The notes under the pieces: generated by a model | Database searches by the model: none | The model's input: the letters and a program-made list of their open reading frames with translations, nothing else | Told to the model about the DNA's origin: nothing | Position numbers and translations under genes: made by a program | Origin: Myxococcus xanthus | GTDB lineage: Bacteria; Myxococcota; Myxococcia; Myxococcales; Myxococcaceae | Reading direction: 5' to 3' | Length of the DNA: 64,000 nt | NCBI RefSeq assembly: GCF_006402735.1 | Contig: NZ_CP017174.1 | Coordinates: 7,234,001-7,298,000 of the forward strand | Shown: positions 1 through 64,000 of the stretch, piece by piece | How the letters are laid out: every line of letters begins with the position of its first letter | Numbering within the stretch: the first letter of the stretch is position 1

Positions 1-144
1 CGCCTCGGACTGCTTCGAGCGGGCCTGGAACTTGATGAAGTTCGGGATGGCGATGGCGGCCAGGATGCCGATGATGGCGACCACGATCATGAGCTCGATG
101 AGCGTGAAGCCACGGTTGCGGGGGTTGAATCGCGAGACGCGCAT
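1..144 (-). CDS. pilA: Type IV major pilin PilA (5' part only)
   Basis: The first 48 codons of a type IV pilin are visible; the rest lies beyond the left edge. The protein opens with a short basic leader ([12 protein letters not shown]) followed by the [18 protein letters not shown] segment. The prepilin peptidase would cut after Gly12 and the mature N-terminus would be Phe13, with the conserved Glu at mature position 5. The hydrophobic helix packs in the fibre core. An SD-like GAGGA (complement at 150-154) precedes the ATG. The gene follows pilR in the same direction, with a 186-bp spacer holding a sigma-54 promoter. In Myxococcus these pili drive social gliding motility. Identity is very secure from the leader and position. 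Confidence 0.97.
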
Positions 145-197
145 GGGGGTCCTCAGAGAAGGTTGCAACGGGGGGCACTGCGCCCGCGGATGGGAGT

Positions 198-213
198 AGC
201 ACTACGCATGCCA
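198..213 (-). promoter_or_regulatory. Sigma-54 (-24/-12) promoter of pilA
   Basis: On the minus strand the sequence TGGCATGCGTAGTGCT matches the -24/-12 consensus TGGCACG-N4-TTGCA with exact spacing of the invariant GG and GC. It lies about 54 bp upstream of the pilA ATG and predicts a start near 188. The adjacent pilR encodes a sigma-54 activator, and sigma-54 control of pilA is established for Myxococcus. An imperfect palindrome at 241-261, about 28 bp upstream of the -24 element, is a possible activator site; that part is inference. Confidence 0.85.
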
Positions 214-330
214 ACCCAGGTGCGCACGCCAAGCCCCCCAATTCTCAAGGCTTGGAGAAATCCACTCCGCGAGGATGGGTCCAGGGCTGACAAAATTCGG
301 CAGTGACGCTGACGATAACTGTCGATCAGC

Positions 331-1767
331 CTACGCATCCGAAGCGCTCCCGGGCTCCAAGTCATCCGTCAGCCCATGCTTGGCCAACCGGTAGCGGAAT
401 GAACGGAACGAAAGGCCCAGCAGCTCCGCGGCACGGGTCTTCACGCCCCCGGCCTGCTTCATCGCCGCGACGAGATAGCGCCGCTCGCTGTCGTCGAGAT
501 GCCGCTCCAGGTTGAAGCCCGCCCCCAGCCCTGGCTCGCTGCCCTCCACGGGACGCACGGCGGGGTCTGTATCGCCCCGCACTGCGGGTGGAAGCGTGGA
601 GGGCCCCAGGAGGTCTGAATCCGACAGGGTCGCAGCCCGCTCCACCATGTTCTGCAGCTGCCGCACGTTGCCTGGGAAGGGATAGCGCTCCAATAGCCCC
701 AGTGTCTCGGGGGAGAAACGCAGACCGGGTCGCCCCAACTCCTCCGACATCCTGGACAGGAAGTAGTTCGCCAGCAACGACACGTCGCCGGAACGCTCGC
801 GCAGCGGAGGCAGCTCCAACGTGATGACGTTGAGCCGGTAGAAGAGGTCCTCACGAAACCGTCCGGCCTTTACTTCGGCTTCGAGCCGCCGGTTCGTTGC
901 CGCGATGACACGCGCCTGAAAGGGAATCTCCGCTGCGCTGCCGACCGGCTTCACCTTCCGCTCCTGGAGCACACGAAGCAGCTTCACCTGCGTCGCGAGC
1001 GGCATCTCCCCGACCTCGTCCAACATGACGGTGCCGTCGCCTGCCGCCACCAGGAGGCCAGAACGGTCGGTGGTCGCGCCAGTGAATGCCCCCTTCACAT
1101 GCCCGAAGAGCTCGCTCTCCAGCGTCCCCTCGTTCAACGCCGCGCAGTTGAAGGGCAGGAAGGGACGCGCAGCTCGACTGCCGCGCATATGGATGGCCCG
1201 CGCCACCAGTTCCTTCCCCGTCCCGCTCTCCCCCGTCACCAGCACCGTGCTGCGACCGGAAGCGACCTTCTCCACCAAGGCCCAGACCGCCTGCATACGC
1301 TCGCTCTGTCCCACCGCGCCATCCAGGCCAGGAAACAGCCGCGCCCTGAGCCCACTGTTCTCCTGACGGAGCGTCCGCTTCTCCAGCGCCTTCTGCACCA
1401 GGAGCCGCAACTCCTCGTTGTCGAAGGGCTTGCAGATGTAGTCGTACGCGCCCTCCCGCATCGCCTCGACCGCTGCCGCGGGCGTGCCATAGGCGGTGAT
1501 GAGCACCACCTCGGGAGACGCCGGCCGGGCCCGAGCCGCCCGCAGGACGTCGAGGCCACTGCCGGTGCCCAGCTTCAAGTCGGAGATGACCAGGTCCACC
1601 CCATCCAGGACCAGCACATCACATGCGGCCTTCACACCGGCCACACTCGTCACCGCGTACCCTTCCCGCTGCAGCAGCAGTTCGAGGTACTCACGCATGG
1701 ACAGCTCGTCATCGACCACGAGGATGTGGCCGCGCGACCCCAGGTCCCCTCCCTGTGCGGATGTCAC
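331..1767 (-). CDS. pilR: Sigma-54-dependent response regulator PilR
   Basis: An NtrC-family regulator of 478 residues. The receiver domain (about 14-130) has the acidic pair VVDD at 17-20 and the phospho-acceptor Asp63 (VISDLKLG). The AAA+ domain has Walker A GESGTGKE at 179-186, the sigma-54 contact loop GAFTGA at 226-231 and Walker B VMLDEVGE near 247-254. A Fis-type helix-turn-helix closes the protein (RAAELLGLSFRSFRYRL). All catalytic signatures are intact. The ATG overlaps the pilS stop (ATGA), so the sensor and regulator are translationally coupled. The expected target is the sigma-54 promoter of pilA immediately downstream. Assignment is very secure from domains and context. Confidence 0.96.
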   Translation of the reverse strand: MTSAQGGDLGSRGHILVVDDELSMREYLELLLQREGYAVTSVAGVKAACDVLVLDGVDLVISDLKLGTGSGLDVLRAARARPASPEVVLITAYGTPAAAVEAMREGAYDYICKPFDNEELRLLVQKALEKRTLRQENSGLRARLFPGLDGAVGQSERMQAVWALVEKVASGRSTVLVTGESGTGKELVARAIHMRGSRAARPFLPFNCAALNEGTLESELFGHVKGAFTGATTDRSGLLVAAGDGTVMLDEVGEMPLATQVKLLRVLQERKVKPVGSAAEIPFQARVIAATNRRLEAEVKAGRFREDLFYRLNVITLELPPLRERSGDVSLLANYFLSRMSEELGRPGLRFSPETLGLLERYPFPGNVRQLQNMVERAATLSDSDLLGPSTLPPAVRGDTDPAVRPVEGSEPGLGAGFNLERHLDDSERRYLVAAMKQAGGVKTRAAELLGLSFRSFRYRLAKHGLTDDLEPGSASDA

Positions 1768-3350
1768 AGCGGCAACCCCACCACGAACTCGGTGCCCTCA
1801 TCTCGGTTCGAGCGCACCCTGATGGAGCCGCCGTGGGCCCGGATGATGGAGTGCGCGGTGGACAACCCCAGCCCCGTGCCGCCATCGCGTGTGGTGAAGA
1901 ACGGCTCGAACAAGTGCCCCATCATCTCCTCCGTGATGCTCCCCCCCGAGTCCCAGATGCGGATTCTCGCCTCATTCTCGCTCCGAGTCAGCGCGACCTT
2001 CACCTCACCGCGCGGGCCTGCGGCCAGGAACCCGTTGCGCACGAGGTTGATGAGCACCTGCCGCAGCTGATCCGGGTCAACCGAGACCGGGAGGGGCTCG
2101 GGCGCGGTGACTTCGACCCGCACGTCACGTGCCAGTGGATCCACCCGGAGCATGTCCATGGTTTCCGTCACGAGCGAGGCAAGCGGAACCCTCCGCAAGC
2201 TGGGCACCGGGGGACGAGCAAAGCGCAGGAAATCCTCGACGAGCCGTGCCAGACGATCCGACTCGCGCATCAAGATGTTGGTGAGCTTCTGGGCCACGTC
2301 ATCCCGTGCATCCTGCGCCAGCAACTGCGCCGAGCCGCGCATGGACGCCAGCGGGTTGCGCAGTTCGTGCGCCAGCTGCGCAGAGAGTGCGCCCAGGCTG
2401 GCGAGCCGATCGGCCCTCTTCAGGTCATCCTCCATCCGGCGGAGCTGGGTGAGGTCCTGGAAGACCATGAGCAAGGCCCCGGGCTCACCCTCCAGTGGCG
2501 TTACCGACAGCCCCAGGATGCGCCGTTTCGCGCCCTTTCCCACCACCAATTCACTGCGAGGAGATCGAGGCGCCAGGACCGAAACGCCAGGAAGAAGCGC
2601 TTCGACTTCGACGCCAGCGACCTGCGTGGGGTCGACCTGGAGGATTCCGCAACCGGCGGGATTGACATACGTCACGCGGCGCCGCGCATCACACGTCGCC
2701 AGCCCCGAGGGCATGGAGGAGAGAATCTGCTGTTGAAGCCGCCCCAACCGCTGGAGGTCCGCCTCGCGAGCAGACAGGGCACCACCTGTCGCGGAGAGCT
2801 GACGTGAGAGATAACCCGACAGCACAGCGATGAGGCCCAGGGCCAGGGAGTTGCTGCCCAGGACGAAGAGCACCCGCGTGGGCGGAATCAGCCCACCAGA
2901 CTCGCCGTCCAGGAGTCGTGAGCCCATGACCAAGGCCCCGAAACACAGGGCAGACGCAGCAGCAGCCCAGAGCGCGCCTCGGCGGTCCAGGACGACCGAC
3001 GCGCCGATGACGGCCAGGCTATAGAGAAACGTCAGGGGCGAGTCAGAGCCACCGCTGAGGTACACGAGGCCGGTGGCGATGACGACGTCGCCCACGACCT
3101 GCACCCAGGCGTCCCCGAGCCCCCCCTGCCCCTTGCGCAGCCGCAGCCCCACCACCACCGTCGACACGTACGCGATGATGATGACCGCGAGCGACAGGGT
3201 GTCCGCGTGATTCAGCTCCTGGGAAGGCTGAAGGAGAAGCCGCGCCAGGGTGATGACGAGCGAGAGGCTCGCGGCAACCGTGCGGAACAACACCAACCAC
3301 ACGAGCCGTGAACGAAAAGCGCCCCTCTCCAAAGGGCGCGATCCCGCCAC
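1764..3350 (-). CDS. pilS: Membrane sensor histidine kinase PilS
   Basis: A histidine kinase with about six N-terminal membrane segments (roughly residues 15-180), a PAS-like domain (about 200-305), a HisKA domain with the H-box LGALSAQLAHELRNPLASMR (phospho-His about 328), an N-box LRQVLINLVRNG and a G2 box GGTGLGLSTAHS. It would phosphorylate PilR and tune pilin transcription. I chose the GTG at 3350, 7 bp after the pilC stop, because the open frame otherwise runs back inside pilC. The SD there is weak, and TTG at 3332 is an alternative. The 3' end overlaps pilR by 4 bp. Function is secure; the exact start is not. Confidence 0.92.
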   Translation of the reverse strand: MAGSRPLERGAFRSRLVWLVLFRTVAASLSLVITLARLLLQPSQELNHADTLSLAVIIIAYVSTVVVGLRLRKGQGGLGDAWVQVVGDVVIATGLVYLSGGSDSPLTFLYSLAVIGASVVLDRRGALWAAAASALCFGALVMGSRLLDGESGGLIPPTRVLFVLGSNSLALGLIAVLSGYLSRQLSATGGALSAREADLQRLGRLQQQILSSMPSGLATCDARRRVTYVNPAGCGILQVDPTQVAGVEVEALLPGVSVLAPRSPRSELVVGKGAKRRILGLSVTPLEGEPGALLMVFQDLTQLRRMEDDLKRADRLASLGALSAQLAHELRNPLASMRGSAQLLAQDARDDVAQKLTNILMRESDRLARLVEDFLRFARPPVPSLRRVPLASLVTETMDMLRVDPLARDVRVEVTAPEPLPVSVDPDQLRQVLINLVRNGFLAAGPRGEVKVALTRSENEARIRIWDSGGSITEEMMGHLFEPFFTTRDGGTGLGLSTAHSIIRAHGGSIRVRSNRDEGTEFVVGLPL

Positions 3351-3357
3351 GACAGAC

Positions 3358-4611
3358 CTACTGGATGGCGCCGGCAAGCGAGAAGATCGGCAGGTACATG
3401 CCGATGAGGAAGCCACCGACCACGCCGCCGAGGAACACCATCAGCACCGGCTCAATCATCGCCGTGAGGCTGTTGATGGCCGCGTCCACTTCGTCATCGT
3501 AAAAGTCGGCGATCTTGTTGAGCATGGTGTCCATGGCGCCCGTCGCCTCACCCACGCCGATCATCTGCACCACCATCGACGGGAACACCTTCGTCTCGGC
3601 CAGGGGGCCCGCGATGTTCTTGCCCTCGGCGATCTTCCCGCGAACGTAGATGATGGCGTCTTCCACCGTGCGGTTACCGGCCGTCTTCGCGGTGACGTCC
3701 AGCGCGTCCAGGATGGGCACGCCCGAGGAGATCATGGTGCCCAGCGTGCGGGTGAACCGGGCCACGGCCACCTTGCGAAGCACGGGTCCGAAAACGGGCA
3801 TGAAGAGGAACACCTTGTCCCAGAACTTCCGGCCCCGCGGTTGGCGGTAGCTCCACGAGAACGCCATCACCAACGCGGTGATGGAGCCCGCCACATGGAA
3901 GAAGTACTCCTGCGCCATGTGCGAGAAGTTCACGATCATCTGCGTCGGCCCCGGCAGCTCCGAGCCGAAGTCCGCGAACATCTTCTCGAAGACCGGCGTC
4001 ACCTTCAGCAGAAGCACCGCCGTCACGCCGATGGCAACCAGGATGACGATGATCGGGTAGGTCATCGCGCTCTTGACCTTGGACTTGAGCTTCTCGTTCT
4101 TCTCCCGGTACGCCGCGAGCCGGTTGAGAATGGCGTCGAGGATACCGCCCACCTCACCTGCCGCGCAGAGCTGGACGTAGAGTTCGTCGAAGACCTTGGG
4201 GTGCTCCTTCAGCGCGTCCGCGAAGGTGCTGCCCTGCTCCACCTTGCCCTTGATGGCGAACAGCACCTTCTTGAAGGAAGGGTTGTCCATCTGGCTCGCA
4301 AGGATGTCGAGGCACTGCACCAGCGGGAGGCCGGCGTCGATCATCGTGGCGAACTGACGGGTGAAGATGAGGATGTCCTTGCCTTCGACACCGCCAAAGC
4401 CGGGGATCGTGATGTCCCCGTCCAGCATGCTCTTCTTGCGCACCTTGACGGGGTTCAGCCCGAGGGACTTGAGGCGCGCGTTGACGGCCTCGACGTCCAT
4501 CGCCTCCATCTCACCCTTTTTCGACTCCCCGCTCTTGGTCTTCGCCTCCCAGAGGAACTGGGCGGTGGCCTTCTTGGGAGTTGATGCCGACTTCACTGCT
4601 GGGGCTGCCAT
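3358..4611 (-). CDS. pilC: Type IV pilus inner-membrane platform protein PilC
   Basis: 417 residues, the usual PilC/GspF length. Two T2SSF repeats are visible, the first around 120-245 (TRQFATMIDAGLPLVQCLDIL) and the second around 320-415 (ARFTRTLGTMISSGVPILDAL), each followed by a hydrophobic segment. A basic cytoplasmic N-terminus (about 15-75) carries the region that docks on the motor ATPases. PilC couples PilB and PilT action to pilin insertion and removal at the base of the fibre. A clear GGAGG lies 8 nt before the ATG. It sits between pilT and pilS in the same orientation, with 57 bp to pilT. Confidence 0.96.
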   Translation of the reverse strand: MAAPAVKSASTPKKATAQFLWEAKTKSGESKKGEMEAMDVEAVNARLKSLGLNPVKVRKKSMLDGDITIPGFGGVEGKDILIFTRQFATMIDAGLPLVQCLDILASQMDNPSFKKVLFAIKGKVEQGSTFADALKEHPKVFDELYVQLCAAGEVGGILDAILNRLAAYREKNEKLKSKVKSAMTYPIIVILVAIGVTAVLLLKVTPVFEKMFADFGSELPGPTQMIVNFSHMAQEYFFHVAGSITALVMAFSWSYRQPRGRKFWDKVFLFMPVFGPVLRKVAVARFTRTLGTMISSGVPILDALDVTAKTAGNRTVEDAIIYVRGKIAEGKNIAGPLAETKVFPSMVVQMIGVGEATGAMDTMLNKIADFYDDEVDAAINSLTAMIEPVLMVFLGGVVGGFLIGMYLPIFSLAGAIQ

Positions 4612-4668
4612 GAGCTGGACCTCCGCGGGTGCCGCGCCACTCTAACCGCTGATCTCTAAATCCCGGAA

Positions 4669-5787
4669 CTAACGACCACCCGCTCCCCCGCCTGGTCGCT
4701 GCATCCCGGGCAGGGCCCCGCCGCCGCCCGTGGCCAGGATGTTGCGCAGCTCCTCCGCGTCGCTAGAGCGCCCGAAGGCCTCGTCCTGGGTGATGAGCCG
4801 CCGCAGCAGCAGCGCCGCCAGAGCCTGGTTGAAGGTCTGCATGCCGAACTTCGCCTGGCCGACCTGCATGGACGAGTAGATCTGGTGGACCTTGTCCTCG
4901 CGGATGAGGTTCCGGATTGCGGGGTTGGGCACCATCACCTCCAGCGCCAGGATGCGGCCAGGGCCGCCCGCCTTCGCGACCAGCGCCTGGCTCATCACGC
5001 CTTCCAGCACGAAGGACATCTGCGCGCGGACCTGCGGCTGCTGGTACGGCGGGAACACGTCCAGCACGCGGTTGATGGTCTGCACCGCGCTATTGGTGTG
5101 TAGCGTCGCGTAGCAGATGTGACCCGTCTCGGCGATGGTGAGCGCCGCCTCAATCGTCTCCAGGTCGCGAAGCTCACCGACGAGCACGATGTCCGGGTCC
5201 TGGCGGAGGATGTACTTGAGGGCCGTCTTGAAGTTCCGCGTGTCCGCTCCCACCTCGCGCTGATTCACGAGGCAGTTCTTGTGCGGGTGCAGGTACTCGA
5301 TGGGGTCCTCGATGGTCATGATGTGCTCATGACGCTCGGTGTTGATCTTGTCGATCATCGAGGCCAGCGTGGTGGACTTGCCTGAACCCGTGGGGCCCGT
5401 CACCAGGATGAGCCCGCGCGGCTTCTTCACCAGCTCCGCCACCACCGGCGGTAGCCCCAGCTCCTGGAACGTCAGAATCTTGAAGGGAATGGTCCGGAAC
5501 GCCGCGGCGACCGCGCCACGCTGCATGAAGATGTTGGCGCGGAAGCGCGACAGGCCCTTCACACCGAAGGACAAGTCCAGCTCGTTCTCCTCCTCGAACT
5601 TGTGCTTCTGGGCGTCCGTGAGGATGGAGTAGCAGAGCTGCTTCGTCTCCACCGGGGTCAGCGGCGCCGTCTTCAAGGGAACGAGCTCGCCGTCGACGCG
5701 AAGCTGCGGCGGAGAGCCGGTGGTGACGTGGAGGTCGGAAGCGCCCTTCTCGACCATCGCCTTGAGGAGCTGGTGCAGGTTGGCCAC
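4669..5787 (-). CDS. pilT: Pilus retraction ATPase PilT
   Basis: 372 residues of a secretion ATPase without the long N-terminal domain of PilB. Walker A is GPTGSGKST (131-139), the Asp and His boxes are present, and the PilT-specific AIRNLIRE motif occurs near the C-terminus. The tail after about 350 is Gly-rich and disordered. PilT forms the hexamer that depolymerises pili and powers twitching, which is S-motility in Myxococcus. It lies between pilB (43 bp spacer) and pilC. Confidence 0.97.
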   Translation of the reverse strand: MANLHQLLKAMVEKGASDLHVTTGSPPQLRVDGELVPLKTAPLTPVETKQLCYSILTDAQKHKFEEENELDLSFGVKGLSRFRANIFMQRGAVAAAFRTIPFKILTFQELGLPPVVAELVKKPRGLILVTGPTGSGKSTTLASMIDKINTERHEHIMTIEDPIEYLHPHKNCLVNQREVGADTRNFKTALKYILRQDPDIVLVGELRDLETIEAALTIAETGHICYATLHTNSAVQTINRVLDVFPPYQQPQVRAQMSFVLEGVMSQALVAKAGGPGRILALEVMVPNPAIRNLIREDKVHQIYSSMQVGQAKFGMQTFNQALAALLLRRLITQDEAFGRSSDAEELRNILATGGGGALPGMQRPGGGAGGR

Positions 5788-5830
5788 GGGGGGATGTCCT
5801 TCGGGGGGAGTGCGGTGGGAGGGAGGTTGA

Positions 5831-7531
5831 CTAGAAGCGGTCCGGGGCGGTGTTTCCCACCACCTCTTCCAACGTGGTGGCGCCGTCCATCATCTTGCGA
5901 AGACCGCTCATGCGCAGGCTGCTCATGCCCAGGCGGATGGCCTCCTGCTTCAGCTCCGCGGCGGAGGCGCCGTTGATGACCAGTTCCTTGAGGCCGTCCC
6001 AAAAGGGCATGACCTCGTAGATGGCCACGCGGCCCCGGTAACCACGGTCGTTGCAGTCGCGGCAGCCGACCTTCTCGTACATCGTGAAGGTGCCAATCTT
6101 GTCCGGCGGAACACCGGCGTCGATGAGCGCCTGCTCGTCCACGTTCTCCGCCGGCTTCTTGCACGCCGGGCACAGACGGCGCGCCAGACGCTGGGCGAGG
6201 ATGAGGTTGAGCGACGCCGTCACGAGGAACGGCTCGATGCCCATGTTGAGCAAACGGCTCACCGTACCCGGGGCATCGTTGGTGTGCAGCGTGGAGAGCA
6301 CCAGGTGGCCCGTGAGCGCCGCCTTCACGCCGATTTCCGCCGTCTCGAAGTCACGGATCTCACCAATCATGATGATGTCCGGGTCCTGGCGAAGGAAGGA
6401 GCGCAGCGCCGCGGCGAAGTTCAGGCCGATGTCGTCATGCATCTGCACCTGGTTGATGCCGGCGAAGTTGAACTCGACCGGGTCCTCCGCGGTGCAGATG
6501 TTGGTGTCCAGGCCGTTGAGGCTGGAGAGCGCCGAGTACAGCGTCGTCGTCTTGCCCGAGCCCGTGGGGCCCGTCACCAGCACCATGCCGTAGGGACGGT
6601 CGATGGCCTCCTTGAACCAGGCCAGCGGCTGCGCGTCGAAGCCCAGCTTCGTCATGTCGAGCTGGAGGTTGCTCTTGTCGAGCAGACGCATCACGACCTT
6701 CTCGCCGAAGAGCGTGGGACACACGCTCACGCGGAAGTCCATCTCCTTGCCGCCGCCCATCTTGATCTTGATGCGGCCGTCCTGCGGAAGGCGCCGCTCG
6801 GAGATGTCCAGCGAGGCCATGATCTTCAGACGCGACGTAATCGCATTGCGCAGCTTCATCGGCGGGCGCATCACCTCGTACATCACGCCGTCGATGCGGA
6901 AGCGGACCCGGAAGTCCTTCTCGTACGGCTCGACGTGGATGTCGGACGCGCGCTTCTTGATGGCGTCCATGAGGATGAGGTTCACCAGCTTGACCACGGG
7001 CGCGTCATCCGCGGCCTTGGCCATCTCATCGATGTTCTCCGTCTCCTCCTTGGTGACCTCGATGTCGTCACCGACGTCGCCGACGATGTCCTCCAGCGAC
7101 GGGCCCTTCTCCGCGTAGTAACGCTCGATGGCCTCGCGGATGGAGACCTCGGAGGCGACCACCGTCTCGATGTTGTAGCCGGTGAGGAACTTCAGGTCGT
7201 CCACGGCGAAGATGTTGGACGGGTCGCACATGGCCACGATGAGCGACGGGCCCGCGCGGTTGACGGGCACCACCAGGTGCTTCTCCGCCACTTCCTTCGG
7301 CACCAGCTTGATGATGTCCGGCTCGACGTCGAAGTCCTTCAGGTTGATGGCCGGCACGCCGTACTGCTTGGAGAGGAAGTCGGTCAGCTTCGACTCCTCG
7401 ATGGCGCCCGTCTTGACGAGCGCGGTGCCGATGCGCGTGCCGTTCTTCTGCTGCTCTTCCTGGGCCTTGCGCAGCTGCTGCACGGAGATGAGGTTCTCGC
7501 GAACCAGCAGTTCACCGAGTCGACCGGACAT
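5831..7531 (-). CDS. pilB: Pilus extension ATPase PilB
   Basis: 566 residues from the chosen ATG (MSGRLGELLV), preceded by GGAAGAGG; a longer open frame to 7633 lacks such support. The N-terminal T2SSE_N-like region (1-150) is followed by the ATPase core with Walker A GPTGSGKTT (321-329), an Asp box and a His box. Four cysteines at 454, 457, 490 and 493 (CPAC and CRDC) form the zinc knuckle typical of PilB/GspE. It powers pilin polymerisation. The N-terminal region resembles the MshEN fold, which in other PilB proteins binds c-di-GMP; that is family knowledge, not shown here. First gene of the pil run after a leader of about 200 bp. Confidence 0.97.
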   Translation of the reverse strand: MSGRLGELLVRENLISVQQLRKAQEEQQKNGTRIGTALVKTGAIEESKLTDFLSKQYGVPAINLKDFDVEPDIIKLVPKEVAEKHLVVPVNRAGPSLIVAMCDPSNIFAVDDLKFLTGYNIETVVASEVSIREAIERYYAEKGPSLEDIVGDVGDDIEVTKEETENIDEMAKAADDAPVVKLVNLILMDAIKKRASDIHVEPYEKDFRVRFRIDGVMYEVMRPPMKLRNAITSRLKIMASLDISERRLPQDGRIKIKMGGGKEMDFRVSVCPTLFGEKVVMRLLDKSNLQLDMTKLGFDAQPLAWFKEAIDRPYGMVLVTGPTGSGKTTTLYSALSSLNGLDTNICTAEDPVEFNFAGINQVQMHDDIGLNFAAALRSFLRQDPDIIMIGEIRDFETAEIGVKAALTGHLVLSTLHTNDAPGTVSRLLNMGIEPFLVTASLNLILAQRLARRLCPACKKPAENVDEQALIDAGVPPDKIGTFTMYEKVGCRDCNDRGYRGRVAIYEVMPFWDGLKELVINGASAAELKQEAIRLGMSSLRMSGLRKMMDGATTLEEVVGNTAPDRF

Positions 7532-7550
7532 TCGTTGATGCCTCTTCCTT

Positions 7551-7579
7551 GAAGAAGAAAGAAGCGGGCGGGGGCCCGC
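7551..7579 (-). terminator. Hairpin between ribF and pilB
   Basis: Read on the minus strand, GCGGGC and GCCCGC form a perfect 6-bp stem around a 4-nt C loop (7564-7579), followed by a pyrimidine-rich TTCTTTCTTCTTC tract. It lies after ribF and about 30 bp before the pilB ATG, so it may end ribF transcripts or attenuate reading into pilB. Confidence 0.5.
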
Positions 7580-7735
7580 CTCCGAGCTCAAAGACGCTGG
7601 AGCGGTGCCCGGGTGATCCACACCCCATGGCACGGTTCCTGATTGCGAATTAGAGGGGAGCGGCGCGCGCGCGTCAAGGCGCCCTCGCCTGCTCCCCTGC
7701 TGTCACAAACCGTTGAACGGACACGGGAAAATTGC

Positions 7736-8662
7736 TCAGCTCTCCTCGCGCGCAATCACGGCGCGCGCGGCCTCCACGTCACGCTTGATCTGCCCCGTCA
7801 GCTCCACCACCGAACCGAACCGCTGCTCGGGGCGCAGGCGGTCGAGGAACTGCACGCGCAGCTCCTTGCCGTACAGGTCGCCGGTGAAGTCGAGCAGGTG
7901 CGCTTCGATCGTCACCTCCGTGCCGCCAAAGGTGGGCTTCACACCGATGTTCGCTGCACCGCCATGCCAGGTGCCTTTTGACTCGCCCGGCAGCTGGACG
8001 CGGATGGCATAGACGCCCGGTGCGGGGCGCAGCTCGTTCTGCGTGTCCACGTTCGCGGTGGGGAACCCGATGCCCCGCCCCCGCCCTGCGCCCGTCACCA
8101 CCGTGCCGTCCAGGTCGAAGGGACGGCCCAGCAGTCGCCGCGCCGCGGACACGCGCCCCTCCAGGATGTACTCGCGCACACGTGATGACGACGCCACCAC
8201 GCCATCCACCGTGACGGGCGGAACCACGTGCACCGTCGCCCCGCGCCGGGCTGCCGCCTCGCGCAGCGTCTCCACGGTGCCGCGCCGGGCAGCGCCGTAG
8301 GTGAAGTCGCTGCCCACCACGACGTGCGCGACGCCGAGCACGTCGAAGAGCGCGGCCTCGAAGTCCGCGGGCGGCGTGCGCGCGTATTCGCGCGAGAAGG
8401 GCTGCACCACCGCCGCGTCCAGTCCGCACTCCTCGAACAGCTCCAGCTTGCGCGGCAGCAGCGTGATGAGCTTCGGCGCCAGCTCCGGCTGGAGCACCTT
8501 GCCCGGGTGGGGATTGAAGGTGAAGGCAGCGGCCCGCCCGTGACGACGCGCCTCCGCGAAGAGGGCCTGATGGCCCACGTGCACACCGTCGAAGTTGCCC
8601 AGCGCGAGTGCCTGTCCGGCCAGCGCCCGGCCCGCGTCCGCCACCGCAGGGAAGACCTTCAT
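7736..8662 (-). CDS. ribF: Bifunctional riboflavin kinase / FAD synthetase
   Basis: 308 residues, the normal RibF length. The N-terminal FAD synthetase (adenylyltransferase) half has LGNFDGVHVGHQALF with the HxGH nucleotidyltransferase motif. The C-terminal riboflavin kinase half has the signature GRGRGIGFPTANVD with the PTAN motif. Together they convert riboflavin to FMN and FAD. GGGAG stands 4 nt before the ATG, and the homology begins with MKVFPAVADAG, so the longer open frame into trmB is rejected. It is divergent from trmB with 75 bp between the starts. Confidence 0.95.
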   Translation of the reverse strand: MKVFPAVADAGRALAGQALALGNFDGVHVGHQALFAEARRHGRAAAFTFNPHPGKVLQPELAPKLITLLPRKLELFEECGLDAAVVQPFSREYARTPPADFEAALFDVLGVAHVVVGSDFTYGAARRGTVETLREAAARRGATVHVVPPVTVDGVVASSSRVREYILEGRVSAARRLLGRPFDLDGTVVTGAGRGRGIGFPTANVDTQNELRPAPGVYAIRVQLPGESKGTWHGGAANIGVKPTFGGTEVTIEAHLLDFTGDLYGKELRVQFLDRLRPEQRFGSVVELTGQIKRDVEAARAVIAREES

Positions 8663-8737
8663 GGGCTCCCGTATACTCCAGGCCTCGCGTTTTTCCCTGG
8701 CCAAACCCGTCGCCGCCGTGGTTGGTGGCGCCCGCCC

Positions 8738-9358
8738 ATGTCCCGTCCTCGCCTGCTCCCCGAGCCCGTCGGCCTCAAGTTCGTCACCCAGGAGACCCCG
8801 CCGGACTGGGACGCCGAATTCGGCTTCAGCGGACCGCTCGAGCTGGAAATCGGCTCCGGCGCGGGCGGCCACGCCCTGGAGTACTGCCGCCGTCACCCCG
8901 AGGTGCGCTTCGTCGCCTTCGAGTGGCGCAAGAAATACGCGCGCGACACCCAGGACCGCGCGGACAAGGCGGGCCTGCGCAACCTGCGCGTCGTCGAATC
9001 CGACGCCCGCTTCATCGTGCCCCGCATCTTCGCACCCGGCTCGCTCGCCGCCATCCACCTCCAGTTCCCCGACCCCTGGTGGAAGCGCTCCCACGCCAAG
9101 CGCGCCGTGATTCAGCCCGCGTTCGCCGAGCTGCTGTACGGCAAGCTCGCACCGGGCGGCCTCTTCGACATGCGCACCGACGTCCAGGACCGCGGCGTGA
9201 CGATGCTCGCCATCCTGGAATCCGCCGGTTTCAAGAACCCCCTGGGTTCAGGTGTTTTCCATCCCTATGACCCAGAGGAAGTGCCCTCCACGAGGGAGCG
9301 CCGCTACCTGGCCAGCGGTGAGCCCGTGTATCGGGCGCGGCTATTGAAGCCTGCCTGA
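8738..9358 (+). CDS. trmB: tRNA (guanine-46-N7)-methyltransferase TrmB
   Basis: 206 residues of a class I SAM methyltransferase. Motif I is LEIGSGAGGHALEY (about 31-44). The family signature HLQFPDPWWKRSHAKRAV is present, and TD and ERR motifs follow near the C-terminus (DMRTDVQD, STRERRY). The enzyme makes m7G46 in the variable loop of tRNAs. The ATG was chosen because homology starts there and the upstream frame runs antisense to ribF. No strong SD is seen. Confidence 0.94.
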   Translation: MSRPRLLPEPVGLKFVTQETPPDWDAEFGFSGPLELEIGSGAGGHALEYCRRHPEVRFVAFEWRKKYARDTQDRADKAGLRNLRVVESDARFIVPRIFAPGSLAAIHLQFPDPWWKRSHAKRAVIQPAFAELLYGKLAPGGLFDMRTDVQDRGVTMLAILESAGFKNPLGSGVFHPYDPEEVPSTRERRYLASGEPVYRARLLKPA

Positions 9359-9360
9359 CG

Positions 9361-9383
9361 TCGGCGCCCCGGGCGCGCGCCGA
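9361..9383 (+). terminator. Hairpin after trmB
   Basis: A perfect 7-bp inverted repeat TCGGCGC/GCGCCGA with a 9-nt loop begins 3 bp after the trmB stop. There is no T tract, as at other gene ends in this window. Confidence 0.45.
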
Positions 9384-9469
9384 GCCCCTTGCATCCCCGG
9401 TGCGGGCAGTGAGAATGGCGGGCAACCCCGCACCGCGCGCGGGACGATTGCACCGGGGGCGAGACATTC

Positions 9470-10513
9470 ATGGCGGATGGCGAACGGAAGAGGACGCTGG
9501 AGGTCGCCCGCCGTGCCCCCCCCGCAGGGGAACTCAGTGGCCGCACGGTGCTCATCGTGGACGATGACCCGGTGCATGTCCGGCACGTGCGCGACGGCCT
9601 GGCTCCTCACGGGTACGTCTTCACCGAGGCCCATGACGGCACCCAGGCGCTGTCCGCCATCCGGGAGTCCCGCCCCGACCTCATCCTCATGGACGTGGAG
9701 ATGCCGGGATTGGGCGGCGTGGAGGTGTGCCGCATCATCAAGGCGAACGCGGGTGAGGACGGCTTCGGCTTCATCCCCGTGATTCTCATGACGGCCCGGC
9801 AGGCCGCGGGAAAGGTGGAGGGGCTGGAGTTGGGGGCGGATGACTACCTGGTGAAGCCCTTCGACATGCTCGAGCTGTCGGCCCGCGTGAAGTCCATGCT
9901 GCGGCTGAAGGCGCTGCAAGACGCGCTGGTGGAGAAGAACCGGGAGCTGGACCGCGCCAACAAGGAGCTGGCGGCGCGGCGCGAAGAGCTGCTGGCGCTC
10001 ACCCGCACGGATGCACTCACCGGCCTGTCGAACCGGCGCGCCTTGGAAGAGCGGCTGAACGACGAGTTCGCCCGCTCGCGACGTTACGGGGCGCCCCTGT
10101 CCCTGGTGATGCTGGACATCGACCACTTCAAGCGCATCAACGACAGCTTCGGGCACCCCTTCGGGGACCACGTGCTGAAGGCCGTGGCCCAGACGGCGCG
10201 GGCGCGGCTGCGGGAGGTGGACCTGCTGGCGCGTTACGGCGGCGAGGAGTTCATCGCCCTGCTCCCGGAGACAGGCCCCGCGGACGCGCTCCGGGTCTGC
10301 GAGCGGGTGCGCGACGCCATCGCTGCCCTGGAGTTGGAGCATGTGGGGGGGAGTGGCAAGCCGCAGTGCGTGCGGCTGACCGCGTCATTGGGCGTGGCCA
10401 CGGTGCCGTCGGGCGACCTCCCGAGCGCGGAGGCGCTGCTGCGGGCTGCCGACGCCAGCCTCTATGCGGCCAAGGGAGCAGGCCGCAATCGCGTCCATCA
10501 GCACGCCGCGTGA
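9470..10513 (+). CDS. Response regulator with GGDEF diguanylate cyclase output
   Basis: 347 residues: a receiver domain (about 25-142) with phospho-acceptor Asp75 (LILMDVEMPG) and the Lys of VKPFD, a coiled-coil linker (about 145-178), then a GGDEF domain (about 178-345). The active-site loop is GGEEF at 257-261, an active variant. The inhibitory I-site RxxD (Arg248-Asp251) lies exactly five residues before it. It should make c-di-GMP upon phosphorylation, with product inhibition. No partner kinase is adjacent. It lies two genes from the pilus motor genes, and c-di-GMP affects pilus motility in Myxococcus, but a direct link is inference. Confidence 0.93.
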   Translation: MADGERKRTLEVARRAPPAGELSGRTVLIVDDDPVHVRHVRDGLAPHGYVFTEAHDGTQALSAIRESRPDLILMDVEMPGLGGVEVCRIIKANAGEDGFGFIPVILMTARQAAGKVEGLELGADDYLVKPFDMLELSARVKSMLRLKALQDALVEKNRELDRANKELAARREELLALTRTDALTGLSNRRALEERLNDEFARSRRYGAPLSLVMLDIDHFKRINDSFGHPFGDHVLKAVAQTARARLREVDLLARYGGEEFIALLPETGPADALRVCERVRDAIAALELEHVGGSGKPQCVRLTASLGVATVPSGDLPSAEALLRAADASLYAAKGAGRNRVHQHAA

Positions 10514-10569
10514 CATGTCCGAACCTCGGGCTTTCCCCCGGCGGCGCTTTGACCTAAACCCCTGTCCCC

Positions 10570-10989
10570 ATGCGTCTCTCCGCGACGATGCCCTGGCTGG
10601 TAGCGCTGGTCCTGCTGCTGGGCCTGGGTGGCTGCAACCGGCCGCGCTTCGGCACCCCGCAGGACGCCTACACGTCCTTCCACCGGCTGGTGAAGCGAGG
10701 GGAGCTGCAGCAGGCGTGGGGCGCGCTGTCCAAGCCCACCCAGGACGCGCTGGCGCAGCGTGCACAGGTGGTGGGAGAAGCCTCCGGGGGTGAAGAAAAA
10801 CCGGAGCCCATGGCCCTCTTCTTCGCGAATGTCCCTCCGCCTCCGGATGTTACGGAGGTCTCACTGGTCCGGGAGGAGGGAGACGTCGCGACAGTGCTCG
10901 TGCGCGCGGGAGAAAGCTCCCACGAGGTCCGGATGGTCCGTGAGCCGTCCGGGTGGAAGGTCGACCTTTCAGCATCCCTCCAGCCGTGA
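10570..10989 (+). CDS. Small lipoprotein of unknown function
   Basis: 139 residues. A hydrophobic signal ends in the lipobox LGGC with Cys22, predicting an acylated envelope protein. The mature part begins TPQDAYTSFHRLVKRGELQQAWGALS and ends in VREPSGWKVDLS. That layout resembles NTF2-like or DUF4878-type lipoproteins, where helices lead to a curved sheet ending in a W-x-hydrophobic strand. The fold guess is weak. It lies 56 bp after the GGDEF gene and 43 bp before the next gene in the same direction. Confidence 0.8.
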   Translation: MRLSATMPWLVALVLLLGLGGCNRPRFGTPQDAYTSFHRLVKRGELQQAWGALSKPTQDALAQRAQVVGEASGGEEKPEPMALFFANVPPPPDVTEVSLVREEGDVATVLVRAGESSHEVRMVREPSGWKVDLSASLQP

Positions 10990-11032
10990 AGCCGGGCATG
11001 CCCGGAAAACTCGCATCAGGTAACGTACGACT

Positions 11033-12202
11033 GTGAACGACAGGAAGACACGGCGGGTGATTCCCGCGGTCGAAGTCATCCGGCGCCCGGCAACGACGCC
11101 CGGCACTGCCGCTCCGACCCCGACTCCGGCGCCCACGCCGCGCCCCACGCCTACCCCGCGCCCCACGGGCGTGGCGCCCACGCCCCGGCCTGCTGCTGGC
11201 TCGGCGCCCCTGCCGACGCCTCGTCCCGCGCCCACGGGTACCGCACCGGCGGCAGCGCCAGCGACAGCGGCCCCCACGCCCCGCCCGACGACGAGCGTGA
11301 CGCCTGGCGCTCGCCCGCTGGCTCCCCGCCCCTCGGGCCCTGGCATGGGTGCGCCTCCGGGCAGAGCCCCCGGTGGTGGGTTCGGCGGACGCCCCGGCGG
11401 CTTCCGGCCGTCCACGCCCCGGCCGCCCCCCACGCCCGAACAGATTCAGGCGCTGGCGGTGCGCGAGCGCGTCCCCGCCCGCATCGCGAAGGGCGAGCTC
11501 GAAGGGAAGATGAAGTGCCGCATCTGGCGCAAGCTGCACGCCGAGGAGGCGAAGCGCTTCGACCAGGTGTACGAGCTGATGGGCCAGACGCCCAGCCTGT
11601 CCCTGGGTGACGCCTTCGGCGTGCTCCAGAGCGGCATGACGGTGGCCGAGTTCATGGCCCGCAAGGAGCGCACCCAGCGCAAGGCGGCCATCAAGCAGGC
11701 GCGCGGCGAGGTCGAAAACGCCGTGGTGGCGGACTTCCTGGCCCGGCTCATCAGCGACAAGGCAGAAGTCTCCGTGGTGCTGGCGGAGCGCTCCCTGTTG
11801 GACACGCTGCAGGTCGAGGAGCCCATCGCCTTCACGCTGGAGCGCACGGGCCGCCTGGAGAAGCTCCAGGTGGTGCTGCTGGCCCGGCGCACGGATTGGG
11901 AGCGGCTGCTGCCCGGTCTGGAGCGCGATGCCAAGCTGACGCAGAAGCCGTCCGCGGTGGCGCGTCAGCCGGACAAGCGCCCCCACTCGGACCCGCGCGC
12001 CTTCCTGGACCACATCGGGCAGACGGTGCGGATGGTGCTGCGCAACGGCATCACCCTCCAGCTTCCGCTGATTCGCGTGGGCCGGTTCGACCTGCTGCTG
12101 GGCGAGGAGGGCCACGAAGTCTTCGTCCCGCTCCACGCCCTGCTGCGCTTCGAGCCTGTCGCCTCCACCTCCGACGAGAGCGCCCCCACGGACGAGGCCT
12201 GA
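11033..12202 (+). CDS. Proline-rich protein with a C-terminal Hfq/Sm-like domain
   Basis: 389 residues from a GTG. Residues 20-135 are a Pro/Thr/Ala-rich disordered tail with PTPRP repeats and a Gly-Arg patch (RAPGGGFGGRPGG). Residues 137-300 look helical and charged (MKCRIWRKLHAEEAKRFDQV). Residues 319-375 read SDPRAFLDHIGQTVRMVL, RNGITLQL, RFDLLLG and EVFVPLHALLRF, which line up by eye with the Hfq elements QDPFLNAL, NGIKLQG, FDQFVILL and MVYKHAIS, including the NGI turn and the His-Ala of the Sm2 motif. I infer an RNA-binding Sm-type domain fused to a disordered tail. Without a profile search this stays a hypothesis; the gene itself is secure. No canonical hfq is in the window. Confidence 0.72.
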   Translation: MNDRKTRRVIPAVEVIRRPATTPGTAAPTPTPAPTPRPTPTPRPTGVAPTPRPAAGSAPLPTPRPAPTGTAPAAAPATAAPTPRPTTSVTPGARPLAPRPSGPGMGAPPGRAPGGGFGGRPGGFRPSTPRPPPTPEQIQALAVRERVPARIAKGELEGKMKCRIWRKLHAEEAKRFDQVYELMGQTPSLSLGDAFGVLQSGMTVAEFMARKERTQRKAAIKQARGEVENAVVADFLARLISDKAEVSVVLAERSLLDTLQVEEPIAFTLERTGRLEKLQVVLLARRTDWERLLPGLERDAKLTQKPSAVARQPDKRPHSDPRAFLDHIGQTVRMVLRNGITLQLPLIRVGRFDLLLGEEGHEVFVPLHALLRFEPVASTSDESAPTDEA

Positions 12203-12252
12203 GGCCCATCCCCGCGGGGGGGCTCGCCCCCTCACCGCCGAGAGAGACATCC

Positions 12253-12663
12253 ATGCGTCAGTTCATCTCCCGCATCATCAAGCCCTGGCTTGCCCTGGCC
12301 GCGACGGCCGCCATGGTGGGCATCACCCAGCAAGGGTGCGCGAAGGACGCCGACGCGGCGAAGCCGCCCGCCGTCCCGGAGAAGCGGGAGAACGGCGTAC
12401 GCATCGTCGAGCTGTCCGTCACCGAGAAGGGCTACGAGCCCAGCCCTGTGAATCTCAAGAAGGGTGAGCCGGTGAAGCTGGTGGTGACGCGCAAGACGGA
12501 CCACACCTGCGCCACCGAGGTCGTCATGGACGGCTACGACATCAACACGCCGCTGCCGCTCGACCAGCCGGTGGAGATTGCCTTCACGCCGAAGGAGTCC
12601 GGCAAGCTGGTGTACGGCTGCGCCATGAACAAGATGATTTCCGGCGTTTTCATGGTCGACTGA
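12253..12663 (+). CDS. Cupredoxin-domain lipoprotein
   Basis: 136 residues. The signal peptide ends at a lipobox-like GITQQGC (Cys29, with an atypical -3 residue). The mature part has a cupredoxin layout: strand VRIVELSVTEKGYEP, then KTDHTCATEV, then YGCAMNKMISGVFMVD at the end. Candidate copper ligands are the His of DHTC and the Cys and Met residues of YGCAMNKM. It is likely a periplasmic copper or electron-transfer protein. The ATG is preceded by GAGAGA. It lies 50 bp after the Hfq-like gene. Confidence 0.82.
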   Translation: MRQFISRIIKPWLALAATAAMVGITQQGCAKDADAAKPPAVPEKRENGVRIVELSVTEKGYEPSPVNLKKGEPVKLVVTRKTDHTCATEVVMDGYDINTPLPLDQPVEIAFTPKESGKLVYGCAMNKMISGVFMVD

Positions 12664-12720
12664 CGGACGCTGGCCGATTTCTGGGCAGCGCCGCCGGGAG
12701 GAGTAGTCTCCGCGGCCTGA

Positions 12721-15690
12721 ATGGGCGGCGCGGCGGAGCTCTTCACCCGGCATGTCTTCCTCGACCTCGAAACCACGGGGCTGGACCCGCGCGTGGACGA
12801 GGTCATCGAGCTGGGCTGCATCTTCTTCGAGAACGGGCGCGAGGTGGAACGCTTCGCTCGCATGTACTCGGCGTCGCGGCCCCTCCCCCTCACCATCCGG
12901 CGGCTGACGGGCCTGACGGACGCGGACCTCGCAGGGCATCCGCGCTTCGGCACCGACATCGCCGAGCTTCGCGAGAAGCTCTCCGGCTGGACGGTGGTGG
13001 CGCACAACGCGCCCTTTGAAAAAGGCTTCCTGCCGGACCTGCTGGGCCCCATCCGCGCCCCGGTGCTCGACTCGTGCGAGTTGATGCACTACCTGCACCC
13101 GGAGCTGCCCAGCCACTCGCTGGAGTCGCTGCTGCGCTGGGGCGGGCTCGCGTTGAGGCAGCCACACCGCGCGGTGTCGGACTGCGAGGCGGTGTACTCG
13201 GTGCTCGTGCACGCCATGGAGCGCTGCGTCCGCGAGGGCCGTGGCGATGACGTGGTGGACCTGCTCGCCGCGTTGGACCCGCGCAAGGGCGCGGAGCTGC
13301 GCCTGGCGATGGAGGGCGTGGGCCTGAAGGACGGCGGCGCGAGCGGCGCGTTCGACTACGAGGAATGGCCGCTGGTGGACCTGCTGTCGCGCCTGGCCGC
13401 CGCGTGCCGTGAGGAGGCCGCGCCGCTTTCGCTGGAGGCTCAGGGCTTCCTTCGCGGGAAGCCGGAGCGGCGGCGTGCCGGAGGCGCCACGGCGCTGCCC
13501 GAGCCCGAGGCCGATGCCCCCGTGCTGCCGGTGCGTCCGGATGAGGTCTCCGCGCTGCTGGGCGCGGGAGGGGCGCTGGAGCAGGCCGGTGAAGGGTTCA
13601 TGAGCCGGGCCGCGCAGCTTGACGTCGCGCAGGCGGTGGCGCGGGCGATGTCGGACGGCGGGCAACTGGCGGTGGAGGCCGGCACGGGCACGGGCAAGTC
13701 GCTGGCGTACCTGGCTCCCGCGGCGCTCTTCGCCGCGCGCAACGGACGCAAGGTCGGCGTGGCGCCGCACACCAAGACGCTCCAGGACCAGCTCCTGGAG
13801 AAGGACCTGCCTCGGCTTCACCGCGCCACGAAGGGCGCCTTCGGCTACGCCCTGCTGAAGGGCCAGACGAACTACCTGTGCCGCCGCCGCGCGCTGGAAG
13901 CCACTCGGGTGGAGCCCGGCATGGGGCACTCCGCGCGCGCGCCTCGGGCGTATCTGCGTGCGTACCTGCGTCGCAGTGGCGAAGGAGACCTGGACCGGCT
14001 GAGCCACTGGTTCCGCGAGCGCTTCCCGGTGCTGATGGCGCTGGTGCCCGCCGTGCGCTCCGAGGCGTCAACGACGCTGGGCGAGAAGTGCCCGCACTTC
14101 CACCGCTGCTTCTATCACTCGGCCGTGGCGCAGGCCCGTGAGGCGGACGTGCTGGTCATCAACCAGTCGCTCGCCTTCGCGTGGCCCGCGCGCTACCCGA
14201 AGCTGGACCACCTGGTCCTCGACGAGGCGCACGAGGTGGAAGATGTCGCCACCACCGCACTGACGCTGGAGCTGTCGGACCTGGCCTTCCTCCGCCTCAC
14301 CGAACGGCTGCATGGCAGGGACGGACGGCGCGGCCTTTTCGCCGAGCTGCGCAAGGCGCTGAGCGCTTCTCGCCGGACGGAGACACGATCGCTGATGGGC
14401 GAGGTGGAGGATGGCCTTCGCCGGTTGCTTGACGACGCGCGCGACCTCGGTGCGCGCGTGACGGAGCTGTGCGAGCCCACCGCCACAGCCGTGGGCGAGG
14501 ACCCGGATGAAGGTGCGTACTCTCCGGAGCTGCGCATCACCGCGACCGTGCGAACCCTGCCCGCCTGGGAGCCGGTACGCGAAGGACTGGAAGGCGTGCG
14601 CGGCGCACTCCAGGCGCTGCATGTCCTGCTGTCCGTGCGCGTGCTGGCCGCCCTTCCTGAGCTGGCGGCTCGACAACCCGCGCTGGAGCGGGAGCTGTCT
14701 GGTGCCACCACCGAGCTTGGCGAACTGGCGGTGCTCGCGGGCGAGCTGTCCGGAGAGGCCGCGCCAGGACGGTGCTACGCGGCCACCGCGGAACCGAAGC
14801 GGCAGCGGTGGAGCTTGAGCGCCCAGCCGGTGGATGTCTCCGCCTACGTGTCGAAGGACTTCGCGGAGAGCAAGCGCACGCTGGTGCTCGCGTCCGCCAC
14901 GCTGGGCACTGGCGACGGCTTCCCCTTCGTCCTCCGGCGCTTGGGGCTCGACGGGCGCGGAGGCCGACCCGCGCCCCGACTGGTACGCGCGGCCACGCCC
15001 TTCAAGCTGCATGAGCAGGCGCTGGTCGTGCTCGTCACCGATGCGCCTCGTGCGCACGAGGAAGCCTTCGTGGAGTGGGCCTCGCTCCGGATTTCGGGCC
15101 TGGCACAGACGATGGGAGGCCGGGTGCTGGGGCTGTTCGCGTCGACGCGCCGCATGGAGCGCGTGGGCACGAGCGTCCGCGGACGGCTGGACCCGCTGGG
15201 CATCGAGGTGCTGCGGCAGTCACGCGGGCACAGCCGCTCGCTGGCGGCACGGCAGGAGAAGGACACGGGCACCGTGCTGCTGGGGACCAAGAGCTTCTGG
15301 CAGGGCGTGGACATCCCCGGCCGAGGCGTCGGCTGCGTGTTCATCGACAAGCTGCCCCTGGAGCCCGCAATGCGTCCGCTGGTGGCCGCGCGCGAGGAGC
15401 CCCTCTCTCGCAGCGGCGGCGAATACATGGGCTTCCTCCACTACCGGCTCCCCCGCGCCCTGCTGCAACTGCGCCAGGGCGTGGGCCGGCTCATCCGGGC
15501 GACGACGGACCGGGGCGTGGTCATCATCTCGGACCCGGGGCACCCCAGCTACCGTGGCCACCTGATGAACGCGCTGGAGGGCTATCGCGTCGAGGCGCTT
15601 CCGTGGGCCCAGGCGCGCCTGCGCATCCACGCGATGCTGAAGGAGACGGGACTCACCGTGGAGTCAGGACCCGCGCGGTCCTGGGGGTGA
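12721..15690 (+). CDS. DnaQ-type exonuclease fused to DinG-type helicase
   Basis: 989 residues. The N-terminal DEDDh exonuclease (about 8-170) has ExoI FLDLETTG (Asp15, Glu17), ExoII VVAHNAPFE and ExoIII HRAVSDCEAVY. An XPD/DinG superfamily-2 helicase follows: Walker A EAGTGTGKS (319-327), DEAH box (501-504) and motif VI QGVGRLIRA (about 919). Three cysteines fit the iron-sulfur cluster region (NYLC and KCPHFHRC); the usual fourth was not found. The fusion is known in other bacteria and would act in repair or processing of DNA ends and R-loops. The SD (GGGAGGAG) is rather far from the ATG, about 18 bp. Confidence 0.92.
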   Translation: MGGAAELFTRHVFLDLETTGLDPRVDEVIELGCIFFENGREVERFARMYSASRPLPLTIRRLTGLTDADLAGHPRFGTDIAELREKLSGWTVVAHNAPFEKGFLPDLLGPIRAPVLDSCELMHYLHPELPSHSLESLLRWGGLALRQPHRAVSDCEAVYSVLVHAMERCVREGRGDDVVDLLAALDPRKGAELRLAMEGVGLKDGGASGAFDYEEWPLVDLLSRLAAACREEAAPLSLEAQGFLRGKPERRRAGGATALPEPEADAPVLPVRPDEVSALLGAGGALEQAGEGFMSRAAQLDVAQAVARAMSDGGQLAVEAGTGTGKSLAYLAPAALFAARNGRKVGVAPHTKTLQDQLLEKDLPRLHRATKGAFGYALLKGQTNYLCRRRALEATRVEPGMGHSARAPRAYLRAYLRRSGEGDLDRLSHWFRERFPVLMALVPAVRSEASTTLGEKCPHFHRCFYHSAVAQAREADVLVINQSLAFAWPARYPKLDHLVLDEAHEVEDVATTALTLELSDLAFLRLTERLHGRDGRRGLFAELRKALSASRRTETRSLMGEVEDGLRRLLDDARDLGARVTELCEPTATAVGEDPDEGAYSPELRITATVRTLPAWEPVREGLEGVRGALQALHVLLSVRVLAALPELAARQPALERELSGATTELGELAVLAGELSGEAAPGRCYAATAEPKRQRWSLSAQPVDVSAYVSKDFAESKRTLVLASATLGTGDGFPFVLRRLGLDGRGGRPAPRLVRAATPFKLHEQALVVLVTDAPRAHEEAFVEWASLRISGLAQTMGGRVLGLFASTRRMERVGTSVRGRLDPLGIEVLRQSRGHSRSLAARQEKDTGTVLLGTKSFWQGVDIPGRGVGCVFIDKLPLEPAMRPLVAAREEPLSRSGGEYMGFLHYRLPRALLQLRQGVGRLIRATTDRGVVIISDPGHPSYRGHLMNALEGYRVEALPWAQARLRIHAMLKETGLTVESGPARSWG

Positions 15691-15705
15691 GCCCCGGAAG
15701 GGCTC
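15689..15705. terminator. Bidirectional hairpin, dinG-like / HAMP gene junction
   Basis: A perfect 6-bp inverted repeat GAGCCC/GGGCTC with a 5-nt loop overlaps the 3' ends of two convergent genes. It can fold in transcripts of either strand. No T tract follows. Confidence 0.5.
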
Positions 15706-16441
15706 AGTCTTCGAGCCGGGTGCGGTAGCGCGCATCCAGGGCGCGCAGCTCATGGATGAGTTCAGGGGACGCGCCCGAGCGCTCCGCGGCCAGGAGGACG
15801 TTCGCCAAGGTCCTCGCGTCCTCCTCGTTCTGCTCGCGGAGGCGCTGCACCATCTTCCGCGTGGCATCGAAGAGGTCCTGGAGGTCGTCGCCATCCCGAA
15901 GCCCGTGCTGGGGTGGACGCAGCCGGCCGTCGTGGACCTCCTGCACCATGCGGCGGATGCGGAAGAGCGGGCCCGCCACCTTGTGCGTCACCACGATGGT
16001 CCCCAATCCCACCACCGCGATGAAGGCCACCAGAAAGCCCCCCAGCGCCCACCAGGTGAGCTTCTGCTGCCGCTCCAGCTCAGCGCGTTGGGCAACGATG
16101 GCGGCACGCTCGGCCTCGTAGGCCGCGTCGATGGCCCCTGCCTTCTCGCGGAAGCTCGCCTCGAACGTGGGGTCGTCCATCCGAGTCAGCAGCTCGTTGG
16201 AGAGCGTGGCGCCGGACAGCTCGCGGCTGACCTCCGCCGCGCGGGAGCGGGCTTCCACCGCCGTCGCTGTCTCGCGCATCAGCGCCTGCGCGCCTCTCAC
16301 GAGGAAAACGCCCAGCAGCGCCGACAGCACGAGCGTCACTGAGACGATGTACGCCGTCAGCTTGAGCTGGAAGCCCGTTTCGAGAAGGAAGTTGCGCCAG
16401 CGCCGCTTGGCTGGCGTCAGGGGCGCCGTGGTCGTCGTCAT
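15704..16441 (-). CDS. Two-TM HAMP-domain membrane protein without output domain
   Basis: 245 residues. A basic N-terminus leads to a first membrane helix (about 25-48, LTAYIVSVTLVLSALLGVFL), a periplasmic helical region of about 75 residues, a second membrane helix (about 125-148) and a HAMP-like linker starting at VAGPLFRIRRMVQEVHDGRL. About 70 charged residues follow. No kinase, methyl-accepting or cyclase module is present, so it may act as an adaptor or partner to another receptor. The ATG overlaps the stop of the upstream HEAT gene (ATGA) and has GTGGAG ahead, which I prefer to the GTG at 16456. Confidence 0.85.
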   Translation of the reverse strand: MTTTTAPLTPAKRRWRNFLLETGFQLKLTAYIVSVTLVLSALLGVFLVRGAQALMRETATAVEARSRAAEVSRELSGATLSNELLTRMDDPTFEASFREKAGAIDAAYEAERAAIVAQRAELERQQKLTWWALGGFLVAFIAVVGLGTIVVTHKVAGPLFRIRRMVQEVHDGRLRPPQHGLRDGDDLQDLFDATRKMVQRLREQNEEDARTLANVLLAAERSGASPELIHELRALDARYRTRLED

Positions 16442-17187
16442 GTCTCGCTGCTCCACTCGAAGGTCTCCGCCGCTTCCTCCACCGCGCGAGGTACCAGCGC
16501 CTTAAGGAGATCGCCAGGCTGAGCGCCCGCGGCATTCACTTCCACCTGCCCCATCAGCGACAGGTCCGGATAGGTGAGGCATACCAGCGCCACCCGCAGT
16601 CCGCCGCCGTCCGTCGCATGAAGCTCCGGGGTGATGCGGTAGCCCCGCACCCGAAGCTTCTTCAGCGTGCCCTTCGCCGCCGCCTTCGTCTCCTTCGCGG
16701 GCGCGAGCTGGGCCCCGCTCCGCATCAGCCGCGAGCGCAGCCGCGCCTCCGTCGCCTTCACCAGGTCGGCGGGGAGCTTGCCCGTGCGGTCCTTGACCGC
16801 CTCGAGCTGCACGTAGAAGCGCGGCGGGCGGGACTGGTACTCCTTCAGGGCCCCCACCGCCTCGCTCACCGCGGATTGGACCGACGCGTCCGCGTCCGCC
16901 TTGTGGGCCTGGAGGCAGTCGAGCCCGCCGGGCTCCAGCAGCTTCGCCAGCCCCTTCGCCGCGGCCACGCGCACCAGCTCGCTCTCGTCCTTCAATCCGT
17001 TGCACAGCAGCGGCACGGCCTCCGGGTCCTCCGTGGCGCCGAGCACCAGCGCCGCCTGCGAGCGCGAGCGCGGGTCCTTGCTCTTCTGGAGCTGCTTGCC
17101 CAGGAAGGCAATACGGGAGTCACCCTGGGCCAGGGCCGCGCAAGGCGCGAGGAGCAACAGGACGAGGGCAGAGGAAAGCAGCTGCAT
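16438..17187 (-). CDS. Secreted HEAT-repeat protein
   Basis: 249 residues with a Sec signal peptide (LLLLAPCAALAQG; cleavage near residue 21). Residues 28-120 form HEAT-like repeats (RSQAALVLGATEDPEAVPLL and SELVRVAAAKGLAKLL). The C-terminal half (about 125-249) is an unassigned alpha/beta region. It is probably periplasmic. It is translationally coupled to the downstream HAMP membrane protein, suggesting the two work together as an extracytoplasmic repeat protein with a membrane adaptor. No enzyme motif is seen. Confidence 0.82.
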   Translation of the reverse strand: MQLLSSALVLLLLAPCAALAQGDSRIAFLGKQLQKSKDPRSRSQAALVLGATEDPEAVPLLCNGLKDESELVRVAAAKGLAKLLEPGGLDCLQAHKADADASVQSAVSEAVGALKEYQSRPPRFYVQLEAVKDRTGKLPADLVKATEARLRSRLMRSGAQLAPAKETKAAAKGTLKKLRVRGYRITPELHATDGGGLRVALVCLTYPDLSLMGQVEVNAAGAQPGDLLKALVPRAVEEAAETFEWSSET

Positions 17188-17539
17188 GTGCAGGGAAGGA
17201 GTCCGAAGAGTCTAACGCCGTCTGACGATTGGCGAACAGTTGCATGGCCTTGCACATGGAAGACAGTGGGTCATGCCCACTCCCGCCCTGAAGGGCCGTC
17301 CCCGCCTCTGTCAGTCCCGGTGTCTGTTCAGACCTGGGGATGCCGTGGGGAGGGCACGGCGCGGGGCGCCAACCCGGGCGGCATATCCACGGCACAGCGG
17401 CTCGGGCTCGGCCCCTGGAGCCCCCACAGCCGGTGCCTCCCGCCCCCTCCACGGCAGCAGGACTGGCAGGAATCGAGCCATCCGCTCGGGGATGTGGCCT
17501 TCATGCGGTAATGTGCGCGTCTCCAGGAGGGCTCACCAG
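17188..17539. other. Intergenic region between divergent genes
   Basis: 352 bp between the HEAT gene and the Lys-rich gene. An open frame runs through it in phase with the downstream gene, but its translation is low-complexity and lacks an SD. I see no RNA gene or clear promoter match. Confidence 0.6.
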
Positions 17540-18379
17540 GTGTCTTTCACGTCCCGGTTGGAAGGTCTGCTCCAGAACGTGGGGTTGGGCGGTATCGTGG
17601 GTGAGGTGCGCGCGCGCCTCGGGCTCAAAGAGCCTCGAGACGCATCCGTGCCCCGGGCCTCGGACTTCCCTTCACCGCCTCCCCGTGGCGCCACGCAGCA
17701 GACCGTGGTCGAGCGCACGCCGCGTCCCAGGCAAGTCGTCTCCCAGCCGTCCGACGCGCCGCCGCCGGAGCCGACCGTGGCAGAGCGCACTCCGCTACGT
17801 AGTGCGGTAACCACCGACGCTGTCGCACCTTCGGCTGCCCAGTCCGCTACGCCTGACCCATCCCGAAAGGTGACGGCGAAGGCGCCTCGCACCGGGGCGA
17901 AAAAGAAGAAGCCCGCAGCACGGCAGGCTCAGAGCAGCACGGGAACCAAGTCGGAGAAGCGGACGGCCCGCCCGACTACGAAGGTCAAGAAGCGAGCGCG
18001 CCCCGCGAAGGAGGCCGCTTCGCGCGCGACCGGGAATGGCAGCACGGCTGTGGACCAGTTGCTGTCCGCGCTGCGCAGCCATCCGCGGCAGCAGGATCTC
18101 ATCTCGGCAGGCAAGCAGAAGGACCAGCTCGTGCGGTCGCTCATCCCCCTCTATCTCGCACGCTCGCTCAACGCGGAGCTGGAGGTGACGTCTGGAACAA
18201 CGTCGCGATTCTGGGGGGAGCTCGGTGTCACCTACGCCGCGCCGAACGCGGCCAAGGCGCTCCGCCTGCACGGTGGTTACGCACAGGACACCCAGAAGGG
18301 CAAAGCCATCACGGCTCGGGGCGTCCAGTACGTGGAAGAAATGCTGAGTCGTTTCGGGAACGCCTCCTCGGGTACTTGA
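17540..18379 (+). CDS. Lys-rich protein of unknown function
   Basis: 279 residues from a GTG with a strong AGGAGG 10 bp upstream; that decides the start against the longer frame from 17240. The N-terminus (SFTSRLEGLLQNVGLGG) is amphipathic. Residues 35-170 are disordered, with a TVVERTP/TVAERTP repeat and then Lys/Arg/Pro-rich stretches (GAKKKKPAARQ, KVKKRARPAKE) that resemble nucleic-acid-binding tails. The C-terminal 100 residues (VDQLLSALRSHPRQQDLISA onward) look like a folded helical domain. I do not recognise the family; DNA or RNA association is only a guess from charge. It stands alone, with a sparse region to its right. Confidence 0.78.
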   Translation: MSFTSRLEGLLQNVGLGGIVGEVRARLGLKEPRDASVPRASDFPSPPPRGATQQTVVERTPRPRQVVSQPSDAPPPEPTVAERTPLRSAVTTDAVAPSAAQSATPDPSRKVTAKAPRTGAKKKKPAARQAQSSTGTKSEKRTARPTTKVKKRARPAKEAASRATGNGSTAVDQLLSALRSHPRQQDLISAGKQKDQLVRSLIPLYLARSLNAELEVTSGTTSRFWGELGVTYAAPNAAKALRLHGGYAQDTQKGKAITARGVQYVEEMLSRFGNASSGT

Positions 18380-18391
18380 ACGACGAGCAGC

Positions 18392-18443
18392 CGCGATGGG
18401 CCATAGGGCGCGGGGCGCCCCGTCCTCGCCTCACCCCATCGCG
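18392..18443. terminator. Large inverted repeat at a convergent junction
   Basis: A perfect 9-bp repeat CGCGATGGG/CCCATCGCG encloses 34 nt that contain the self-complementary GGGGCGCCCC. It lies between the stop at 18379 and the stop of the minus-strand gene at 18469. It fits the hairpins at other convergent ends and supports the small gene on the far side. Confidence 0.45.
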
Positions 18444-18468
18444 AGCAGACACTTCGTTGAGGCCACCA

Positions 18469-18762
18469 TCACTCGGTTTGAACCGTCCCTGGTGTATCGG
18501 CAATCGCCCATGCGCGAGAGTGAACGCCATACTGGACCCAAGCCTGATGCATCGCACCTTCCAGGCACGAGTGCCATGTATCGCCCAAGCATCTGCCAGA
18601 GTCACCCCAGACAAACACCAGGTAGGCTCCGTCCTCTTCTTCGGCAATCTCAAGCGACACCGTCTGCCCGAGTTCCCTATGCAGCGACGACTCATGTGTC
18701 GCCGAATCAGACAATGAGGTCACACGCGAGCACGGAATCTGGGCAACAAACCTCGGTCCCAT
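18469..18762 (-). CDS. Small conserved-looking protein of unknown function
   Basis: 97 residues (MGPRFVAQIPCSRV start). The ATG is chosen over the GTG at 18771 because AAGGTG stands 6 nt upstream. The sequence has a compact alpha/beta look: LHRELGQTVSLEIAEEEDGA, then YLVFVWGDSGRCLGDTWH, then SCLEGAMHQAWVQYGV. Strands are followed by a helix. No signal peptide or membrane segment is seen. Third-position G/C bias is lower than in neighbours, which together with isolation hints at recent acquisition. Function unknown. A convergent-junction hairpin lies just beyond its stop. Confidence 0.6.
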   Translation of the reverse strand: MGPRFVAQIPCSRVTSLSDSATHESSLHRELGQTVSLEIAEEEDGAYLVFVWGDSGRCLGDTWHSCLEGAMHQAWVQYGVHSRAWAIADTPGTVQTE

Positions 18763-19267
18763 CGAAGTCACCTTGCCCTCCGAAAACGTCCTGCCTCACT
18801 CCAGTGGCAGTCCCTGTACTCGACTGACTACACGAGCCCTCCGGGCATTCACGGCGCCTGCATCCCTCACCCGTGGATTCCGTCACGCAGTGAACGAGGG
18901 TAGGCCACGCGAATCGAAGCACCGAGCCGCCAGTACGCCAATGACTCACGATGAGAGGGCTGGGCAAAGCCGAGCGCCATTCGTGGCCCGTGACAGCGGT
19001 ACGGCTTCACCTGCCGCCCAAGCGCATGCCGGACAGGTCGCCCTCCTGGCGGGAATCCTTGGAGCCGAAACGGCGAGGACGATGCTGGCGCCCACGTCTC
19101 ACACCTGATGCGCCGCCAGTATCCCCCTGACTCCCAAAGCCCGCGTCCCGCTGCCCCCCCGCCCGGGCCACCGACCGGGTCAGTCCGGGGTTCCCGGGGT
19201 CGTCCGGCACCTCATGCAACCTCCAAGAACTCCTGCGAAGCCGCCTCTTGTGGCATATACCCACACC
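18763..19267. other. 505-bp stretch with no convincing gene
   Basis: Short open frames on both strands give low-complexity translations with no SD or codon bias. The last 20 bp before alaS contain GCATATAC, a possible -10 element very close to the alaS ATG. No repeat or RNA gene was recognised. Confidence 0.55.
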
Positions 19268-21963
<2,696 letters not shown>

Positions 21964-21964
<1 letters not shown>

Positions 21965-22614
21965 TGAACCACCGGGCCTCCGCTTCCGTGGCGCTCCTGG
22001 CGGCCACCCTCGTTCTGGGTGGCTGCAAGGAGGAGTCCGTGCCTGACTACGCGGGTACGGGTGATGACCGGACGCTTCAGAAGCTCCGCCAGGAAGTGGA
22101 CCGGGTGAACCAGGGGGGCCGCCCCTCCCAGGGCCCCGAGGCCACGCGCGGAGACCCGAACGCGAACCTCGCGGGCCTGGCCGCGGGCATCAACGTCCCC
22201 ACCGAGCGCGAATGGGAGCTTCCCTCCCCCAACGACGCCGTGCGCCTGGAGACCCTGTCCGTGAAGCTCACCGGACTGGAGGCGTCGCACTCGGCGAAGG
22301 GCTCGGGGAAGGTGAGCCTGACCTCCGAGGACCTGTTCTTCCGCGTGCAGCTCTTGACGCAGAACGTGGGCGGCGCGCCGCTCACCCTGGACCTGGACGG
22401 GGCGAAGCTCTTCGGGGCTGAAGGCCAGTCGTACGCCGTGGCCCGGGATGCACAGGTCGTCGGGGGCACCCGCCCCCTTCGGCGCACCTGGGCCCCGGAC
22501 GAGCGCACCGACGTGGTCCTCCTGTTCGAGCTTCCTCCGGAGGCCCTTCGGGATGACGGGCTGCACCTGTTGCTTCAGGGCTCCGGGGGGGATGTGCGGA
22601 TTCCCTTGAAATGA
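21964..22614 (+). CDS. Lipoprotein coupled to alaS
   Basis: 216 residues with a signal peptide ending in the lipobox LVLGGC (Cys21). A flexible Gly/Pro-rich segment (about 25-75) is followed by a beta-rich domain with LETLSVKLTGLEASHS, DLFFRVQLLTQNVG, RTWAPDERTDVVLLFELPPE and VRIPLK. That layout resembles DUF4352-type immunoglobulin-like extracytoplasmic domains, but the match is by eye. The ATG overlaps the alaS stop, and its own stop overlaps the next ATG, so three genes are translationally coupled. Function unknown. Confidence 0.82.
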
Positions 22615-25600
22615 GCGGGACCGCGTCCAAGCTCCTCCCGCTTCGCATCCGCCTCCCGTACACGACGGAGGAGGAGTTCATCGACAAGTACGGCTCGAAC
22701 GTGGCGCGCGGCGGCGTGTTCGTCGCCACGCGCGCCATGAAGCCCGAAGGCACCGGGCTGGCGTTCGAGTTCGTCCTGGCCGATGGGACACGGCTGCTTC
22801 GCGGCGAGGGCGTCGTCGTGAAGGCCCAGGTGGACGCGGTGGGCGGGCGTACCGGCATGACCGTGCGCTTCGTGAAGCTGGACGCAGCAAGCAAGGCGCT
22901 CATTGACCGGGTGGTGGCGAAACGTACCGGAAGCGTGGAGCCACAAGCTCCCGCCCAGGTCACGCTCCCTCCTCCGGTCCCTGCGCCCGCGCCACCTCCG
23001 GGACTCGTTCGCCGCACACCCGGCGCGAAGGCTTCGAATGCGGTGCGTGCCTCGATTCCACCCCACGAGCCCTCGCGGGAGAATGCGCGCGTCGAAGGCA
23101 CGACGGCTGGAGTTCCTGACGCGGTGGCTGCCAACGGAGCCGCTCTCGCGAGCGCGGTGGCGGCTCCGGAACCCACGCCCATTTCCGATACTGCTACGGC
23201 AGATGATGGTGCGCGCGCGGAAGTGCCGGACTCCGGTACGGCTGCTCCGTTCTCCGAGTCCGAGCAAGTGCTGGATGAGCCTGCGTCCAGCACGGACGCG
23301 CATGAGGTGTCCGGTGAGGCGGACACGGGCTCAATCGATGCCTCTGACGCGTTCGGCGGGAGTGCTTTCACTGATTCAGGGGCTCCGAGAACACAAGAGG
23401 CGGACGCGCGTCCGGGACCTGTCGCCTTTGAAGCTGATTCGAGTGACGGGCTCGACTTCGCCATCACCGCGAGCCTCGCGGCGTCCGAGGATGAAGGCGG
23501 CAATGCGAATGCCGTAGCCGAGCGACACGGCCTCGGTGAGCCCGCCCAAACGCCACTCGTCCCGGAGGATTCGTCAACCGACGCCGGCACTGCGCCGACA
23601 GCTACCGCGACTCCGGACCTGACGGCGGAAACCTTCGACGCGCTGACCTTGAGCGAGCCAGTGGAGGCGCCTCGAACGCTGCTTCGTGTCCCGCCCGCTC
23701 TCCACGCATCCCCGCCTGGTCCTGGTGGACCCGCGCCCGCTGAACTCGACGAAGCTGTCGGTGACGAAACTTCCACCCCGGCATTGCCTGCGCCTGACGA
23801 GTCCAAGCCCATACATGGAACGAGTGACGACTCGGCGAGTGATAAGCAGACCGGTGCAACAGCGAGCGATGGACCCGCATCGACAACGGGGCCGGTCGCG
23901 GCAGGAGCCGTTGCCTCGACGAAGCACGATGAACCAGCGCCGCGCCTGCATGCGACCTCCGCTCCGGCGACGGATGCAGATGCAGCGGCCTCCCACGGAG
24001 CATCTGTCTCTCAGGCGAGCACCCCAATCGTCGCGGAAGCTGGCACTTCCGCAACGAGGGAACCCTCCGCGACGATTCCGGCTACGGGCACCGCTCCCGC
24101 CAACGAAGCAGCCACAGAATCCTCCGCGACATCTGCAACCACGAGTGCCGAGCCCACCGCCAAGGGCAGCGATACATCCACGATTCGAGCAGCCGCAGAG
24201 GCATCGACCACAAGCGTCGAGCCCGACACTGACACGGGCAACGAAGCAGGTCCGACACCCTCGGGAACGGTTGCCCCCGCGAGCGAAAAGCGCGATGCCA
24301 AAGCAGGCGACGCATCACCAACTGAAGCGCCAACTGCCACTTCGACCACAAGCGTCGAGCCCACCACCGAGGCAGGCCACGTAGCAGCCCCGGAGGCTTC
24401 CGCGACGGCCGCGCGCCCTCGTGCAAAGCACGCCGCCAAAGCAGGCGACGCATCATCCATCACGAAGCCCTCCGCCGCGACGTCACCACTGAGCGATGCG
24501 CCCGTCGCCGAGGCATGCAACGAGGCAGCTACAGAGCCCGAAGCAGCAGCACCGAACACCGAAGAAAGTGGTTCGGTTGTCGCATCCGAATCCACGACGA
24601 CGACCAACACGGATGACCAAATCGGTAGTGCTCCGCGCGAGGAATCATCTGCGCCGAACACCGAAAAAAGTGGCCTGGGTGTCGCGTCCGAATCCACGAC
24701 GACAACCAGCACGGATGACCCATCCGGCAGTGCTCCCGGCGAGGCACCATCCACACAGGCGGTGGCCGAGCTCCCGAGCGCACCTGACGTCGCCAAGACG
24801 GCGCCCGACGCTCCAGGGGCAAAGTCCGCTGAGCGTTCGCAGGACGCCTCCGCATCAGGTGTCACATCGCCCCAGGTGTCAGTCAGTGCAGCCCCCGCGG
24901 CCGAGTCGAGCCGACCAGAGCCGACACGCGCGACCACCGAGCCGCAAGGGGACACCGCCGCTTCCGAAAGCGCGCCCCCCAGCGCGGCCTCGGATGAAGC
25001 TTCTCTGCCCAACACGGAAGCAGGCTCCGCGCCCACAGTGGCTGCCACTAAAGCAGCCCCAGCCCGTACCGAATCCGAGCCCACGCCCCCCGTCCCTCAG
25101 GACGCGGACGTGCCACGCAACCGCCGCCGTGCCCTGCTCGAAGTCCCCCTTCCCCAGCCGGCCTCGACGCCCGCGCTCCCCGAGGTGGTGCTGGGCATCG
25201 ACCTGGGCACCTCCCATGCGCGCGTCGCCATAGTCCAGGACGGGACACCCAAGCTCATTCCCCTCCCCGGCACCAACACCACGGACCTCCCCGCGCTCAT
25301 CGCGGTGAATGGCACCGGAGACCTCGTCGTCGGCGCCGCGGCCCAGACAGAAGGCCAACGCGCTCCCCGCCGTGCCATCTCCGGCCTCAAGCGGCTGCTG
25401 GGCCTGAAGCCGCGTTCTCCACAGCTCCGCTGGCTCGCCCCGCTGCTCCCCTTCCCCGTCACCACGGACACGAATGGGGACTCCGCCGTGGAGGTCCGTG
25501 GCCGCGTCATCTCGCCCACCCTCTTCACGGCCATGCTGCTTCGCGAGCTGAAGCATGCCGCCGCGACGCACCTGGGCCGCAAGGCGACCCGCGCCGTCAT

Positions 25601-26750
25601 CTGTGCCCCCACGCACTTCACCGACCGCCAGTGCGCGGCCCTTCGCGAAGCCGCCACGCTCGCGGGGCTCGATGCCCAGCGCATCCTCATCGCCCCCGCG
25701 GCGGCGGCGCTCGCGTATGCGCATGGCCGAGGGCTCGCGCGAAAGCGGGTGCTCGTCGTGGACCTGGGCGGCGGCGGTCTCCAAGTCTGCGTGGTGCAAG
25801 TCACAGGTGACGACCTCGAGGTCATCACCACCGGGGGCGACGCCACCCTCGGCGGCATGGACTTCGATGCACGCATCGCCGAGGCCATCGCCAGCGACCT
25901 ATCCGAACAAGGCGTGCCCAAGCCGGACCATCCCCTCGACTGGGCCCCCCTGCGCACCGCCGCCGAGTCCACGAAAGTGGCCCTCTCCAGCCGGGAGCAG
26001 GTGGACGTCACCCTTCCCTCGGGCACCGTGCCCCCCATCAACCGGGAGCGCGTGGAAGCCCTCACCGCCGACCTCGCCCAGCGCGTCACCACCGTGGTCC
26101 GCGACGTGCTCGAATCCAATGCGCTCTCCCCCCAGGGGCTGGACGCGGTGCTCCTCGTCGGCGGGCAGAGTGCCGCGCCCCTGGTCCGCCGCCGGCTCGA
26201 AGAGAGCCTGGGCGTGAGCGTGCGTGACGACGTGGACGCGCGAGGCAGCGTGGCCCTGGGCGCCGCGCTGCTCGGACAGGGACTCCTCCTCGCCAAGGCC
26301 GGCAAGCCTGCGGCCACTGTCTCCGAGGTGCTCTCCTCACCGCTCGCGGTTGCCGAGCGCGGTGGCACCCTGCGCCGCGTCCTCGAACGGAACACCCGCC
26401 TGCCCGCCACCAAGACGCTGGTGCTTCCCACTGTACCGGGTCCACTCGAGCTGGCCCTCTTCCAGGGAGCCGCCACACAGGCATCCGACGCCGAGTACCT
26501 CGGCCGGCTCACCCTCAACGTGGAGCGCGCGGGTGAGGTGGAACTGCACCTCGCGCTCTCCGTTGATGGGGCCCTTTCGCTCGAAGCCACCCTGCCCGGC
26601 GTGAAGCGGCACGCGGTGTCACTGGCCACGGAGCACCTGGACGACGCGGCCTTCGATGCGCTCATCGCCCGTTCGCCGCTCATCCCCGAGCCGGAGCGGC
26701 GCCCGGGTGGCGTGCTGTCCGGTCTGAAGAAGCTCTTCGGCCGCCGCTGA
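22611..26750 (+). CDS. PilZ-like domain, long disordered linker and Hsp70 ATPase
   Basis: 1379 residues. Residues 1-105 (LPLRIRLPYTTEEEFIDKYG, NVARGGVFVAT) fit the Myxococcus PilZ-like paralogue family TIGR02266. Residues 105-855 are an Ala/Thr/Ser/Pro/Glu-rich disordered linker with internal repeats. From about 859 an Hsp70 nucleotide-binding domain is complete: VLGIDLGTSHARVAIV (phosphate 1), VLVVDLGGGGLQVCVVQV (phosphate 2) and AVLLVGGQSAAPLVRRRL (adenosine). A short region resembling the start of the substrate-binding sheet follows (to about 1350), then GGVLSGLKKLFGRR. The helical lid is missing. The PilZ-like domain lacks an obvious RxxxR c-di-GMP motif. It may be a regulatory Hsp70 rather than a general chaperone. 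It overlaps the lipoprotein stop by ATGA. Confidence 0.88.
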   Translation: MSGTASKLLPLRIRLPYTTEEEFIDKYGSNVARGGVFVATRAMKPEGTGLAFEFVLADGTRLLRGEGVVVKAQVDAVGGRTGMTVRFVKLDAASKALIDRVVAKRTGSVEPQAPAQVTLPPPVPAPAPPPGLVRRTPGAKASNAVRASIPPHEPSRENARVEGTTAGVPDAVAANGAALASAVAAPEPTPISDTATADDGARAEVPDSGTAAPFSESEQVLDEPASSTDAHEVSGEADTGSIDASDAFGGSAFTDSGAPRTQEADARPGPVAFEADSSDGLDFAITASLAASEDEGGNANAVAERHGLGEPAQTPLVPEDSSTDAGTAPTATATPDLTAETFDALTLSEPVEAPRTLLRVPPALHASPPGPGGPAPAELDEAVGDETSTPALPAPDESKPIHGTSDDSASDKQTGATASDGPASTTGPVAAGAVASTKHDEPAPRLHATSAPATDADAAASHGASVSQASTPIVAEAGTSATREPSATIPATGTAPANEAATESSATSATTSAEPTAKGSDTSTIRAAAEASTTSVEPDTDTGNEAGPTPSGTVAPASEKRDAKAGDASPTEAPTATSTTSVEPTTEAGHVAAPEASATAARPRAKHAAKAGDASSITKPSAATSPLSDAPVAEACNEAATEPEAAAPNTEESGSVVASESTTTTNTDDQIGSAPREESSAPNTEKSGLGVASESTTTTSTDDPSGSAPGEAPSTQAVAELPSAPDVAKTAPDAPGAKSAERSQDASASGVTSPQVSVSAAPAAESSRPEPTRATTEPQGDTAASESAPPSAASDEASLPNTEAGSAPTVAATKAAPARTESEPTPPVPQDADVPRNRRRALLEVPLPQPASTPALPEVVLGIDLGTSHARVAIVQDGTPKLIPLPGTNTTDLPALIAVNGTGDLVVGAAAQTEGQRAPRRAISGLKRLLGLKPRSPQLRWLAPLLPFPVTTDTNGDSAVEVRGRVISPTLFTAMLLRELKHAAATHLGRKATRAVICAPTHFTDRQCAALREAATLAGLDAQRILIAPAAAALAYAHGRGLARKRVLVVDLGGGGLQVCVVQVTGDDLEVITTGGDATLGGMDFDARIAEAIASDLSEQGVPKPDHPLDWAPLRTAAESTKVALSSREQVDVTLPSGTVPPINRERVEALTADLAQRVTTVVRDVLESNALSPQGLDAVLLVGGQSAAPLVRRRLEESLGVSVRDDVDARGSVALGAALLGQGLLLAKAGKPAATVSEVLSSPLAVAERGGTLRRVLERNTRLPATKTLVLPTVPGPLELALFQGAATQASDAEYLGRLTLNVERAGEVELHLALSVDGALSLEATLPGVKRHAVSLATEHLDDAAFDALIARSPLIPEPERRPGGVLSGLKKLFGRR
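24549..24752 (+). repeat. Two tandem 102-bp repeats in the Hsp70-fusion linker
   Basis: Two direct copies of a 34-codon unit (APNTEESGSVVASESTTTT and APNTEKSGLGVASESTTTT, each continuing to a TDD and GSAP segment) lie exactly 102 bp apart. They are still highly similar at the DNA level, so the duplication is recent. An older, weaker repeat (STTSVEP to AKAGDAS) precedes them at about 24200-24450. Confidence 0.85.
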
Positions 26751-26910
26751 GCCCCTCCCCGCCCGTCCGCGCACAAGACACGGCGTCCTTCGCCCCGTGG
26801 GCCGATGTGCCGGCGGCCATCCAGGCCACCGTGCGTCCCTGCGGCTCTCTCTGTAACCGTGGCGACAGATGGCCAGCTTTCCGGTGACTGATTTCCCGGG
26901 GAGGAATGCG

Positions 26911-27537
26911 ATGCGACGTTCGATTGTGGGTGGAGCCGCCACGGCGGCGCTGGGCCTGGCGGGACCGGCCTTCGCCATCGAGGCACAGCAGGTGGGCGAG
27001 CGACTTCGCGTCGAGGAGCGGCCGCTGGTGGGCATCGACGTCCGGCTGGGCCTCGGCAACTTCACCGGAGACCTCGGCAGCAACACCAAGGTGGGCCCGC
27101 TGCTGGGCATCAACGCCAGCGCCTATCCCTGGCAGTACGGCGGCGTCGAGGTCGGCTACGAAGGCCAGCGCTTCCCCATCGACGACTCGCGCCTGCGCGA
27201 CAACGGCGATGGCGAGGGCGTCTGGCGCCACAACGCCACCCTGCTCGCCAAGGCGGGACCGCTCATCGACGAGAAGTGGCGCCCCTTCGTCGGCGCGGGC
27301 GTCGGCCTGAGCTACCTCAACCCCTCGGACGGCGCGGACCGCTTCTACAACAATGACTGGCAGACGGAGCTCCCGCTGGCCGCGGGCCTGGACTACCGCT
27401 TCGGCAACCTGGTGGCCGGCGCGCGCGCCACGTACCGCTTCGTCGGCGGGGAGGGCCTCCTCCGAAACCCCGTCACCAACGCCGACGAGAAAGGCAGTCT
27501 CTTCAACGGCAACGTGATGATTGGCGGGCAGTTCTAG
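26911..27537 (+). CDS. Outer-membrane beta-barrel protein
   Basis: 208 residues. The ATG at 26911 has GGGGAGG ahead and starts a Sec signal peptide (MRRSIVGGAATAALGLAGPAFA). The mature part alternates hydrophobic strands with turns (PLVGIDVRLGLGNFTGDLG, GGVEVGYEGQRF, PFVGAGVGLSYLNP, LAAGLDYRFGNLVAGARATY) and ends in Phe, the C-terminal sorting signature of outer-membrane barrels. About eight strands fit an OmpA/OmpX-sized barrel. Function unknown. Convergent with gshA. Confidence 0.86.
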   Translation: MRRSIVGGAATAALGLAGPAFAIEAQQVGERLRVEERPLVGIDVRLGLGNFTGDLGSNTKVGPLLGINASAYPWQYGGVEVGYEGQRFPIDDSRLRDNGDGEGVWRHNATLLAKAGPLIDEKWRPFVGAGVGLSYLNPSDGADRFYNNDWQTELPLAAGLDYRFGNLVAGARATYRFVGGEGLLRNPVTNADEKGSLFNGNVMIGGQF

Positions 27538-27543
27538 CCCGCC
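27523..27543. terminator. Bidirectional hairpin overlapping a stop codon
   Basis: A perfect 7-bp inverted repeat GGCGGGC/GCCCGCC with a 7-nt loop spans the barrel gene's TAG and lies 6 bp from the gshA stop. It folds on both strands. Confidence 0.55.
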
Positions 27544-27549
27544 CCCACG

Positions 27550-28887
27550 TCACAGGCCGAAGCCGTCCAGCAGCGCCTCGGGGCGGGGATTCTTCTCCCA
27601 CGCCTCGAGCACCGCCACCGCGGGCGAGCGCCCCGACGCGGCCACCGCGTCCAGCGCGTCCAACAGGGGCGCATCCTGCGCATCCAGCCGCATCAGGCCC
27701 CGACGGGAGATGGCCAGCATCTCCGCCGCCAGGCGGTGCAGTTCCTGCGAACCCAGCCGACCGCCGAGCCCCTCGCGCCGCGCCGTGTCATGGAAGGCCA
27801 GGTGCTCGGCGTAGGTCAGCTTCGGCAACAGGCGCTCGGCCTCATCCAGCGCGGTGGCATCGTACAGGATGCCGCGCCAGAGGGCGGCGAGCGCTCCCGT
27901 CATCGCGGGGTTCACACAGTCCGCGCCGCGCACCTCGATCACCGTCTTCAGCCGCACCTCGGGGAAGAGCGTGGACAGGTGGTCGGTCCAGTCGTTCAGG
28001 TCGGGCGGTTTGCCCTCGAAGCCCTCCTTCATCAACTGCCGGAAGGTCAGCTTCGGGTACAGGTACTCGTTGTTGCGCCGCAGGAAGAGCAGCGGCGCGT
28101 CCAGCGCCCACTCCACATAGGCGCGATACGAGAACGAGCCGTCGAAGAACGCGGGCAGGTAACCACATCGCGTGGGGTCCACCTCGTCCCAAACGCGGTT
28201 GCGGAAAGACAGGTAACCCGACGGTTTGCCCTCCACGATGGGGCTGTTGGCGTACAACGCATTCATCAGCGGGGCGAGCCGCGCCACCACCACCGTCTTG
28301 CGGACACAGTCCGCCTCGTCCGCCCAGTCCAGGGACACCTGGCCGGTGGACGTCATCAACATCATGTTCAGCGCCAGCCGGCCGCGCTCCGGCAGCGTGC
28401 GACGCATGATGAGGTAGCGCGTCTTCGGCATCCACGGCATCTGCTCCGTCGTGCCAAACGGGCGGTAGCCCAGGAAGACGAGCCGCAAACCCAGCTCCTT
28501 TGCGGCGGCGGACACCTCCGACAGGTGCGTCAGGTTCTCCGCATGCGCCTCGCGCGCGGTGACGAAGGGGCTTCCGGACAGCTCCACCTGGCCGCCGGGC
28601 TCCAGGGAGATGGTGGCTCCGCCGCGCTGCAGCGCGATGACAGGCGACTCCGGTGTCTCCCGGAACGGCGTGTAGCCCGCCGAGGCCACCCGGTTCAGCA
28701 GCGCGCCGACGCCCCGCTCACCGTCATAGGTCGGAGGCTCCGCGGCGCCCACCGGGTAGAGGAACTTCTCATGCTCGAGCCCCAGACGGTGCGCACCGCG
28801 GGGCTTCTCGGCGGCTCGGAATCCAGCCAACAGCATGTCGACGGAGGAGATGGGCTCTGAGGCCGCGCGCTTGAGGTCGAGTGACAT
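27550..28887 (-). CDS. gshA: Glutamate-cysteine ligase (plant/proteobacterial class)
   Basis: 445 residues of the GCS2 family class found in plants and many proteobacteria. Recognisable pieces are HRLGLEHEKFLYPVG near the N-terminus, ISLEPGGQVELSGSP (Mg/Glu binding), FLGYRPFGTTEQMPWMPKTR and LFPEVRLKTVIEVRGAD. It makes gamma-glutamylcysteine, the first step to glutathione. No gshB is adjacent. The ATG is next to the divergent EI24-type gene (58 bp between starts). Confidence 0.92.
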   Translation of the reverse strand: MSLDLKRAASEPISSVDMLLAGFRAAEKPRGAHRLGLEHEKFLYPVGAAEPPTYDGERGVGALLNRVASAGYTPFRETPESPVIALQRGGATISLEPGGQVELSGSPFVTAREAHAENLTHLSEVSAAAKELGLRLVFLGYRPFGTTEQMPWMPKTRYLIMRRTLPERGRLALNMMLMTSTGQVSLDWADEADCVRKTVVVARLAPLMNALYANSPIVEGKPSGYLSFRNRVWDEVDPTRCGYLPAFFDGSFSYRAYVEWALDAPLLFLRRNNEYLYPKLTFRQLMKEGFEGKPPDLNDWTDHLSTLFPEVRLKTVIEVRGADCVNPAMTGALAALWRGILYDATALDEAERLLPKLTYAEHLAFHDTARREGLGGRLGSQELHRLAAEMLAISRRGLMRLDAQDAPLLDALDAVAASGRSPAVAVLEAWEKNPRPEALLDGFGL

Positions 28888-28945
28888 GGGCGCGCCCTAT
28901 ATAACCTAGACCTTTCGACCCGCCCGGATTTGCGCACTGGCCTTT

Positions 28946-29764
28946 ATGAGCCCACATTCCACCCTCCCCACCATCTCCCCCCAGCCCCGCCTGTCCGATT
29001 TCTTCCAGGGGATGGGGCTCCTCGGCCGGGCCTTCTCCCTCATCCTGCGCGACCGCCGGCTGTTCCTGCTGTCCGCCCTCTGTGCCGCCGTCACCGCCGC
29101 CGCCCTCGTGGGGCTCGTCTGGCTGCTGTGGCGCTACGCCCCCGGTGCCCTGGAATCCGTCTGGACCCGCCCGGAGAGCTGGTACGGCCAGGCCGCTTGG
29201 ACCACGGTGCTGGTGTTGTCCGGCCTGGTGCTCTGGGTCGTGGGCGCCAACGTGCTGCCGCCCCTGTTGCTGGCCCCGCTCCAGGATCCACTGTCCGAGC
29301 TGACCGAAGAGGCCTGTGGCGGCGGCCCGGGAACCTCTTTCACCGTGGCGGGTTTCGTCCGGGGGCTCGTCACCGGCATCGCCCATACGCTCGCGCGGCT
29401 GTTCTTCCTCCTCGCGGGCCTGGCTGTGCTCCTGCCCCTCCACCTGATACCGGGGGTGGGCAGCGTGCTGTGGACGCTCCTCGCCAGCCTGTACACCATG
29501 ACGTGGATGGCGGGCGAGTACCTGGCCGCTCCCATGACGCGTCACCTGTATCCCTTCGCCGAGGTGCGCCGGATGCTGCGCGAGCGCCGGGCGCTCTGCC
29601 TGGGCCTGGGCGCGGGCATCTACGTGCTGCTCTGGGTCCCCATCCTCAACGCCTTCTTCCTCCCGGTGGCCATCGTCGCCGGCACCCTGCTTTATGGCGG
29701 GCTGCGCGAGGCCCGGCTGCTGGCGCCCCCTCCTGGGGAGTCCACTACCGCTGCGTTGAAATAA
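28946..29764 (+). CDS. EI24/CysZ-type membrane protein
   Basis: 272 residues with four or more long hydrophobic segments (about 38-60, 88-110, 148-180, 215-250). The start FFQGMGLLGRAFSLILRDRR and the central VLPPLLLAPLQDPLSELTEE fit the EI24/CysZ family. CysZ proteins take up sulfate; other EI24 members are uncharacterised, and no sulfate genes are near, so transport of sulfate should not be assumed. Sulfur use by the adjacent divergent gshA is a suggestive but unproven link. Confidence 0.82.
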   Translation: MSPHSTLPTISPQPRLSDFFQGMGLLGRAFSLILRDRRLFLLSALCAAVTAAALVGLVWLLWRYAPGALESVWTRPESWYGQAAWTTVLVLSGLVLWVVGANVLPPLLLAPLQDPLSELTEEACGGGPGTSFTVAGFVRGLVTGIAHTLARLFFLLAGLAVLLPLHLIPGVGSVLWTLLASLYTMTWMAGEYLAAPMTRHLYPFAEVRRMLRERRALCLGLGAGIYVLLWVPILNAFFLPVAIVAGTLLYGGLREARLLAPPPGESTTAALK

Positions 29765-29773
29765 ACGCCCGAG

Positions 29774-29790
29774 CCGGGTGTCCAACCCGG
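29774..29790 (+). terminator. Hairpin after the EI24-type gene
   Basis: A perfect 6-bp inverted repeat CCGGGT/ACCCGG with a 5-nt loop lies 10 bp after the stop. There is no T tract. Confidence 0.4.
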
Positions 29791-29978
29791 GGAACCGGGA
29801 ACGCAATGCCCGCCAGGGACGTTCTGCTCCACCAGCAGAGAGGCGATGCCTTGAAGCACCAGGAGCCCGTGATTAGGCTTGCCCGGCCGCTTACAGTGTT
29901 CGCCTACTCGGTATAAACGGTCGAAATCTCAAGGCTTCTCGCCACACCCGGGGTGCCGGACAGCGCGCCCCAGCTTGG

Positions 29979-32900
29979 ATGAACCAAATGCCGCGTTTCC
30001 TCCGCCGAATCACAGCCGTTGCCGTGCTCCTCGGCGCCTGGGCCCTGGTGGGCAGTGACCGGGCTCCCTTGCCGCTGACCATGGGTGCAGCCGAGGCCGG
30101 GCAAGGCTCGTGGGACGGCAGTCTTCCTGCCGTCAAAGGCGAGAAGGCCCCGCACGACCTCAACAGCCTGCGCGTCCTGACGAAGGTCATCCTCTACGTG
30201 AAGGAGAACTACGTCGACCCCAAGCGGGTGAAGCCGAAGGAGATGATGATCGCCTCGCTGGAGTACGTCGAGAAGAGCGTTCCCGACGTGCTCGTGGACG
30301 GCAACGCGGAGACGGGCAAGCTCAACGTCAACGTGAACGGCAAGCAGCGCGAGTTCGACATCGCCCACGTGGACTCGCTGTGGAAGATGTCCTTCGCGCT
30401 CAAGGACGTCTTCGACTTCCTGTCGAAGAACATGCGGCCCATCGAGGACACGCGCGACGTGGAGTACGCGGCCGTCAACGGCATGCTGTCCACGTTGGAT
30501 CCGCACTCGGTGCTTCTGCGCCCGGAGCTGTACCGGGAGATGAAGCTGTCCACCAAGGGTGAGTTCGGCGGCCTGGGCTTCGTCATCCAGATGCGCGAAG
30601 GCAACCTCACCGTGGTCAAGGTGATCCCGAAGACGCCCGCGCACCGCTCCGGCATCCAGAAGGACGACCGCATCAAGAAGATTGGCGAGGAGTCCACCGT
30701 CAACATGGACCTCAACGAGGCCGTGTCGAAGCTGCGCGGCCCGGTGGACAGCCGCATCACGATTACCGTGGAGCGCGACGGCTGGGACAAGCCCCGCATC
30801 ATGACGCTCTCGCGCGCCATGATTTCCATCGAGAGCGTGCAGCACAAGATGCTCTCCAACAACGTGGGCTACATCCGCCTGAAAAACTTCCAGGGCAACA
30901 CCACCCGTGACCTCGAGGCGGCGCTGACGCAGCTGCGCAAGCAGGCGGACGCGAAGGGCGGCTTCAAGGGCCTGGTGCTCGACATGCGCGGCAACCCGGG
31001 CGGCCTCTTGGAGCAGGCCATCCAAGTGTCCGACACGTTCCTGTCCAGCGGCACCATCGTCGCGACGGTGGGCCTGTCCGACAAGCTGCGCGAGGAGAAG
31101 CGCGCGCGCGCCACGGATGGCGAGGACAGCTACCCCATCGCCGTGCTGGTGAACGCCGGCAGCGCCTCCGCGTCCGAAATCGTCGCCGGCGCGCTGAAGA
31201 ACCTCGACCGCGCGACCATCATCGGCCGTCAGACGTTCGGCAAGGGCAGCGTGCAGGTGCTGTACGACTTCCCGGATGACAGCGCGCTGAAGCTGACCAT
31301 CGCCAAGTACCTGACCCCGGGCGACGTCTCCATCCAGGAGGTCGGTATCGTCCCGGACATCCAACTGGTCCCCACCCGCGCCACCGATGAGCGCGTGGAC
31401 GTGTTCGCGCCGCGCCGCTCCATGGGCGAGGCCGACCTGGACCAGCACTTCGGCAACCCGGACTCCAGCACCGTCGCCAAGAAGCGCGAGGACGTGCTCG
31501 ACCGCGAGAAGCCGCTGGAGAGCCTCAAGTACCTGAAGGTGGACGAGAAGCAGGCCCAGGCCACCGCCAAGAAGGAAGAGAGCAAGGCCGCGCCGAAGAC
31601 GGCCGCCAACGCCAAGAAGCACGGGGACAAGGACCCGCTGCTGGACGTGGACGTGGCCGGCATGGGTGAGGACCTGGACGACCAGCTCGACGCCGAGGCC
31701 CAGGAGGAAATCAAGGAGGACTTCGAGGTCCAGTTCGCCCGCGACTTCGTGCTGCGCGCTCCGGCCACCACGCGCAAGGAGCAGCTCAAGCAGGGCAAGG
31801 CGTTCATCGACCAGAAGCGCGCCGAGGAGGAGTCCCGCATCAACGCCGCCATCGCCGCGCTGGGCGTGGACTGGAGCGCGGGTCCCACGCCGAAGAACGT
31901 GCAGATGGCCGTGTCGCTGACGCCGGGCCCGGACGCGAAGATTCTGGCGGGCGAGGTGATGGAGATGGCGCTGACCGCGGAGAACCGTGGCACCGAGCCG
32001 CTCAAGCGCGTGCGCGCCTGGACGGAGAGCGACAACGCCTTCCTGGACCGCCGCGAGTTCCTGTTCGGCGCGCTGGCGCCGGGTGAGAAGAAGACGTGGA
32101 AGGTGAAGGTGCGCCTGCCCAAGGACCTCACCAGCCGCCGCGACGACGTGACGGTGCGCTTCTTCGATGACCACGGCGCCCTGCCTGAGACGCGGGTGGC
32201 CGAGCTCAACTTCGTGGAGCTGCCCCGCCCCGCCTTCGCCTTCAACTGGCAGGTCATCGACGACTGCGCCACCTGCAACGGCGACGGCACCGTGCAGCGT
32301 GGGGAGACTGTCTCCGTGCTGCTGGACGTGACGAACGCGGGCACCGGCACGGCGCTCGACTCCTTCACGCAGATCAAGAATGGCGGCGACGCCAACATCT
32401 TCATCGAGAAGGGCCGCTTCAAACTGGGCGAGCTGAAGCCCGGTGAGACGAAGACGGCGCGCTTCCAACTGGAGGTGAAGAAGGGCTTCAAGGGCAACAC
32501 CTTCCCGCTGAAGCTGGCCATCATCGACGAGCCGCTCGAGGAGTTCGTGATGGAGAAGCTGGAGCTCCCCGTCACCGACGCCGCGATCGCCACGATGGAG
32601 CCGAAGAAGGGCTTCGTCCGCGTGGGCGACAAGGTGGACCTGTATGGCGCTCCCGCGCAGGGCGCGCGCGCAGTGGCGAAGCTGAGCGGGACGACGGTGC
32701 TGCCCGCCGAGGCGGTCACCAAGGGCTACTACCGCGTGGAGCTGGAGAAGGACCGCTTCGCCTTCGTGCGCAGCCAGGACGCGAAGGAGCTGAAGACGGG
32801 CAAGGCCACCGCGCCGAAGGTCACGCTGGTCACCAACCACCGGCCGCCCGACATCCGCCTGGACGTGGATCCGGCCGCTGGCGGCCTGGTGGCCAACGGG

Positions 32901-33203
32901 GACAAGTTCACGCTCTCCGGCGTGGTGACGGACCCCCACGGGCTCCTGGACGTCTACGTGCTGGTGAACGACCAGAAGGTCTACTTCAAGGGCGTGGACC
33001 CCAAGGGCTCCGAGCCGAACACGCTGAAGTTCTCCACGGAGTTCGCGCTGAAGGAGGGCAACAACAACGTGCTGGTGGTGGCGCGCGAGGACAATGACTT
33101 TGCCAGCCGCCGCACGCTGGTCATCCGCCGCCGCCCGGCCGAGGTCGCCCAGAAGATGGCGTCCCCCACCGGGAGCCCCTCCAGCAAGCCGCAGCCGCAG
33201 TAG
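29979..33203 (+). CDS. Very long CtpA-type S41 protease with PDZ and Ig-like domains
   Basis: 1074 residues, about twice the usual CtpA length. A signal-anchor (about 8-30) is followed by a PDZ domain (about 188-275, GEFGGLGFVIQMREG) and the S41 protease core with catalytic Ser397 in GSASASEIVAG and Lys422 in FGKGSVQ, the normal 25 residues apart. A charged linker (about 500-640) and further domains follow: two CARDB-like beta-sandwiches (about 645-865), an SH3-like segment (about 870-930) and a last Ig-like domain (to about 1060). It should act in the periplasm on protein C-termini; the extension may bind substrates or envelope. The start could also be the ATG at 29988. Confidence 0.9.
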   Translation: MNQMPRFLRRITAVAVLLGAWALVGSDRAPLPLTMGAAEAGQGSWDGSLPAVKGEKAPHDLNSLRVLTKVILYVKENYVDPKRVKPKEMMIASLEYVEKSVPDVLVDGNAETGKLNVNVNGKQREFDIAHVDSLWKMSFALKDVFDFLSKNMRPIEDTRDVEYAAVNGMLSTLDPHSVLLRPELYREMKLSTKGEFGGLGFVIQMREGNLTVVKVIPKTPAHRSGIQKDDRIKKIGEESTVNMDLNEAVSKLRGPVDSRITITVERDGWDKPRIMTLSRAMISIESVQHKMLSNNVGYIRLKNFQGNTTRDLEAALTQLRKQADAKGGFKGLVLDMRGNPGGLLEQAIQVSDTFLSSGTIVATVGLSDKLREEKRARATDGEDSYPIAVLVNAGSASASEIVAGALKNLDRATIIGRQTFGKGSVQVLYDFPDDSALKLTIAKYLTPGDVSIQEVGIVPDIQLVPTRATDERVDVFAPRRSMGEADLDQHFGNPDSSTVAKKREDVLDREKPLESLKYLKVDEKQAQATAKKEESKAAPKTAANAKKHGDKDPLLDVDVAGMGEDLDDQLDAEAQEEIKEDFEVQFARDFVLRAPATTRKEQLKQGKAFIDQKRAEEESRINAAIAALGVDWSAGPTPKNVQMAVSLTPGPDAKILAGEVMEMALTAENRGTEPLKRVRAWTESDNAFLDRREFLFGALAPGEKKTWKVKVRLPKDLTSRRDDVTVRFFDDHGALPETRVAELNFVELPRPAFAFNWQVIDDCATCNGDGTVQRGETVSVLLDVTNAGTGTALDSFTQIKNGGDANIFIEKGRFKLGELKPGETKTARFQLEVKKGFKGNTFPLKLAIIDEPLEEFVMEKLELPVTDAAIATMEPKKGFVRVGDKVDLYGAPAQGARAVAKLSGTTVLPAEAVTKGYYRVELEKDRFAFVRSQDAKELKTGKATAPKVTLVTNHRPPDIRLDVDPAAGGLVANGDKFTLSGVVTDPHGLLDVYVLVNDQKVYFKGVDPKGSEPNTLKFSTEFALKEGNNNVLVVAREDNDFASRRTLVIRRRPAEVAQKMASPTGSPSSKPQPQ

Positions 33204-33225
33204 GCGCCCCGCGCCCACCTGGCGC

Positions 33226-33249
33226 GCCGCCTCCTTCCGGGCGGCCTTT
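33226..33249 (+). terminator. Terminator after the S41 protease gene
   Basis: Inverted repeat GCCGCC/GGCGGC with an 8-nt loop, followed by CTTTCC, 23 bp after the stop. Confidence 0.55.
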
Positions 33250-33382
33250 CCAGCGAGACTCCCTGAGAGGAGACCGCGGGAGGGGTCGCCCGTTTTGTTG
33301 ACGCTCCTCGCGAGCAGGCGTTAGCGTCCGGCGCGGTGGGCGCCTTACCGGCCGGTCGCGCGCCCTGGAGGCGGTGACTCGA

Positions 33383-34279
33383 ATGCGGACGTTCAGTCGG
33401 TGGGTGGCCCTCGCGGCCTGGGCGTCAGGCGCGTCCGTTGTCGCGGCGCCCAATGACCTGCAGATCGCGCGGTTCGGCAACCCCACGGGCGACAACCCTG
33501 TGGCGTCCGCTGACGCGGATTTCCAGGCCTTCGCCCGCATCATGGGCGCGGCCATCACCTCCGTGAACCTGATGCCCCCGGAGACGACGGGCCACTCGGC
33601 CTGGGCCATCAACGCGGAGCTCTCCGTGGTGTCGCTGCCCGGCAGCGTGAACATCCCCACGCAGAACGAGCAGCCCTCCACGGTGCTCATCCCCTCCTTC
33701 CACGCGCGCAAGGGCCTGCCCTTCTCGCTGGAGCTGGGTGGGCGCGTGGGCTGGGTGGAGAAGAGCAGCCAGGTGGTGGCCACCGGCGAGCTGAAGTGGG
33801 CCGCCAACGAGGGCTTCACCTACCTGCCCGACTTCGGCGTGCGCGGACACGTGACGAAGCTGTTCGGCGCCCGGGATTTGGGCCTCACCGTCATGGGCCT
33901 GGACTTCGGCGTGGGCAAGCAGTTCCCGCTGGGCGGCATGGTGACGCTGACGCCCTACGGCGGCCTGGACCTGGGCTTCGTCGGCGCGACGTCCAGCCGC
34001 ATCGACTTCAACCCGGACCGCAGCTTCGATGACACGACGGGGGACGACTCGCGCGTGGCGCTGACGGATACCGCCGCGTACCGGAAGGTGTCCTTCGGCA
34101 GCAACATCAACCAGCGCATCTACGGCGGCGTCCGCTTCATCGGCGGCGTGCTCCAGCTGGGCGCGGAGCTGTCGCTGACGCGCACGGGCAGCGTCTCCTA
34201 CGAGGAGAACGGCAGCACCGTGGACCGGGGCCTGCCGGCCGTCTTCGCCTTCAACACCACGCTCGGCCTGGACTTCTGA
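33383..34279 (+). CDS. Outer-membrane beta-barrel protein
   Basis: 298 residues. GGAGG lies 11 bp before the ATG at 33383, which I prefer to the GTG at 33374. A signal peptide (about 1-22) is followed by many amphipathic strands (WAINAELSVVSLPG, LPFSLELGGRVGWVE, QVVATGELKWAANEG, VTLTPYGGLDLGFVG, LQLGAELSLTRTG). The last residues TLGLDF end in Phe, as in barrel proteins. Roughly 12 strands fit. Function unknown. A weak promoter-like pair (TTGACG at 33298 and TTAGCG at 33321, 17 bp apart) lies upstream. Confidence 0.85.
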   Translation: MRTFSRWVALAAWASGASVVAAPNDLQIARFGNPTGDNPVASADADFQAFARIMGAAITSVNLMPPETTGHSAWAINAELSVVSLPGSVNIPTQNEQPSTVLIPSFHARKGLPFSLELGGRVGWVEKSSQVVATGELKWAANEGFTYLPDFGVRGHVTKLFGARDLGLTVMGLDFGVGKQFPLGGMVTLTPYGGLDLGFVGATSSRIDFNPDRSFDDTTGDDSRVALTDTAAYRKVSFGSNINQRIYGGVRFIGGVLQLGAELSLTRTGSVSYEENGSTVDRGLPAVFAFNTTLGLDF

Positions 34280-34282
34280 GCG

Positions 34283-35008
34283 CTACGCGGCGGGGTGCAG
34301 GGCCTGACGGACCACCCCCGGCCGGTTGGTGATGAGGTAGCTGACCCCCATCCGCTCCAGGACATGGGCGCGCTGGGGGTCATCCACCGTCCACGCCGCC
34401 ACGCTCATCCCGGCCGCGCGCCATGCGGCCACCCGCTCCGGGGTGCAGGCCTCGTGGAAGGGGTGGACCGAGTGTGACGACACGAGCGGGCTCACCCCGT
34501 AGGCCTGCATGGCCCAGGACTTGTCCGGGTCGATGAGCAGCCCCCGGCGCAGCTCCGGCGCCGCGGCCGCCAGGCGGAAGAGACACAGCGGGTTGAAGCT
34601 GGAGATGACGACCCGGCCCGCCAGCCCGCGCCGACGCACCAGCCGCGCCACCTGCTCCGCCAGGCCTCCGTCGTCGGCGCGCTCGCACTTGAGCTCGATG
34701 TTGACCAGGAACTGAGGTGGCAGGGCCTCCAGCACCTCTTCCAGCAGCGGGATTCGGGCGGGGGCGAAGCCCAGCGGCGAGCCGACGTCCGCCCGCTGGA
34801 GCTTCCACCACGGGGTGAGGCGAACCTCCCACGGCAGCCGCGCGAGGCGCTCCAGGCGCTCGTCGTGACAGACGACGACCTCGCCCGAGCCACAGAGCAT
34901 CGCGTCCAGTTCCACACCATCCGCGCCTTGGCGGACCGCCTCGGCGAAGGCTTCCAGGGTGTTCTCGGGGGCATCGGCGCTGGCGCCACGGTGGGCAAGC
35001 AGGAGCAT
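34283..35008 (-). CDS. Glycerophosphodiester phosphodiesterase
   Basis: 241 residues from the ATG at 35008; a longer frame begins at 35044. The GDPD signature is complete: LLAHRGASADAPENTLEAF with the catalytic His and Asn, DGVELDAM with the metal-binding Glu and Asp, and VVCHDERLERL with the second His. VNIELKCER and the C-terminal SVAAWTVDDPQR also fit. It hydrolyses glycerophosphodiesters to glycerol-3-phosphate and an alcohol. No signal peptide is seen, so it is cytoplasmic. It is divergent from tatA. GGAGG lies only 2 nt before the chosen ATG, so the start is not certain. Confidence 0.92.
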   Translation of the reverse strand: MLLLAHRGASADAPENTLEAFAEAVRQGADGVELDAMLCGSGEVVVCHDERLERLARLPWEVRLTPWWKLQRADVGSPLGFAPARIPLLEEVLEALPPQFLVNIELKCERADDGGLAEQVARLVRRRGLAGRVVISSFNPLCLFRLAAAAPELRRGLLIDPDKSWAMQAYGVSPLVSSHSVHPFHEACTPERVAAWRAAGMSVAAWTVDDPQRAHVLERMGVSYLITNRPGVVRQALHPAA

Positions 35009-35119
35009 GCCCTCCAGTCTGCGCGGGTGGCCGCCGCCGTGCATCAGAAGTCCAACCGGGCGTGCGGCGGTGGACGCATGGCTTGCCTCCCCCCGCCCTT
35101 TGCTGCACTGTGCTCCATC

Positions 35120-35347
35120 ATGCTGGGCCTCGGCCTCGGAGAAATCATCGTCCTCGGCTTCATCCTGTTGGTGGTCTTCTCGGCCGCCCGCATGGGTCAG
35201 CTCGGCAATGCCGTGGGCAAGTTCGTGTACTCGTTCCGCAAGGCGTCGCGCGGCGAGGACCTGGTGGATGCGAAGCCGCTGCCTCCGGGCCGCCGCAGCA
35301 CCACGGACGCCGAGTTCACGGAGCCCGAGCAGCCGCGCCGCCGCTAG
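35120..35347 (+). CDS. tatA: TatA/E-type twin-arginine translocase subunit
   Basis: 75 residues. A single membrane helix (GEIIVLGFILLVVFSAARM), a short hinge and an amphipathic helix (QLGNAVGKFVYSFRKA) give the TatA layout, followed by a polar tail. TatA oligomers form the passage for folded proteins with twin-arginine signals. tatB and tatC are not in the window. The usual F-G hinge reads RMGQLG, which is slightly atypical, so TatA rather than TatB is an inference from length. Confidence 0.88.
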   Translation: MLGLGLGEIIVLGFILLVVFSAARMGQLGNAVGKFVYSFRKASRGEDLVDAKPLPPGRRSTTDAEFTEPEQPRRR

Positions 35348-35377
35348 GCCCCTCCCCTCCCCAGGATGCGAAGCCCG

Positions 35378-36172
35378 TCAGTCGTGCCCGCGATGCCCGG
35401 GGATGAGTGACGCGGCCGCGGGCCCTGTCCCATGGCCTTCGGCGAGCAGCCGGGAGGCCTGTGCCCGCAAGGCGGGATGCAGGGCAGCGTTCGAGACAAG
35501 CTCCCTCAAGTCCGCCGTGTTGAGCAGCGGGACGATTTTCGCGCCCGTCTCCGGCGGCAGGTAGGGGTTGAAGACGAGCGCGCGCCGGATGGCATGGCGC
35601 ACGGACCAGCGGGATGACTTCCAGATTTCGATGAGCGGCTCGGGTCGGGCCGGGCGGCGCGCGGCGATGCGAACCACCAGCTCCTCGGTGAGCCGGGGGT
35701 TGATGAGCACGTTGCGCAGGACGGTGGGATTGCTGACGGTGGCCAGGCGAGACAGGGTGTCCGGGTCCCTCGTGAGGCGGGCCTGCTGCTTCAGGTGCCC
35801 GAGCGACTGGGAGAAGGCGTTGGCGTCCGCACGGGCAGCGGCGTCCGCGTCCATCTCCAGCTTCGCGGGGCCTTGGGCGAACAGGTCCGCCACGGTGTCG
35901 AGCGATTGGACGTACGCGAGCCGCCGCAGCGACTCCACGTGGGGGATGTGCTCGGCCTCCTGCTCGAGCGCGGCCATGAAGTCCGACAACGCACAGGAGG
36001 CGGGCCCCCACCCCGCGCGAGAGAGGGCGATGAGGTGGCCCACCAGCTCGTTGGAGTCGAGCGGATCTCTCCAGGCGAGCTCACGGGCGGCGGCCTTGCG
36101 ACGGACCTCCGCCCCCCCGCTCAAGGCATGGATGAAGCGCGCGACGGTCCGGGCATCCTCCTGCGTGGGCAT
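35378..36172 (-). CDS. Helical-repeat protein of unknown function
   Basis: 264 residues, entirely helical, without signal or membrane segment. Pieces such as SNPTVLRNVLINPRLTEELV and NTADLRELVSNAALHPALR resemble leucine-rich-repeat-variant or HEAT-like modules (leader FIHALSGGAEVRRKAAAREL). Such proteins act as protein-binding scaffolds. It follows the zinc-ribbon gene by 6 bp in the same direction, so the two form an operon and may interact. Function unknown. Confidence 0.82.
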   Translation of the reverse strand: MPTQEDARTVARFIHALSGGAEVRRKAAARELAWRDPLDSNELVGHLIALSRAGWGPASCALSDFMAALEQEAEHIPHVESLRRLAYVQSLDTVADLFAQGPAKLEMDADAAARADANAFSQSLGHLKQQARLTRDPDTLSRLATVSNPTVLRNVLINPRLTEELVVRIAARRPARPEPLIEIWKSSRWSVRHAIRRALVFNPYLPPETGAKIVPLLNTADLRELVSNAALHPALRAQASRLLAEGHGTGPAAASLIPGHRGHD

Positions 36173-36178
36173 GGTGGC

Positions 36179-38554
36179 TCACTCCGGCCGGGGGGCGGCC
36201 TCCGCCGCCTTGGAACGCTCGGGCTCCAGTGTCAGCTCCAACCGGTAGCCCCCCGGATCCACGGGGTGCTCGGGAAAGATGACGACGAAGGGGGCCTTGG
36301 CGCCGGGCGCCACGGAGACGGCGGCCTCGTCGACGCGCTGGCGCAGGGCCACGGCCGCGTCGAGTGAGCCCACGGCGTAGAGTTCCTCGGGCGTGGGGAC
36401 CCCGCCCACGAGCGCCTCGGCGGAGGCCACACGCTGGCTGCCGTCATACAGCGCGGCGCGCACGCGGATGCGGGCAGCGGTGTCCGAATGGTTCGCCGCG
36501 TCCCCTCGGACGTAGAAGAGCGACCGGCCCTCGCGCGTCTCGTACAGCCCATTCGTCACATCCACGGCCACGAGCGGCTTCGGCGCGGGCACGAAGAGCG
36601 CGCGCAGGGAGTCCAGCGACAGGGCCGACACATCCAGGCGACCCTCGCTCAGATACACCCGGCCGACCGTGCCCAGCACGGCCACCAGGGCCGCGGCCAA
36701 CACGAAGTTGACGGTGAAGCCCAACGCCTTGCGAAGCCGGCTCGACGGACGGCTCTGCGGGATGCCCACGTCCTCGGGACGCGCGGTGGGCTTGGCCACG
36801 GTGACCACGGGCTTCGACGGCAGCCCGTCCATGTCCAGCACCTCGCGCTGGACGCCGCTGGGTGCCCCGACCCGGCCCAGGGTGACGCCAAGGGCCTCCG
36901 CGTCATCCACGGCGAGGGGGACATCGCCAAGCAGGGAGGCGTCCGAGGCATCCGAGGTCCCGAACAGCGCGGCGCGGCCCGTGTCCGTGGGCAGCAGGCC
37001 GGAATCCTCGCCGTGCCCGCCCACGTCCGAGCCAAGGTCGAACAAGTCCCGGGGATTCGCGGAAGGCTGTATCGCGGCCGGAGGGTCGGCGTGGAGGTCG
37101 ACGGACGCGAACGGGTCACTCCCGCCTGGAACAGGCCCACTGCCGGACGCGGCGGAAGCGTCAGCGTGGAGGTCGATAGAGGCGAACGGGTCGCTCCCGG
37201 CAGGCGGCGGCGCTGCCTTCCGGGTCGACGCGGCAGGTGCCCGCAGGTCAATGGCGGCGAAGGGGTCGTTGCCGCCCGCAGCGGCCGGCGACGACGCATG
37301 GAGGTCGACCGCCGAGAGAGGACCACTTTCACCTGAAGGCGACGCGGCCTTGGAGGGCTTCGTGGGCCCGGCGGCGTGAATGTCGGCCGCCGCGAGAGGA
37401 CCGCTTCCGACTGAAGGTGACGCAGCCCTAGGGGACTTCGCGGGCCCCGCCGCATGGATGTCGATGGACGCGAACGGGTCGCTCCCCACGGGCCGAGGCA
37501 GCCCGGGAGCCGCCGACGGAACCGCTGCATCGTCGATGCTGAAGGACGCGAACGGGTCGCTCCCCACGGGCCGAGGCAGCCCGGGAGCCGCTGACGGAAC
37601 CGTCGCATCGTCGATGTCGATGGATGCGAACGGGTCGTTCTCCACCGGTGGCGGCGCCCCCGTGGCCGTCGATGGCATCGCTGCCGCATCATCGATGTCG
37701 ATGGACGCGAACGGATCGTCCCCACCATAAGCGGGCGGAGCAGCGGGAGGCGGAGCCGCGCCCGGGCGCATCGTCCCGAGCGCCACGGCGCCCGCAGGCG
37801 CGCCCCCCGGAGGCGGCGTCACCGCGCTTCGGCGGAGCGCATTCGTGGCCGCAGCCGACGGCTCGGCAGGCGAAGACGGCCCCAAGAGCTCCGAGAACGG
37901 GTCGGCCACCGGCGGCGCGGCGTTTCGGCGAGCACTGGCCGGGGACACGGAGGGCCCAGCGGACTCGGGGACGGGAGGCACGGAGCGGTCCTCCATGCCA
38001 GCGGAGCCACCCGCCCCTCGGGCCCCCGCCGCTCGCGCAGGTGCGCTTCCCGGACCAGGGGGCGCAGGCACTGCGGCGGGTGGACGCCCCGAACGCTCAG
38101 GGCCTGGAACCACGAAAGCGCCCGGCGGTGGCGCGCGGCCAACCGGCGCATCGGGCGGACGCGCGGCGGGAGGCAGCGGCAGCGACGTAATTCGCGTGGG
38201 CTCCCGGAAAACACCGTCTTCCAAGCCCAGGTCCCCGTCCATGCTGTTCCAGTTCGACGCGGGGGCACTGGGGCGAGCAGGCATCGGCTTGCTCGCCTCG
38301 ACGCCCAGCTCGAAGTAGCCCGGCTTGGTGACGTCCACTGACGTGGGGTCTGGCGCGACCCCAAATTGGGCGAAAGGGTCCACCTGCCCGTCCGAGGAGG
38401 GGGCTGGCGGCTCGCCCGGAGCGCCGACAGCGGCCTCGCGGGTGACCCGGAACGTGTTCTGACATTTGGTGCAGCGGACCTTGACCCCCTTCTCGGTCAC
38501 CTTCTCGTCGGGGATCTTGAACCGCGTCTGGCACCGTTCACACTTGACGATCAT
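36179..38554 (-). CDS. Zinc-ribbon membrane protein with DPFASID repeats
   Basis: 791 residues. The N-terminal MJ0042-type zinc ribbon has cysteines 5, 8, 28 and 31 (CERC and CTKC). A disordered Pro/Ala-rich region (40-600) follows, with nine DPFASID-like repeats near 275-490. A membrane helix (about 608-635, LGFTVNFVLAAALVAVLG) leads to an extracytoplasmic beta-rich domain (about 640-785, VAVDVTNGLYETREGRSLFYV) of the DUF3426 type. The topology puts the zinc ribbon and repeats in the cytoplasm. Myxococcus GltJ has a similar zinc-ribbon plus disordered arm plus membrane layout and contacts the polarity GTPase; whether this protein does likewise is inference. Operon with the downstream repeat protein. 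Confidence 0.87.
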   Translation of the reverse strand: MIVKCERCQTRFKIPDEKVTEKGVKVRCTKCQNTFRVTREAAVGAPGEPPAPSSDGQVDPFAQFGVAPDPTSVDVTKPGYFELGVEASKPMPARPSAPASNWNSMDGDLGLEDGVFREPTRITSLPLPPAARPPDAPVGRAPPPGAFVVPGPERSGRPPAAVPAPPGPGSAPARAAGARGAGGSAGMEDRSVPPVPESAGPSVSPASARRNAAPPVADPFSELLGPSSPAEPSAAATNALRRSAVTPPPGGAPAGAVALGTMRPGAAPPPAAPPAYGGDDPFASIDIDDAAAMPSTATGAPPPVENDPFASIDIDDATVPSAAPGLPRPVGSDPFASFSIDDAAVPSAAPGLPRPVGSDPFASIDIHAAGPAKSPRAASPSVGSGPLAAADIHAAGPTKPSKAASPSGESGPLSAVDLHASSPAAAGGNDPFAAIDLRAPAASTRKAAPPPAGSDPFASIDLHADASAASGSGPVPGGSDPFASVDLHADPPAAIQPSANPRDLFDLGSDVGGHGEDSGLLPTDTGRAALFGTSDASDASLLGDVPLAVDDAEALGVTLGRVGAPSGVQREVLDMDGLPSKPVVTVAKPTARPEDVGIPQSRPSSRLRKALGFTVNFVLAAALVAVLGTVGRVYLSEGRLDVSALSLDSLRALFVPAPKPLVAVDVTNGLYETREGRSLFYVRGDAANHSDTAARIRVRAALYDGSQRVASAEALVGGVPTPEELYAVGSLDAAVALRQRVDEAAVSVAPGAKAPFVVIFPEHPVDPGGYRLELTLEPERSKAAEAAPRPE
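37081..37728 (-). repeat. Nine imperfect DPFASID-type repeats
   Basis: Within the zinc-ribbon gene the motif (N/S)DPFASIDI or a variant occurs nine times at 20-30 residue spacing. Variants include DPFASFSIDD, GPLAAADIHA, GPLSAVDLHA and DPFAAIDLRA. The core aromatic and Asp positions are kept in seven copies, while the spacers differ. This pattern suggests an array of short binding motifs. Confidence 0.85.
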
Positions 38555-38720
38555 TCAGCAGGCCCGGCTGGAAGCACGAGTATAGGACGACGGGGTAGGC
38601 ACGGCGAGCCGGGTTCACGTTGCTTGCTCGCCCCCACCCCCTCTGCTACGAGAAACGCCCCTGCGAGACTCAGGCGGGGCACGTGGCTTGATGTCGAGCC
38701 CAAAAGGGGCGGAGAGACAC

Positions 38721-39398
38721 ATGAGCGAGGCTGAGCAAGCAGGCGCTCCGAGCAAGGAGCCGAAGATCATCAAGCGGTACACGAACCGGAAGCTCTACGA
38801 CACCGTGGAGAGCCGATACGTCACCCTTGATGAGATCGCAGCGATGATCAAGGAGGGCACCGAGGTACGGATTGTCGATAATCGTACCAAGGAGGACCTG
38901 ACCTCCGTCACCCTCGCGCAGATCATCTTCGAAGAGGAGAAGAAGAAGAACCAGATGCCGCTGTCGGTGCTGCGGGAAATCATCCGCCACCCCGGCGAGT
39001 CCATCTCCGGGTTCATCCAGAAGGAGGTCTCCCCGCGAGTCGCCTCCATCCGCGAGGAGGCCGAGTCCCGTCTCGACAAGCTCCTGCGCCGGGACGAGAA
39101 CGCCCCCCGGGCAGAGGGAGAGCCCGAAGCCCCCGTCGCCCCCCCTGAGGACACCACCGCCGCAGACAACGCCGCGGCAGCTGGGCTCAGCCCGGCCGAC
39201 CTGCTCAAGGCCAGCCAGCGCGCCTTCGAGGAGTGGCAGCGGCGAATCGACGAGCGCGTGAAGCACGTCGTGGAGAACCTCACCGGCAACCTGCCCGCGC
39301 TTGGCCGCGACATGGCTTCGCTCACCCAGCGCCTCGAGGAGCTGGAGAAGAAGCTGGAGCAGGCCGAGCAGCAGAAGAGCCCGCCGAAGCAGGAGTAA
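38721..39398 (+). CDS. PhaR-like regulator (PHA-accumulation DNA-binding domain)
   Basis: 225 residues from the ATG with GGAGAG 5 nt upstream; the frame from 38688 is rejected. Residues 15-75 (KIIKRYTNRKLYDTVESRYV, LDEIAAMIKEG) are the PHB/PHA accumulation regulator DNA-binding domain, and residues 80-120 match the second PhaR segment (LREIIRHPGESISGFIQ). The rest is an acidic linker and a coiled coil (QRLEELEKKLEQAEQQ). In PHA makers PhaR represses phasin genes. No PHA synthase gene is in the window, so its target may differ. Convergent with parA. Confidence 0.88.
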   Translation: MSEAEQAGAPSKEPKIIKRYTNRKLYDTVESRYVTLDEIAAMIKEGTEVRIVDNRTKEDLTSVTLAQIIFEEEKKKNQMPLSVLREIIRHPGESISGFIQKEVSPRVASIREEAESRLDKLLRRDENAPRAEGEPEAPVAPPEDTTAADNAAAAGLSPADLLKASQRAFEEWQRRIDERVKHVVENLTGNLPALGRDMASLTQRLEELEKKLEQAEQQKSPPKQE

Positions 39399-39408
39399 CC
39401 GCGCGGCT

Positions 39409-40209
39409 TCAGGCCTTCTGTGAGGCCCGCCTCCGCTTGGGGGCGGGCTCTCCGTGCAACTCCGCGGCGATGGCGGCCAGCATCTGTGCGCCCCGGCTGC
39501 GCGGCGCGTACTCCCAGATGGTCTGCCCGTGGCTCTGGGCCTCGTCGACCTTCACGTCGTAGCCCAGCGGCGTGGCCGCCAGCGCGTCCGGGAAGTAGGC
39601 CTTCAGGCGCTCCAGAATCGCCGTGGCCAGCGCCGTCTTCCGGTACAGCGTGGGCACCACCTTCGTGACGCGAAGGTCCGGCCGCCCTTCCGCCTCGCCC
39701 ACCTGGCGCACGGTGTCCGCCACCTCCGCGCAGCCATCCAGCGCCAGGTACGTCAGCGCCACCGGCACCACCACCTCGGTGGCGGCCACCAGGATGTTGC
39801 GCGTGGTGGTCCCCATGGAGGGCGGCGCGTCGAAGACGATGGCGTCATAGCCCGCCGCTTCCGCCGCGCGCAGGCGGTCCGCCAGCCGGTGGGCCCGGCG
39901 TTCATCCGCGGCCACCACGATGGGAAAGTCCGCCATCTCCTTGTAGGCGGGCAGCACATCCAGGCCCTCGAGAGCCGAGCGCTGGACCACGTCCTCGAAG
40001 CGCACCGACGAGTCCGTCAGCAGGTGAAACACGTTGCGCGGCAAGGTGCGCACGTCCACGCCCAGGGCCTTGCCCGCGTGGCCCTGCGTGTCCAGGTCCA
40101 CCAGCAGCACCCGCAGGCCGCGCTCCTTGGCCAGCCAGGCGGCGGTGTTCACCGCCAGGGTCGTCTTGCAGGTCCCGCCCTTCTCATTGATGAACGCGAT
40201 GCGCCTCAT
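39409..40209 (-). CDS. Orphan ParA-family ATPase
   Basis: 266 residues. The deviant Walker A is KGGTCKTT (10-17), with Cys14 where Gly is usual. Walker A' is LLVDLDTQGHAG and Walker B is AIVFDAPPSMG. The C-terminal tail is basic (PKRRRASQKA), as expected for non-specific DNA binding. GAGGAG lies 10 nt before the ATG. No parB or parS-like site is seen nearby, so it is likely a cargo-positioning ParA rather than the chromosome partition protein. The small helical gene 50 bp upstream in the same direction is a candidate partner. Confidence 0.88.
   Translation of the reverse strand: MRRIAFINEKGGTCKTTLAVNTAAWLAKERGLRVLLVDLDTQGHAGKALGVDVRTLPRNVFHLLTDSSVRFEDVVQRSALEGLDVLPAYKEMADFPIVVAADERRAHRLADRLRAAEAAGYDAIVFDAPPSMGTTTRNILVAATEVVVPVALTYLALDGCAEVADTVRQVGEAEGRPDLRVTKVVPTLYRKTALATAILERLKAYFPDALAATPLGYDVKVDEAQSHGQTIWEYAPRSRGAQMLAAIAAELHGEPAPKRRRASQKA
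39425..39448. terminator. Inverted repeat at the phaR-like / parA junction
   Basis: A perfect 7-bp repeat GCCCGCC/GGCGGGC with a 10-nt loop lies 26 bp beyond the phaR-like stop, inside the last codons of parA. Confidence 0.38.
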
Positions 40210-40259
40210 GCCTGGGCACTCCTCATCCACCGAGAAGGTGGCGGCTTCTGACGTGCGGA

Positions 40260-40565
40260 CTACTTCTTCGGGGACTTCGCCGCCAGCAGCGTGTCGACCT
40301 TGCCCTCGACGGACGAGAGCAGACGCTCCAGGTCGTCCACCTTCGAACGAAGCTGCTCCAGGTCCGCGGTGGACGGCAGGTTCGCGGCGGACAGGGCCGT
40401 GCGCAGGGCGCTGTCCAAGGTGCCCTTCGCCGCCAGGGAGCGCGACACCAGCGTCTGCACCGCCGCCACGAACTTCTCGTTCGAGAGCAGCTGCTGCGCC
40501 AGCTTGCCGATGCGCTCCTCGCCCGTCTCCACGAGCTTCTTCATCACCGGGTTGTTCTTGAGCAT
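40260..40565 (-). CDS. Small phasin-like helical protein
   Basis: 101 residues, all helical. The start is the ATG before LKNNPVMKKLVETGEERIGK; the longer frame upstream is rejected because it is low-complexity. Pieces FVAAVQTLVSRSLAAKGTLD and LEQLRSKVDDLERLLSSVEG form an amphipathic region and a coiled coil. This resembles phasin-like or PHA-granule-associated proteins, by eye only. It precedes parA in one operon and lies near the PhaR-like regulator, which supports a granule- or surface-coating role as inference. Confidence 0.75.
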   Translation of the reverse strand: MLKNNPVMKKLVETGEERIGKLAQQLLSNEKFVAAVQTLVSRSLAAKGTLDSALRTALSAANLPSTADLEQLRSKVDDLERLLSSVEGKVDTLLAAKSPKK

Positions 40566-40688
40566 GAAAACGCGCGTCCTCGCGAGCAAAGCCCTACCGG
40601 GCCGTCTGGAAGTCTTGAAGAAAACGCCGCACTCTGCGAGGGGGCAACGCGACGTGTCAAGCAGAGCAACAAGCCGAGGCCAAACGCG

Positions 40689-40717
40689 TTGACTCCTGTG
40701 AACACGATTCCTACGGT
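40689..40717 (+). promoter_or_regulatory. Candidate sigma-70 promoter of the ArsA pair
   Basis: TTGACT and TACGGT are separated by 17 bp and end 16 bp before the ATG at 40734. The -35 is a good match and the -10 is poor. This is a weak prediction. Confidence 0.35.
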
Positions 40718-40733
40718 TCGCCGCTCTCATTCT

Positions 40734-41648
40734 ATGGCCGGACTACTCGACAAGCGCCTGTGGATCGTCTCCGGCAAGGGCGGAGTCGGCAAAAGCACCG
40801 TTGCAGCGGCCCTGGCCCTGCGCTCGGCGCGCGCGGGCAAGCGCACCCTGGTGTGCGAAGTGAACACCCAGGAGCGCGTCAGCCGCTTCCTGGAGCGCCC
40901 CGAAGCCGGGCCCGAAGTGGCCCAGTTGGAGCAGAACCTCTGGGCCGTCAACGTGCGCCCCCAGGAGGCCATGCGCGAGTACGGCCTCATGGTCCTCCGC
41001 TTCGAGACCCTCTACAAGACGGTCTTCGAGAACCGGCTGGTGCGCCAGTTCCTCCGCTTCATCCCGTCCCTGCAGGAGCTGGTGCTGCTGGGAAAAATCA
41101 TGTTCCACCTGCAGGAGAAGCTCCCGGACGGGCGCTGGCGGTTCGACACCGTCATCATGGACGCGCCGGCCACGGGCCACGCCATCTCCTTCCTCAGCGT
41201 GCCGCAGGTGCTGATTCAAACGGTGCCGCCGGGGCCCATGGCCCGCGAGGCCCAGAAGATGCGCGACCTCCTGGTGGACCCGGCGGTGACGGCCGCCGTG
41301 CTGGTGGCGCTCCCCGAGGAGATGCCGGTGAACGAGGCGCTGGAGCTGCACGCGGCGCTGCGGGACAAGGTGAGCCTGCGCACGCACGCGGCGGTGCTCA
41401 ACCAATCCTTTCCGGAGCGCTTCACCGAAGCGGACCTGGAGGCCCTGGGGGGCCATCCGGAGCTGCTCGCCGTGGCCCAGGCGCACCACGACCGCGCGGC
41501 GCAGGCGGTGCTCGCCGGGACGAAGCTGGAGCGCAACCTGCACGCGCCCGTCTACCCCGTCCCCCGGCTCTTCACGCCCGAGTTCGGGCGCAAGGCGATT
41601 GAACAGGTCATGGAGCACCTCGAACCTCTCGTGACGGGGGCGGCGTGA
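40734..41648 (+). CDS. ArsA/GET3-family ATPase, first of pair
   Basis: 304 residues. The ATG begins MAGLLDKRLWIVSGKGGVGKST; TTG 40689 and GTG 40698 are in frame but sit in the promoter-like sequence. The deviant Walker A SGKGGVGKS (13-21) keeps the signature Lys15. Walker B-like FDTVIMDAPATGHAISFL follows. Unlike eukaryotic GET3 or arsenite ArsA, no arsenite-binding Cys triad is seen and no ArsB pump is adjacent. It overlaps the next ArsA-type gene by 4 bp (GTGA). It probably forms a heterodimer with that partner. Confidence 0.9.
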   Translation: MAGLLDKRLWIVSGKGGVGKSTVAAALALRSARAGKRTLVCEVNTQERVSRFLERPEAGPEVAQLEQNLWAVNVRPQEAMREYGLMVLRFETLYKTVFENRLVRQFLRFIPSLQELVLLGKIMFHLQEKLPDGRWRFDTVIMDAPATGHAISFLSVPQVLIQTVPPGPMAREAQKMRDLLVDPAVTAAVLVALPEEMPVNEALELHAALRDKVSLRTHAAVLNQSFPERFTEADLEALGGHPELLAVAQAHHDRAAQAVLAGTKLERNLHAPVYPVPRLFTPEFGRKAIEQVMEHLEPLVTGAA

Positions 41649-42760
41649 GCACGACGGCCCTGTCGCCCGCGCTTGCGGGCAAGCGCGTCCTCATCTGCGT
41701 GGGCTCCGGCGGCGTGGGCAAGACGACGGCGGCGGCCGCATTGGCCCTGCGCGCGTCGGTGGATGGGCGCTCCAGCATGGTGTGCACCATCGACCCGGCG
41801 CGGCGGCTGGCCAACTCGCTGGGCCTCACGGCGCTGGGCAACGCGGAGACGCGCGTCCCCGCCACCGCGCTGGAGCCACTGGGCGTCCATCCCCGCGCGT
41901 CGCTGTACGCGATGATGCTGGACATGAAGCAGACGTGGGACGAGCTCATCACCCGCGTCGCTCCGCCCGAGCAGCGCGAGCGCATCCTGTCCAACCGCTT
42001 CTACCAGTCGCTCTCCACGGCCCTGGCGGGCAGCCAGGAATACATCTCCATGGAGAAGCTGTGGGAGCTGCGCCGCAGCAGCAACTACGAGCTCATCGTC
42101 CTGGACACGCCGCCCACCGCGCACGCACTGGACTTCCTGGATGCGCCCAACCGCGTGCTGGACTTCCTGGACAACGACGCGGCGAAGTGGCTCCTCACCC
42201 CGGCGCTCAAGGCCGGCAAGCTGGGGATGTCCCTGTTCAACCGCGGCGGCTATGTCATGCGGGGCCTGGCCAAGTTCACCGGCACGGAGATGCTCCAGGA
42301 GCTCTCCAACTTCATGCTCGCCATCTCCTCGCTCAACGAGGGCTTTCGCGAGCGCGCCCGGGGCGTGCGCCAGCTGCTGGAGGACCCGAACACCGGCTTC
42401 GTGCTGGTGACGAGCCCCCACCCCGAGCGAATGGACGAAGCCATCCACTTCCACAAGATGCTCAAGCAGCACCGCATGGAAGTGGTGTCGCTGGTGGTCA
42501 ACCGTGTGCACCCCATGCCCACGGAGGCACTGTGGGCGGACGCGGCCACGCTGACGCCCAGCCGCCGCGCCAAGGTGGAAGAGACGCTGCGCGAGCAGCA
42601 AATCATGGCTGAGCAGGACCGCACCGGCATCGCCCAGCTCCAGGCCGCCTGTCCGGGTGTCCCCATCGTCCAGGTGCCCCGCTTCGCGATGGATGTGCAC
42701 GATATCTCCGCCCTTTGGCGTACCGGACGCTACCTGGTGGGCGACGAGACACTCGGCTGA
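41645..42760 (+). CDS. ArsA/GET3-family ATPase, second of pair
   Basis: 371 residues from a GTG overlapping the previous stop. The P-loop reads CVGSGGVGKTT: the signature Lys of KGGVGKT is replaced by Ser21, while the catalytic Lys26 remains. Other motifs are CTIDPARRLANSLG, LIVLDTPPTAHALDFLDAP and VNRVHPMPTEALW. ArsA-type pairs with this asymmetry are known in other bacteria, so the partner gene may supply the signature Lys across a heterodimer interface. The cargo is unknown; neither arsenite nor tail-anchored proteins should be assumed. Confidence 0.9.
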   Translation: MSTTALSPALAGKRVLICVGSGGVGKTTAAAALALRASVDGRSSMVCTIDPARRLANSLGLTALGNAETRVPATALEPLGVHPRASLYAMMLDMKQTWDELITRVAPPEQRERILSNRFYQSLSTALAGSQEYISMEKLWELRRSSNYELIVLDTPPTAHALDFLDAPNRVLDFLDNDAAKWLLTPALKAGKLGMSLFNRGGYVMRGLAKFTGTEMLQELSNFMLAISSLNEGFRERARGVRQLLEDPNTGFVLVTSPHPERMDEAIHFHKMLKQHRMEVVSLVVNRVHPMPTEALWADAATLTPSRRAKVEETLREQQIMAEQDRTGIAQLQAACPGVPIVQVPRFAMDVHDISALWRTGRYLVGDETLG

Positions 42761-42804
42761 CACGGCCTGGGGCCCACACGCTTCGGGTCCACCGCCGCGT
42801 TTCC

Positions 42805-42833
42805 CGGTTTCGCACGGTGCTTGTGTGAAACCG
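42805..42833 (+). terminator. Terminator hairpin after the ArsA pair
   Basis: CGGTTTCGCAC and GTGTGAAACCG form an 11-bp stem (one G-U pair) with a 7-nt loop, 45 bp after the stop. Confidence 0.6.
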
Positions 42834-42989
42834 CCGCACTTCTTCAGTCCAGCCGTCCGCGGGAAGCAGGCGGCCGGGGAGGCGCGCACGGGTCGGGCGC
42901 ATTAAGCTGGCGGACCCGATGACGGTGGTGGGAACCCCGCGGTGCCCGGTGCTGTCCGGGAGGGGGAGCCGGTCCAGGAGGATGATGTG

Positions 42990-44150
42990 GTGAACGGGAG
43001 AACGCTGAAGCAGAAGCCTGTCAGCCGGTGGTGGTGGATGGCCGCGCTGGGCGTCGTCGTGTCCGGGTGCCGGACGACGGGCTCCGCCGCGCGGGAGGAG
43101 CCGCGGGCGACCGCGCCCAAACAGGAGCTCCACTTCGACGCGGTGACGGTGACGGCGGACCTGGAGCTGGACAAGCTCAACGACGAGGAGCTCTTCGCGG
43201 GCGGCACGTCGGCCTTCGCCGCGAACGACTTCCAGCAGGCGGCGCGCTACTTCGGCCGGCTCGTGGACTTCTTCCCCGACAGCCGCCACCGCCGCGCGGC
43301 GCTCTACAACGCGGGCCTTGCCCACCAGCGCCTCAAGGAGTGGGAAGAGGCCGGCCACCGTTTCTCCGAGCTGTCGGACCCGGCCAAGGGCCAGGGGGAC
43401 GCGTTGGACGCGGCCTTCCGCGTGGCGGAGGTGGACTACCACCTGGAGCGCTTTGAACAGGCCTCGAAGCTGCTGGGCATCATCGCCGCGCGCGAGGACC
43501 TCCCCCTCAACCGCCGCCTCGAAGCGCAGGTGCAGCAGGGCATCTGCCAGTTGGAGAGTGGCTCGCCGGAAACCGCCGAGGTCACCCTGCGCAAGGCGCT
43601 CTCCACCTATGACGCCCTGGAGGACAAGGGCGAGGTGGACGACTACTTCCCCGCCCAGGCCCACTTCTTCATCGGTGAGCTGTACCGCCTCCACTACGAC
43701 GGTGTGAAGCTGGACCCGGCGAAGGGCGCGGACAAGCTCGCCCAGGACCTCAACTACAAAGCCGAGCTGCTCCTGTCCGCGCAGGGCCACTACCTGCGCT
43801 CCATCCGCGTGGGCAACGGCTACTGGGCCACCGCTGCGGGTACGCAGATTGGTTCGCTGTACGAGAACCTCTACGAGCACATGGTGAACTCGCCCGCCCC
43901 CGCGGAGCTGGATGCCAGCGAGGCGGAAATCTACCGGCAGGAGCTGCGGAAGAAGATTCGGGTGCTGCTCACCAAATCCATCAACATCTACGAGCGCACG
44001 TTGGAGACGGCCGAGCGCATCGGCTCGCAGAGCACCTTCGTGGACCGCACGCGTGAGAGCCTGGCCAAGGTGAAGGCCCTGCTGCTGGCGGACGCGGAGG
44101 GCGAGCCCGCGTCGGCGGCGCCTTCCTCCGAGAGAGAGCCGCATACCTGA
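42990..44150 (+). CDS. TPR-type lipoprotein
   Basis: 386 residues. AGGAGG precedes two adjacent GTG codons at 42987 and 42990; the second has better spacing. The signal (RWWWMAALGVVVSGC) ends at lipobox Cys27. Mature helical repeats (about 70-260) fit tetratricopeptide modules: LFAGGTSAFAANDFQQAARY, RAALYNAGLAHQRLKEWEEA and AAFRVAEVDYHLERFEQASK. It resembles BamD/YfgC-like outer-membrane TPR lipoproteins but also ends in a long helical region of its own. Likely an envelope scaffold. The M48 peptidase gene follows after 60 bp. Confidence 0.85.
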   Translation: MNGRTLKQKPVSRWWWMAALGVVVSGCRTTGSAAREEPRATAPKQELHFDAVTVTADLELDKLNDEELFAGGTSAFAANDFQQAARYFGRLVDFFPDSRHRRAALYNAGLAHQRLKEWEEAGHRFSELSDPAKGQGDALDAAFRVAEVDYHLERFEQASKLLGIIAAREDLPLNRRLEAQVQQGICQLESGSPETAEVTLRKALSTYDALEDKGEVDDYFPAQAHFFIGELYRLHYDGVKLDPAKGADKLAQDLNYKAELLLSAQGHYLRSIRVGNGYWATAAGTQIGSLYENLYEHMVNSPAPAELDASEAEIYRQELRKKIRVLLTKSINIYERTLETAERIGSQSTFVDRTRESLAKVKALLLADAEGEPASAAPSSEREPHT

Positions 44151-44210
44151 GCGCAGCAGTAACGCCCCTGGCTGGGCAGGTCGGGGCGCACGGCGTAGCC
44201 TGGGGCTTCC

Positions 44211-45404
44211 ATGGAGCCCCTCTTCACGCCCGAGCAACTGGCGGAGATTCACGCCTTCCACCAGCCCTATTACATCCGGGCCGCGGTGGGGCCTTTCGCC
44301 AACCTGGCCCTGATGCTGCTCATGTTGGGCGTACTCGTCCAACCGCTCCACCGTCTGGCCGTGGCGGCCGCCGCGGGCCTGGAGCGGCGGCTCGGCTTCC
44401 TCCGGGCGGCGCCGGTCAGCCGCGCCTTCTTCCGCGCCATGGACCGGCTGTGGGGCGAGCCCGGCTGGGGCGCGGCGGTGCTCTTCGCCCTCTTCACGGA
44501 CCTGTTCGTGTCGCTCGTCTACCTGCCGGTGGACGTCTGGTTCAGCTACACGCTGGAGCACCGGCACGGCATGTCCACGCAGACGCCCGCCACCTTCGCC
44601 TATGACATGGTCAAGGCCCAACTGCTGGCGGCCTTCGCCATTTCCGCGCTCGTCATCGGCATGTTCGGCCTGGCGCGCAAGCTGCGCCAATGGTGGCTGG
44701 TGCTGGGCGTGCCCGTGGCGTTGCTGCTCCTCGTCTCCGGGGCACTGGACCCGTATCGCAGCAGGCTCTTCTTCAACCAGAAACCGCTGCCCGAGGGGCC
44801 CCTGCGAACCCGCATCGTGGACCTCATGGAGCAGGCGGACATCGCCTTCGCCGACGTCCTCGTGGAGGAGACCTCCGTCGCCTCGCGCCGGCTGCAAGCC
44901 TACTTCGCCGGGCAGGGCCCCACGCGCACCATCGTCCTCAACGACATCATCCTCAAGGAACTCTCGGAGGACGAAGTGCTGGCCGCGGTGGCACACGAAG
45001 CGGGCCATGTGAACGAGTCGAAGTGGCCCGCCCGCATCGCTTCATCGCTGATGCTGGTGGCCCTGCTCTTCGCGCTCGACCGCCTCTTGCGCCTGTCCGC
45101 GTCGCGGGGCTGGTTCGGCGCCACCCACTTCGCGGACATCCGCAACCTGCCCCTCATCTCCCTGCTCTTCTTCCTCCTCGTGCTGACGGCCAAGCCCCTC
45201 TCGGGCGCCTTCTCCCGGGAACGTGAGCGTGAAGCGGACCGCTATGCCCTGCGGCTCACGGGTGACGTGGACGCCTTCCGGCGCATGCTGGTGAAGGCCG
45301 CGCGCGTCAACAAGATGGACCCCGAGCCCCCCCGCTGGGTCGTCCTCAAGGGCATGAGCCATCCGCCCATCGGCGAACGGATTGCGTCGCTTCCCACGCC
45401 CTGA
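44211..45404 (+). CDS. Ste24-type M48 integral-membrane metalloprotease
   Basis: 397 residues with several membrane helices (about 30-55, 83-105, 140-185, 280-320). The zinc site HEAGH (262-266) and the third ligand in EREREADRYALRL fit M48 CAAX/Ste24 peptidases. A characteristic VLNDIILKELSEDEVLAAVA precedes the motif. Bacterial members take part in membrane-protein quality control. The last residues include HPPIGERIASL, typical of the family end. Neighbouring TPR lipoprotein upstream in the same direction. Confidence 0.92.
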   Translation: MEPLFTPEQLAEIHAFHQPYYIRAAVGPFANLALMLLMLGVLVQPLHRLAVAAAAGLERRLGFLRAAPVSRAFFRAMDRLWGEPGWGAAVLFALFTDLFVSLVYLPVDVWFSYTLEHRHGMSTQTPATFAYDMVKAQLLAAFAISALVIGMFGLARKLRQWWLVLGVPVALLLLVSGALDPYRSRLFFNQKPLPEGPLRTRIVDLMEQADIAFADVLVEETSVASRRLQAYFAGQGPTRTIVLNDIILKELSEDEVLAAVAHEAGHVNESKWPARIASSLMLVALLFALDRLLRLSASRGWFGATHFADIRNLPLISLLFFLLVLTAKPLSGAFSREREREADRYALRLTGDVDAFRRMLVKAARVNKMDPEPPRWVVLKGMSHPPIGERIASLPTP

Positions 45405-45418
45405 AACAGCGGTCGACA

Positions 45419-45467
45419 GGTGGGCTCCCCCCTCCCCTTCCGGCCACGCCTCTTCCCCGAGCCCACC
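45419..45467. terminator. Long-loop inverted repeat at a convergent junction
   Basis: A perfect 9-bp repeat GGTGGGCTC/GAGCCCACC encloses 31 nt, starting 15 bp after the M48 stop. Confidence 0.35.
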
Positions 45468-45479
45468 CGCCGACTGCCT

Positions 45480-45509
45480 CCACCCGGCCGCTCCCCGACA
45501 GCCGGGTGG
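45480..45509. terminator. Bidirectional hairpin before the TPR chaperone-like gene
   Basis: A perfect 9-bp repeat CCACCCGGC/GCCGGGTGG with a 12-nt loop lies 24 bp from the minus-strand stop at 45533. Confidence 0.5.
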
Positions 45510-45532
45510 CCCCACTCCCCCCGACTCCGGCA

Positions 45533-46054
45533 CTACGGCTGCGAGTTCTCCTTCAGCTTCTCCACCGCCACCAAGGTGATGGCCTTCACCAGCGCCCGCG
45601 CCCGGCGGCCTCCCGCCGTCTCGCCATGCGGGTCCGCCTCCACCGCGTTCGCCAGGTCGGTGAAGCCCTGACGCTCTCCCTTGCGGAGGTAGAGCTCGCC
45701 ACGGTTCGCCAACGCCACCGGGTTGTCGGGCTCGCGCTCCAGCGCGGCGCTGTACTCGGCGATGGCGTCTTCCAGCTTGCCCAGCTTCTGGTACACGGTG
45801 CCCAGCGCCGCCCGCGCCGCCGCGTCCTTCGGGTTTCCCTCCACCAGGCCTTCGAAGAGGATGCGGGCTTCCTCCAGACGACCCGCCGCCGCCAGGTCAC
45901 ACCCCACCTGGGCAATGGCCTTCGCTTCCTCGAAGGTCATCCCCTCCACTTCGGCCCACGTCGCCTCTCCCCGGGCGAACGCCTTCAAGCCCTGCACCGC
46001 GCCGCGCTGCATCCGCATGGCCACCGCTCCCTCGTGTTTGATGATGCGTCCCAT
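45533..46054 (-). CDS. TPR protein resembling SycD/LcrH secretion chaperones
   Basis: 173 residues. After a basic N-terminus, three TPR units occupy about 40-145: FEEAKAIAQVGCDLAAAGRL, AAARAALGTVYQKLGKLEDA and PVALANRGELYLRKGERQGF. Size and repeat number match class II type III secretion chaperones, which bind translocators. It starts 6 bp after the HrpF/NolX-like gene, as a chaperone often sits beside its client. Generic TPR function remains possible, because no secretion apparatus genes are in the window. Confidence 0.72.
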   Translation of the reverse strand: MGRIIKHEGAVAMRMQRGAVQGLKAFARGEATWAEVEGMTFEEAKAIAQVGCDLAAAGRLEEARILFEGLVEGNPKDAAARAALGTVYQKLGKLEDAIAEYSAALEREPDNPVALANRGELYLRKGERQGFTDLANAVEADPHGETAGGRRARALVKAITLVAVEKLKENSQP

Positions 46055-46060
46055 GACGGC

Positions 46061-47533
46061 TCAGGCGCTCCGCAGGTTGGAGATGGCCGTCTTCGCCATC
46101 TCGTGGAACTTCGAGGACATGTTGCTCATCAGGTCGAACATCGCCTTGCGCTTCTCCACCAGCCGCTGAAGGCGCAGCTCCAGTTCCTGCATGCTGCTCT
46201 CCAGCTTCGCGCCCGCCTTCCGGTCCGATTCACCGTTGCCCAACGAGGCCCGCTGCTCGCGCACGTTCGCCATCTGCTCCATCACGTCGAGAATCTCCTC
46301 GTCCGTGTCGCTGGAGATGGACATCAAGATGGCTTGAATCTTGTCCTCGATGCTCATGTTGGGGTTGTCGACGATGCTCCGCACATTCGACGAAGCGCCG
46401 CCCACTGGCCGGCTTCCGCCGGAGCCATTCGTGGACGACGTTCCGGATGACGCCAGCGCCGCGTCCGCCTGGCGCAGCGCGGCCGTGACATCGGGCCGGC
46501 CCACGATGCCGTCCCGAGGCCCCACGCCCGCGGCCATCTCCAGCCGGTCGTAGTAGGCGGGGTGGTCCTTGAAGAACTGCGCGGCGCGCTTCAGCGTCGA
46601 CGACGCGGCCGGGCTGTTCAGGATGGCATCCAGGTTGTCGCGCGTGAGCACGTTGTCCCGGGCCCCCACCGCGGTATCGAAGGTGTCCCAGTTCGCATTC
46701 AGCACGCGCAATGCGTCGTGGTACTCGTGGAAGTCCGGGTCCAGCGGGCTCGCCGTCGAAGTCGGCGGGCTGCCCGGTACAGGCGCGGAGCCACCGCCGC
46801 CGGACGTGCCGCCCGTCCCCGGCGCCGTCGTGCCACCACCGCCGGGCGTGCATCCCGTCCCGGGAGGCGTCGTGCCACCGCTTCCAGGGCGCACGGGCCG
46901 GCCATACCGCGCGAACTCCGCATCCACCGACTTGAGCTCGCGCTGCAGGTCCTTCACCGAGAAGGTGTCGAGGTTGTACAGCGGAGAGAAGACGCCAATC
47001 CTCGCCAGCGGCCCCTGCCGGTCGAGCCGCTCGAAGAGGGCCGTGTTGTCCACCATGAAGCGGGCCGCGTCCCGCAACTGAGGTGACAGGCTGGAGTCCG
47101 TGGAGATGCGCTGCAGGTCCTTCTTCGACAGCGAGCCGCTCTTCGTGCCATCCAGCAGGTCCAGTTGCTGGAAGTTCGCCTCCAGCACCTTCAGGGCGTC
47201 CGAGTAGTCGAGCATCTTCGGATCCAACGGGCTGCTGCCCGGATTCAGGATGGGCGACGAGGACGCGGAGGGCGCGTAGCCGCTGTCGGCCTTCGAGTTG
47301 CCCGAGGAGGACGAGTGGTACTCCGTCTTCGCGGGCGGGTTCTTCGACAGCTCCTGCGCCACGCCCATGGCGCCACTGGCCGCCAGCATGACGTTGCCTG
47401 TCGCGACCCCCGCCGCGGTCTTGATGGAGTTGGTGATGAGCGGCGGCAATCCCAGCGCGTTGCCCGCGAAATCCACCGCGGTGGACATGGGGCCAGCCAG
47501 CAGGTTGGCCGCACCTTTGAGGAAGTCGAGCAT
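46061..47533 (-). CDS. HrpF/NolX-like protein (type III translocon type)
   Basis: 490 residues. An N-terminal amphipathic and hydrophobic region (1-60) is followed by two copies of a module seen in NolX/HrpF proteins: DYSDALKVLEANFQQLD with SGSLSKKDLQRI and ARFMVDNTALFERLD (about 103-200), and EYHDALRVLNANWDTFD with DNVLTRDNLDAIL and AQFFKDHPAYYDRLE (about 265-355). A Gly/Thr/Pro linker separates them. Residues 393-480 form a coiled coil. There is no Sec signal, which fits type III export. GAGAGGG precedes the ATG. The match is recognition of motif order, not a search result. Confidence 0.7.
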   Translation of the reverse strand: MLDFLKGAANLLAGPMSTAVDFAGNALGLPPLITNSIKTAAGVATGNVMLAASGAMGVAQELSKNPPAKTEYHSSSSGNSKADSGYAPSASSSPILNPGSSPLDPKMLDYSDALKVLEANFQQLDLLDGTKSGSLSKKDLQRISTDSSLSPQLRDAARFMVDNTALFERLDRQGPLARIGVFSPLYNLDTFSVKDLQRELKSVDAEFARYGRPVRPGSGGTTPPGTGCTPGGGGTTAPGTGGTSGGGGSAPVPGSPPTSTASPLDPDFHEYHDALRVLNANWDTFDTAVGARDNVLTRDNLDAILNSPAASSTLKRAAQFFKDHPAYYDRLEMAAGVGPRDGIVGRPDVTAALRQADAALASSGTSSTNGSGGSRPVGGASSNVRSIVDNPNMSIEDKIQAILMSISSDTDEEILDVMEQMANVREQRASLGNGESDRKAGAKLESSMQELELRLQRLVEKRKAMFDLMSNMSSKFHEMAKTAISNLRSA

Positions 47534-47735
47534 GAACCCTCTCGCGCGACGGGGTTGAAGTGGACGCCGCGCAGTCGTCCTTCGGACGGGACCGCTGGAT
47601 TGCAGCGGCGGTGCCGTCAGTGGGCGTGGGAGGCCCCCAGCGAATTCCGGCGGTTAGCACTCGCCGAAGCAGGGGCACGTCCCCAGGCGCGGACGGAGCG
47701 GTCCACGACGAAGGATTGCGGTTAAGTTCCGCGGC

Positions 47736-48191
47736 ATGCGCACCATGGGCCTGGACCTGGGCACCAAAACCATTGGAGTGGCCGTCTCGGACGGCCTGGG
47801 CCTCACGGCCCAAGGCGTCACCACCGTTCGCCGCACGTCGCTCAAGGCGGACCTCGCGGCGCTGGCCACCGTCGCGAGCGAACACGAGGTGACCCACGTC
47901 GTGCTGGGCCTGCCGCTCAACATGGACGGCAGCGAGGGCCCGCGCGCCGAGGCGTCCCGGAAGTTCGCGGACACCCTGACTCAGTCGCTGGGCGTGACGG
48001 TGGAGCTATGGGACGAGCGGCTGTCGACCGTGGCCGCCACACGGACCCTGCTCGAGGCGGACGTCAGCCGGGCCCGTCGCCGGGAGGTCATCGACCAGGT
48101 GGCCGCGCAGTTCATCCTCCAAGGATGGCTGGACGCCCACCGGCCGCCTGATACCGACTACCACCCCGACGACTACGACTCGGAGCCCTGA
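47736..48191 (+). CDS. ruvX: Putative pre-16S rRNA nuclease RuvX/YqgF
   Basis: 151 residues, typical YqgF length. The RNase H-like fold shows MGLDLGTKTIGVAVSD with the catalytic Asp, HVVLGLPLNMDGSEG, LWDERLSTVAA and the C-terminal DQVAAQFILQGWLD. It matures the 5' end of 16S rRNA. A second ATG at 47745 is possible but the first is kept. Divergent from the HrpF/NolX-like gene. Confidence 0.93.
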   Translation: MRTMGLDLGTKTIGVAVSDGLGLTAQGVTTVRRTSLKADLAALATVASEHEVTHVVLGLPLNMDGSEGPRAEASRKFADTLTQSLGVTVELWDERLSTVAATRTLLEADVSRARRREVIDQVAAQFILQGWLDAHRPPDTDYHPDDYDSEP

Positions 48192-48208
48192 GGGGGCTTG
48201 AGGGCTCC
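48182..48208. terminator. Bidirectional hairpin, ruvX / GT39 junction
   Basis: A perfect 8-bp repeat GGAGCCCT/AGGGCTCC with an 11-nt loop overlaps the ruvX stop and lies 14 bp before the glycosyltransferase stop. Confidence 0.55.
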
Positions 48209-48222
48209 TCCAGGTACCCGCG

Positions 48223-49809
48223 CTACGGCTGACGCCTGTACACGTGCAGCGGCGCGGTGAAGCCATCCAGCTTCTGGTAGGCCACGCCGTCCAGCAGCAG
48301 CGAGCGCTCCTCCAGCTTCACGCCCGCCTCCTTCGCCAGCGCTCCACCGTCGAAGCGGACCAGCACGTCCGGCCGGGCCTCCTGCATGCGCTGGCGGAAG
48401 GTGTCCCAGCGCACGCGCGCCAGCCGCTCCTCGGGAAGGCCGGAGAAGAAGGCCAGCTGCAGGTCCATGTAGTTCGGGTCGATGTCGAGCGCGGCGGCCC
48501 CACCCTTGGCGGCGACTTCCGCCTTCAGGAACTTCGCCACCTGCATCAGCGCCACGGGATTCGTGGACGTGGGGCTGATGGGGCGCATCGTGGTCTGCAG
48601 CGGCCCGTCGGCACGGAACGTATAGATGCCCATCGCCACCGGCACGGCCACGGCGACCAGCACCGTCACGCCCGCCAGGGCCTTGCGCAGCACGGGCCCT
48701 CCACGAGCTCCCACCAGCCCGGCGAAGCCGAAGGCCACGAAGACGGGGACCAGCGCGACCTGCGTCACCGTGAAGCGGCCCAGCGGAACGAAGGTCAGCA
48801 GCACCGCCGCCCGGAAGGTGAAGTAGGCAGCGGGAAGCACCGCCGCGGCCACCAGCCAGCGAGTGTCCGGACGCGAGCGCCACGCGCGGACCATGCCCGC
48901 CATGCCCAGGAGCGCCACGAGGGGCGACAGCGTGAGCATGGCGATGCCGGGCCAGAACCCCAGTTGCTGCAGCCGCCAGAGCACGTTCGACCCCGAGCCC
49001 AGGGACGACTTCACCCAGTTGTGGTGGAAGTCCTCCACCGCCGCCACCGGGAAGAACGGGTTGCCGTGCATCAGCTCATTTCCCTGCATCCACAACAGGG
49101 GGAACGGCAGGCACACCAAGCCGAAGCCCACGGCCCGGGTCAGCGACACCACCTTGTCCTGGCTGCTGAAGCACAACGCCCCCGTGAGCAGCGGGATGTA
49201 CATCCACGCGTCGTAGCGAAGCGCGCACGCCAGGTTGAGCATCAACGCCGCCTGGAACAGGGGCAGGAAGCGGTTGTCATCCACGCCTTCCGCGTACAGG
49301 GCGAAGGTGGCCAGCATGAAGAAGAGGGACACCGCCTCGCTGCAGGCCGTGGTGGAGAACTGCATGTGCATGCCCCACGCCGCGAAGGACAGGCCAGCCA
49401 CCACGCCCGCGCGCCAGCCGAAGAGCCGGCGCGTCAGCGCGAACAGCGGCACCACCGACAGCACGCCGAACAGCAGGCTCACCACGCGGCCCGCGACCTC
49501 CCGGTCGAACACCGACAGCGCCGCGCCCACCAGGTACATGTGCAACGGACCGAACTGGTAGGCCCCGTCCCCATAGGCGGTGATGATGTGCGGCGCCCGC
49601 AACCAGCGCTCCGCCAGCTCCGTGCGCACCACCGCGTCACCGAAGAGGTTCTCATTGACGAAGAACACGCCCAGCCGCGGCACCAGCGCCGCCACCAGCA
49701 ACAGCCCGACGAGCAGCCAGGTGCCTGGCTCGTGCTGAGGGGCAGGCACCGCCGACAGGCCAGGTGCGTGGGGAGGCGAAACGGAGAGGGGGGCGGGGGC
49801 GGTGGCCAT
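48223..49809 (-). CDS. GT39/ArnT-type membrane glycosyltransferase
   Basis: 528 residues with ten or more membrane helices. The GT-C pattern is clear: a first helix LLVGLLLVAALVPRLGVFFV, then the acidic loop NENLFGDAVVRTELAERWL and the segment YQFGPLHMYLVGAALSVFDR, as in dolichyl-phosphate-mannose transferases and ArnT. A C-terminal soluble domain (about 420-528) follows. It would move a sugar from a polyprenyl carrier to a protein or lipid in the periplasm; donor and acceptor are unknown. The ATG at 49809 is taken because the upstream extension is low-complexity. An unknown envelope protein lies 80 bp upstream. Confidence 0.87.
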   Translation of the reverse strand: MATAPAPLSVSPPHAPGLSAVPAPQHEPGTWLLVGLLLVAALVPRLGVFFVNENLFGDAVVRTELAERWLRAPHIITAYGDGAYQFGPLHMYLVGAALSVFDREVAGRVVSLLFGVLSVVPLFALTRRLFGWRAGVVAGLSFAAWGMHMQFSTTACSEAVSLFFMLATFALYAEGVDDNRFLPLFQAALMLNLACALRYDAWMYIPLLTGALCFSSQDKVVSLTRAVGFGLVCLPFPLLWMQGNELMHGNPFFPVAAVEDFHHNWVKSSLGSGSNVLWRLQQLGFWPGIAMLTLSPLVALLGMAGMVRAWRSRPDTRWLVAAAVLPAAYFTFRAAVLLTFVPLGRFTVTQVALVPVFVAFGFAGLVGARGGPVLRKALAGVTVLVAVAVPVAMGIYTFRADGPLQTTMRPISPTSTNPVALMQVAKFLKAEVAAKGGAAALDIDPNYMDLQLAFFSGLPEERLARVRWDTFRQRMQEARPDVLVRFDGGALAKEAGVKLEERSLLLDGVAYQKLDGFTAPLHVYRRQP

Positions 49810-49889
49810 GACGCGCGGCAGGATACGCAGGCACGGCCCAAAGCCAAGCCAACGCCCATTGTTCCCTTGCTCGGGGAGCGCGGCCGATT

Positions 49890-50852
49890 TCACGGTGCGC
49901 GAACCTGCTCCCCTTCCGATATCCAGGGGGCTGCAATCATTTCAGGGTGCGCCGGGGCCAAGGGGCTGCCGGACTCCAGCGTCACCCGCGTGCGGCGGAC
50001 CACCTCCAGCCGCCGGGCGCCCTGCGTCCCCAGCTCGGCGCGCGACGTGTAACTGACCTCCAGCCGCTCGGGAAACGGGCGGCTCAGGTCGAAACGCAGC
50101 TCGCCCTCGGCCCTGGGGGTTGGAGGGCCGTCCGCGCCCTGGGACAGAAGAAGGAAGCGCACCCGGCCGCGGGCGCCATCCAGCTCCACCAACTCGTACG
50201 TGACGACGGCCAGCCATCCCTCCATGGCCCGCGCCACGACCCAGCGCCCTCCTGCTCCCACGGGCTCTTCTGGAAACCGCGGGGTGACGAGCCAGTCCGA
50301 GGACAGCGCCGCCCGCACCAGGGTGCTCAATGCCGCGGAAGCCCCGGGCCCCAGTTGCAGCCATGCCTGAACCGGCGTCCCCCGGTCGGAGAGCACCACG
50401 ACTCCATCCCGGCCACTCACCGCGCCCAGCTCCTCCGCCAACCGCCACGCTGGCTCCATCCCCTCATCGTCCACGGCGCGGACCTCGGGACGCCCCACCC
50501 GCACGTGGTAATGCGCCTGTCCCCTCCCCGCCCCCGCCTGCCATTCCATGTAGAGCGGCACCGAGACCTCGGGGCCATACTCCGTTCGCGACTCGCGGCC
50601 GGCCCCCACTCCCAGCACCGTCTCAACCTCGGGAGAGACCGACACCACCATGCCCTGGCTCCACCCTGGCCGCTGCGCCAGCCGCAGCGCGCGGCGGGGT
50701 GCGCGCCCCGCATCGAGCAGCGCCGTCGCCACCACGTCTCCCTCCGCAGGAGGGACTGTTGCTTGAACCCATGCGCCAAGAAGACAGGTTGCGACGAGCA
50801 GGACGGGCACCAGGAGGCTCCACGGAAGGACAGGCGCCGAGCCCCGTTGCAC
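49890..50852 (-). CDS. Envelope protein of unknown function
   Basis: 320 residues from a GTG. An N-terminal signal or anchor (LPWSLLVPVLLVATCLLGAW) leads to a beta-rich extracytoplasmic region with repeated charged strands (YGPEVSVPLYMEWQAG, GELRFDLSRPFPERLEVSYT, RRLEVVRRTRVTLESG). The layout resembles DUF6263-type secreted proteins, which is a weak impression. It precedes the GT39 gene in one direction (80 bp spacing). Function unknown. Confidence 0.78.
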   Translation of the reverse strand: MQRGSAPVLPWSLLVPVLLVATCLLGAWVQATVPPAEGDVVATALLDAGRAPRRALRLAQRPGWSQGMVVSVSPEVETVLGVGAGRESRTEYGPEVSVPLYMEWQAGAGRGQAHYHVRVGRPEVRAVDDEGMEPAWRLAEELGAVSGRDGVVVLSDRGTPVQAWLQLGPGASAALSTLVRAALSSDWLVTPRFPEEPVGAGGRWVVARAMEGWLAVVTYELVELDGARGRVRFLLLSQGADGPPTPRAEGELRFDLSRPFPERLEVSYTSRAELGTQGARRLEVVRRTRVTLESGSPLAPAHPEMIAAPWISEGEQVRAP

Positions 50853-51343
50853 ACGCCATGCTCAGAGGCCTTCCTCTCGTGCACTCCCGATGAGCCGTCC
50901 AGGATGGGAGACCCTTCGAGTGAAGCATGGGCTGCACCGCGCCGACGCGGATGAGCCGTGTCGCGTTTCATTCACGGCAAAGCACGCCAACGACGGGCCC
51001 CCTTCCCGCGTGCCCGATACCTGGCATGGCATGAAGCGATGTCCGTCGCGCCTCATCGTGACGTGAGCGACGCATCATCCCGTTGTCGCCTCGCGGACGC
51101 GTGTCCGGCGCTCAACGCTCACTCGGCACCCGATACCCATCCCGCACGACCGCTCGTCTGCTTTCATGCATGCGACGCCAGCCTCGCCCGTGAAGGCTCC
51201 GCGCCGACATGTGGAGTGAACGGGCACGCTGCCCCACAACCCACACGAGCATTGCTGCTGCCGGGCGCTGGGGAAATGACCGTTCAGGCGTTCACTACCC
51301 CTCGTGCAGCCGGTGTGCGCCTACCCCCGTGGGCGAGGGCCCT

Positions 51344-51349
51344 TATAAT
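51344..51349 (+). promoter_or_regulatory. Candidate -10 element of the prkA operon
   Basis: A perfect TATAAT stands out in very G/C-rich DNA and would start transcription near 51356, just before the leader hairpins. No TTGACA-like -35 lies at 16-18 bp, so an alternative sigma factor or activator is possible. Confidence 0.45.
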
Positions 51350-51362
51350 CAAGATGCCTTTT

Positions 51363-51401
51363 CACCCCGTGAAGGGGGTGCGCCTTCGGGCGTTCCACCC
51401 C
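51363..51401 (+). promoter_or_regulatory. Leader with mutually exclusive hairpins
   Basis: CACCCC at 51363-51368 and again at 51396-51401 can each pair with the single GGGGTG at 51375-51380. The second fold encloses a CGCC-TTCG-GGCG tetraloop hairpin, giving a ten-pair stem with a 3-nt bulge. The two folds cannot coexist. It lies about 180 nt before the prkA ATG. Confidence 0.45.
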
Positions 51402-51581
51402 TGACACGAGCGTAACGCGCGGTCCCACTCCGCGGCGGGGTCCCGAAGGGGCAGCAGGGCTGTCGTGCCTGGGACCTCGTCGGGGTGGGTGTGGAATGGC
51501 AGTCATGCCCTCCAGGTTGACCATTTTGGCCCCCCTGTCGGCGCGGCTTTCCGCGTCCCCGGGTGGCTCCGAGGGAGAGAC

Positions 51582-53645
<2,064 letters not shown>

Positions 53646-53667
53646 CACCAGAGAGGGGCGAGCCGTC

Positions 53668-54777
53668 GTGACCTTGAAGATCCACCAGGACCACTCCCGC
53701 TTCAAACAGATCGTCCGGGGGAAGATCAAAGCCAACCTGCGCAAGTACGTGCAGAAGGGCGAGATGATTGGGAAGAAGGGGAAGGACGCCATCTCCATCC
53801 CCATCCCCTTCATCGACATCCCCCGCTTCAAGTACGGCCACAAGGAACAGGGTGGCGTCGGACAGGGTGACGGCGAGGTCGGCCAGCAGCTCGGCCCCGG
53901 GGCGGTGGAGCCCGGGGAGGGCAAGCAGGCCGGCCAGGGCGAAGGCGACCACGCCATGGAGGTGGACGTCACGCTCGACGAGCTCGCTCAGATTCTGGGC
54001 GAGGAGCTGCAGCTGCCCAACATCGAGCGGCGGCAGAACGAGCGCATCATCACCCAGAAGATCCGCTACACCGGCGTCAACACCACCGGCCCGGAGTCGC
54101 TGCGACACTTCAAGCGGACCTTCAAGCAGGCCCTGCGGCGGCAGATTGCCGCTGGCACATATGACCCGGCGCGGCCCGTCATCATCCCCACGCGCGAGGA
54201 CCGCCGCTACCGCAGCTACAAGCTCCAGGACCTGCCCGAAACGAACGCGGTCATCATCTACATGATGGACGTGTCCGGCTCCATGGGTGACGAGCAGAAG
54301 GAGATCGTCCGCATCGAGAGCTTCTGGCTCGATACGTGGCTGCGCCACCAATACAAGGGCCTGGAGGCGCGCTACATCATCCACGACGCGGTGGCGCGCG
54401 AGGTGGACCGCGACACGTTCTTCCACACCCGCGAGTCCGGCGGGACGATGATCTCCAGCGCCTACAAGCTCTGCCGGGACATCATCCTGGCGGACTACCC
54501 GAAGAGCGCTTGGAACATCTACCCGTTCCACTTCAGCGACGGGGACAACTGGAGCGCGGACGACACGCGGCAGTGCATTGAGATGCTGCGCAACGACGTG
54601 CTGCCCAACGTCAACCAGTTCGCCTACGGCCAGGTGGAGTCACCCTACGGCAGCGGCCAGTTCATCAAGGATTTGCGCGAGGCGGTGGGGGACACGCCCA
54701 ACGTCGCGCTGAGCGAAATCGCGGACAAGGACGCCATCTACGCGTCCATCAAGGACTTCCTCGGCAAGGGCCGCTGA
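53668..54777 (+). CDS. yhbH: YhbH/YeaH-family (DUF444) protein
   Basis: 369 residues from a GTG with GAGAGGGG upstream. The family start ([20 protein letters not shown]) is followed by a Gly-rich disordered stretch (about 62-95) and a von Willebrand A-like domain (about 195-340) with a MIDAS-type [11 protein letters not shown]. It is the second gene of the prkA-yhbH-spoVR unit and may present substrates to or scaffold the kinase; the biochemical role is not established. Confidence 0.95.
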
Positions 54778-54812
54778 CTTCAGCGGTCCTTTCCCACCGG
54801 AGCGACTGCCCG

Positions 54813-56306
54813 ATGCCCAAGAGCCTCACCCCTCGCCTCGCCGCGCTCCGGGACGAAATCCATGGCTACGCCAAGGAGTTCGGCCTGGACTTCTTCGACA
54901 CGCGCTTCGAGATGGTGTCCTACGACGAAATGAACATGGTGGCCGCCTACGGCGGCTTCCCCACCCGCTATCCCCACTGGCGCTGGGGCATGGAGTACGA
55001 GCAGCTCGCCAAGGGCTACGAGTACGGGCTGAGTAAAATCTACGAGCTCGTCATCAACAACGACCCTTGCTACGCCTACTTGATGGAGAGCAACCCGGAG
55101 GTGGACCAGAAGCTCGTCATGGCCCACGTCTACGGCCACTGCGACTTCTTCAAGAACAACTTCTCCTTCCGGCACACCAACCGCCGGATGATTGATGAGA
55201 TGGCCAACCACGCCACACGGGTGCGGCGCTGGGTGGACAAGATTGGCGTGGAGAAGGTCGAGGACTTCATCGACCGGACGCTGAGCCTGGAGAACCTCAT
55301 CGACCAGCACGCGCCGCACATCCGGCGCAACCCGGACCCGAAGAAGGCCGAGGACGAGCTCAAGGCCAACGAGCGCGTGGAGGGCTTCAAGGTGGGCCGC
55401 GAGTACATGCGCGGCTACATCAACCCGTCCGAGTTCCTCGACTCGCAGCGCAAGAAGGTGGAGGACGAGAAGCAGCGCGCCAAGAAGTTCCCCGAGCGCC
55501 CGCAACGCGACGTGCTGCTCTTCCTGCTGGAGGAGGCGCCGCTGGAGCCGTGGGAAGCGGACATCCTCGCGATTCTGCGCGACGAGGCCTACTACTTCGC
55601 GCCCCAGGGCCAGACGAAGATCATGAACGAGGGGTGGGCCAGCTACTGGCACTCCACCATCATGACGCGCCGGGCCCTCAAGGACGACGAAATCATCGAC
55701 TACGCGGACCACCACTCCGGCACCATGGGGACCCGCCCTGGCGCCATCAACCCATACAAGCTGGGCATCGAGCTGTGGCGGGACATCGAGGAGCGGTGGA
55801 ACAAGGGCCGCTTCGGCAAGGAGTGGGACGAGTGCGATGATTTGCGCGCGCGCCGCGCCTGGGACAAGAAGCTGGGCGCCGGCCGCGAGAAGATTTTCGA
55901 GGTCCGCAAGCACTACAACGACATCACCTTCATCGACACGTTCCTGACACCCGAGTTCGCGATGGAGCAGAAGCTCTTCGTGTACGGCTTCAACGACAAG
56001 CGCAACTCGTGGGAGATCCTCGACCGCGAGTTCCGGAAGGTGAAGAACAAGCTCCTCCAGGGGCTCACCAACTTCGGCCAGCCCATCATCGAAGTGGTGG
56101 ACGGCAACTTCGAGAACCGCAGCGAGCTGCTGCTGGCGCACCGCCACGACGGTCAAGACCTCAAGGGCGACTACGCGCGCGAGACGCTGCGCAACCTCCA
56201 GTCCCTGTGGCGCCGGCCCGTCAACATCCTCACGCGGTATGACAACAAGGGCGCCATGCTGCGCTTCGACGGGCAGAGCCACTCCGAGCGGAAGGTGGAA
56301 CTCTGA
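54813..56306 (+). CDS. spoVR: SpoVR-family protein
   Basis: 497 residues. The family signature is clear: [17 protein letters not shown]-like start, [31 protein letters not shown] and [14 protein letters not shown]. Bacillus SpoVR is needed for spore cortex formation, and E. coli YcgB is a starvation protein; the reaction is unknown. It starts 35 bp after yhbH and is the last gene of the operon. Confidence 0.95.
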
Positions 56307-56312
56307 GCGGCC

Positions 56313-56330
56313 CTGCCCGGCCCCGGGCAG
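56313..56330. terminator. Bidirectional hairpin after spoVR
   Basis: A perfect 7-bp repeat CTGCCCG/CGGGCAG with a 4-nt loop starts 7 bp after the spoVR stop and ends 4 bp before the stop of a small minus-strand frame. Confidence 0.55.
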
Positions 56331-56334
56331 TGCG

Positions 56335-56550
56335 TCAGAGGTTCACCGACGGCATCGCCTGTTCGAGGTAGCGCGGGCCCGCGGACACAGCCTCGTCGAT
56401 GCGCCGGAGGCCCTGAGGAAACCAGGTGGGCAGCGTCTCCCCGGGGGCAAAGGGAGGCCGGGCCAGGCGCTCCTCGGTGGCTTCAAGCAGCCAGGCAGCC
56501 GAGCCCGGAAATTTCCCGGCCCTTCGCTGGGCGAGCGCCAGGGTGTCCAC
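56335..56550 (-). CDS. Possible small protein, unknown
   Basis: 71 residues from a GTG with no SD. The third codon position is G/C in most codons, as in real genes of this window, and the sequence looks protein-like (SAAWLLEATEERLARPPF, LRRIDEAVSAGPRYLEQAM). The terminator-like hairpin between its stop and the spoVR stop supports a convergent gene. Against it, the GTG lies only 20 bp from the divergent M23 start, leaving little room for promoters. No function proposed. Confidence 0.42.
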   Translation of the reverse strand: MDTLALAQRRAGKFPGSAAWLLEATEERLARPPFAPGETLPTWFPQGLRRIDEAVSAGPRYLEQAMPSVNL

Positions 56551-56570
56551 TACACTCGGCCGCCGCCCCC

Positions 56571-57749
56571 ATGAGAATCGCTCCCCTGCTCTGCCTGGCC
56601 GCCGCGCTGCTGGCTTCGACGTCCGAAGCCGCGGTCCGTCACGTCATCAAGAACCGCCGTATCGAGCCGCGCCAGACGCTCGCGCAGGCGTTGCACGACG
56701 CGCAGCTCCCGGACGCGCAGGTGGCCGCCGTCATCTCCGCGCTGGAGGGCGTGTTCGACTTTCGCAAGTCGCGCGTGGGTGACCAGCTGCGGCTCGTCAT
56801 GCGCGACGGGGAGTTGGACTTCTTCGACTACCGCCAGAGCATGGTGGACGAGTGGCAGGTCCGCCGCGACGGCGAGAAGTACGTGGGCAGCAAGCGCGCC
56901 ATCGAAGTGGAGAAGCAGGTCGCTGTCGTTGCGCTGGAAATCCAGTCGTCGCTGTACGAGGCGGCGGTGGCCGCCGGTGAGGACCCGGCCATCGGCATGG
57001 TGCTGGCGGACGTGTTCGCCTGGGACATCGACTTCTACCGTGACGTGCGCAAGGGCGACACGGCGCGCGCGCTGGTGGAGAAGTTCGTCTCCAAGGGCCG
57101 CCTGCTGCGCTACGGCGACGTGCTGGCGGCGACGTATGCGGGCGGCCTGGTGGGCAACAAGAAGGTGTACCGCTACGTGCTCCCGGACGGGCAGCCCAAC
57201 TACTTCAACGAGGAGGGCGCCAGCGCGAAGAAGACCTTCCTCAAGACGCCCCTGAAGTACGCCAACGTCACCAGCCGCTTCGGCTCGCGCTTCCACCCGG
57301 TGCTCAAGTACCTCAAGGCCCACAACGGCGTGGACTACGGCACCCCCATTGGAACCCCGGTGTGGGCGGTGGCGGACGGCACGGTGACGCAGGCGGGCTA
57401 CTCGGGCGCCGCAGGCAACATGGTGGTCATCCGCCACGCCAACGGCTTCGAGACGCAGTACATGCACCTGTCGCGCTTCGGCGAAGGCGTCCGCGCGGGC
57501 ACCCGCGTGCGGCAGAAGCAGGTCATCGCCTACTCCGGCAACACCGGCCGCTCCACCGGGCCGCACCTGCACTTCGGCCTCAAGCGCAACGGCCAGTACA
57601 CCAACCCGCTCAACCAGCAGTTCCCCCGCGCGGACCCGCTGCCCAAGGAGCTGCTGCCGGACTTCCTCGCCAAGGCACAGGAGCTGACGGGGCAGATGGA
57701 GGCCGTGTCCATGGCCGCCGTCGCCGGGCAGGCTGCGGCCATGCCGTGA
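56571..57749 (+). CDS. M23-family peptidoglycan endopeptidase
   Basis: 392 residues. A signal peptide (MRIAPLLCLAAALLASTSEA) is followed by an OapA/Csd3-like N-terminal domain (about 25-220) and the LytM/M23 domain with FHPVLKYLKAHNGVDYGTP (His and Asp zinc ligands) and GPHLHFGLKRNG (HxH). All zinc ligands are present, so it should cut peptide cross-links in the cell wall. A Gln/Ala-rich tail ends the protein. No clear SD precedes the ATG. Confidence 0.92.
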   Translation: MRIAPLLCLAAALLASTSEAAVRHVIKNRRIEPRQTLAQALHDAQLPDAQVAAVISALEGVFDFRKSRVGDQLRLVMRDGELDFFDYRQSMVDEWQVRRDGEKYVGSKRAIEVEKQVAVVALEIQSSLYEAAVAAGEDPAIGMVLADVFAWDIDFYRDVRKGDTARALVEKFVSKGRLLRYGDVLAATYAGGLVGNKKVYRYVLPDGQPNYFNEEGASAKKTFLKTPLKYANVTSRFGSRFHPVLKYLKAHNGVDYGTPIGTPVWAVADGTVTQAGYSGAAGNMVVIRHANGFETQYMHLSRFGEGVRAGTRVRQKQVIAYSGNTGRSTGPHLHFGLKRNGQYTNPLNQQFPRADPLPKELLPDFLAKAQELTGQMEAVSMAAVAGQAAAMP

Positions 57750-57755
57750 CGCCGT

Positions 57756-57779
57756 GCGCGTCCCATCCCTGGGACGCGC
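57756..57779. terminator. Strong bidirectional hairpin after the M23 gene
   Basis: A perfect 9-bp repeat GCGCGTCCC/GGGACGCGC with a 6-nt loop sits between two convergent stops (57749 and 57789). Confidence 0.62.
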
Positions 57780-57788
57780 GCCGCGGGC

Positions 57789-58373
57789 CTACTCCCAGGT
57801 GATGACGTAGTCAGCGCCCGTCACGCCGCGAGGCGTGCCCACCACCCGGCTCTTGCAGCCGACGACGCTCAGCGCCTCCTGCAAGACGCCCTCGTGGTAC
57901 TGCACCGGCTGCATGTCCCCGTGGAAGGCCAGGCGCACCTGCTTGTCTCCCAGCACGGCGAATTCGCGCCGGCCGTAGCTCACCAGCGTCGAGTACGCGG
58001 TGGGCGCGTGGGAGAGGAGCCGCTTGGGGTCGCCCTTGCCGATGAGCCGGTTGAGCGTCTGCCCCACCGTGGACTGGAAGAAGTGCGTGACGGCCGCGGC
58101 GCCGCAGGCCCGCACCGCGTCCTCCCTGGAGCCATAGACGGGCGTCAACGCCTCCGAGGTCGCGTACAAGAGGCGCAGGGCATCCACAGCCGGGTAGGAG
58201 AAGAAGTCCACCGGGGAGCGCTTGAAGAAGGGCTCACGCAGGCGCGTGGCCGCCTCCGCGCCCAGCTTCCTCTCCGCCAGGTTGAACACCGCGTTGAAGA
58301 CGAGCCCGCGCACCGTGTCGTCGGGACGGATGACGGCCAATCGTTGTTCGAGGTCGTTCTGCAGAAAGCCCAT
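57789..58373 (-). CDS. DUF2378 / TIGR02265 family protein
   Basis: 194 residues. The sequence (TVRGLVFNAVFNLAERKLGA, VDFFSYPAVDALRLLYATSE, FFQSTVGQTLNRLIGKGDPK, GVTGADYVITW) fits the Myxococcota-restricted DUF2378 family, which has many paralogues in M. xanthus. Distant similarity of this group to heme NO-binding-like domains has been suggested, but no heme ligand can be assigned here. Divergent from glgP (186 bp between starts). Function unknown. Confidence 0.87.
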   Translation of the reverse strand: MGFLQNDLEQRLAVIRPDDTVRGLVFNAVFNLAERKLGAEAATRLREPFFKRSPVDFFSYPAVDALRLLYATSEALTPVYGSREDAVRACGAAAVTHFFQSTVGQTLNRLIGKGDPKRLLSHAPTAYSTLVSYGRREFAVLGDKQVRLAFHGDMQPVQYHEGVLQEALSVVGCKSRVVGTPRGVTGADYVITWE

Positions 58374-58559
58374 GGCGGATGGATTTCTACATCAATCCGT
58401 CTCCGGGTTGGCGCGCCATCCACCGACAGGCAGTCTGCCGCCCTTCCAGGTGAGCTGTCCCGAGGGGCTGGGACGCGCTTTACCGGTGCGATGCGAGACA
58501 CGGCTGCGCTAGCCTGACGCACCTTCGCGTACCCGGGAAACCCCGGGGCCCGCGAAACC

Positions 58560-61103
58560 ATGAACCCGCAGCAACTCCGTCCAGAGATACCCAGCGACAT
58601 GGCCCCTCCTGCCTCCGCCTCCCAGCAGCCCCGCCCCGCCCAGCCGGCCACGACCGACGACAGCGGGCTCGGGCATGACGCGGCCAGCTTGCGCCGTTCC
58701 TTCCTCGACCACGTCCGCTATTCGCGCGGAAAGAACTACGAGTCGTCCACCCCTCACGACCGCTTCATGGCGCTGTCGCTCGCGGTGCGTGACAGGCTGG
58801 CGGACCGGTGGGTGAAGACGTCGCGCACGTATTACGAGAAGGACGTCAAGCGCGCCTATTACCTGTCCGCCGAGTACCTGCTGGGTCGGGCCCTGGGCAA
58901 CAACCTGCTGAACCTGGGGATGTACGAAGCGGCCGCCGAGTCGATGCAGGAGGTGGGGGTGGACCTCACCAACCTGCTGGAGATGGAGCCGGACGCGGGC
59001 CTGGGCAACGGCGGCCTGGGCCGCCTGGCCGCGTGTTTCATGGAGTCGCTGGCCACGCTGGCCTACCCCGGCATGGGGTACGGCATCCGCTACGAGTTCG
59101 GCATCTTCACGCAGGACATCGTCGACGGGTACCAGGTGGAGCGCGCCGACGAGTGGCTCAAGTTCGGCAACCCGTGGGAAATCGTCCGGCCGGAGAAGGC
59201 GGTGCCGGTGCGCTTCTTCGGGCGCGTGGAGCACCACCAGGGCCCGGATGGCCGCCCCGTGGCGCGCTGGGTGGGCGGCAAGACGGTGGTGGGTGTTCCG
59301 TATGACACGCCCATCGCCGGGTACCACAACAACACCGTCAACACGCTGCGGCTGTGGCAGGCGCGCGCCTCCGAGGAGTTCGACCTGCTGCTGTTCAACG
59401 CGGGCGACTACGAGCGCTCGGTGGTGGAGAAGAACGACTCGGAGGTCATCTCCAAGGTCCTCTACCCCAACGACGCGTTCCAGGCCGGCAAGGAGCTGCG
59501 GCTCAAGCAGCAGTACTTCTTCGTCGCGTGCTCCATCGCGGACATCGTCCGGCGCTATCTGAAGAACCACACGGACTTCAAGGACTTCTCCCGCAAGGCG
59601 GCCATCCAGCTCAACGACACGCACCCGGCCATTGGCGTGGCGGAGCTGATGCGCGTGCTGGTGGACGAGAAGCGCCTGCTCTGGGACGAGGCGTGGACGA
59701 TTACCCAGGAGACGTTCGGCTACACCAACCACACGCTGCTGGCCGAGGCGATGGAGAAGTGGCCGGCGACGCTCTTCGAGCGACTGCTGCCCCGCCACCT
59801 GGAAATCATCTACGAAATCAACTCGCGCTTCCTGCGGCAGGTGCAGATTCGCTACCCGTACGACCAGGAGAAGATGCAGCGGATGAGCCTGGTGGAGGAA
59901 GGGGCCGAGAAGAAGATTCGCATGGCCCACCTCGCCGTCGTCGGCAGCCACAGTGTCAACGGCGTGGCCGCGCTGCACACAGACCTGCTGCGCCGGGACG
60001 TGCTGACGGACTTCGCGGCCATGAACCCGGAGCGCTTCAACAACAAGACGAACGGCGTGACGCCGCGCCGCTGGCTGGCGTGGTGCAACCCCCGCCTGTC
60101 CAAGCTGATTACGTCCCGCATCGGCGAGGGCTGGGCCACGGACCTGGACAAGCTCACCCAGTTGGAGGCGCACGCGGAGGACCCGGAGTTCCGCAAGGCC
60201 TTCCGCGACGTGAAGCGCGCCAACAAGGAAGACCTGGCCCGGCACATCCGTGACTTGCGCTGGGTGCAGCTCAATCCGGACGCCATCTTCGACGTGCAGA
60301 TCAAGCGCCTGCACGAGTACAAGCGCCAGCTCCTCAACGCGCTGCACATCGTGGCGCTGTGGATGAAGGCGCGCAGGGATCCGTCCACCATCATCCACCC
60401 GCGGGCGTTCATCTTCGGCGCCAAGGCGGCGCCGGGCTACCACCTGGCGAAGCTGACCATCCGACTCATCAACGGCATCGCCGAGGTGGTGAACAGCGAC
60501 GCGGGCACCACGGGCCTGCAGGTGGTCTTCGCCCCCAACTACCGGGTGAGCCTGGCCGAGCGCATCATCCCCGCCGCGGACGTGTCCGAGCAGATCTCCA
60601 CCGCGGGCATGGAGGCGTCCGGCACCGGCAACATGAAGCTGATGCTCAACGGCGCGCTGACGCTGGGCACGCTGGACGGCGCCAACGTGGAGATTCGCGA
60701 CGCGGTGGGCGACGAGAACTTCTTCCTCTTCGGCCTCACGGCGGACGAGGTGATTGCCCGCAAGCGCGAGGGCTACCGCCCGCGCGACGAGTACAACCAG
60801 CACCAGGAGCTGCGCGAGGCGCTGGACCTGATTTCCACCGGCTTCTTCTCGCCGGAGGACAAGCACCTCTTCAAGCCGCTGGTGGACAGCCTCCTGGAGG
60901 AGGACCGCTACCTCATGCTGGCGGACTTCCCGTCGTACATGGCGAAGCAAGAGGACGTCGCGCACGCCTACAAAGACGCCGACGGCTGGGCGCGCAAGTG
61001 CATCATCAACGTGGCGCGCGGCGGCATCTTCTCCTCGGACCGGACCATCAAGCAGTACGCCGAGGAGATCTGGCGCATCCAGCCGACGCCGGTGGATCCG
61101 TGA
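58560..61103 (+). CDS. glgP: Glycogen/alpha-glucan phosphorylase
   Basis: 847 residues of GT35. The core starts about residue 45; a short disordered N-terminal extension precedes it, so the ATG at 58599 is an alternative start. Motifs include RAYYLSAEYLLGRALGNNLL and GLGNGGLGRLAACFMESLAT. The PLP-binding region EASGTGNMKLMLNGALTLGT has Lys693. It releases glucose-1-phosphate from glycogen, which Myxococcus accumulates before sporulation. No other glycogen gene is adjacent. Confidence 0.96.
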   Translation: MNPQQLRPEIPSDMAPPASASQQPRPAQPATTDDSGLGHDAASLRRSFLDHVRYSRGKNYESSTPHDRFMALSLAVRDRLADRWVKTSRTYYEKDVKRAYYLSAEYLLGRALGNNLLNLGMYEAAAESMQEVGVDLTNLLEMEPDAGLGNGGLGRLAACFMESLATLAYPGMGYGIRYEFGIFTQDIVDGYQVERADEWLKFGNPWEIVRPEKAVPVRFFGRVEHHQGPDGRPVARWVGGKTVVGVPYDTPIAGYHNNTVNTLRLWQARASEEFDLLLFNAGDYERSVVEKNDSEVISKVLYPNDAFQAGKELRLKQQYFFVACSIADIVRRYLKNHTDFKDFSRKAAIQLNDTHPAIGVAELMRVLVDEKRLLWDEAWTITQETFGYTNHTLLAEAMEKWPATLFERLLPRHLEIIYEINSRFLRQVQIRYPYDQEKMQRMSLVEEGAEKKIRMAHLAVVGSHSVNGVAALHTDLLRRDVLTDFAAMNPERFNNKTNGVTPRRWLAWCNPRLSKLITSRIGEGWATDLDKLTQLEAHAEDPEFRKAFRDVKRANKEDLARHIRDLRWVQLNPDAIFDVQIKRLHEYKRQLLNALHIVALWMKARRDPSTIIHPRAFIFGAKAAPGYHLAKLTIRLINGIAEVVNSDAGTTGLQVVFAPNYRVSLAERIIPAADVSEQISTAGMEASGTGNMKLMLNGALTLGTLDGANVEIRDAVGDENFFLFGLTADEVIARKREGYRPRDEYNQHQELREALDLISTGFFSPEDKHLFKPLVDSLLEEDRYLMLADFPSYMAKQEDVAHAYKDADGWARKCIINVARGGIFSSDRTIKQYAEEIWRIQPTPVDP

Positions 61104-61124
61104 GCGCAGGGCCCGCCTCCCCTC

Positions 61125-61148
61125 CCGGCCGGTGACGACGCCGGCCGG
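61125..61148 (+). terminator. Hairpin after glgP
   Basis: Two copies of the self-complementary CCGGCCGG separated by 8 nt form a perfect 8-bp stem, 22 bp after the stop. Confidence 0.55.
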
Positions 61149-61153
61149 AGGGC

Positions 61154-61460
61154 GTGGTGCGGGCCTTCGTCAACGCCTTCAACCACGACGACCTGGACGC
61201 GGTGATGTCGTACCGGACGCACGGTACGAGACGGACGACGGAAAGCTGTCCCGGGGCCTCACGCAGGTGCGTGAGGCCTTCGCGGCGCAGTTTCGCGGTG
61301 ACTTCGGGCGCATCCGCTTTCTCACCGAGGACATGGTGGTGGATGCGCCCACAGCCCGTGCCAGCTCATGTACCGGCTGTGGTACGGCCAGCACTTCGAC
61401 TGGTGCGGGCAGGTATTCCCAGGATGGGCTGCCCCTGGTACGACGTGGGAGGCCTTGAGG
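61154..61460 (+). pseudogene. Frameshifted NTF2/SnoaL-like remnant
   Basis: Protein-like pieces run in successive frames. VRAFVNAFNHDDLDAVMSY ends near 61213. DARYETDDGKLSRGLTQVRE continues from about 61216 in a second frame, with AFAAQFRGDFGRIRFLTEDM after it. LMYRLWYGQHFDWCGQVFPG is in a third frame after 61360. Together they read like an NTF2/SnoaL fold protein (helix, then YxPDAR-E-P-G strand turn). At least two indels break it. An intact function is unlikely. The third piece is the least certain. Confidence 0.6.
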
Positions 61461-61476
61461 TCAGGCCGGGACGGGC

Positions 61477-61749
61477 TCAGTGACTCCAGCAGGCGCCGTA
61501 GGCCGTGCGCCCGCAAACACGGTTCGCCTCGCTCTGGCAATTGCCGTAGGTGACGCCGTGGAGGTAGGTCCAATTGGACGTGCTGGTGCACTTGAAGGTA
61601 CACACGGCGCCCGGGATATGGCCCTCACAGATTGCCTGCTCCGCCGTGGTCAGCGTTGAGCCGTCGGCATCCTCCATCTCCGGCCCGCCGCACGCGCTGA
61701 CGAGGAATCCGAGCGAAACGCTGGCAAACAAGGTCATCGCCTTCTTCAT
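61477..61749 (-). CDS. Small Cys-rich lipoprotein
   Basis: 90 residues. GGGGAAGA lies before the ATG. The signal peptide ends in the lipobox LVSAC (Cys20). The mature part has six more cysteines (CEGHIPGAVCTFKC, then C, C and C near the end) and could form three disulfides. It is a surface or periplasmic protein of unknown role. The upstream sequence at 61810-61860 is unusually A/T-rich for this genome, likely holding its promoter. Confidence 0.83.
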   Translation of the reverse strand: MKKAMTLFASVSLGFLVSACGGPEMEDADGSTLTTAEQAICEGHIPGAVCTFKCTSTSNWTYLHGVTYGNCQSEANRVCGRTAYGACWSH

Positions 61750-61994
61750 GGTGTCTTCCCCTTTTGAATGCCAGACATCGCGCCTGGCCCGAAGGGTCAT
61801 ACCCTGCCTCAAAACAGGATAACAAGAATTAACCTAAAAATCTAAATATCCCACATTTCCACCGCGTACCTGCGTTGTACTGAAAACATCCCCGGTGTCC
61901 GCCTCGCTTCAGCGGACGTCCAAGGCATCCGGCTCCGCGCACAGGACTGGAGGGTGATTGGCATTGGAGTCGTCACGTCCGAGGACCTGGCGGC

Positions 61995-63065
61995 ATGAGC
62001 GTGCAAGCCAAACGGATGCTGGGGACGAGTGCGGTCATCCTGGGACTGCTCTTGGGATGGCGACTCCTTCCCCTGGGACAGACTTCTGGCGCGCCCGCCG
62101 ACGCAGGCACCGTGAGGGCACAGGGTCGCGGCCGGCCTGCTCTCGTGGGAGGCCCCTCGGGCCGACCGCCCATGCCAGGCGCCGTCAACGCAGCCGCCCC
62201 GGTAGCGGAGCCCCTGGACGAGGAATTGGAGGTGCTGCGCCTCTCTTTGCTCGATCGCTTCGGCTCGCGCCTGGATGAGCCGGCTGTCCAACTCCGGATG
62301 CTGGAGCAGCTCATGCGGTATTTCCAGGCGCGCTCGCCAGACCAGTGGCGAGAAGAACTCCAGACCTTCCTCCGCAAGGCCTTTCCCAGCCAGTACGAAG
62401 CGCTGGCCGCCCTGCTGCGCGACCGTATGGATTATGAAAAGTGGGTCAAGGACAACGACACCTACCTGCGAGGGTTGGACTCAAAGCAGCGCCGTGCCGC
62501 CGTCTGGGATGCGCGCAATCGTCTCTTCGGGAAGGAGACCGCGCATCGACTTTGGGACTCGGAACTGAAGCATCAGGCGCTGGTGGACGCGCTTCAGGTG
62601 ATTGATGCGAGGCAGGACCTGCCCCTCTCCGAGAAGCTGTCTGCCTACAAGGCGCGGCTGGGCGAGGTCTACGGTGACGAGGCACCAGCCCACCTCGCCC
62701 GGCATCCGCAGGAGTCGATGAATCGCTTCCTTGCGCTGCCTTCCGTCCAACGCGAGCTGACTGGCATGTCACCGGCCGAACGCGCCCGCAGCCTATGGGC
62801 CGTGCGCCAGGAGCTGGGACTGGATGACGAAGCGCTGCGGCGATGGGACGCGCTGGACCAGACACGGGATGCCCGCTGGGAAGCGGGCCTCCGGTACATG
62901 GCGGAGCGCGCGACCCTGGCACGGACGCTCTCCGGCGATGCGCTGGAGGCCCGGCTCCAGGAGGTGCGCGCCCGCTACTTCGGCACCGAGGCGGACGTCA
63001 TCGCCCAGGAGGAGGCCAGTGGCCTCTTCCGCTTCACGCGCCCCCGGCAGTGGGGGCGCAACTGA
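61995..63065 (+). CDS. Lipase-chaperone-like (Lif) membrane-anchored helical protein
   Basis: 356 residues. A single N-terminal membrane helix (about 8-27) is followed by a Pro/Gly-rich linker and a wholly helical periplasmic region. Pieces RRAAVWDARNRLFGKETAHR, LPLSEKLSAYKARLG and AERARSLWAVRQELGLDDEA recall lipase-specific foldases, in which LFG-EA and SEK elements recur. The RxxFDY motif of true Lif is not recognised, and no lipase is adjacent. An AGGA-type SD precedes the ATG. Classification as Lif-like is tentative. Confidence 0.62.
   Translation: MSVQAKRMLGTSAVILGLLLGWRLLPLGQTSGAPADAGTVRAQGRGRPALVGGPSGRPPMPGAVNAAAPVAEPLDEELEVLRLSLLDRFGSRLDEPAVQLRMLEQLMRYFQARSPDQWREELQTFLRKAFPSQYEALAALLRDRMDYEKWVKDNDTYLRGLDSKQRRAAVWDARNRLFGKETAHRLWDSELKHQALVDALQVIDARQDLPLSEKLSAYKARLGEVYGDEAPAHLARHPQESMNRFLALPSVQRELTGMSPAERARSLWAVRQELGLDDEALRRWDALDQTRDARWEAGLRYMAERATLARTLSGDALEARLQEVRARYFGTEADVIAQEEASGLFRFTRPRQWGRN
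63038..63059. terminator. Hairpin in the 3' end of the Lif-like gene
   Basis: A perfect 8-bp repeat GCGCCCCC/GGGGGCGC with a 6-nt loop lies in the last codons, between two convergent genes. Confidence 0.5.
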
Positions 63066-63080
63066 AACGCGGACGGGACG

Positions 63081-64000
63081 TCACGCCGCCTGATTGAGCC
63101 ACTCCTCATAGGCGCGGAAGTCGTAGTCGCGCCCCAGGAAGGCATTCACCAGCCGGGCCGCGTCGTCCGAGCCACCCGGCTCCAGCACCGCGCGCCGGTA
63201 GGCCTGAGCGGGCTCAGGGGACAGCATCCCCTTCTGCTGGAACACCGTGAACAGGTCCTTCGCGATGACGAGCGACCACATGTACGTGTAGTAGTTGGAC
63301 GAGTACCCGTCGAGGTGGCCGAAGGAGAGGTGGAAGTAGGTGCCCTCCACGTACGGGAAGGGTGTGAACTTCCCCTGGAGCTCGCGCACGAGCGACACCG
63401 CGTCCACGCCCTCCGGCTTCCGCCGGTACAGCTCCAGGCTGAGCGCCGCGTAGAACATCTGCTGGCGCACCCACAGCCCCTTGCCGAACTCTTCCGCGCG
63501 GCGCATGCGCTCCACCACGTCCGCGGGGATGGGCTCGTTCGTCTGATAGTGCTTCGCGAATGTCTGGAGGCTGGCGGTGTCACGCGCCCACTCCTCCAGC
63601 ATCTGCGAAGGCGCCTCCACGAAGTCCCACTCCGTGCGGACACCGGACACGCCCGCCCAGCGAGTGTGGCCGCCGAAGATGTGGTGCAGCAGGTGGCCGA
63701 ACTCGTGGAAGAAGGTCTCCACGTCGCTGTGCTGGAGCAGCGCGGGCTCCGCGCCAGGACGGGGGAAGTTGCAGACAAGCACCCCTTCCGGCAGCCGCCG
63801 TCCCGACTTCCCGCTCGTCAGCGTGAACTGGGCCGCGTGCTTGTACTTGTCGTCGCGCGGGTGCATGTCCAGGTAGAAGCGCCCGCGCAGCGTGGTGCCC
63901 TCGAACACGTCGTAGGCCTCCACGTCCGGGTGCCACACCGGGGCGTCCGCGACGCGGCGGTAGGTGACGCCGAACAGGCGCGCCGTCAGGTCGAGCACGC
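63081..64000 (-). CDS. M3-family oligopeptidase (3' part)
   Basis: The C-terminal 306 residues or so are visible; the 5' end lies beyond the right edge. The zinc site HEFGHLLHHIFGG is complete, with the third ligand in FVEAPSQMLEEWA. The later GTYFHLSFGHLDGYSSNYYT and VIAKDLF segments are typical of thimet oligopeptidase/Dcp-type M3 peptidases. It degrades short peptides in the cytoplasm. Subfamily cannot be fixed from the fragment. Confidence 0.93.
   Translation of the reverse strand, partial: VLDLTARLFGVTYRRVADAPVWHPDVEAYDVFEGTTLRGRFYLDMHPRDDKYKHAAQFTLTSGKSGRRLPEGVLVCNFPRPGAEPALLQHSDVETFFHEFGHLLHHIFGGHTRWAGVSGVRTEWDFVEAPSQMLEEWARDTASLQTFAKHYQTNEPIPADVVERMRRAEEFGKGLWVRQQMFYAALSLELYRRKPEGVDAVSLVRELQGKFTPFPYVEGTYFHLSFGHLDGYSSNYYTYMWSLVIAKDLFTVFQQKGMLSPEPAQAYRRAVLEPGGSDDAARLVNAFLGRDYDFRAYEEWLNQAA

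Follow-up and report, generated by a model that had tools for sequence, protein, structure and literature searches.

A divergent Sm-superfamily protein with tandem Hfq-fold barrels as a candidate RNA-acting factor in the Cystobacterineae

A gene in the 64,000-nucleotide stretch of the Myxococcus xanthus genome analyzed here (the window) encodes what we consider, on balance, to be a divergent member of the Sm superfamily that acts on RNA in the Cystobacterineae and that joins two tandem Hfq-fold barrels to a basic arm and a helical domain (Table 1). Hfq is the protein that aids small regulatory RNAs (sRNAs) in finding their targets. The tandem-barrel protein, for which no published description was found in the open-access literature, offers a specific, clade-wide candidate for a missing Hfq-like RNA helper, which ordinary annotation has overlooked.

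Table 1. Features of the tandem-barrel gene and its conserved neighbors, in window coordinates
Feature	Position	Strand	Basis
Complete gene for the 389-aa tandem Hfq-fold protein, starting with GTG	11033..12202	+	ORF reading and homologs
Short motif conserved at the N terminus, MNDRKTRRVIPAVEVIRRP; pattern across the family, V[EQ][VI][IVL]R[RK]	11033..11089	+	Homolog reading
Pro/Thr/Ala/Arg-rich arm, presumably disordered	11090..11431	+	Composition
Basic domain of five helices, with the highly conserved stretch VPxRIAKGELEGKMKCRIWxKLH	11432..11710	+	AlphaFold2 and alignment
First Hfq-fold barrel, residues 229-288, sequence-diverged	11717..11896	+	AlphaFold2, structural superposition
Conserved basic linker joining the barrels, QKPxxVARQPxxRP	11897..11989	+	Alignment
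Second Hfq-fold barrel, residues 320-375	11990..12157	+	Profile searches, AlphaFold2, structural superposition
Short acidic C-terminal tip, net charge -4	12158..12199	+	Composition
Lipoprotein-like gene, conserved neighbor 43 bp upstream of the tandem-barrel gene	10570..10989	+	Weak DUF4878
GGDEF-domain response regulator, the usual neighbor on the upstream side	9470..10513	+	Locus comparison
trmB (tRNA guanine-N7 methyltransferase), conserved upstream neighbor	8717..9358, start approximate	+	Named from sequence

Long spurious reading frames are abundant in a genome as GC-rich as this one, and the likeness to Hfq might on that account have arisen by chance in a noncoding or unimportant ORF. 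This explanation, to which we give practically no credence, is refuted by a strong third-position bias, by 50% identity across the suborder, and by the preservation of gene order. The differences between pairs of homologs, counted by codon position (e.g., 19/5/49 and 45/25/85), are heaviest at the third position when read on the plus strand, which identifies this as the coding strand and excludes the long antisense ORF, and the retention of the N-terminal motif among homologs backs the GTG start. The order trmB, GGDEF response regulator (where present), lipoprotein gene, and tandem-barrel gene is largely preserved down to 50% protein identity; together with the third-position bias, this points to a real gene with vertical inheritance as far as it can be followed.

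The fold was predicted with AlphaFold2 from residues 134 to 389 (the “core,” numbered from 134) as a single chain with 30 homologs. The resulting model (mean pLDDT of 87.8, about 94 in the barrels) comprises five helices, a helix followed by five strands (core 97-152), a linker, and again a helix followed by five strands (core 189-242); the Sm fold, with its N-terminal helix and five-stranded barrel, is seen in both blocks of the predicted structure. On superposition with VIA-align 2, core 96-153 (barrel 1) fits Escherichia coli Hfq (3rer_F) with a Z score of 10.0 and an rmsd of 1.3 Å over 58 residues, and core 187-242 (barrel 2) fits Methanocaldococcus jannaschii Hfq (5dy9_A) with a Z score of 7.5 and an rmsd of 2.2 Å over 55 residues. 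A Foldseek search of the PDB with the core model returned Hfq chains in nearly all rows at a probability of 1.00, with a best E value of 3.7e-3 and hence no match at 1e-3 or better. Judged from the predicted structure, both barrels are very probably Sm-like. The initial annotation, made from the sequence, had recognized a single Sm-like domain; it was right for residues ~320-375 but missed the other barrel at residues ~229-288. This region had been counted into a helical middle domain, a description that holds for residues ~134-226 only, and the disordered Pro/RG-rich “tail” of the same account lies instead at the N terminus (residues 1-133).

At the level of sequence, the order of Hfq-like elements that the annotation had read in residues 319-375 (DPFL, NGI-LQ, F--LL, and His-Ala) is real: the series DPxxFL, RNGI, GxFD-LLG, and PLHA is nearly invariant in 30 divergent homologs. 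Taken as a single sequence, the protein yields no significant match, although both of its best hits are to Hfq: Listeria Hfq heads the PDB matches (E value of 0.47), and the sole NCBIfam match is to an Hfq model (E value of 0.22). A profile of the 30-homolog family, searched against PDB sequences, retrieved exclusively Hfq or Hfq-like proteins in its 10 matches (best E value of 0.0017, to the M. jannaschii protein), and the profile of barrel 2 alone, searched against 177,635 PDB sequences, retrieved Hfq in 11 of 12 matches (best E value of 0.0007). Alignment of barrel 2 by hhalign with a profile of 14 Hfqs from diverse bacteria, either annotated or found by tblastn, gave an E value of 1.5e-5 and a probability of 79% in the expected register, with the NG turn and the HA positions aligned. 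Conversely, an Hfq HMM scored family members at up to 10.7 bits, against a maximum of 6.0 bits for 3,000 shuffled sequences. When the full protein and family members were scanned against Pfam and NCBIfam, no curated family, Hfq (PF17209/TIGR02383) included, passed its cutoff; the best E values of the homologs against the curated Hfq models were 0.02 to 0.2. Barrel 1 shows no significant sequence similarity to Hfq (hhalign E value of 0.014), and the Hfq HMM gives weak in-register matches at core 98-116 in several members.

These results support a profile-level relationship of barrel 2 to Hfq, as a divergent Hfq-like Sm domain; both the profile matches and, in the predicted structure, the five-stranded barrel expected of such a domain were found. 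For barrel 1, we infer a shared origin with Hfq. The lack of a significant sequence match for barrel 1, and the Z score of 7.0 that a designed small barrel also attained in the structural comparison, would suit the notion that these are generic small β-barrels that converged on the Sm shape with no common ancestry with Hfq. We consider such convergence quite improbable, as the profile matches of barrel 2 were specific to Hfq in the entire PDB sequence set, its NG turn and HA positions align with those of Hfq, and the Z score of barrel 1 exceeds those of the non-Sm rows.

Among 195 Myxococcota genomes sampled, the tandem-barrel family is found in 93 of the 96 genomes of its own family, almost always as a single full-length copy, and in none of the other families. 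In one of the three genomes lacking a match, a contig stops just past the upstream neighbor, at the expected start of the gene; the assemblies of the other two are merely 79 to 85% complete. Many draft contigs break within or just ahead of the GC-rich segment encoding the Pro/Arg-rich arm, so that the start of the gene or the whole gene is hidden (e.g., L111 and loci L001 to L003). Separate profiles and a mixed profile of Hfq and the family detected no credible relative in the other Myxococcota families, where the corresponding locus contains trmB, joined in two cases by the lipoprotein gene, with no recognizable tandem-barrel gene. In public genomes, 44 loci encode related proteins, and these genomes carry myxobacterial names except for one Comamonas record and one metagenome-assembled genome labeled Proteobacteria. 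The former, titled Comamonas sp. KCTC 72670, harbors a copy with 93% identity (L004:6001-6762) amid the same neighbors at up to 97% identity, and is probably a mislabeled or contaminated myxobacterial genome. Two genomes of a single genus additionally encode a diverged paralog (L105:3402-4634 and L106:3589-4854), in which both barrels follow an unrelated N-terminal region without a Pfam match (in L105); hence, the tandem behaves as a unit. Decayed fragments of the paralog in four further genomes (L107 to L110) suggest that it was gained and lost repeatedly.

The contacts by which Hfq binds RNA are well established: the proximal uridine pocket is formed by Q8, F42, and Y55-K56-H57, the distal face features Y25, and the positive charge is carried on the rim, by the RRER arginines. 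In the tandem-barrel family, the equivalents of E. coli Hfq D9, N28, G29, F42 (F/Y), H57, and A58 are retained in all or nearly all of the 30 homologs, those of F/Y42 and H57 being present in every one. In the protein of the window, these two positions are taken by F352 and H368, corresponding to core F219 and H235. Q8, Y55, and K56 are replaced by S/N/G/A, P, and L/F, respectively, across the same homologs; the position of Y25 is occupied by V/Q/F/T/L/E; and the loop between helix and strand lacks the arginine patch of the rim. This partial retention of RNA-contact residues indicates that the protein is not a canonical Hfq. The net charge of the barrels is neutral to slightly acidic, whereas the segments around them are basic: residues 1-133 have a composition that includes 39 prolines and a net charge of +15; the helical domain has a median net charge of +7 among homologs; and the linker, with core R178, Q179, P180, and R183 invariant, has a net charge of +3. 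This distribution argues that any RNA binding would use the arm, the helical domain, and the partial proximal pocket.

The N-terminal arm differs widely in length between homologs. Near its start, a V[EQ]VIR[RK]P motif recurs in 25 of 26 sequences (24 of 25 homologs plus that of the window), including those of termite-gut lineages, and looks like a docking peptide for some partner. The helical domain obtained no worthwhile match in the PDB sequence search and no credible match in the fold comparison; when modeled separately, it gave a weak model (pLDDT of 68.6). The C-terminal tip is longer and more acidic in Corallococcus. As E. coli Hfq is autoregulated by its acidic C-terminal tip (PMC5606850), the tip seen here may be a comparable element.

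With these features in view, one could envisage a tandem Sm-fold scaffold or assembly factor engaged in protein-protein contacts (e.g., in RNA processing or translation), which has lost sRNA chaperoning and touches RNA through its basic arms alone or not at all. The loss of K56, Q8, Y25, and the rim arginines, the absence of positive charge on the barrels, the conserved linear motif suggestive of a protein partner, and the paralogs with a different N-terminal domain would all fit such a role, which we nevertheless regard as unlikely given the basic character of helical domain, linker, and arm alike and the universal conservation of the F42 and H57 equivalents. The tandem-barrel protein is instead likely to bind RNA.

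A canonical Hfq was found in none of the 195 Myxococcota genomes, in line with what the initial annotation had stated for M. xanthus; the same search was positive in 5 of 14 control genomes, and a genome-wide search of the genome under study was negative. ProQ, considered as another possible chaperone, is likewise absent from this genome. Studies of the M. xanthus developmental sRNA Pxr report that an hfq homolog is missing from myxobacteria and suggest that a different protein may chaperone this sRNA (PMC5684412, PMC5568312). Pxr is reported to have originated at the base of the Cystobacterineae, the suborder in which the tandem-barrel gene occurs, an overlap that is suggestive only. Other Myxococcota families lack both Hfq and the tandem-barrel gene, so a replacement of Hfq function is not required.

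Taking these findings together, we propose a model in which two tandem Hfq-fold barrels follow a flexible Pro/Arg-rich arm of positive charge and a helical domain that is likewise basic. Each chain would contribute two barrels to a side-by-side assembly. A six-barrel ring could then consist of three chains, an arrangement also suggested for the two-Sm Hfq of Zymomonas, and the protein may form such a three-chain pseudohexamer. Barrel 2 would offer a partial uridine-type pocket through the F42 and H57 equivalents, and the helical domain, linker, and arm would supply the positive charge borne by the rim in canonical Hfq. The protein would bind and stabilize sRNAs and/or mRNAs in a suborder without canonical Hfq. 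It is conceivable, though we advance this with some reserve, that it is a functional stand-in for Hfq with chaperone activity of its own. A more specific, equally tentative version is that it serves the Cystobacterineae as their general sRNA chaperone, replacing Hfq, stabilizing Pxr and other sRNAs, and helping to gate fruiting-body development; as part of the same speculative picture, the charge needed would come from the N-terminal arm and helical domain rather than from the barrel rim. If borne out, the architecture would illustrate how an Sm protein can evolve by internal tandem barrels, losing the usual RNA contacts and gaining basic disordered and helical parts.

Several parallels are offered by known systems. 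With ProQ/FinO, the protein would share a possible role as an RNA chaperone, but no relation in either sequence or fold was found. With Hfq, including archaeal MJ1435 (PDB codes 2qtx, 4x9c, and 5dy9) and the versions from Bacillus subtilis and Listeria, it shares the helix and five-stranded barrel with a DP...FL start, the NG turn that joins strands 1 and 2 (as LRNG, like MJ1435), the F42 and H57 equivalents and, in some genera, an acidic C-terminal tip. Unlike Hfq, it spans 389 amino acids with two barrels per chain, a helical domain, and a long N-terminal arm, lacks K56, Q8, Y25, and the rim arginines, and is missed by the curated Hfq models. A precedent in architecture is the two-Sm Hfq of Sphingomonadales, such as Zymomonas ZMO0347, for which a three-chain ring was suggested (PMC2877685). 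Like NF010691, an Hfq model of 176 positions with only a weak match to the tandem-barrel protein (positions 115-164), it exemplifies a chain that is enlarged or carries more than one Hfq-type barrel. Those proteins are recognizable as Hfq by sequence, whereas here barrel 1 is unrecognizable and extra domains have been added. Tandem Hfqs are already known from Sphingomonadales (PMC2877685), and what is new in the present case is the divergence, the additional domains, and the occurrence in a clade reported to be without Hfq.

What the first reader, a model, noticed from the sequence alone, without database searches (positions are those of the whole stretch)
45533..47533. HrpF/NolX-like protein with a SycD-like TPR partner outside a T3SS locus
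Two NolX-type modules, an N-terminal hydrophobic stretch and no Sec signal, next to a three-TPR chaperone-like gene, form a translocator-chaperone pair. Myxococcus has needle-less type III-like complexes used against prey, so this could be an unlinked effector or translocon component.
Basis: partly seen in the sequence, partly recalled or inferred. Interest (0 to 1): 0.7.

Follow-up and report, generated by a model that had tools for sequence, protein, structure and literature searches.

The report
NolX-like protein with needle-type tail
A two-gene unit in a predatory soil bacterium encodes what looks like an exported secretion-system protein and its chaperone, and its tail is related to injection-needle subunits that this bacterium's secretion machines were thought to lack.

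Summary
The 490-aa protein (46061-47533, minus) matches Pfam NolX above the curated cut-off, with two repeats. The TPR gene six bases downstream resembles SycD-type chaperones; its model's best PDB match is IpgC.

In the 9.3-Mb genome the profile of this tail has five matches (E<=10): the protein itself and four ORFs inside the two type III secretion (T3SS) clusters. In relatives, a tail-bearing ORF sits at the needle-gene (sctF) position in 36 of 40 stretches upstream of sctJ. Needle-sized (71-76 aa) relatives in the predation-linked T3SS* cluster have the Pfam T3SS needle family as top hit in 6 of 10 cases, and their profile's only PDB match (E 7e-6) is a needle subunit. All 46 of 61 relatives with a non-flagellar T3SS carry the tail; none of the other 15 does.

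Best reading: an unlinked T3SS substrate, probably a tip or translocator, with its own chaperone and a needle-type tail, perhaps serving the short T3SS locus 187 kb away. The published "needleless" label looks wrong at sequence level. Export and a role in predation are untested.

The parts
46061..47533 (-). 490-aa NolX-type-repeat protein, candidate T3SS substrate
   Evidence: ORF; PF05819 above its cut-off; orthologues in 39 of 61 relatives by tblastn
47342..47443 (-). Ala/Gly-rich N-terminal helical stretch, about residues 31-64
   Evidence: Kyte-Doolittle maximum 1.28; helices in a low-confidence part of the model
46901..47227 (-). NolX-type module 1, about residues 103-211
   Evidence: PF05819 best stretch 127-171; alignment with module 2; model
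46448..46747 (-). NolX-type module 2, about residues 263-362
   Evidence: PF16937 stretch 314-363; alignment with module 1; model
46064..46381 (-). needle-type C-terminal tail domain, residues 385-490, predicted helical hairpin 395-429/435-489
   Evidence: profile hits confined to T3SS clusters in own genome; profile-profile match to sctF-position proteins and to needle-size proteins
46070..46189 (-). conserved core of the tail (about residues 449-488) shared with sctF-position proteins and needle-like ORFs
45533..46054 (-). 173-aa TPR protein, SycD/LcrH-like chaperone candidate
   Evidence: directly downstream of the substrate gene in 27 of 27 named loci
47534..47735 (-). upstream gap between the pair and a divergent gene; presumed promoter region
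   Evidence: gene layout; promoter not tested

Best explanation
The pair is a two-gene operon for an unlinked type III secretion substrate and its dedicated TPR chaperone. The substrate has an Ala/Gly-rich N-terminus, two NolX-type (EF-hand-like) modules and a C-terminal helical hairpin homologous to the needle-type proteins encoded at the sctF position of the myxobacterial T3SS loci. Proposed working: the TPR protein holds the tail (or the N-terminus) in a soluble, export-ready state, as YscG/EsaH-type cochaperones hold the needle subunit; the substrate leaves through a Myxococcus T3SS, most likely the short locus about 187 kb away; its tail then packs at or on the needle-like filament, and the NolX modules and N-terminus are displayed as a tip or translocator toward the contacted cell. 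Shown: gene pair, modules, tail homology, confinement to T3SS genomes, T3SS relatives of both partners. Inferred: binding, export, docking, tip/translocator role and which T3SS is used.
For: Tail: own-genome profile search at E<=10 gives five places only, the pair (1.5e-41), the short-locus sctF position (1.2e-5), the long-locus sctF position (0.001) and two 74-aa ORFs of the long locus (0.18 each). The tail profile hits a sctF-position ORF in 36 of 40 sctJ-upstream stretches, and the next unrelated ORF among 4346 is at E 3.3. hhalign against 28 sctF-position proteins: 96.3%, E 1.9e-9, against 60 column shuffles with best E 0.14 and a reversed control at 0.57; against needle-size proteins: 96.8%, E 2.8e-10, shuffles best 0.031. 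Needle identity of that family: PF09392 is the top Pfam hit for 6 of 10 needle-size ORFs, best 4.9e-5; HrpA pilin model hits 8 of 28 sctF-position proteins, best 8e-5; the needle-size profile has a single PDB match, 7y6c_F, E 7.3e-6, whose peptide is PF09392 at 8.7e-16. Chaperone. Adjacency: 27 of 27. Co-occurrence: 46 of 46 genomes with a non-flagellar SctJ, 0 of 15 others. Eight genomes with a single non-flagellar SctJ match (G032, G034, G040, G046, G051, G055, G058, G060) also carry a tail-bearing ORF away from that place. Published precedent for TPR-type cochaperones engulfing the needle C-terminus: PMC9426511, passages.
Against: No export, binding or phenotype data. The window family alone reaches a solved needle only at E 0.22, behind coiled-coil proteins; the needle link runs through the sctF-position and needle-size families. 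None of these ORFs passes the curated needle cut-offs. The NolX score is only one bit above its cut-off. The gene lies 187 kb from a T3SS. The full-length model is poor (mean pLDDT 62), and structure search of the hairpin gave only generic coiled coils. Four tail-positive genomes lack a SctV match: G061, G070, G076, G115. Co-occurrence is not corrected for shared ancestry.
Confidence: 0.62

Rival explanations
1. Effector rather than tip/translocator: the needle-type tail is a general export and chaperone-binding tag, and the NolX modules act inside or on the prey cell.
For: The tail also occurs at the very C-terminus of many long ORFs with different N-terminal parts in other Myxococcota (25 matches in G065, 11 in G084), often beside a TPR gene (11 of 20 stretches).
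Against: No enzyme or toxin domain was found in the window protein; single-copy and vertically conserved across the genus; no obvious adjacent immunity gene in the gene layout; NolX/HrpF relatives are described as translocon proteins (recalled; supported by titles and abstracts listed).
Confidence: 0.25
2. Structural filament subunit: the protein co-polymerises along a needle-like filament through its tail, with NolX modules as surface decoration, rather than capping it.
For: Tail homology to sctF-position proteins, which are themselves longer than normal needles (155 aa in the own short locus).
Against: It has its own unlinked operon and chaperone; 490 aa is large for a subunit that would line a narrow filament (inference).
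Confidence: 0.12
3. Cytoplasmic, not exported: a T3SS-derived Ca-binding regulator that titrates chaperones or the export gate.
For: The EF-hand-like modules (EF-hand_5 in 4 of 20 homologues) and lack of a clear membrane segment would fit a soluble regulator.
Against: Tail homology is to filament-forming, exported parts; NolX-type repeats are known from exported proteins (recalled).
Confidence: 0.12
4. No T3SS relation: the tail similarity is coiled-coil convergence and the TPR protein is a generic TPR.
For: Coiled coils and TPRs attract weak matches; coiled-coil proteins outrank the needle peptide in the PDB search with the window family alone.
Against: Own-genome hits fall only in the T3SS clusters; shuffled and reversed controls fail; match of tail presence with non-flagellar SctJ in 61 of 61 relatives.
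Confidence: 0.05

Closest known systems
NolX / HrpF (PF05819, PF16937), T3SS translocon proteins of rhizobia and Xanthomonas
   Same: NolX-type repeat modules above the PF05819 cut-off; two copies
   Different: Only about 45 of 436 profile positions match per stretch; a needle-type tail follows the repeats; not in a T3SS cluster
T3SS needle subunit SctF (PF09392, TIGR02105) and Hrp pilin (NF053530)
   Same: The tail is homologous to sctF-position and needle-size proteins that show best similarity to these families
   Different: 490 aa with extra domains; the window protein itself has no direct match to the needle models
SycD/LcrH/IpgC/PcrH class II chaperones and SctY/YscG needle cochaperones
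   Same: TPR fold, top profile hit, gene next to its presumed substrate
   Different: Below the LcrH_SycD curated cut-off; unlinked to the T3SS cluster
T3SS* of Myxococcus xanthus (MXAN_2434-2464) and the short NF-T3SS locus of Cystobacterineae (Abby and Rocha 2012)
   Same: Same genomes; tail homologues at the sctF position of both loci
   Different: Published accounts state that needle and translocon are absent (PMC3459982, PMC10433427, PMC12075869, passages)

Membership tests
NolX/HrpF translocator (PF05819) | profile match over the curated cut-off | tested here: met
   27.1 bits against 26.1; 12 of 20 homologues match at E<=1
NolX/HrpF translocator (PF05819) | full-length NolX architecture | tested here: not met
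   best stretch covers profile positions 208-250 of 436 only
NolX/HrpF translocator (PF05819) | encoded with the T3SS cluster | tested here: not met
   187 kb from the nearest T3SS locus in G000; in G036 about 29 kb on the same contig
NolX/HrpF translocator (PF05819) | T3SS-dependent export and membrane insertion | not testable with these tools
   needs bench work; no strong membrane segment predicted
SycD/LcrH class II chaperone | TIGR02552 curated cut-off | tested here: not met
   51.7 against 104.8 bits, though it is the top family
SycD/LcrH class II chaperone | TPR chaperone fold | tested here: met
   model pLDDT 82; Foldseek top IpgC 2.3e-5, SycD 6.5e-5, PcrH 7.8e-5, with designed TPRs and OGT close behind
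SycD/LcrH class II chaperone | gene next to its substrate gene | tested here: met
   27 of 27 named loci
SycD/LcrH class II chaperone | binds the substrate | not testable with these tools
   no complex prediction available
T3SS needle subunit SctF | match of the window protein to PF09392 or TIGR02105 | tested here: not met
   no such hit at E<=1
T3SS needle subunit SctF | homologous C-terminal region | tested here: met
   hhalign E 1.9e-9 and 2.8e-10 to the sctF-position and needle-size families, with controls
T3SS needle subunit SctF | small size, about 70-90 aa | tested here: not met
   490 aa
T3SS needle subunit SctF (the needle-size ORFs of the T3SS* cluster, outside the window) | PF09392 over its cut-off | tested here: not met
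   top Pfam hit in 6 of 10, best 23.9 bits, E 4.9e-5, cut-off 29.4

The most novel reading that the evidence does not exclude
The 'needleless' T3SSs of Myxococcota do have needle-type subunits, and the same C-terminal needle-type tail is a modular export/docking domain carried by an open set of substrates, each with its own TPR chaperone. The window protein is the conserved core member that caps the needle, so that the secretion system carries exchangeable, needle-anchored tips, much like the exchangeable tips reported for the Kil pilus.
Probability: 0.35. Interest if true: 0.92.

Novelty: new variant of a known kind. Interest (0 to 1): 0.78.

Why it matters
Published work holds that the Myxococcus T3SSs lost the needle and lack a translocon, which leaves open how the predation-linked T3SS* could deliver anything; its effectors are called unknown. 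If the needle-size ORFs and the sctF-position proteins are needle-type subunits and the window protein is a tailed tip or translocator, that question becomes a short list of named genes to delete, tag and image in a laboratory strain. The tail also gives a sequence handle for finding further T3SS substrates across Myxococcota.

Tried and rejected
Foldseek and VIA-align of the full-length model gave no informative fold for the tail: generic helical hairpins and some EF-hand proteins. Needle structures were absent from those lists, which excludes nothing. Direct search of the PDB sequences with the window protein gave nothing relevant; with the window-family tail profile the needle peptide 7y6c_F came eighth at E 0.22, behind coiled coils. 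With the sctF-position profile A4 no needle structure came up. The plasmid collection gave no relative. Pfam scans of ten long tail-bearing ORFs showed no enzyme domain; two of ten matched T3SS_needle_F at their C-terminus, E 1.3e-4 each, below the cut-off.

Coiled-coil convergence was considered and rejected on shuffled, reversed and genome-wide controls. A Sec-exported or membrane protein was considered; there is no hydrophobic stretch strong enough.

Misses, told: 4 of 40 sctJ-upstream stretches had no tail ORF. L109 and L117 hold under 1.4 kb; for L119 the ORF lies just beyond the fetched end (one search lists G035:C424:6697-6831); L112 is a true miss. Six genomes are SctV-positive and tail-negative (G041, G042, G056 with flagellar-type scores; G083 and G102, 59% and 70% complete; G114, inferred by subtraction because two tail-negative genomes were not listed). 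Four are tail-positive and SctV-negative (G061, G070, G076, G115). L039 holds a NolX-module ORF with neither tail nor TPR partner. Of the ten needle-size ORFs, four had no PF09392 hit, nor did the two 74-aa ORFs of the own genome, which are identical and of which one was scanned; NCBIfam gave none of the ten ORFs a needle hit. One A5 match at G031:C580 has a stop inside; it was left as it is.

Full report
What was reported and what is there. The window lies at positions 7,234,001-7,298,000 of a complete 9,316,447-base genome. At the stated place two genes lie head to tail on the minus strand: a 490-aa ORF (46061-47533) and, six bases later, a 173-aa ORF (45533-46054). A gene on the other strand starts at 47736 and another ends at 45404, so the pair looks like a self-contained operon (inference).

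Domains of the large protein. Pfam NolX (PF05819) is found at 27.1 bits, just above the cut-off of 26.1, in two stretches. Among 20 homologues NolX is found in 12 (best E 1.8e-12) and HrpF/HrpK1 in 8 (best 7.3e-9); EF-hand models appear weakly in a few. The two modules align with each other at 34% identity over 97 residues. Homologues differ in the number of modules: some have one, and the two from the unnamed family f5 (L040, L041) have none that I could see in the alignment, yet they keep the C-terminal region. The N-terminal 'hydrophobic' region is only Ala/Gly-rich.

The tail. The best conserved common part is the last ~105 residues, modelled as a long helical hairpin, residues 395-429 and 435-489, with fair local confidence in a poor overall model (mean pLDDT 62). 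A profile of this tail run over the own genome at E<=10 returns five places only: the protein itself, the first gene of a compact T3SS locus near 7.09 Mb, the corresponding gene of the larger T3SS locus near 2.81 Mb, and two identical 74-aa ORFs inside the larger locus. In both loci the hit stands just ahead of ORFs matching inner-rod SctI profiles (E 1.8e-4 and 2.6e-3, below the Pfam cut-off) and SctJ, that is, where a needle gene would be expected (the order sctF-sctI-sctJ is recalled). All 7 T3SS loci read that contain this position gave such an ORF. I then fetched 40 stretches upstream of sctJ from relatives; 36 of 40 contain one tail ORF, and among 4346 ORFs the next match lies at E 3.3. 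One of the 40 (L098) repeats the locus of L051.

Is it needle-like? The sctF-position proteins (28 scanned) match Pfam HrpF (12 of 28, best 0.0064), T3SS_needle_F (6 of 28, best 0.0092) and NCBIfam HrpA pilin (8 of 28, best 8e-5), all weak. Needle-size relatives (71-76 aa) in the larger cluster, some in tandem arrays, have T3SS_needle_F as top Pfam hit in 6 of 10, best 4.9e-5, with two of the hits spanning residues 3-70 of 71; none reaches the curated cut-off. A profile of 12 such proteins has one PDB match at E<=10 among 177,635 sequences, chain 7y6c_F (7.3e-6), and a profile of 30 diverse tails has the same chain at 3.6e-6, the next at 0.55. That chain's deposited name is a co-chaperone, but its letters match PF09392 at 8.7e-16, and the paper says the crystal holds needle subunit EsaG 33-73 with its cochaperones (PMC9426511, passages). 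hhalign joins the window tail to the sctF-position family (96.3%, E 1.9e-9) and to the needle-size family (96.8%, 2.8e-10). Sixty column-shuffled controls reach 0.14 and 0.031 at best, reversed alignments 0.57 and 0.13, a TPR alignment 0.34. Against: the window family alone reaches 7y6c_F only at 0.22, behind coiled-coil proteins, so the needle link runs through the intermediate families.

The partner. The TPR protein's top NCBIfam family is LcrH_SycD, below its cut-off. In the own genome its three nearest paralogues lie in the larger T3SS cluster (2e-20, 2.3e-17, 2.2e-14); the next place is at 1.2e-7. Its model (pLDDT 82) matches IpgC first, then SycD and PcrH among the first seven rows, mixed with designed TPR proteins and, lower, OGT. 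The gene follows the substrate gene in 27 of 27 named loci of Myxococcus, Pyxidicoccus, Corallococcus, Archangium, Citreicoccus and MAGs. It is better conserved than the substrate, for example 80% against about 36% in L032.

Distribution. Non-flagellar SctJ (E below 1e-28, my threshold) is present in 46 of 61 relatives; three more have only flagellar-type scores of 1e-16 to 1e-20. Tail matches (E<=0.5) occur in the same 46 of 61 and in no other. In a phylum draw of 146 genomes both SctV (E<=0.001, flagellar relatives included) and the tail (E<=0.01) are present in 120, tail only in 4, SctV only in 6, neither in 16; two of the tail-negative genomes were inferred by subtraction. Fisher's test gives 3e-13 for the phylum draw and 1e-14 for the relatives, but the genomes share ancestry, so these are not independent counts. 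Eight relatives have a single non-flagellar SctJ match and still carry a tail ORF elsewhere; by SctV score and by gene layout where I read it (L051-L053) these single loci resemble the compact one, which makes the compact locus the likelier machine for the pair. In one relative (G036) pair and compact locus share a contig about 29 kb apart. In the own genome the distance is about 187 kb.

Mechanism proposed. In the cytosol the TPR protein keeps the substrate soluble, plausibly by gripping the C-terminal helix: in Edwardsiella the cochaperones EscE and EsaH form a groove that engulfs the needle C-terminus, and TPR is described as a structural motif of needle chaperones (PMC9426511, passages). 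The complex is handed to the export gate. Outside the inner membrane the tail packs with the needle-type filament, and the NolX modules with the N-terminus are displayed toward the contacted cell. Only the sequence relations are shown; binding, export, docking and function are inferred.

Relation to published work. Abby and Rocha describe a long and a short myxobacterial T3SS locus and state that SctF, tip and translocon are missing, with SctF presumed lost (PMC3459982, passages). Later texts repeat 'needleless' and call the effectors unknown (PMC10433427, PMC12075869, PMC10849154, PMC11509652, passages; one section of PMC12075869). Thiery et al. 2022 is not held and was not read. Full-text searches combining Myxococcus or Myxococcota with NolX/HrpF, SctF, inner rod or needle terms showed no paper that names a needle homologue or a NolX-like protein in these bacteria (with 35 and 95 wider); this covers only the open library searched, and I read only the papers named.

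Verdict. Observation confirmed; interpretation partly supported, and improved by the tail. I do not file the protein as HrpF/NolX or as a needle subunit, because defining features fail. It is best described as a needle-tailed, NolX-module T3SS substrate candidate with its own TPR chaperone: a new variant of a known kind.

Noticed in passing
L048:6129-6353 and 8544-8768 (own genome, about C1:2826128-2826352 and 2828543-2828767, minus strand): Two identical 74-aa ORFs inside the T3SS* cluster, weak relatives of needle subunits; in other genomes the equivalents are 71-76 aa, some in tandem arrays of four or five (G033, G130).
   Followed up: partly
L048:6617-7783 (own genome T3SS* cluster): A 388-aa protein with a DUF1521 domain (PF07481, E 3.2e-14) directly before a SycD-like gene. 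DUF1521 is known to me from rhizobial T3SS effectors (recalled).
   Followed up: no
L046:17448-18410 (own genome, about C1:7107447-7108409): A second NolX-module protein (321 aa, PF05819 21.5 bits, below cut-off) about 15 kb from the compact T3SS locus, with two modules and no needle-type tail.
   Followed up: partly
L125-L130, L135, L136, L140 (other Myxococcota): The tail sits at the C-terminus of long ORFs (440-965 aa as fetched) with otherwise unrecognised N-terminal parts, several beside a TPR gene; one genome has 25 tail matches. Possibly a family of T3SS substrates.
   Followed up: partly
L040:6401-7757 and L041 (unnamed family f5): Homologues keep tail and TPR partner but have no recognisable NolX modules, so the tail plus chaperone is the older core.
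   Followed up: partly
L045:13694-20000 and L046:320-2601: In the compact T3SS locus no ORF of the size of the SctN ATPase was seen between the sctF-position gene and sctV; not tested by profile. A gene resembling IHF/HU (recalled) adjoins sctV in all six compact loci read.
   Followed up: no
window 42942-53645: Neighbours of the pair recur around the homologues in other genomes: a YqgF/RuvX-like gene, an M48-type protease, ArsA-like ATPases, a serine-kinase PrkA-like gene (names recalled from the sequences, not searched).
   Followed up: no
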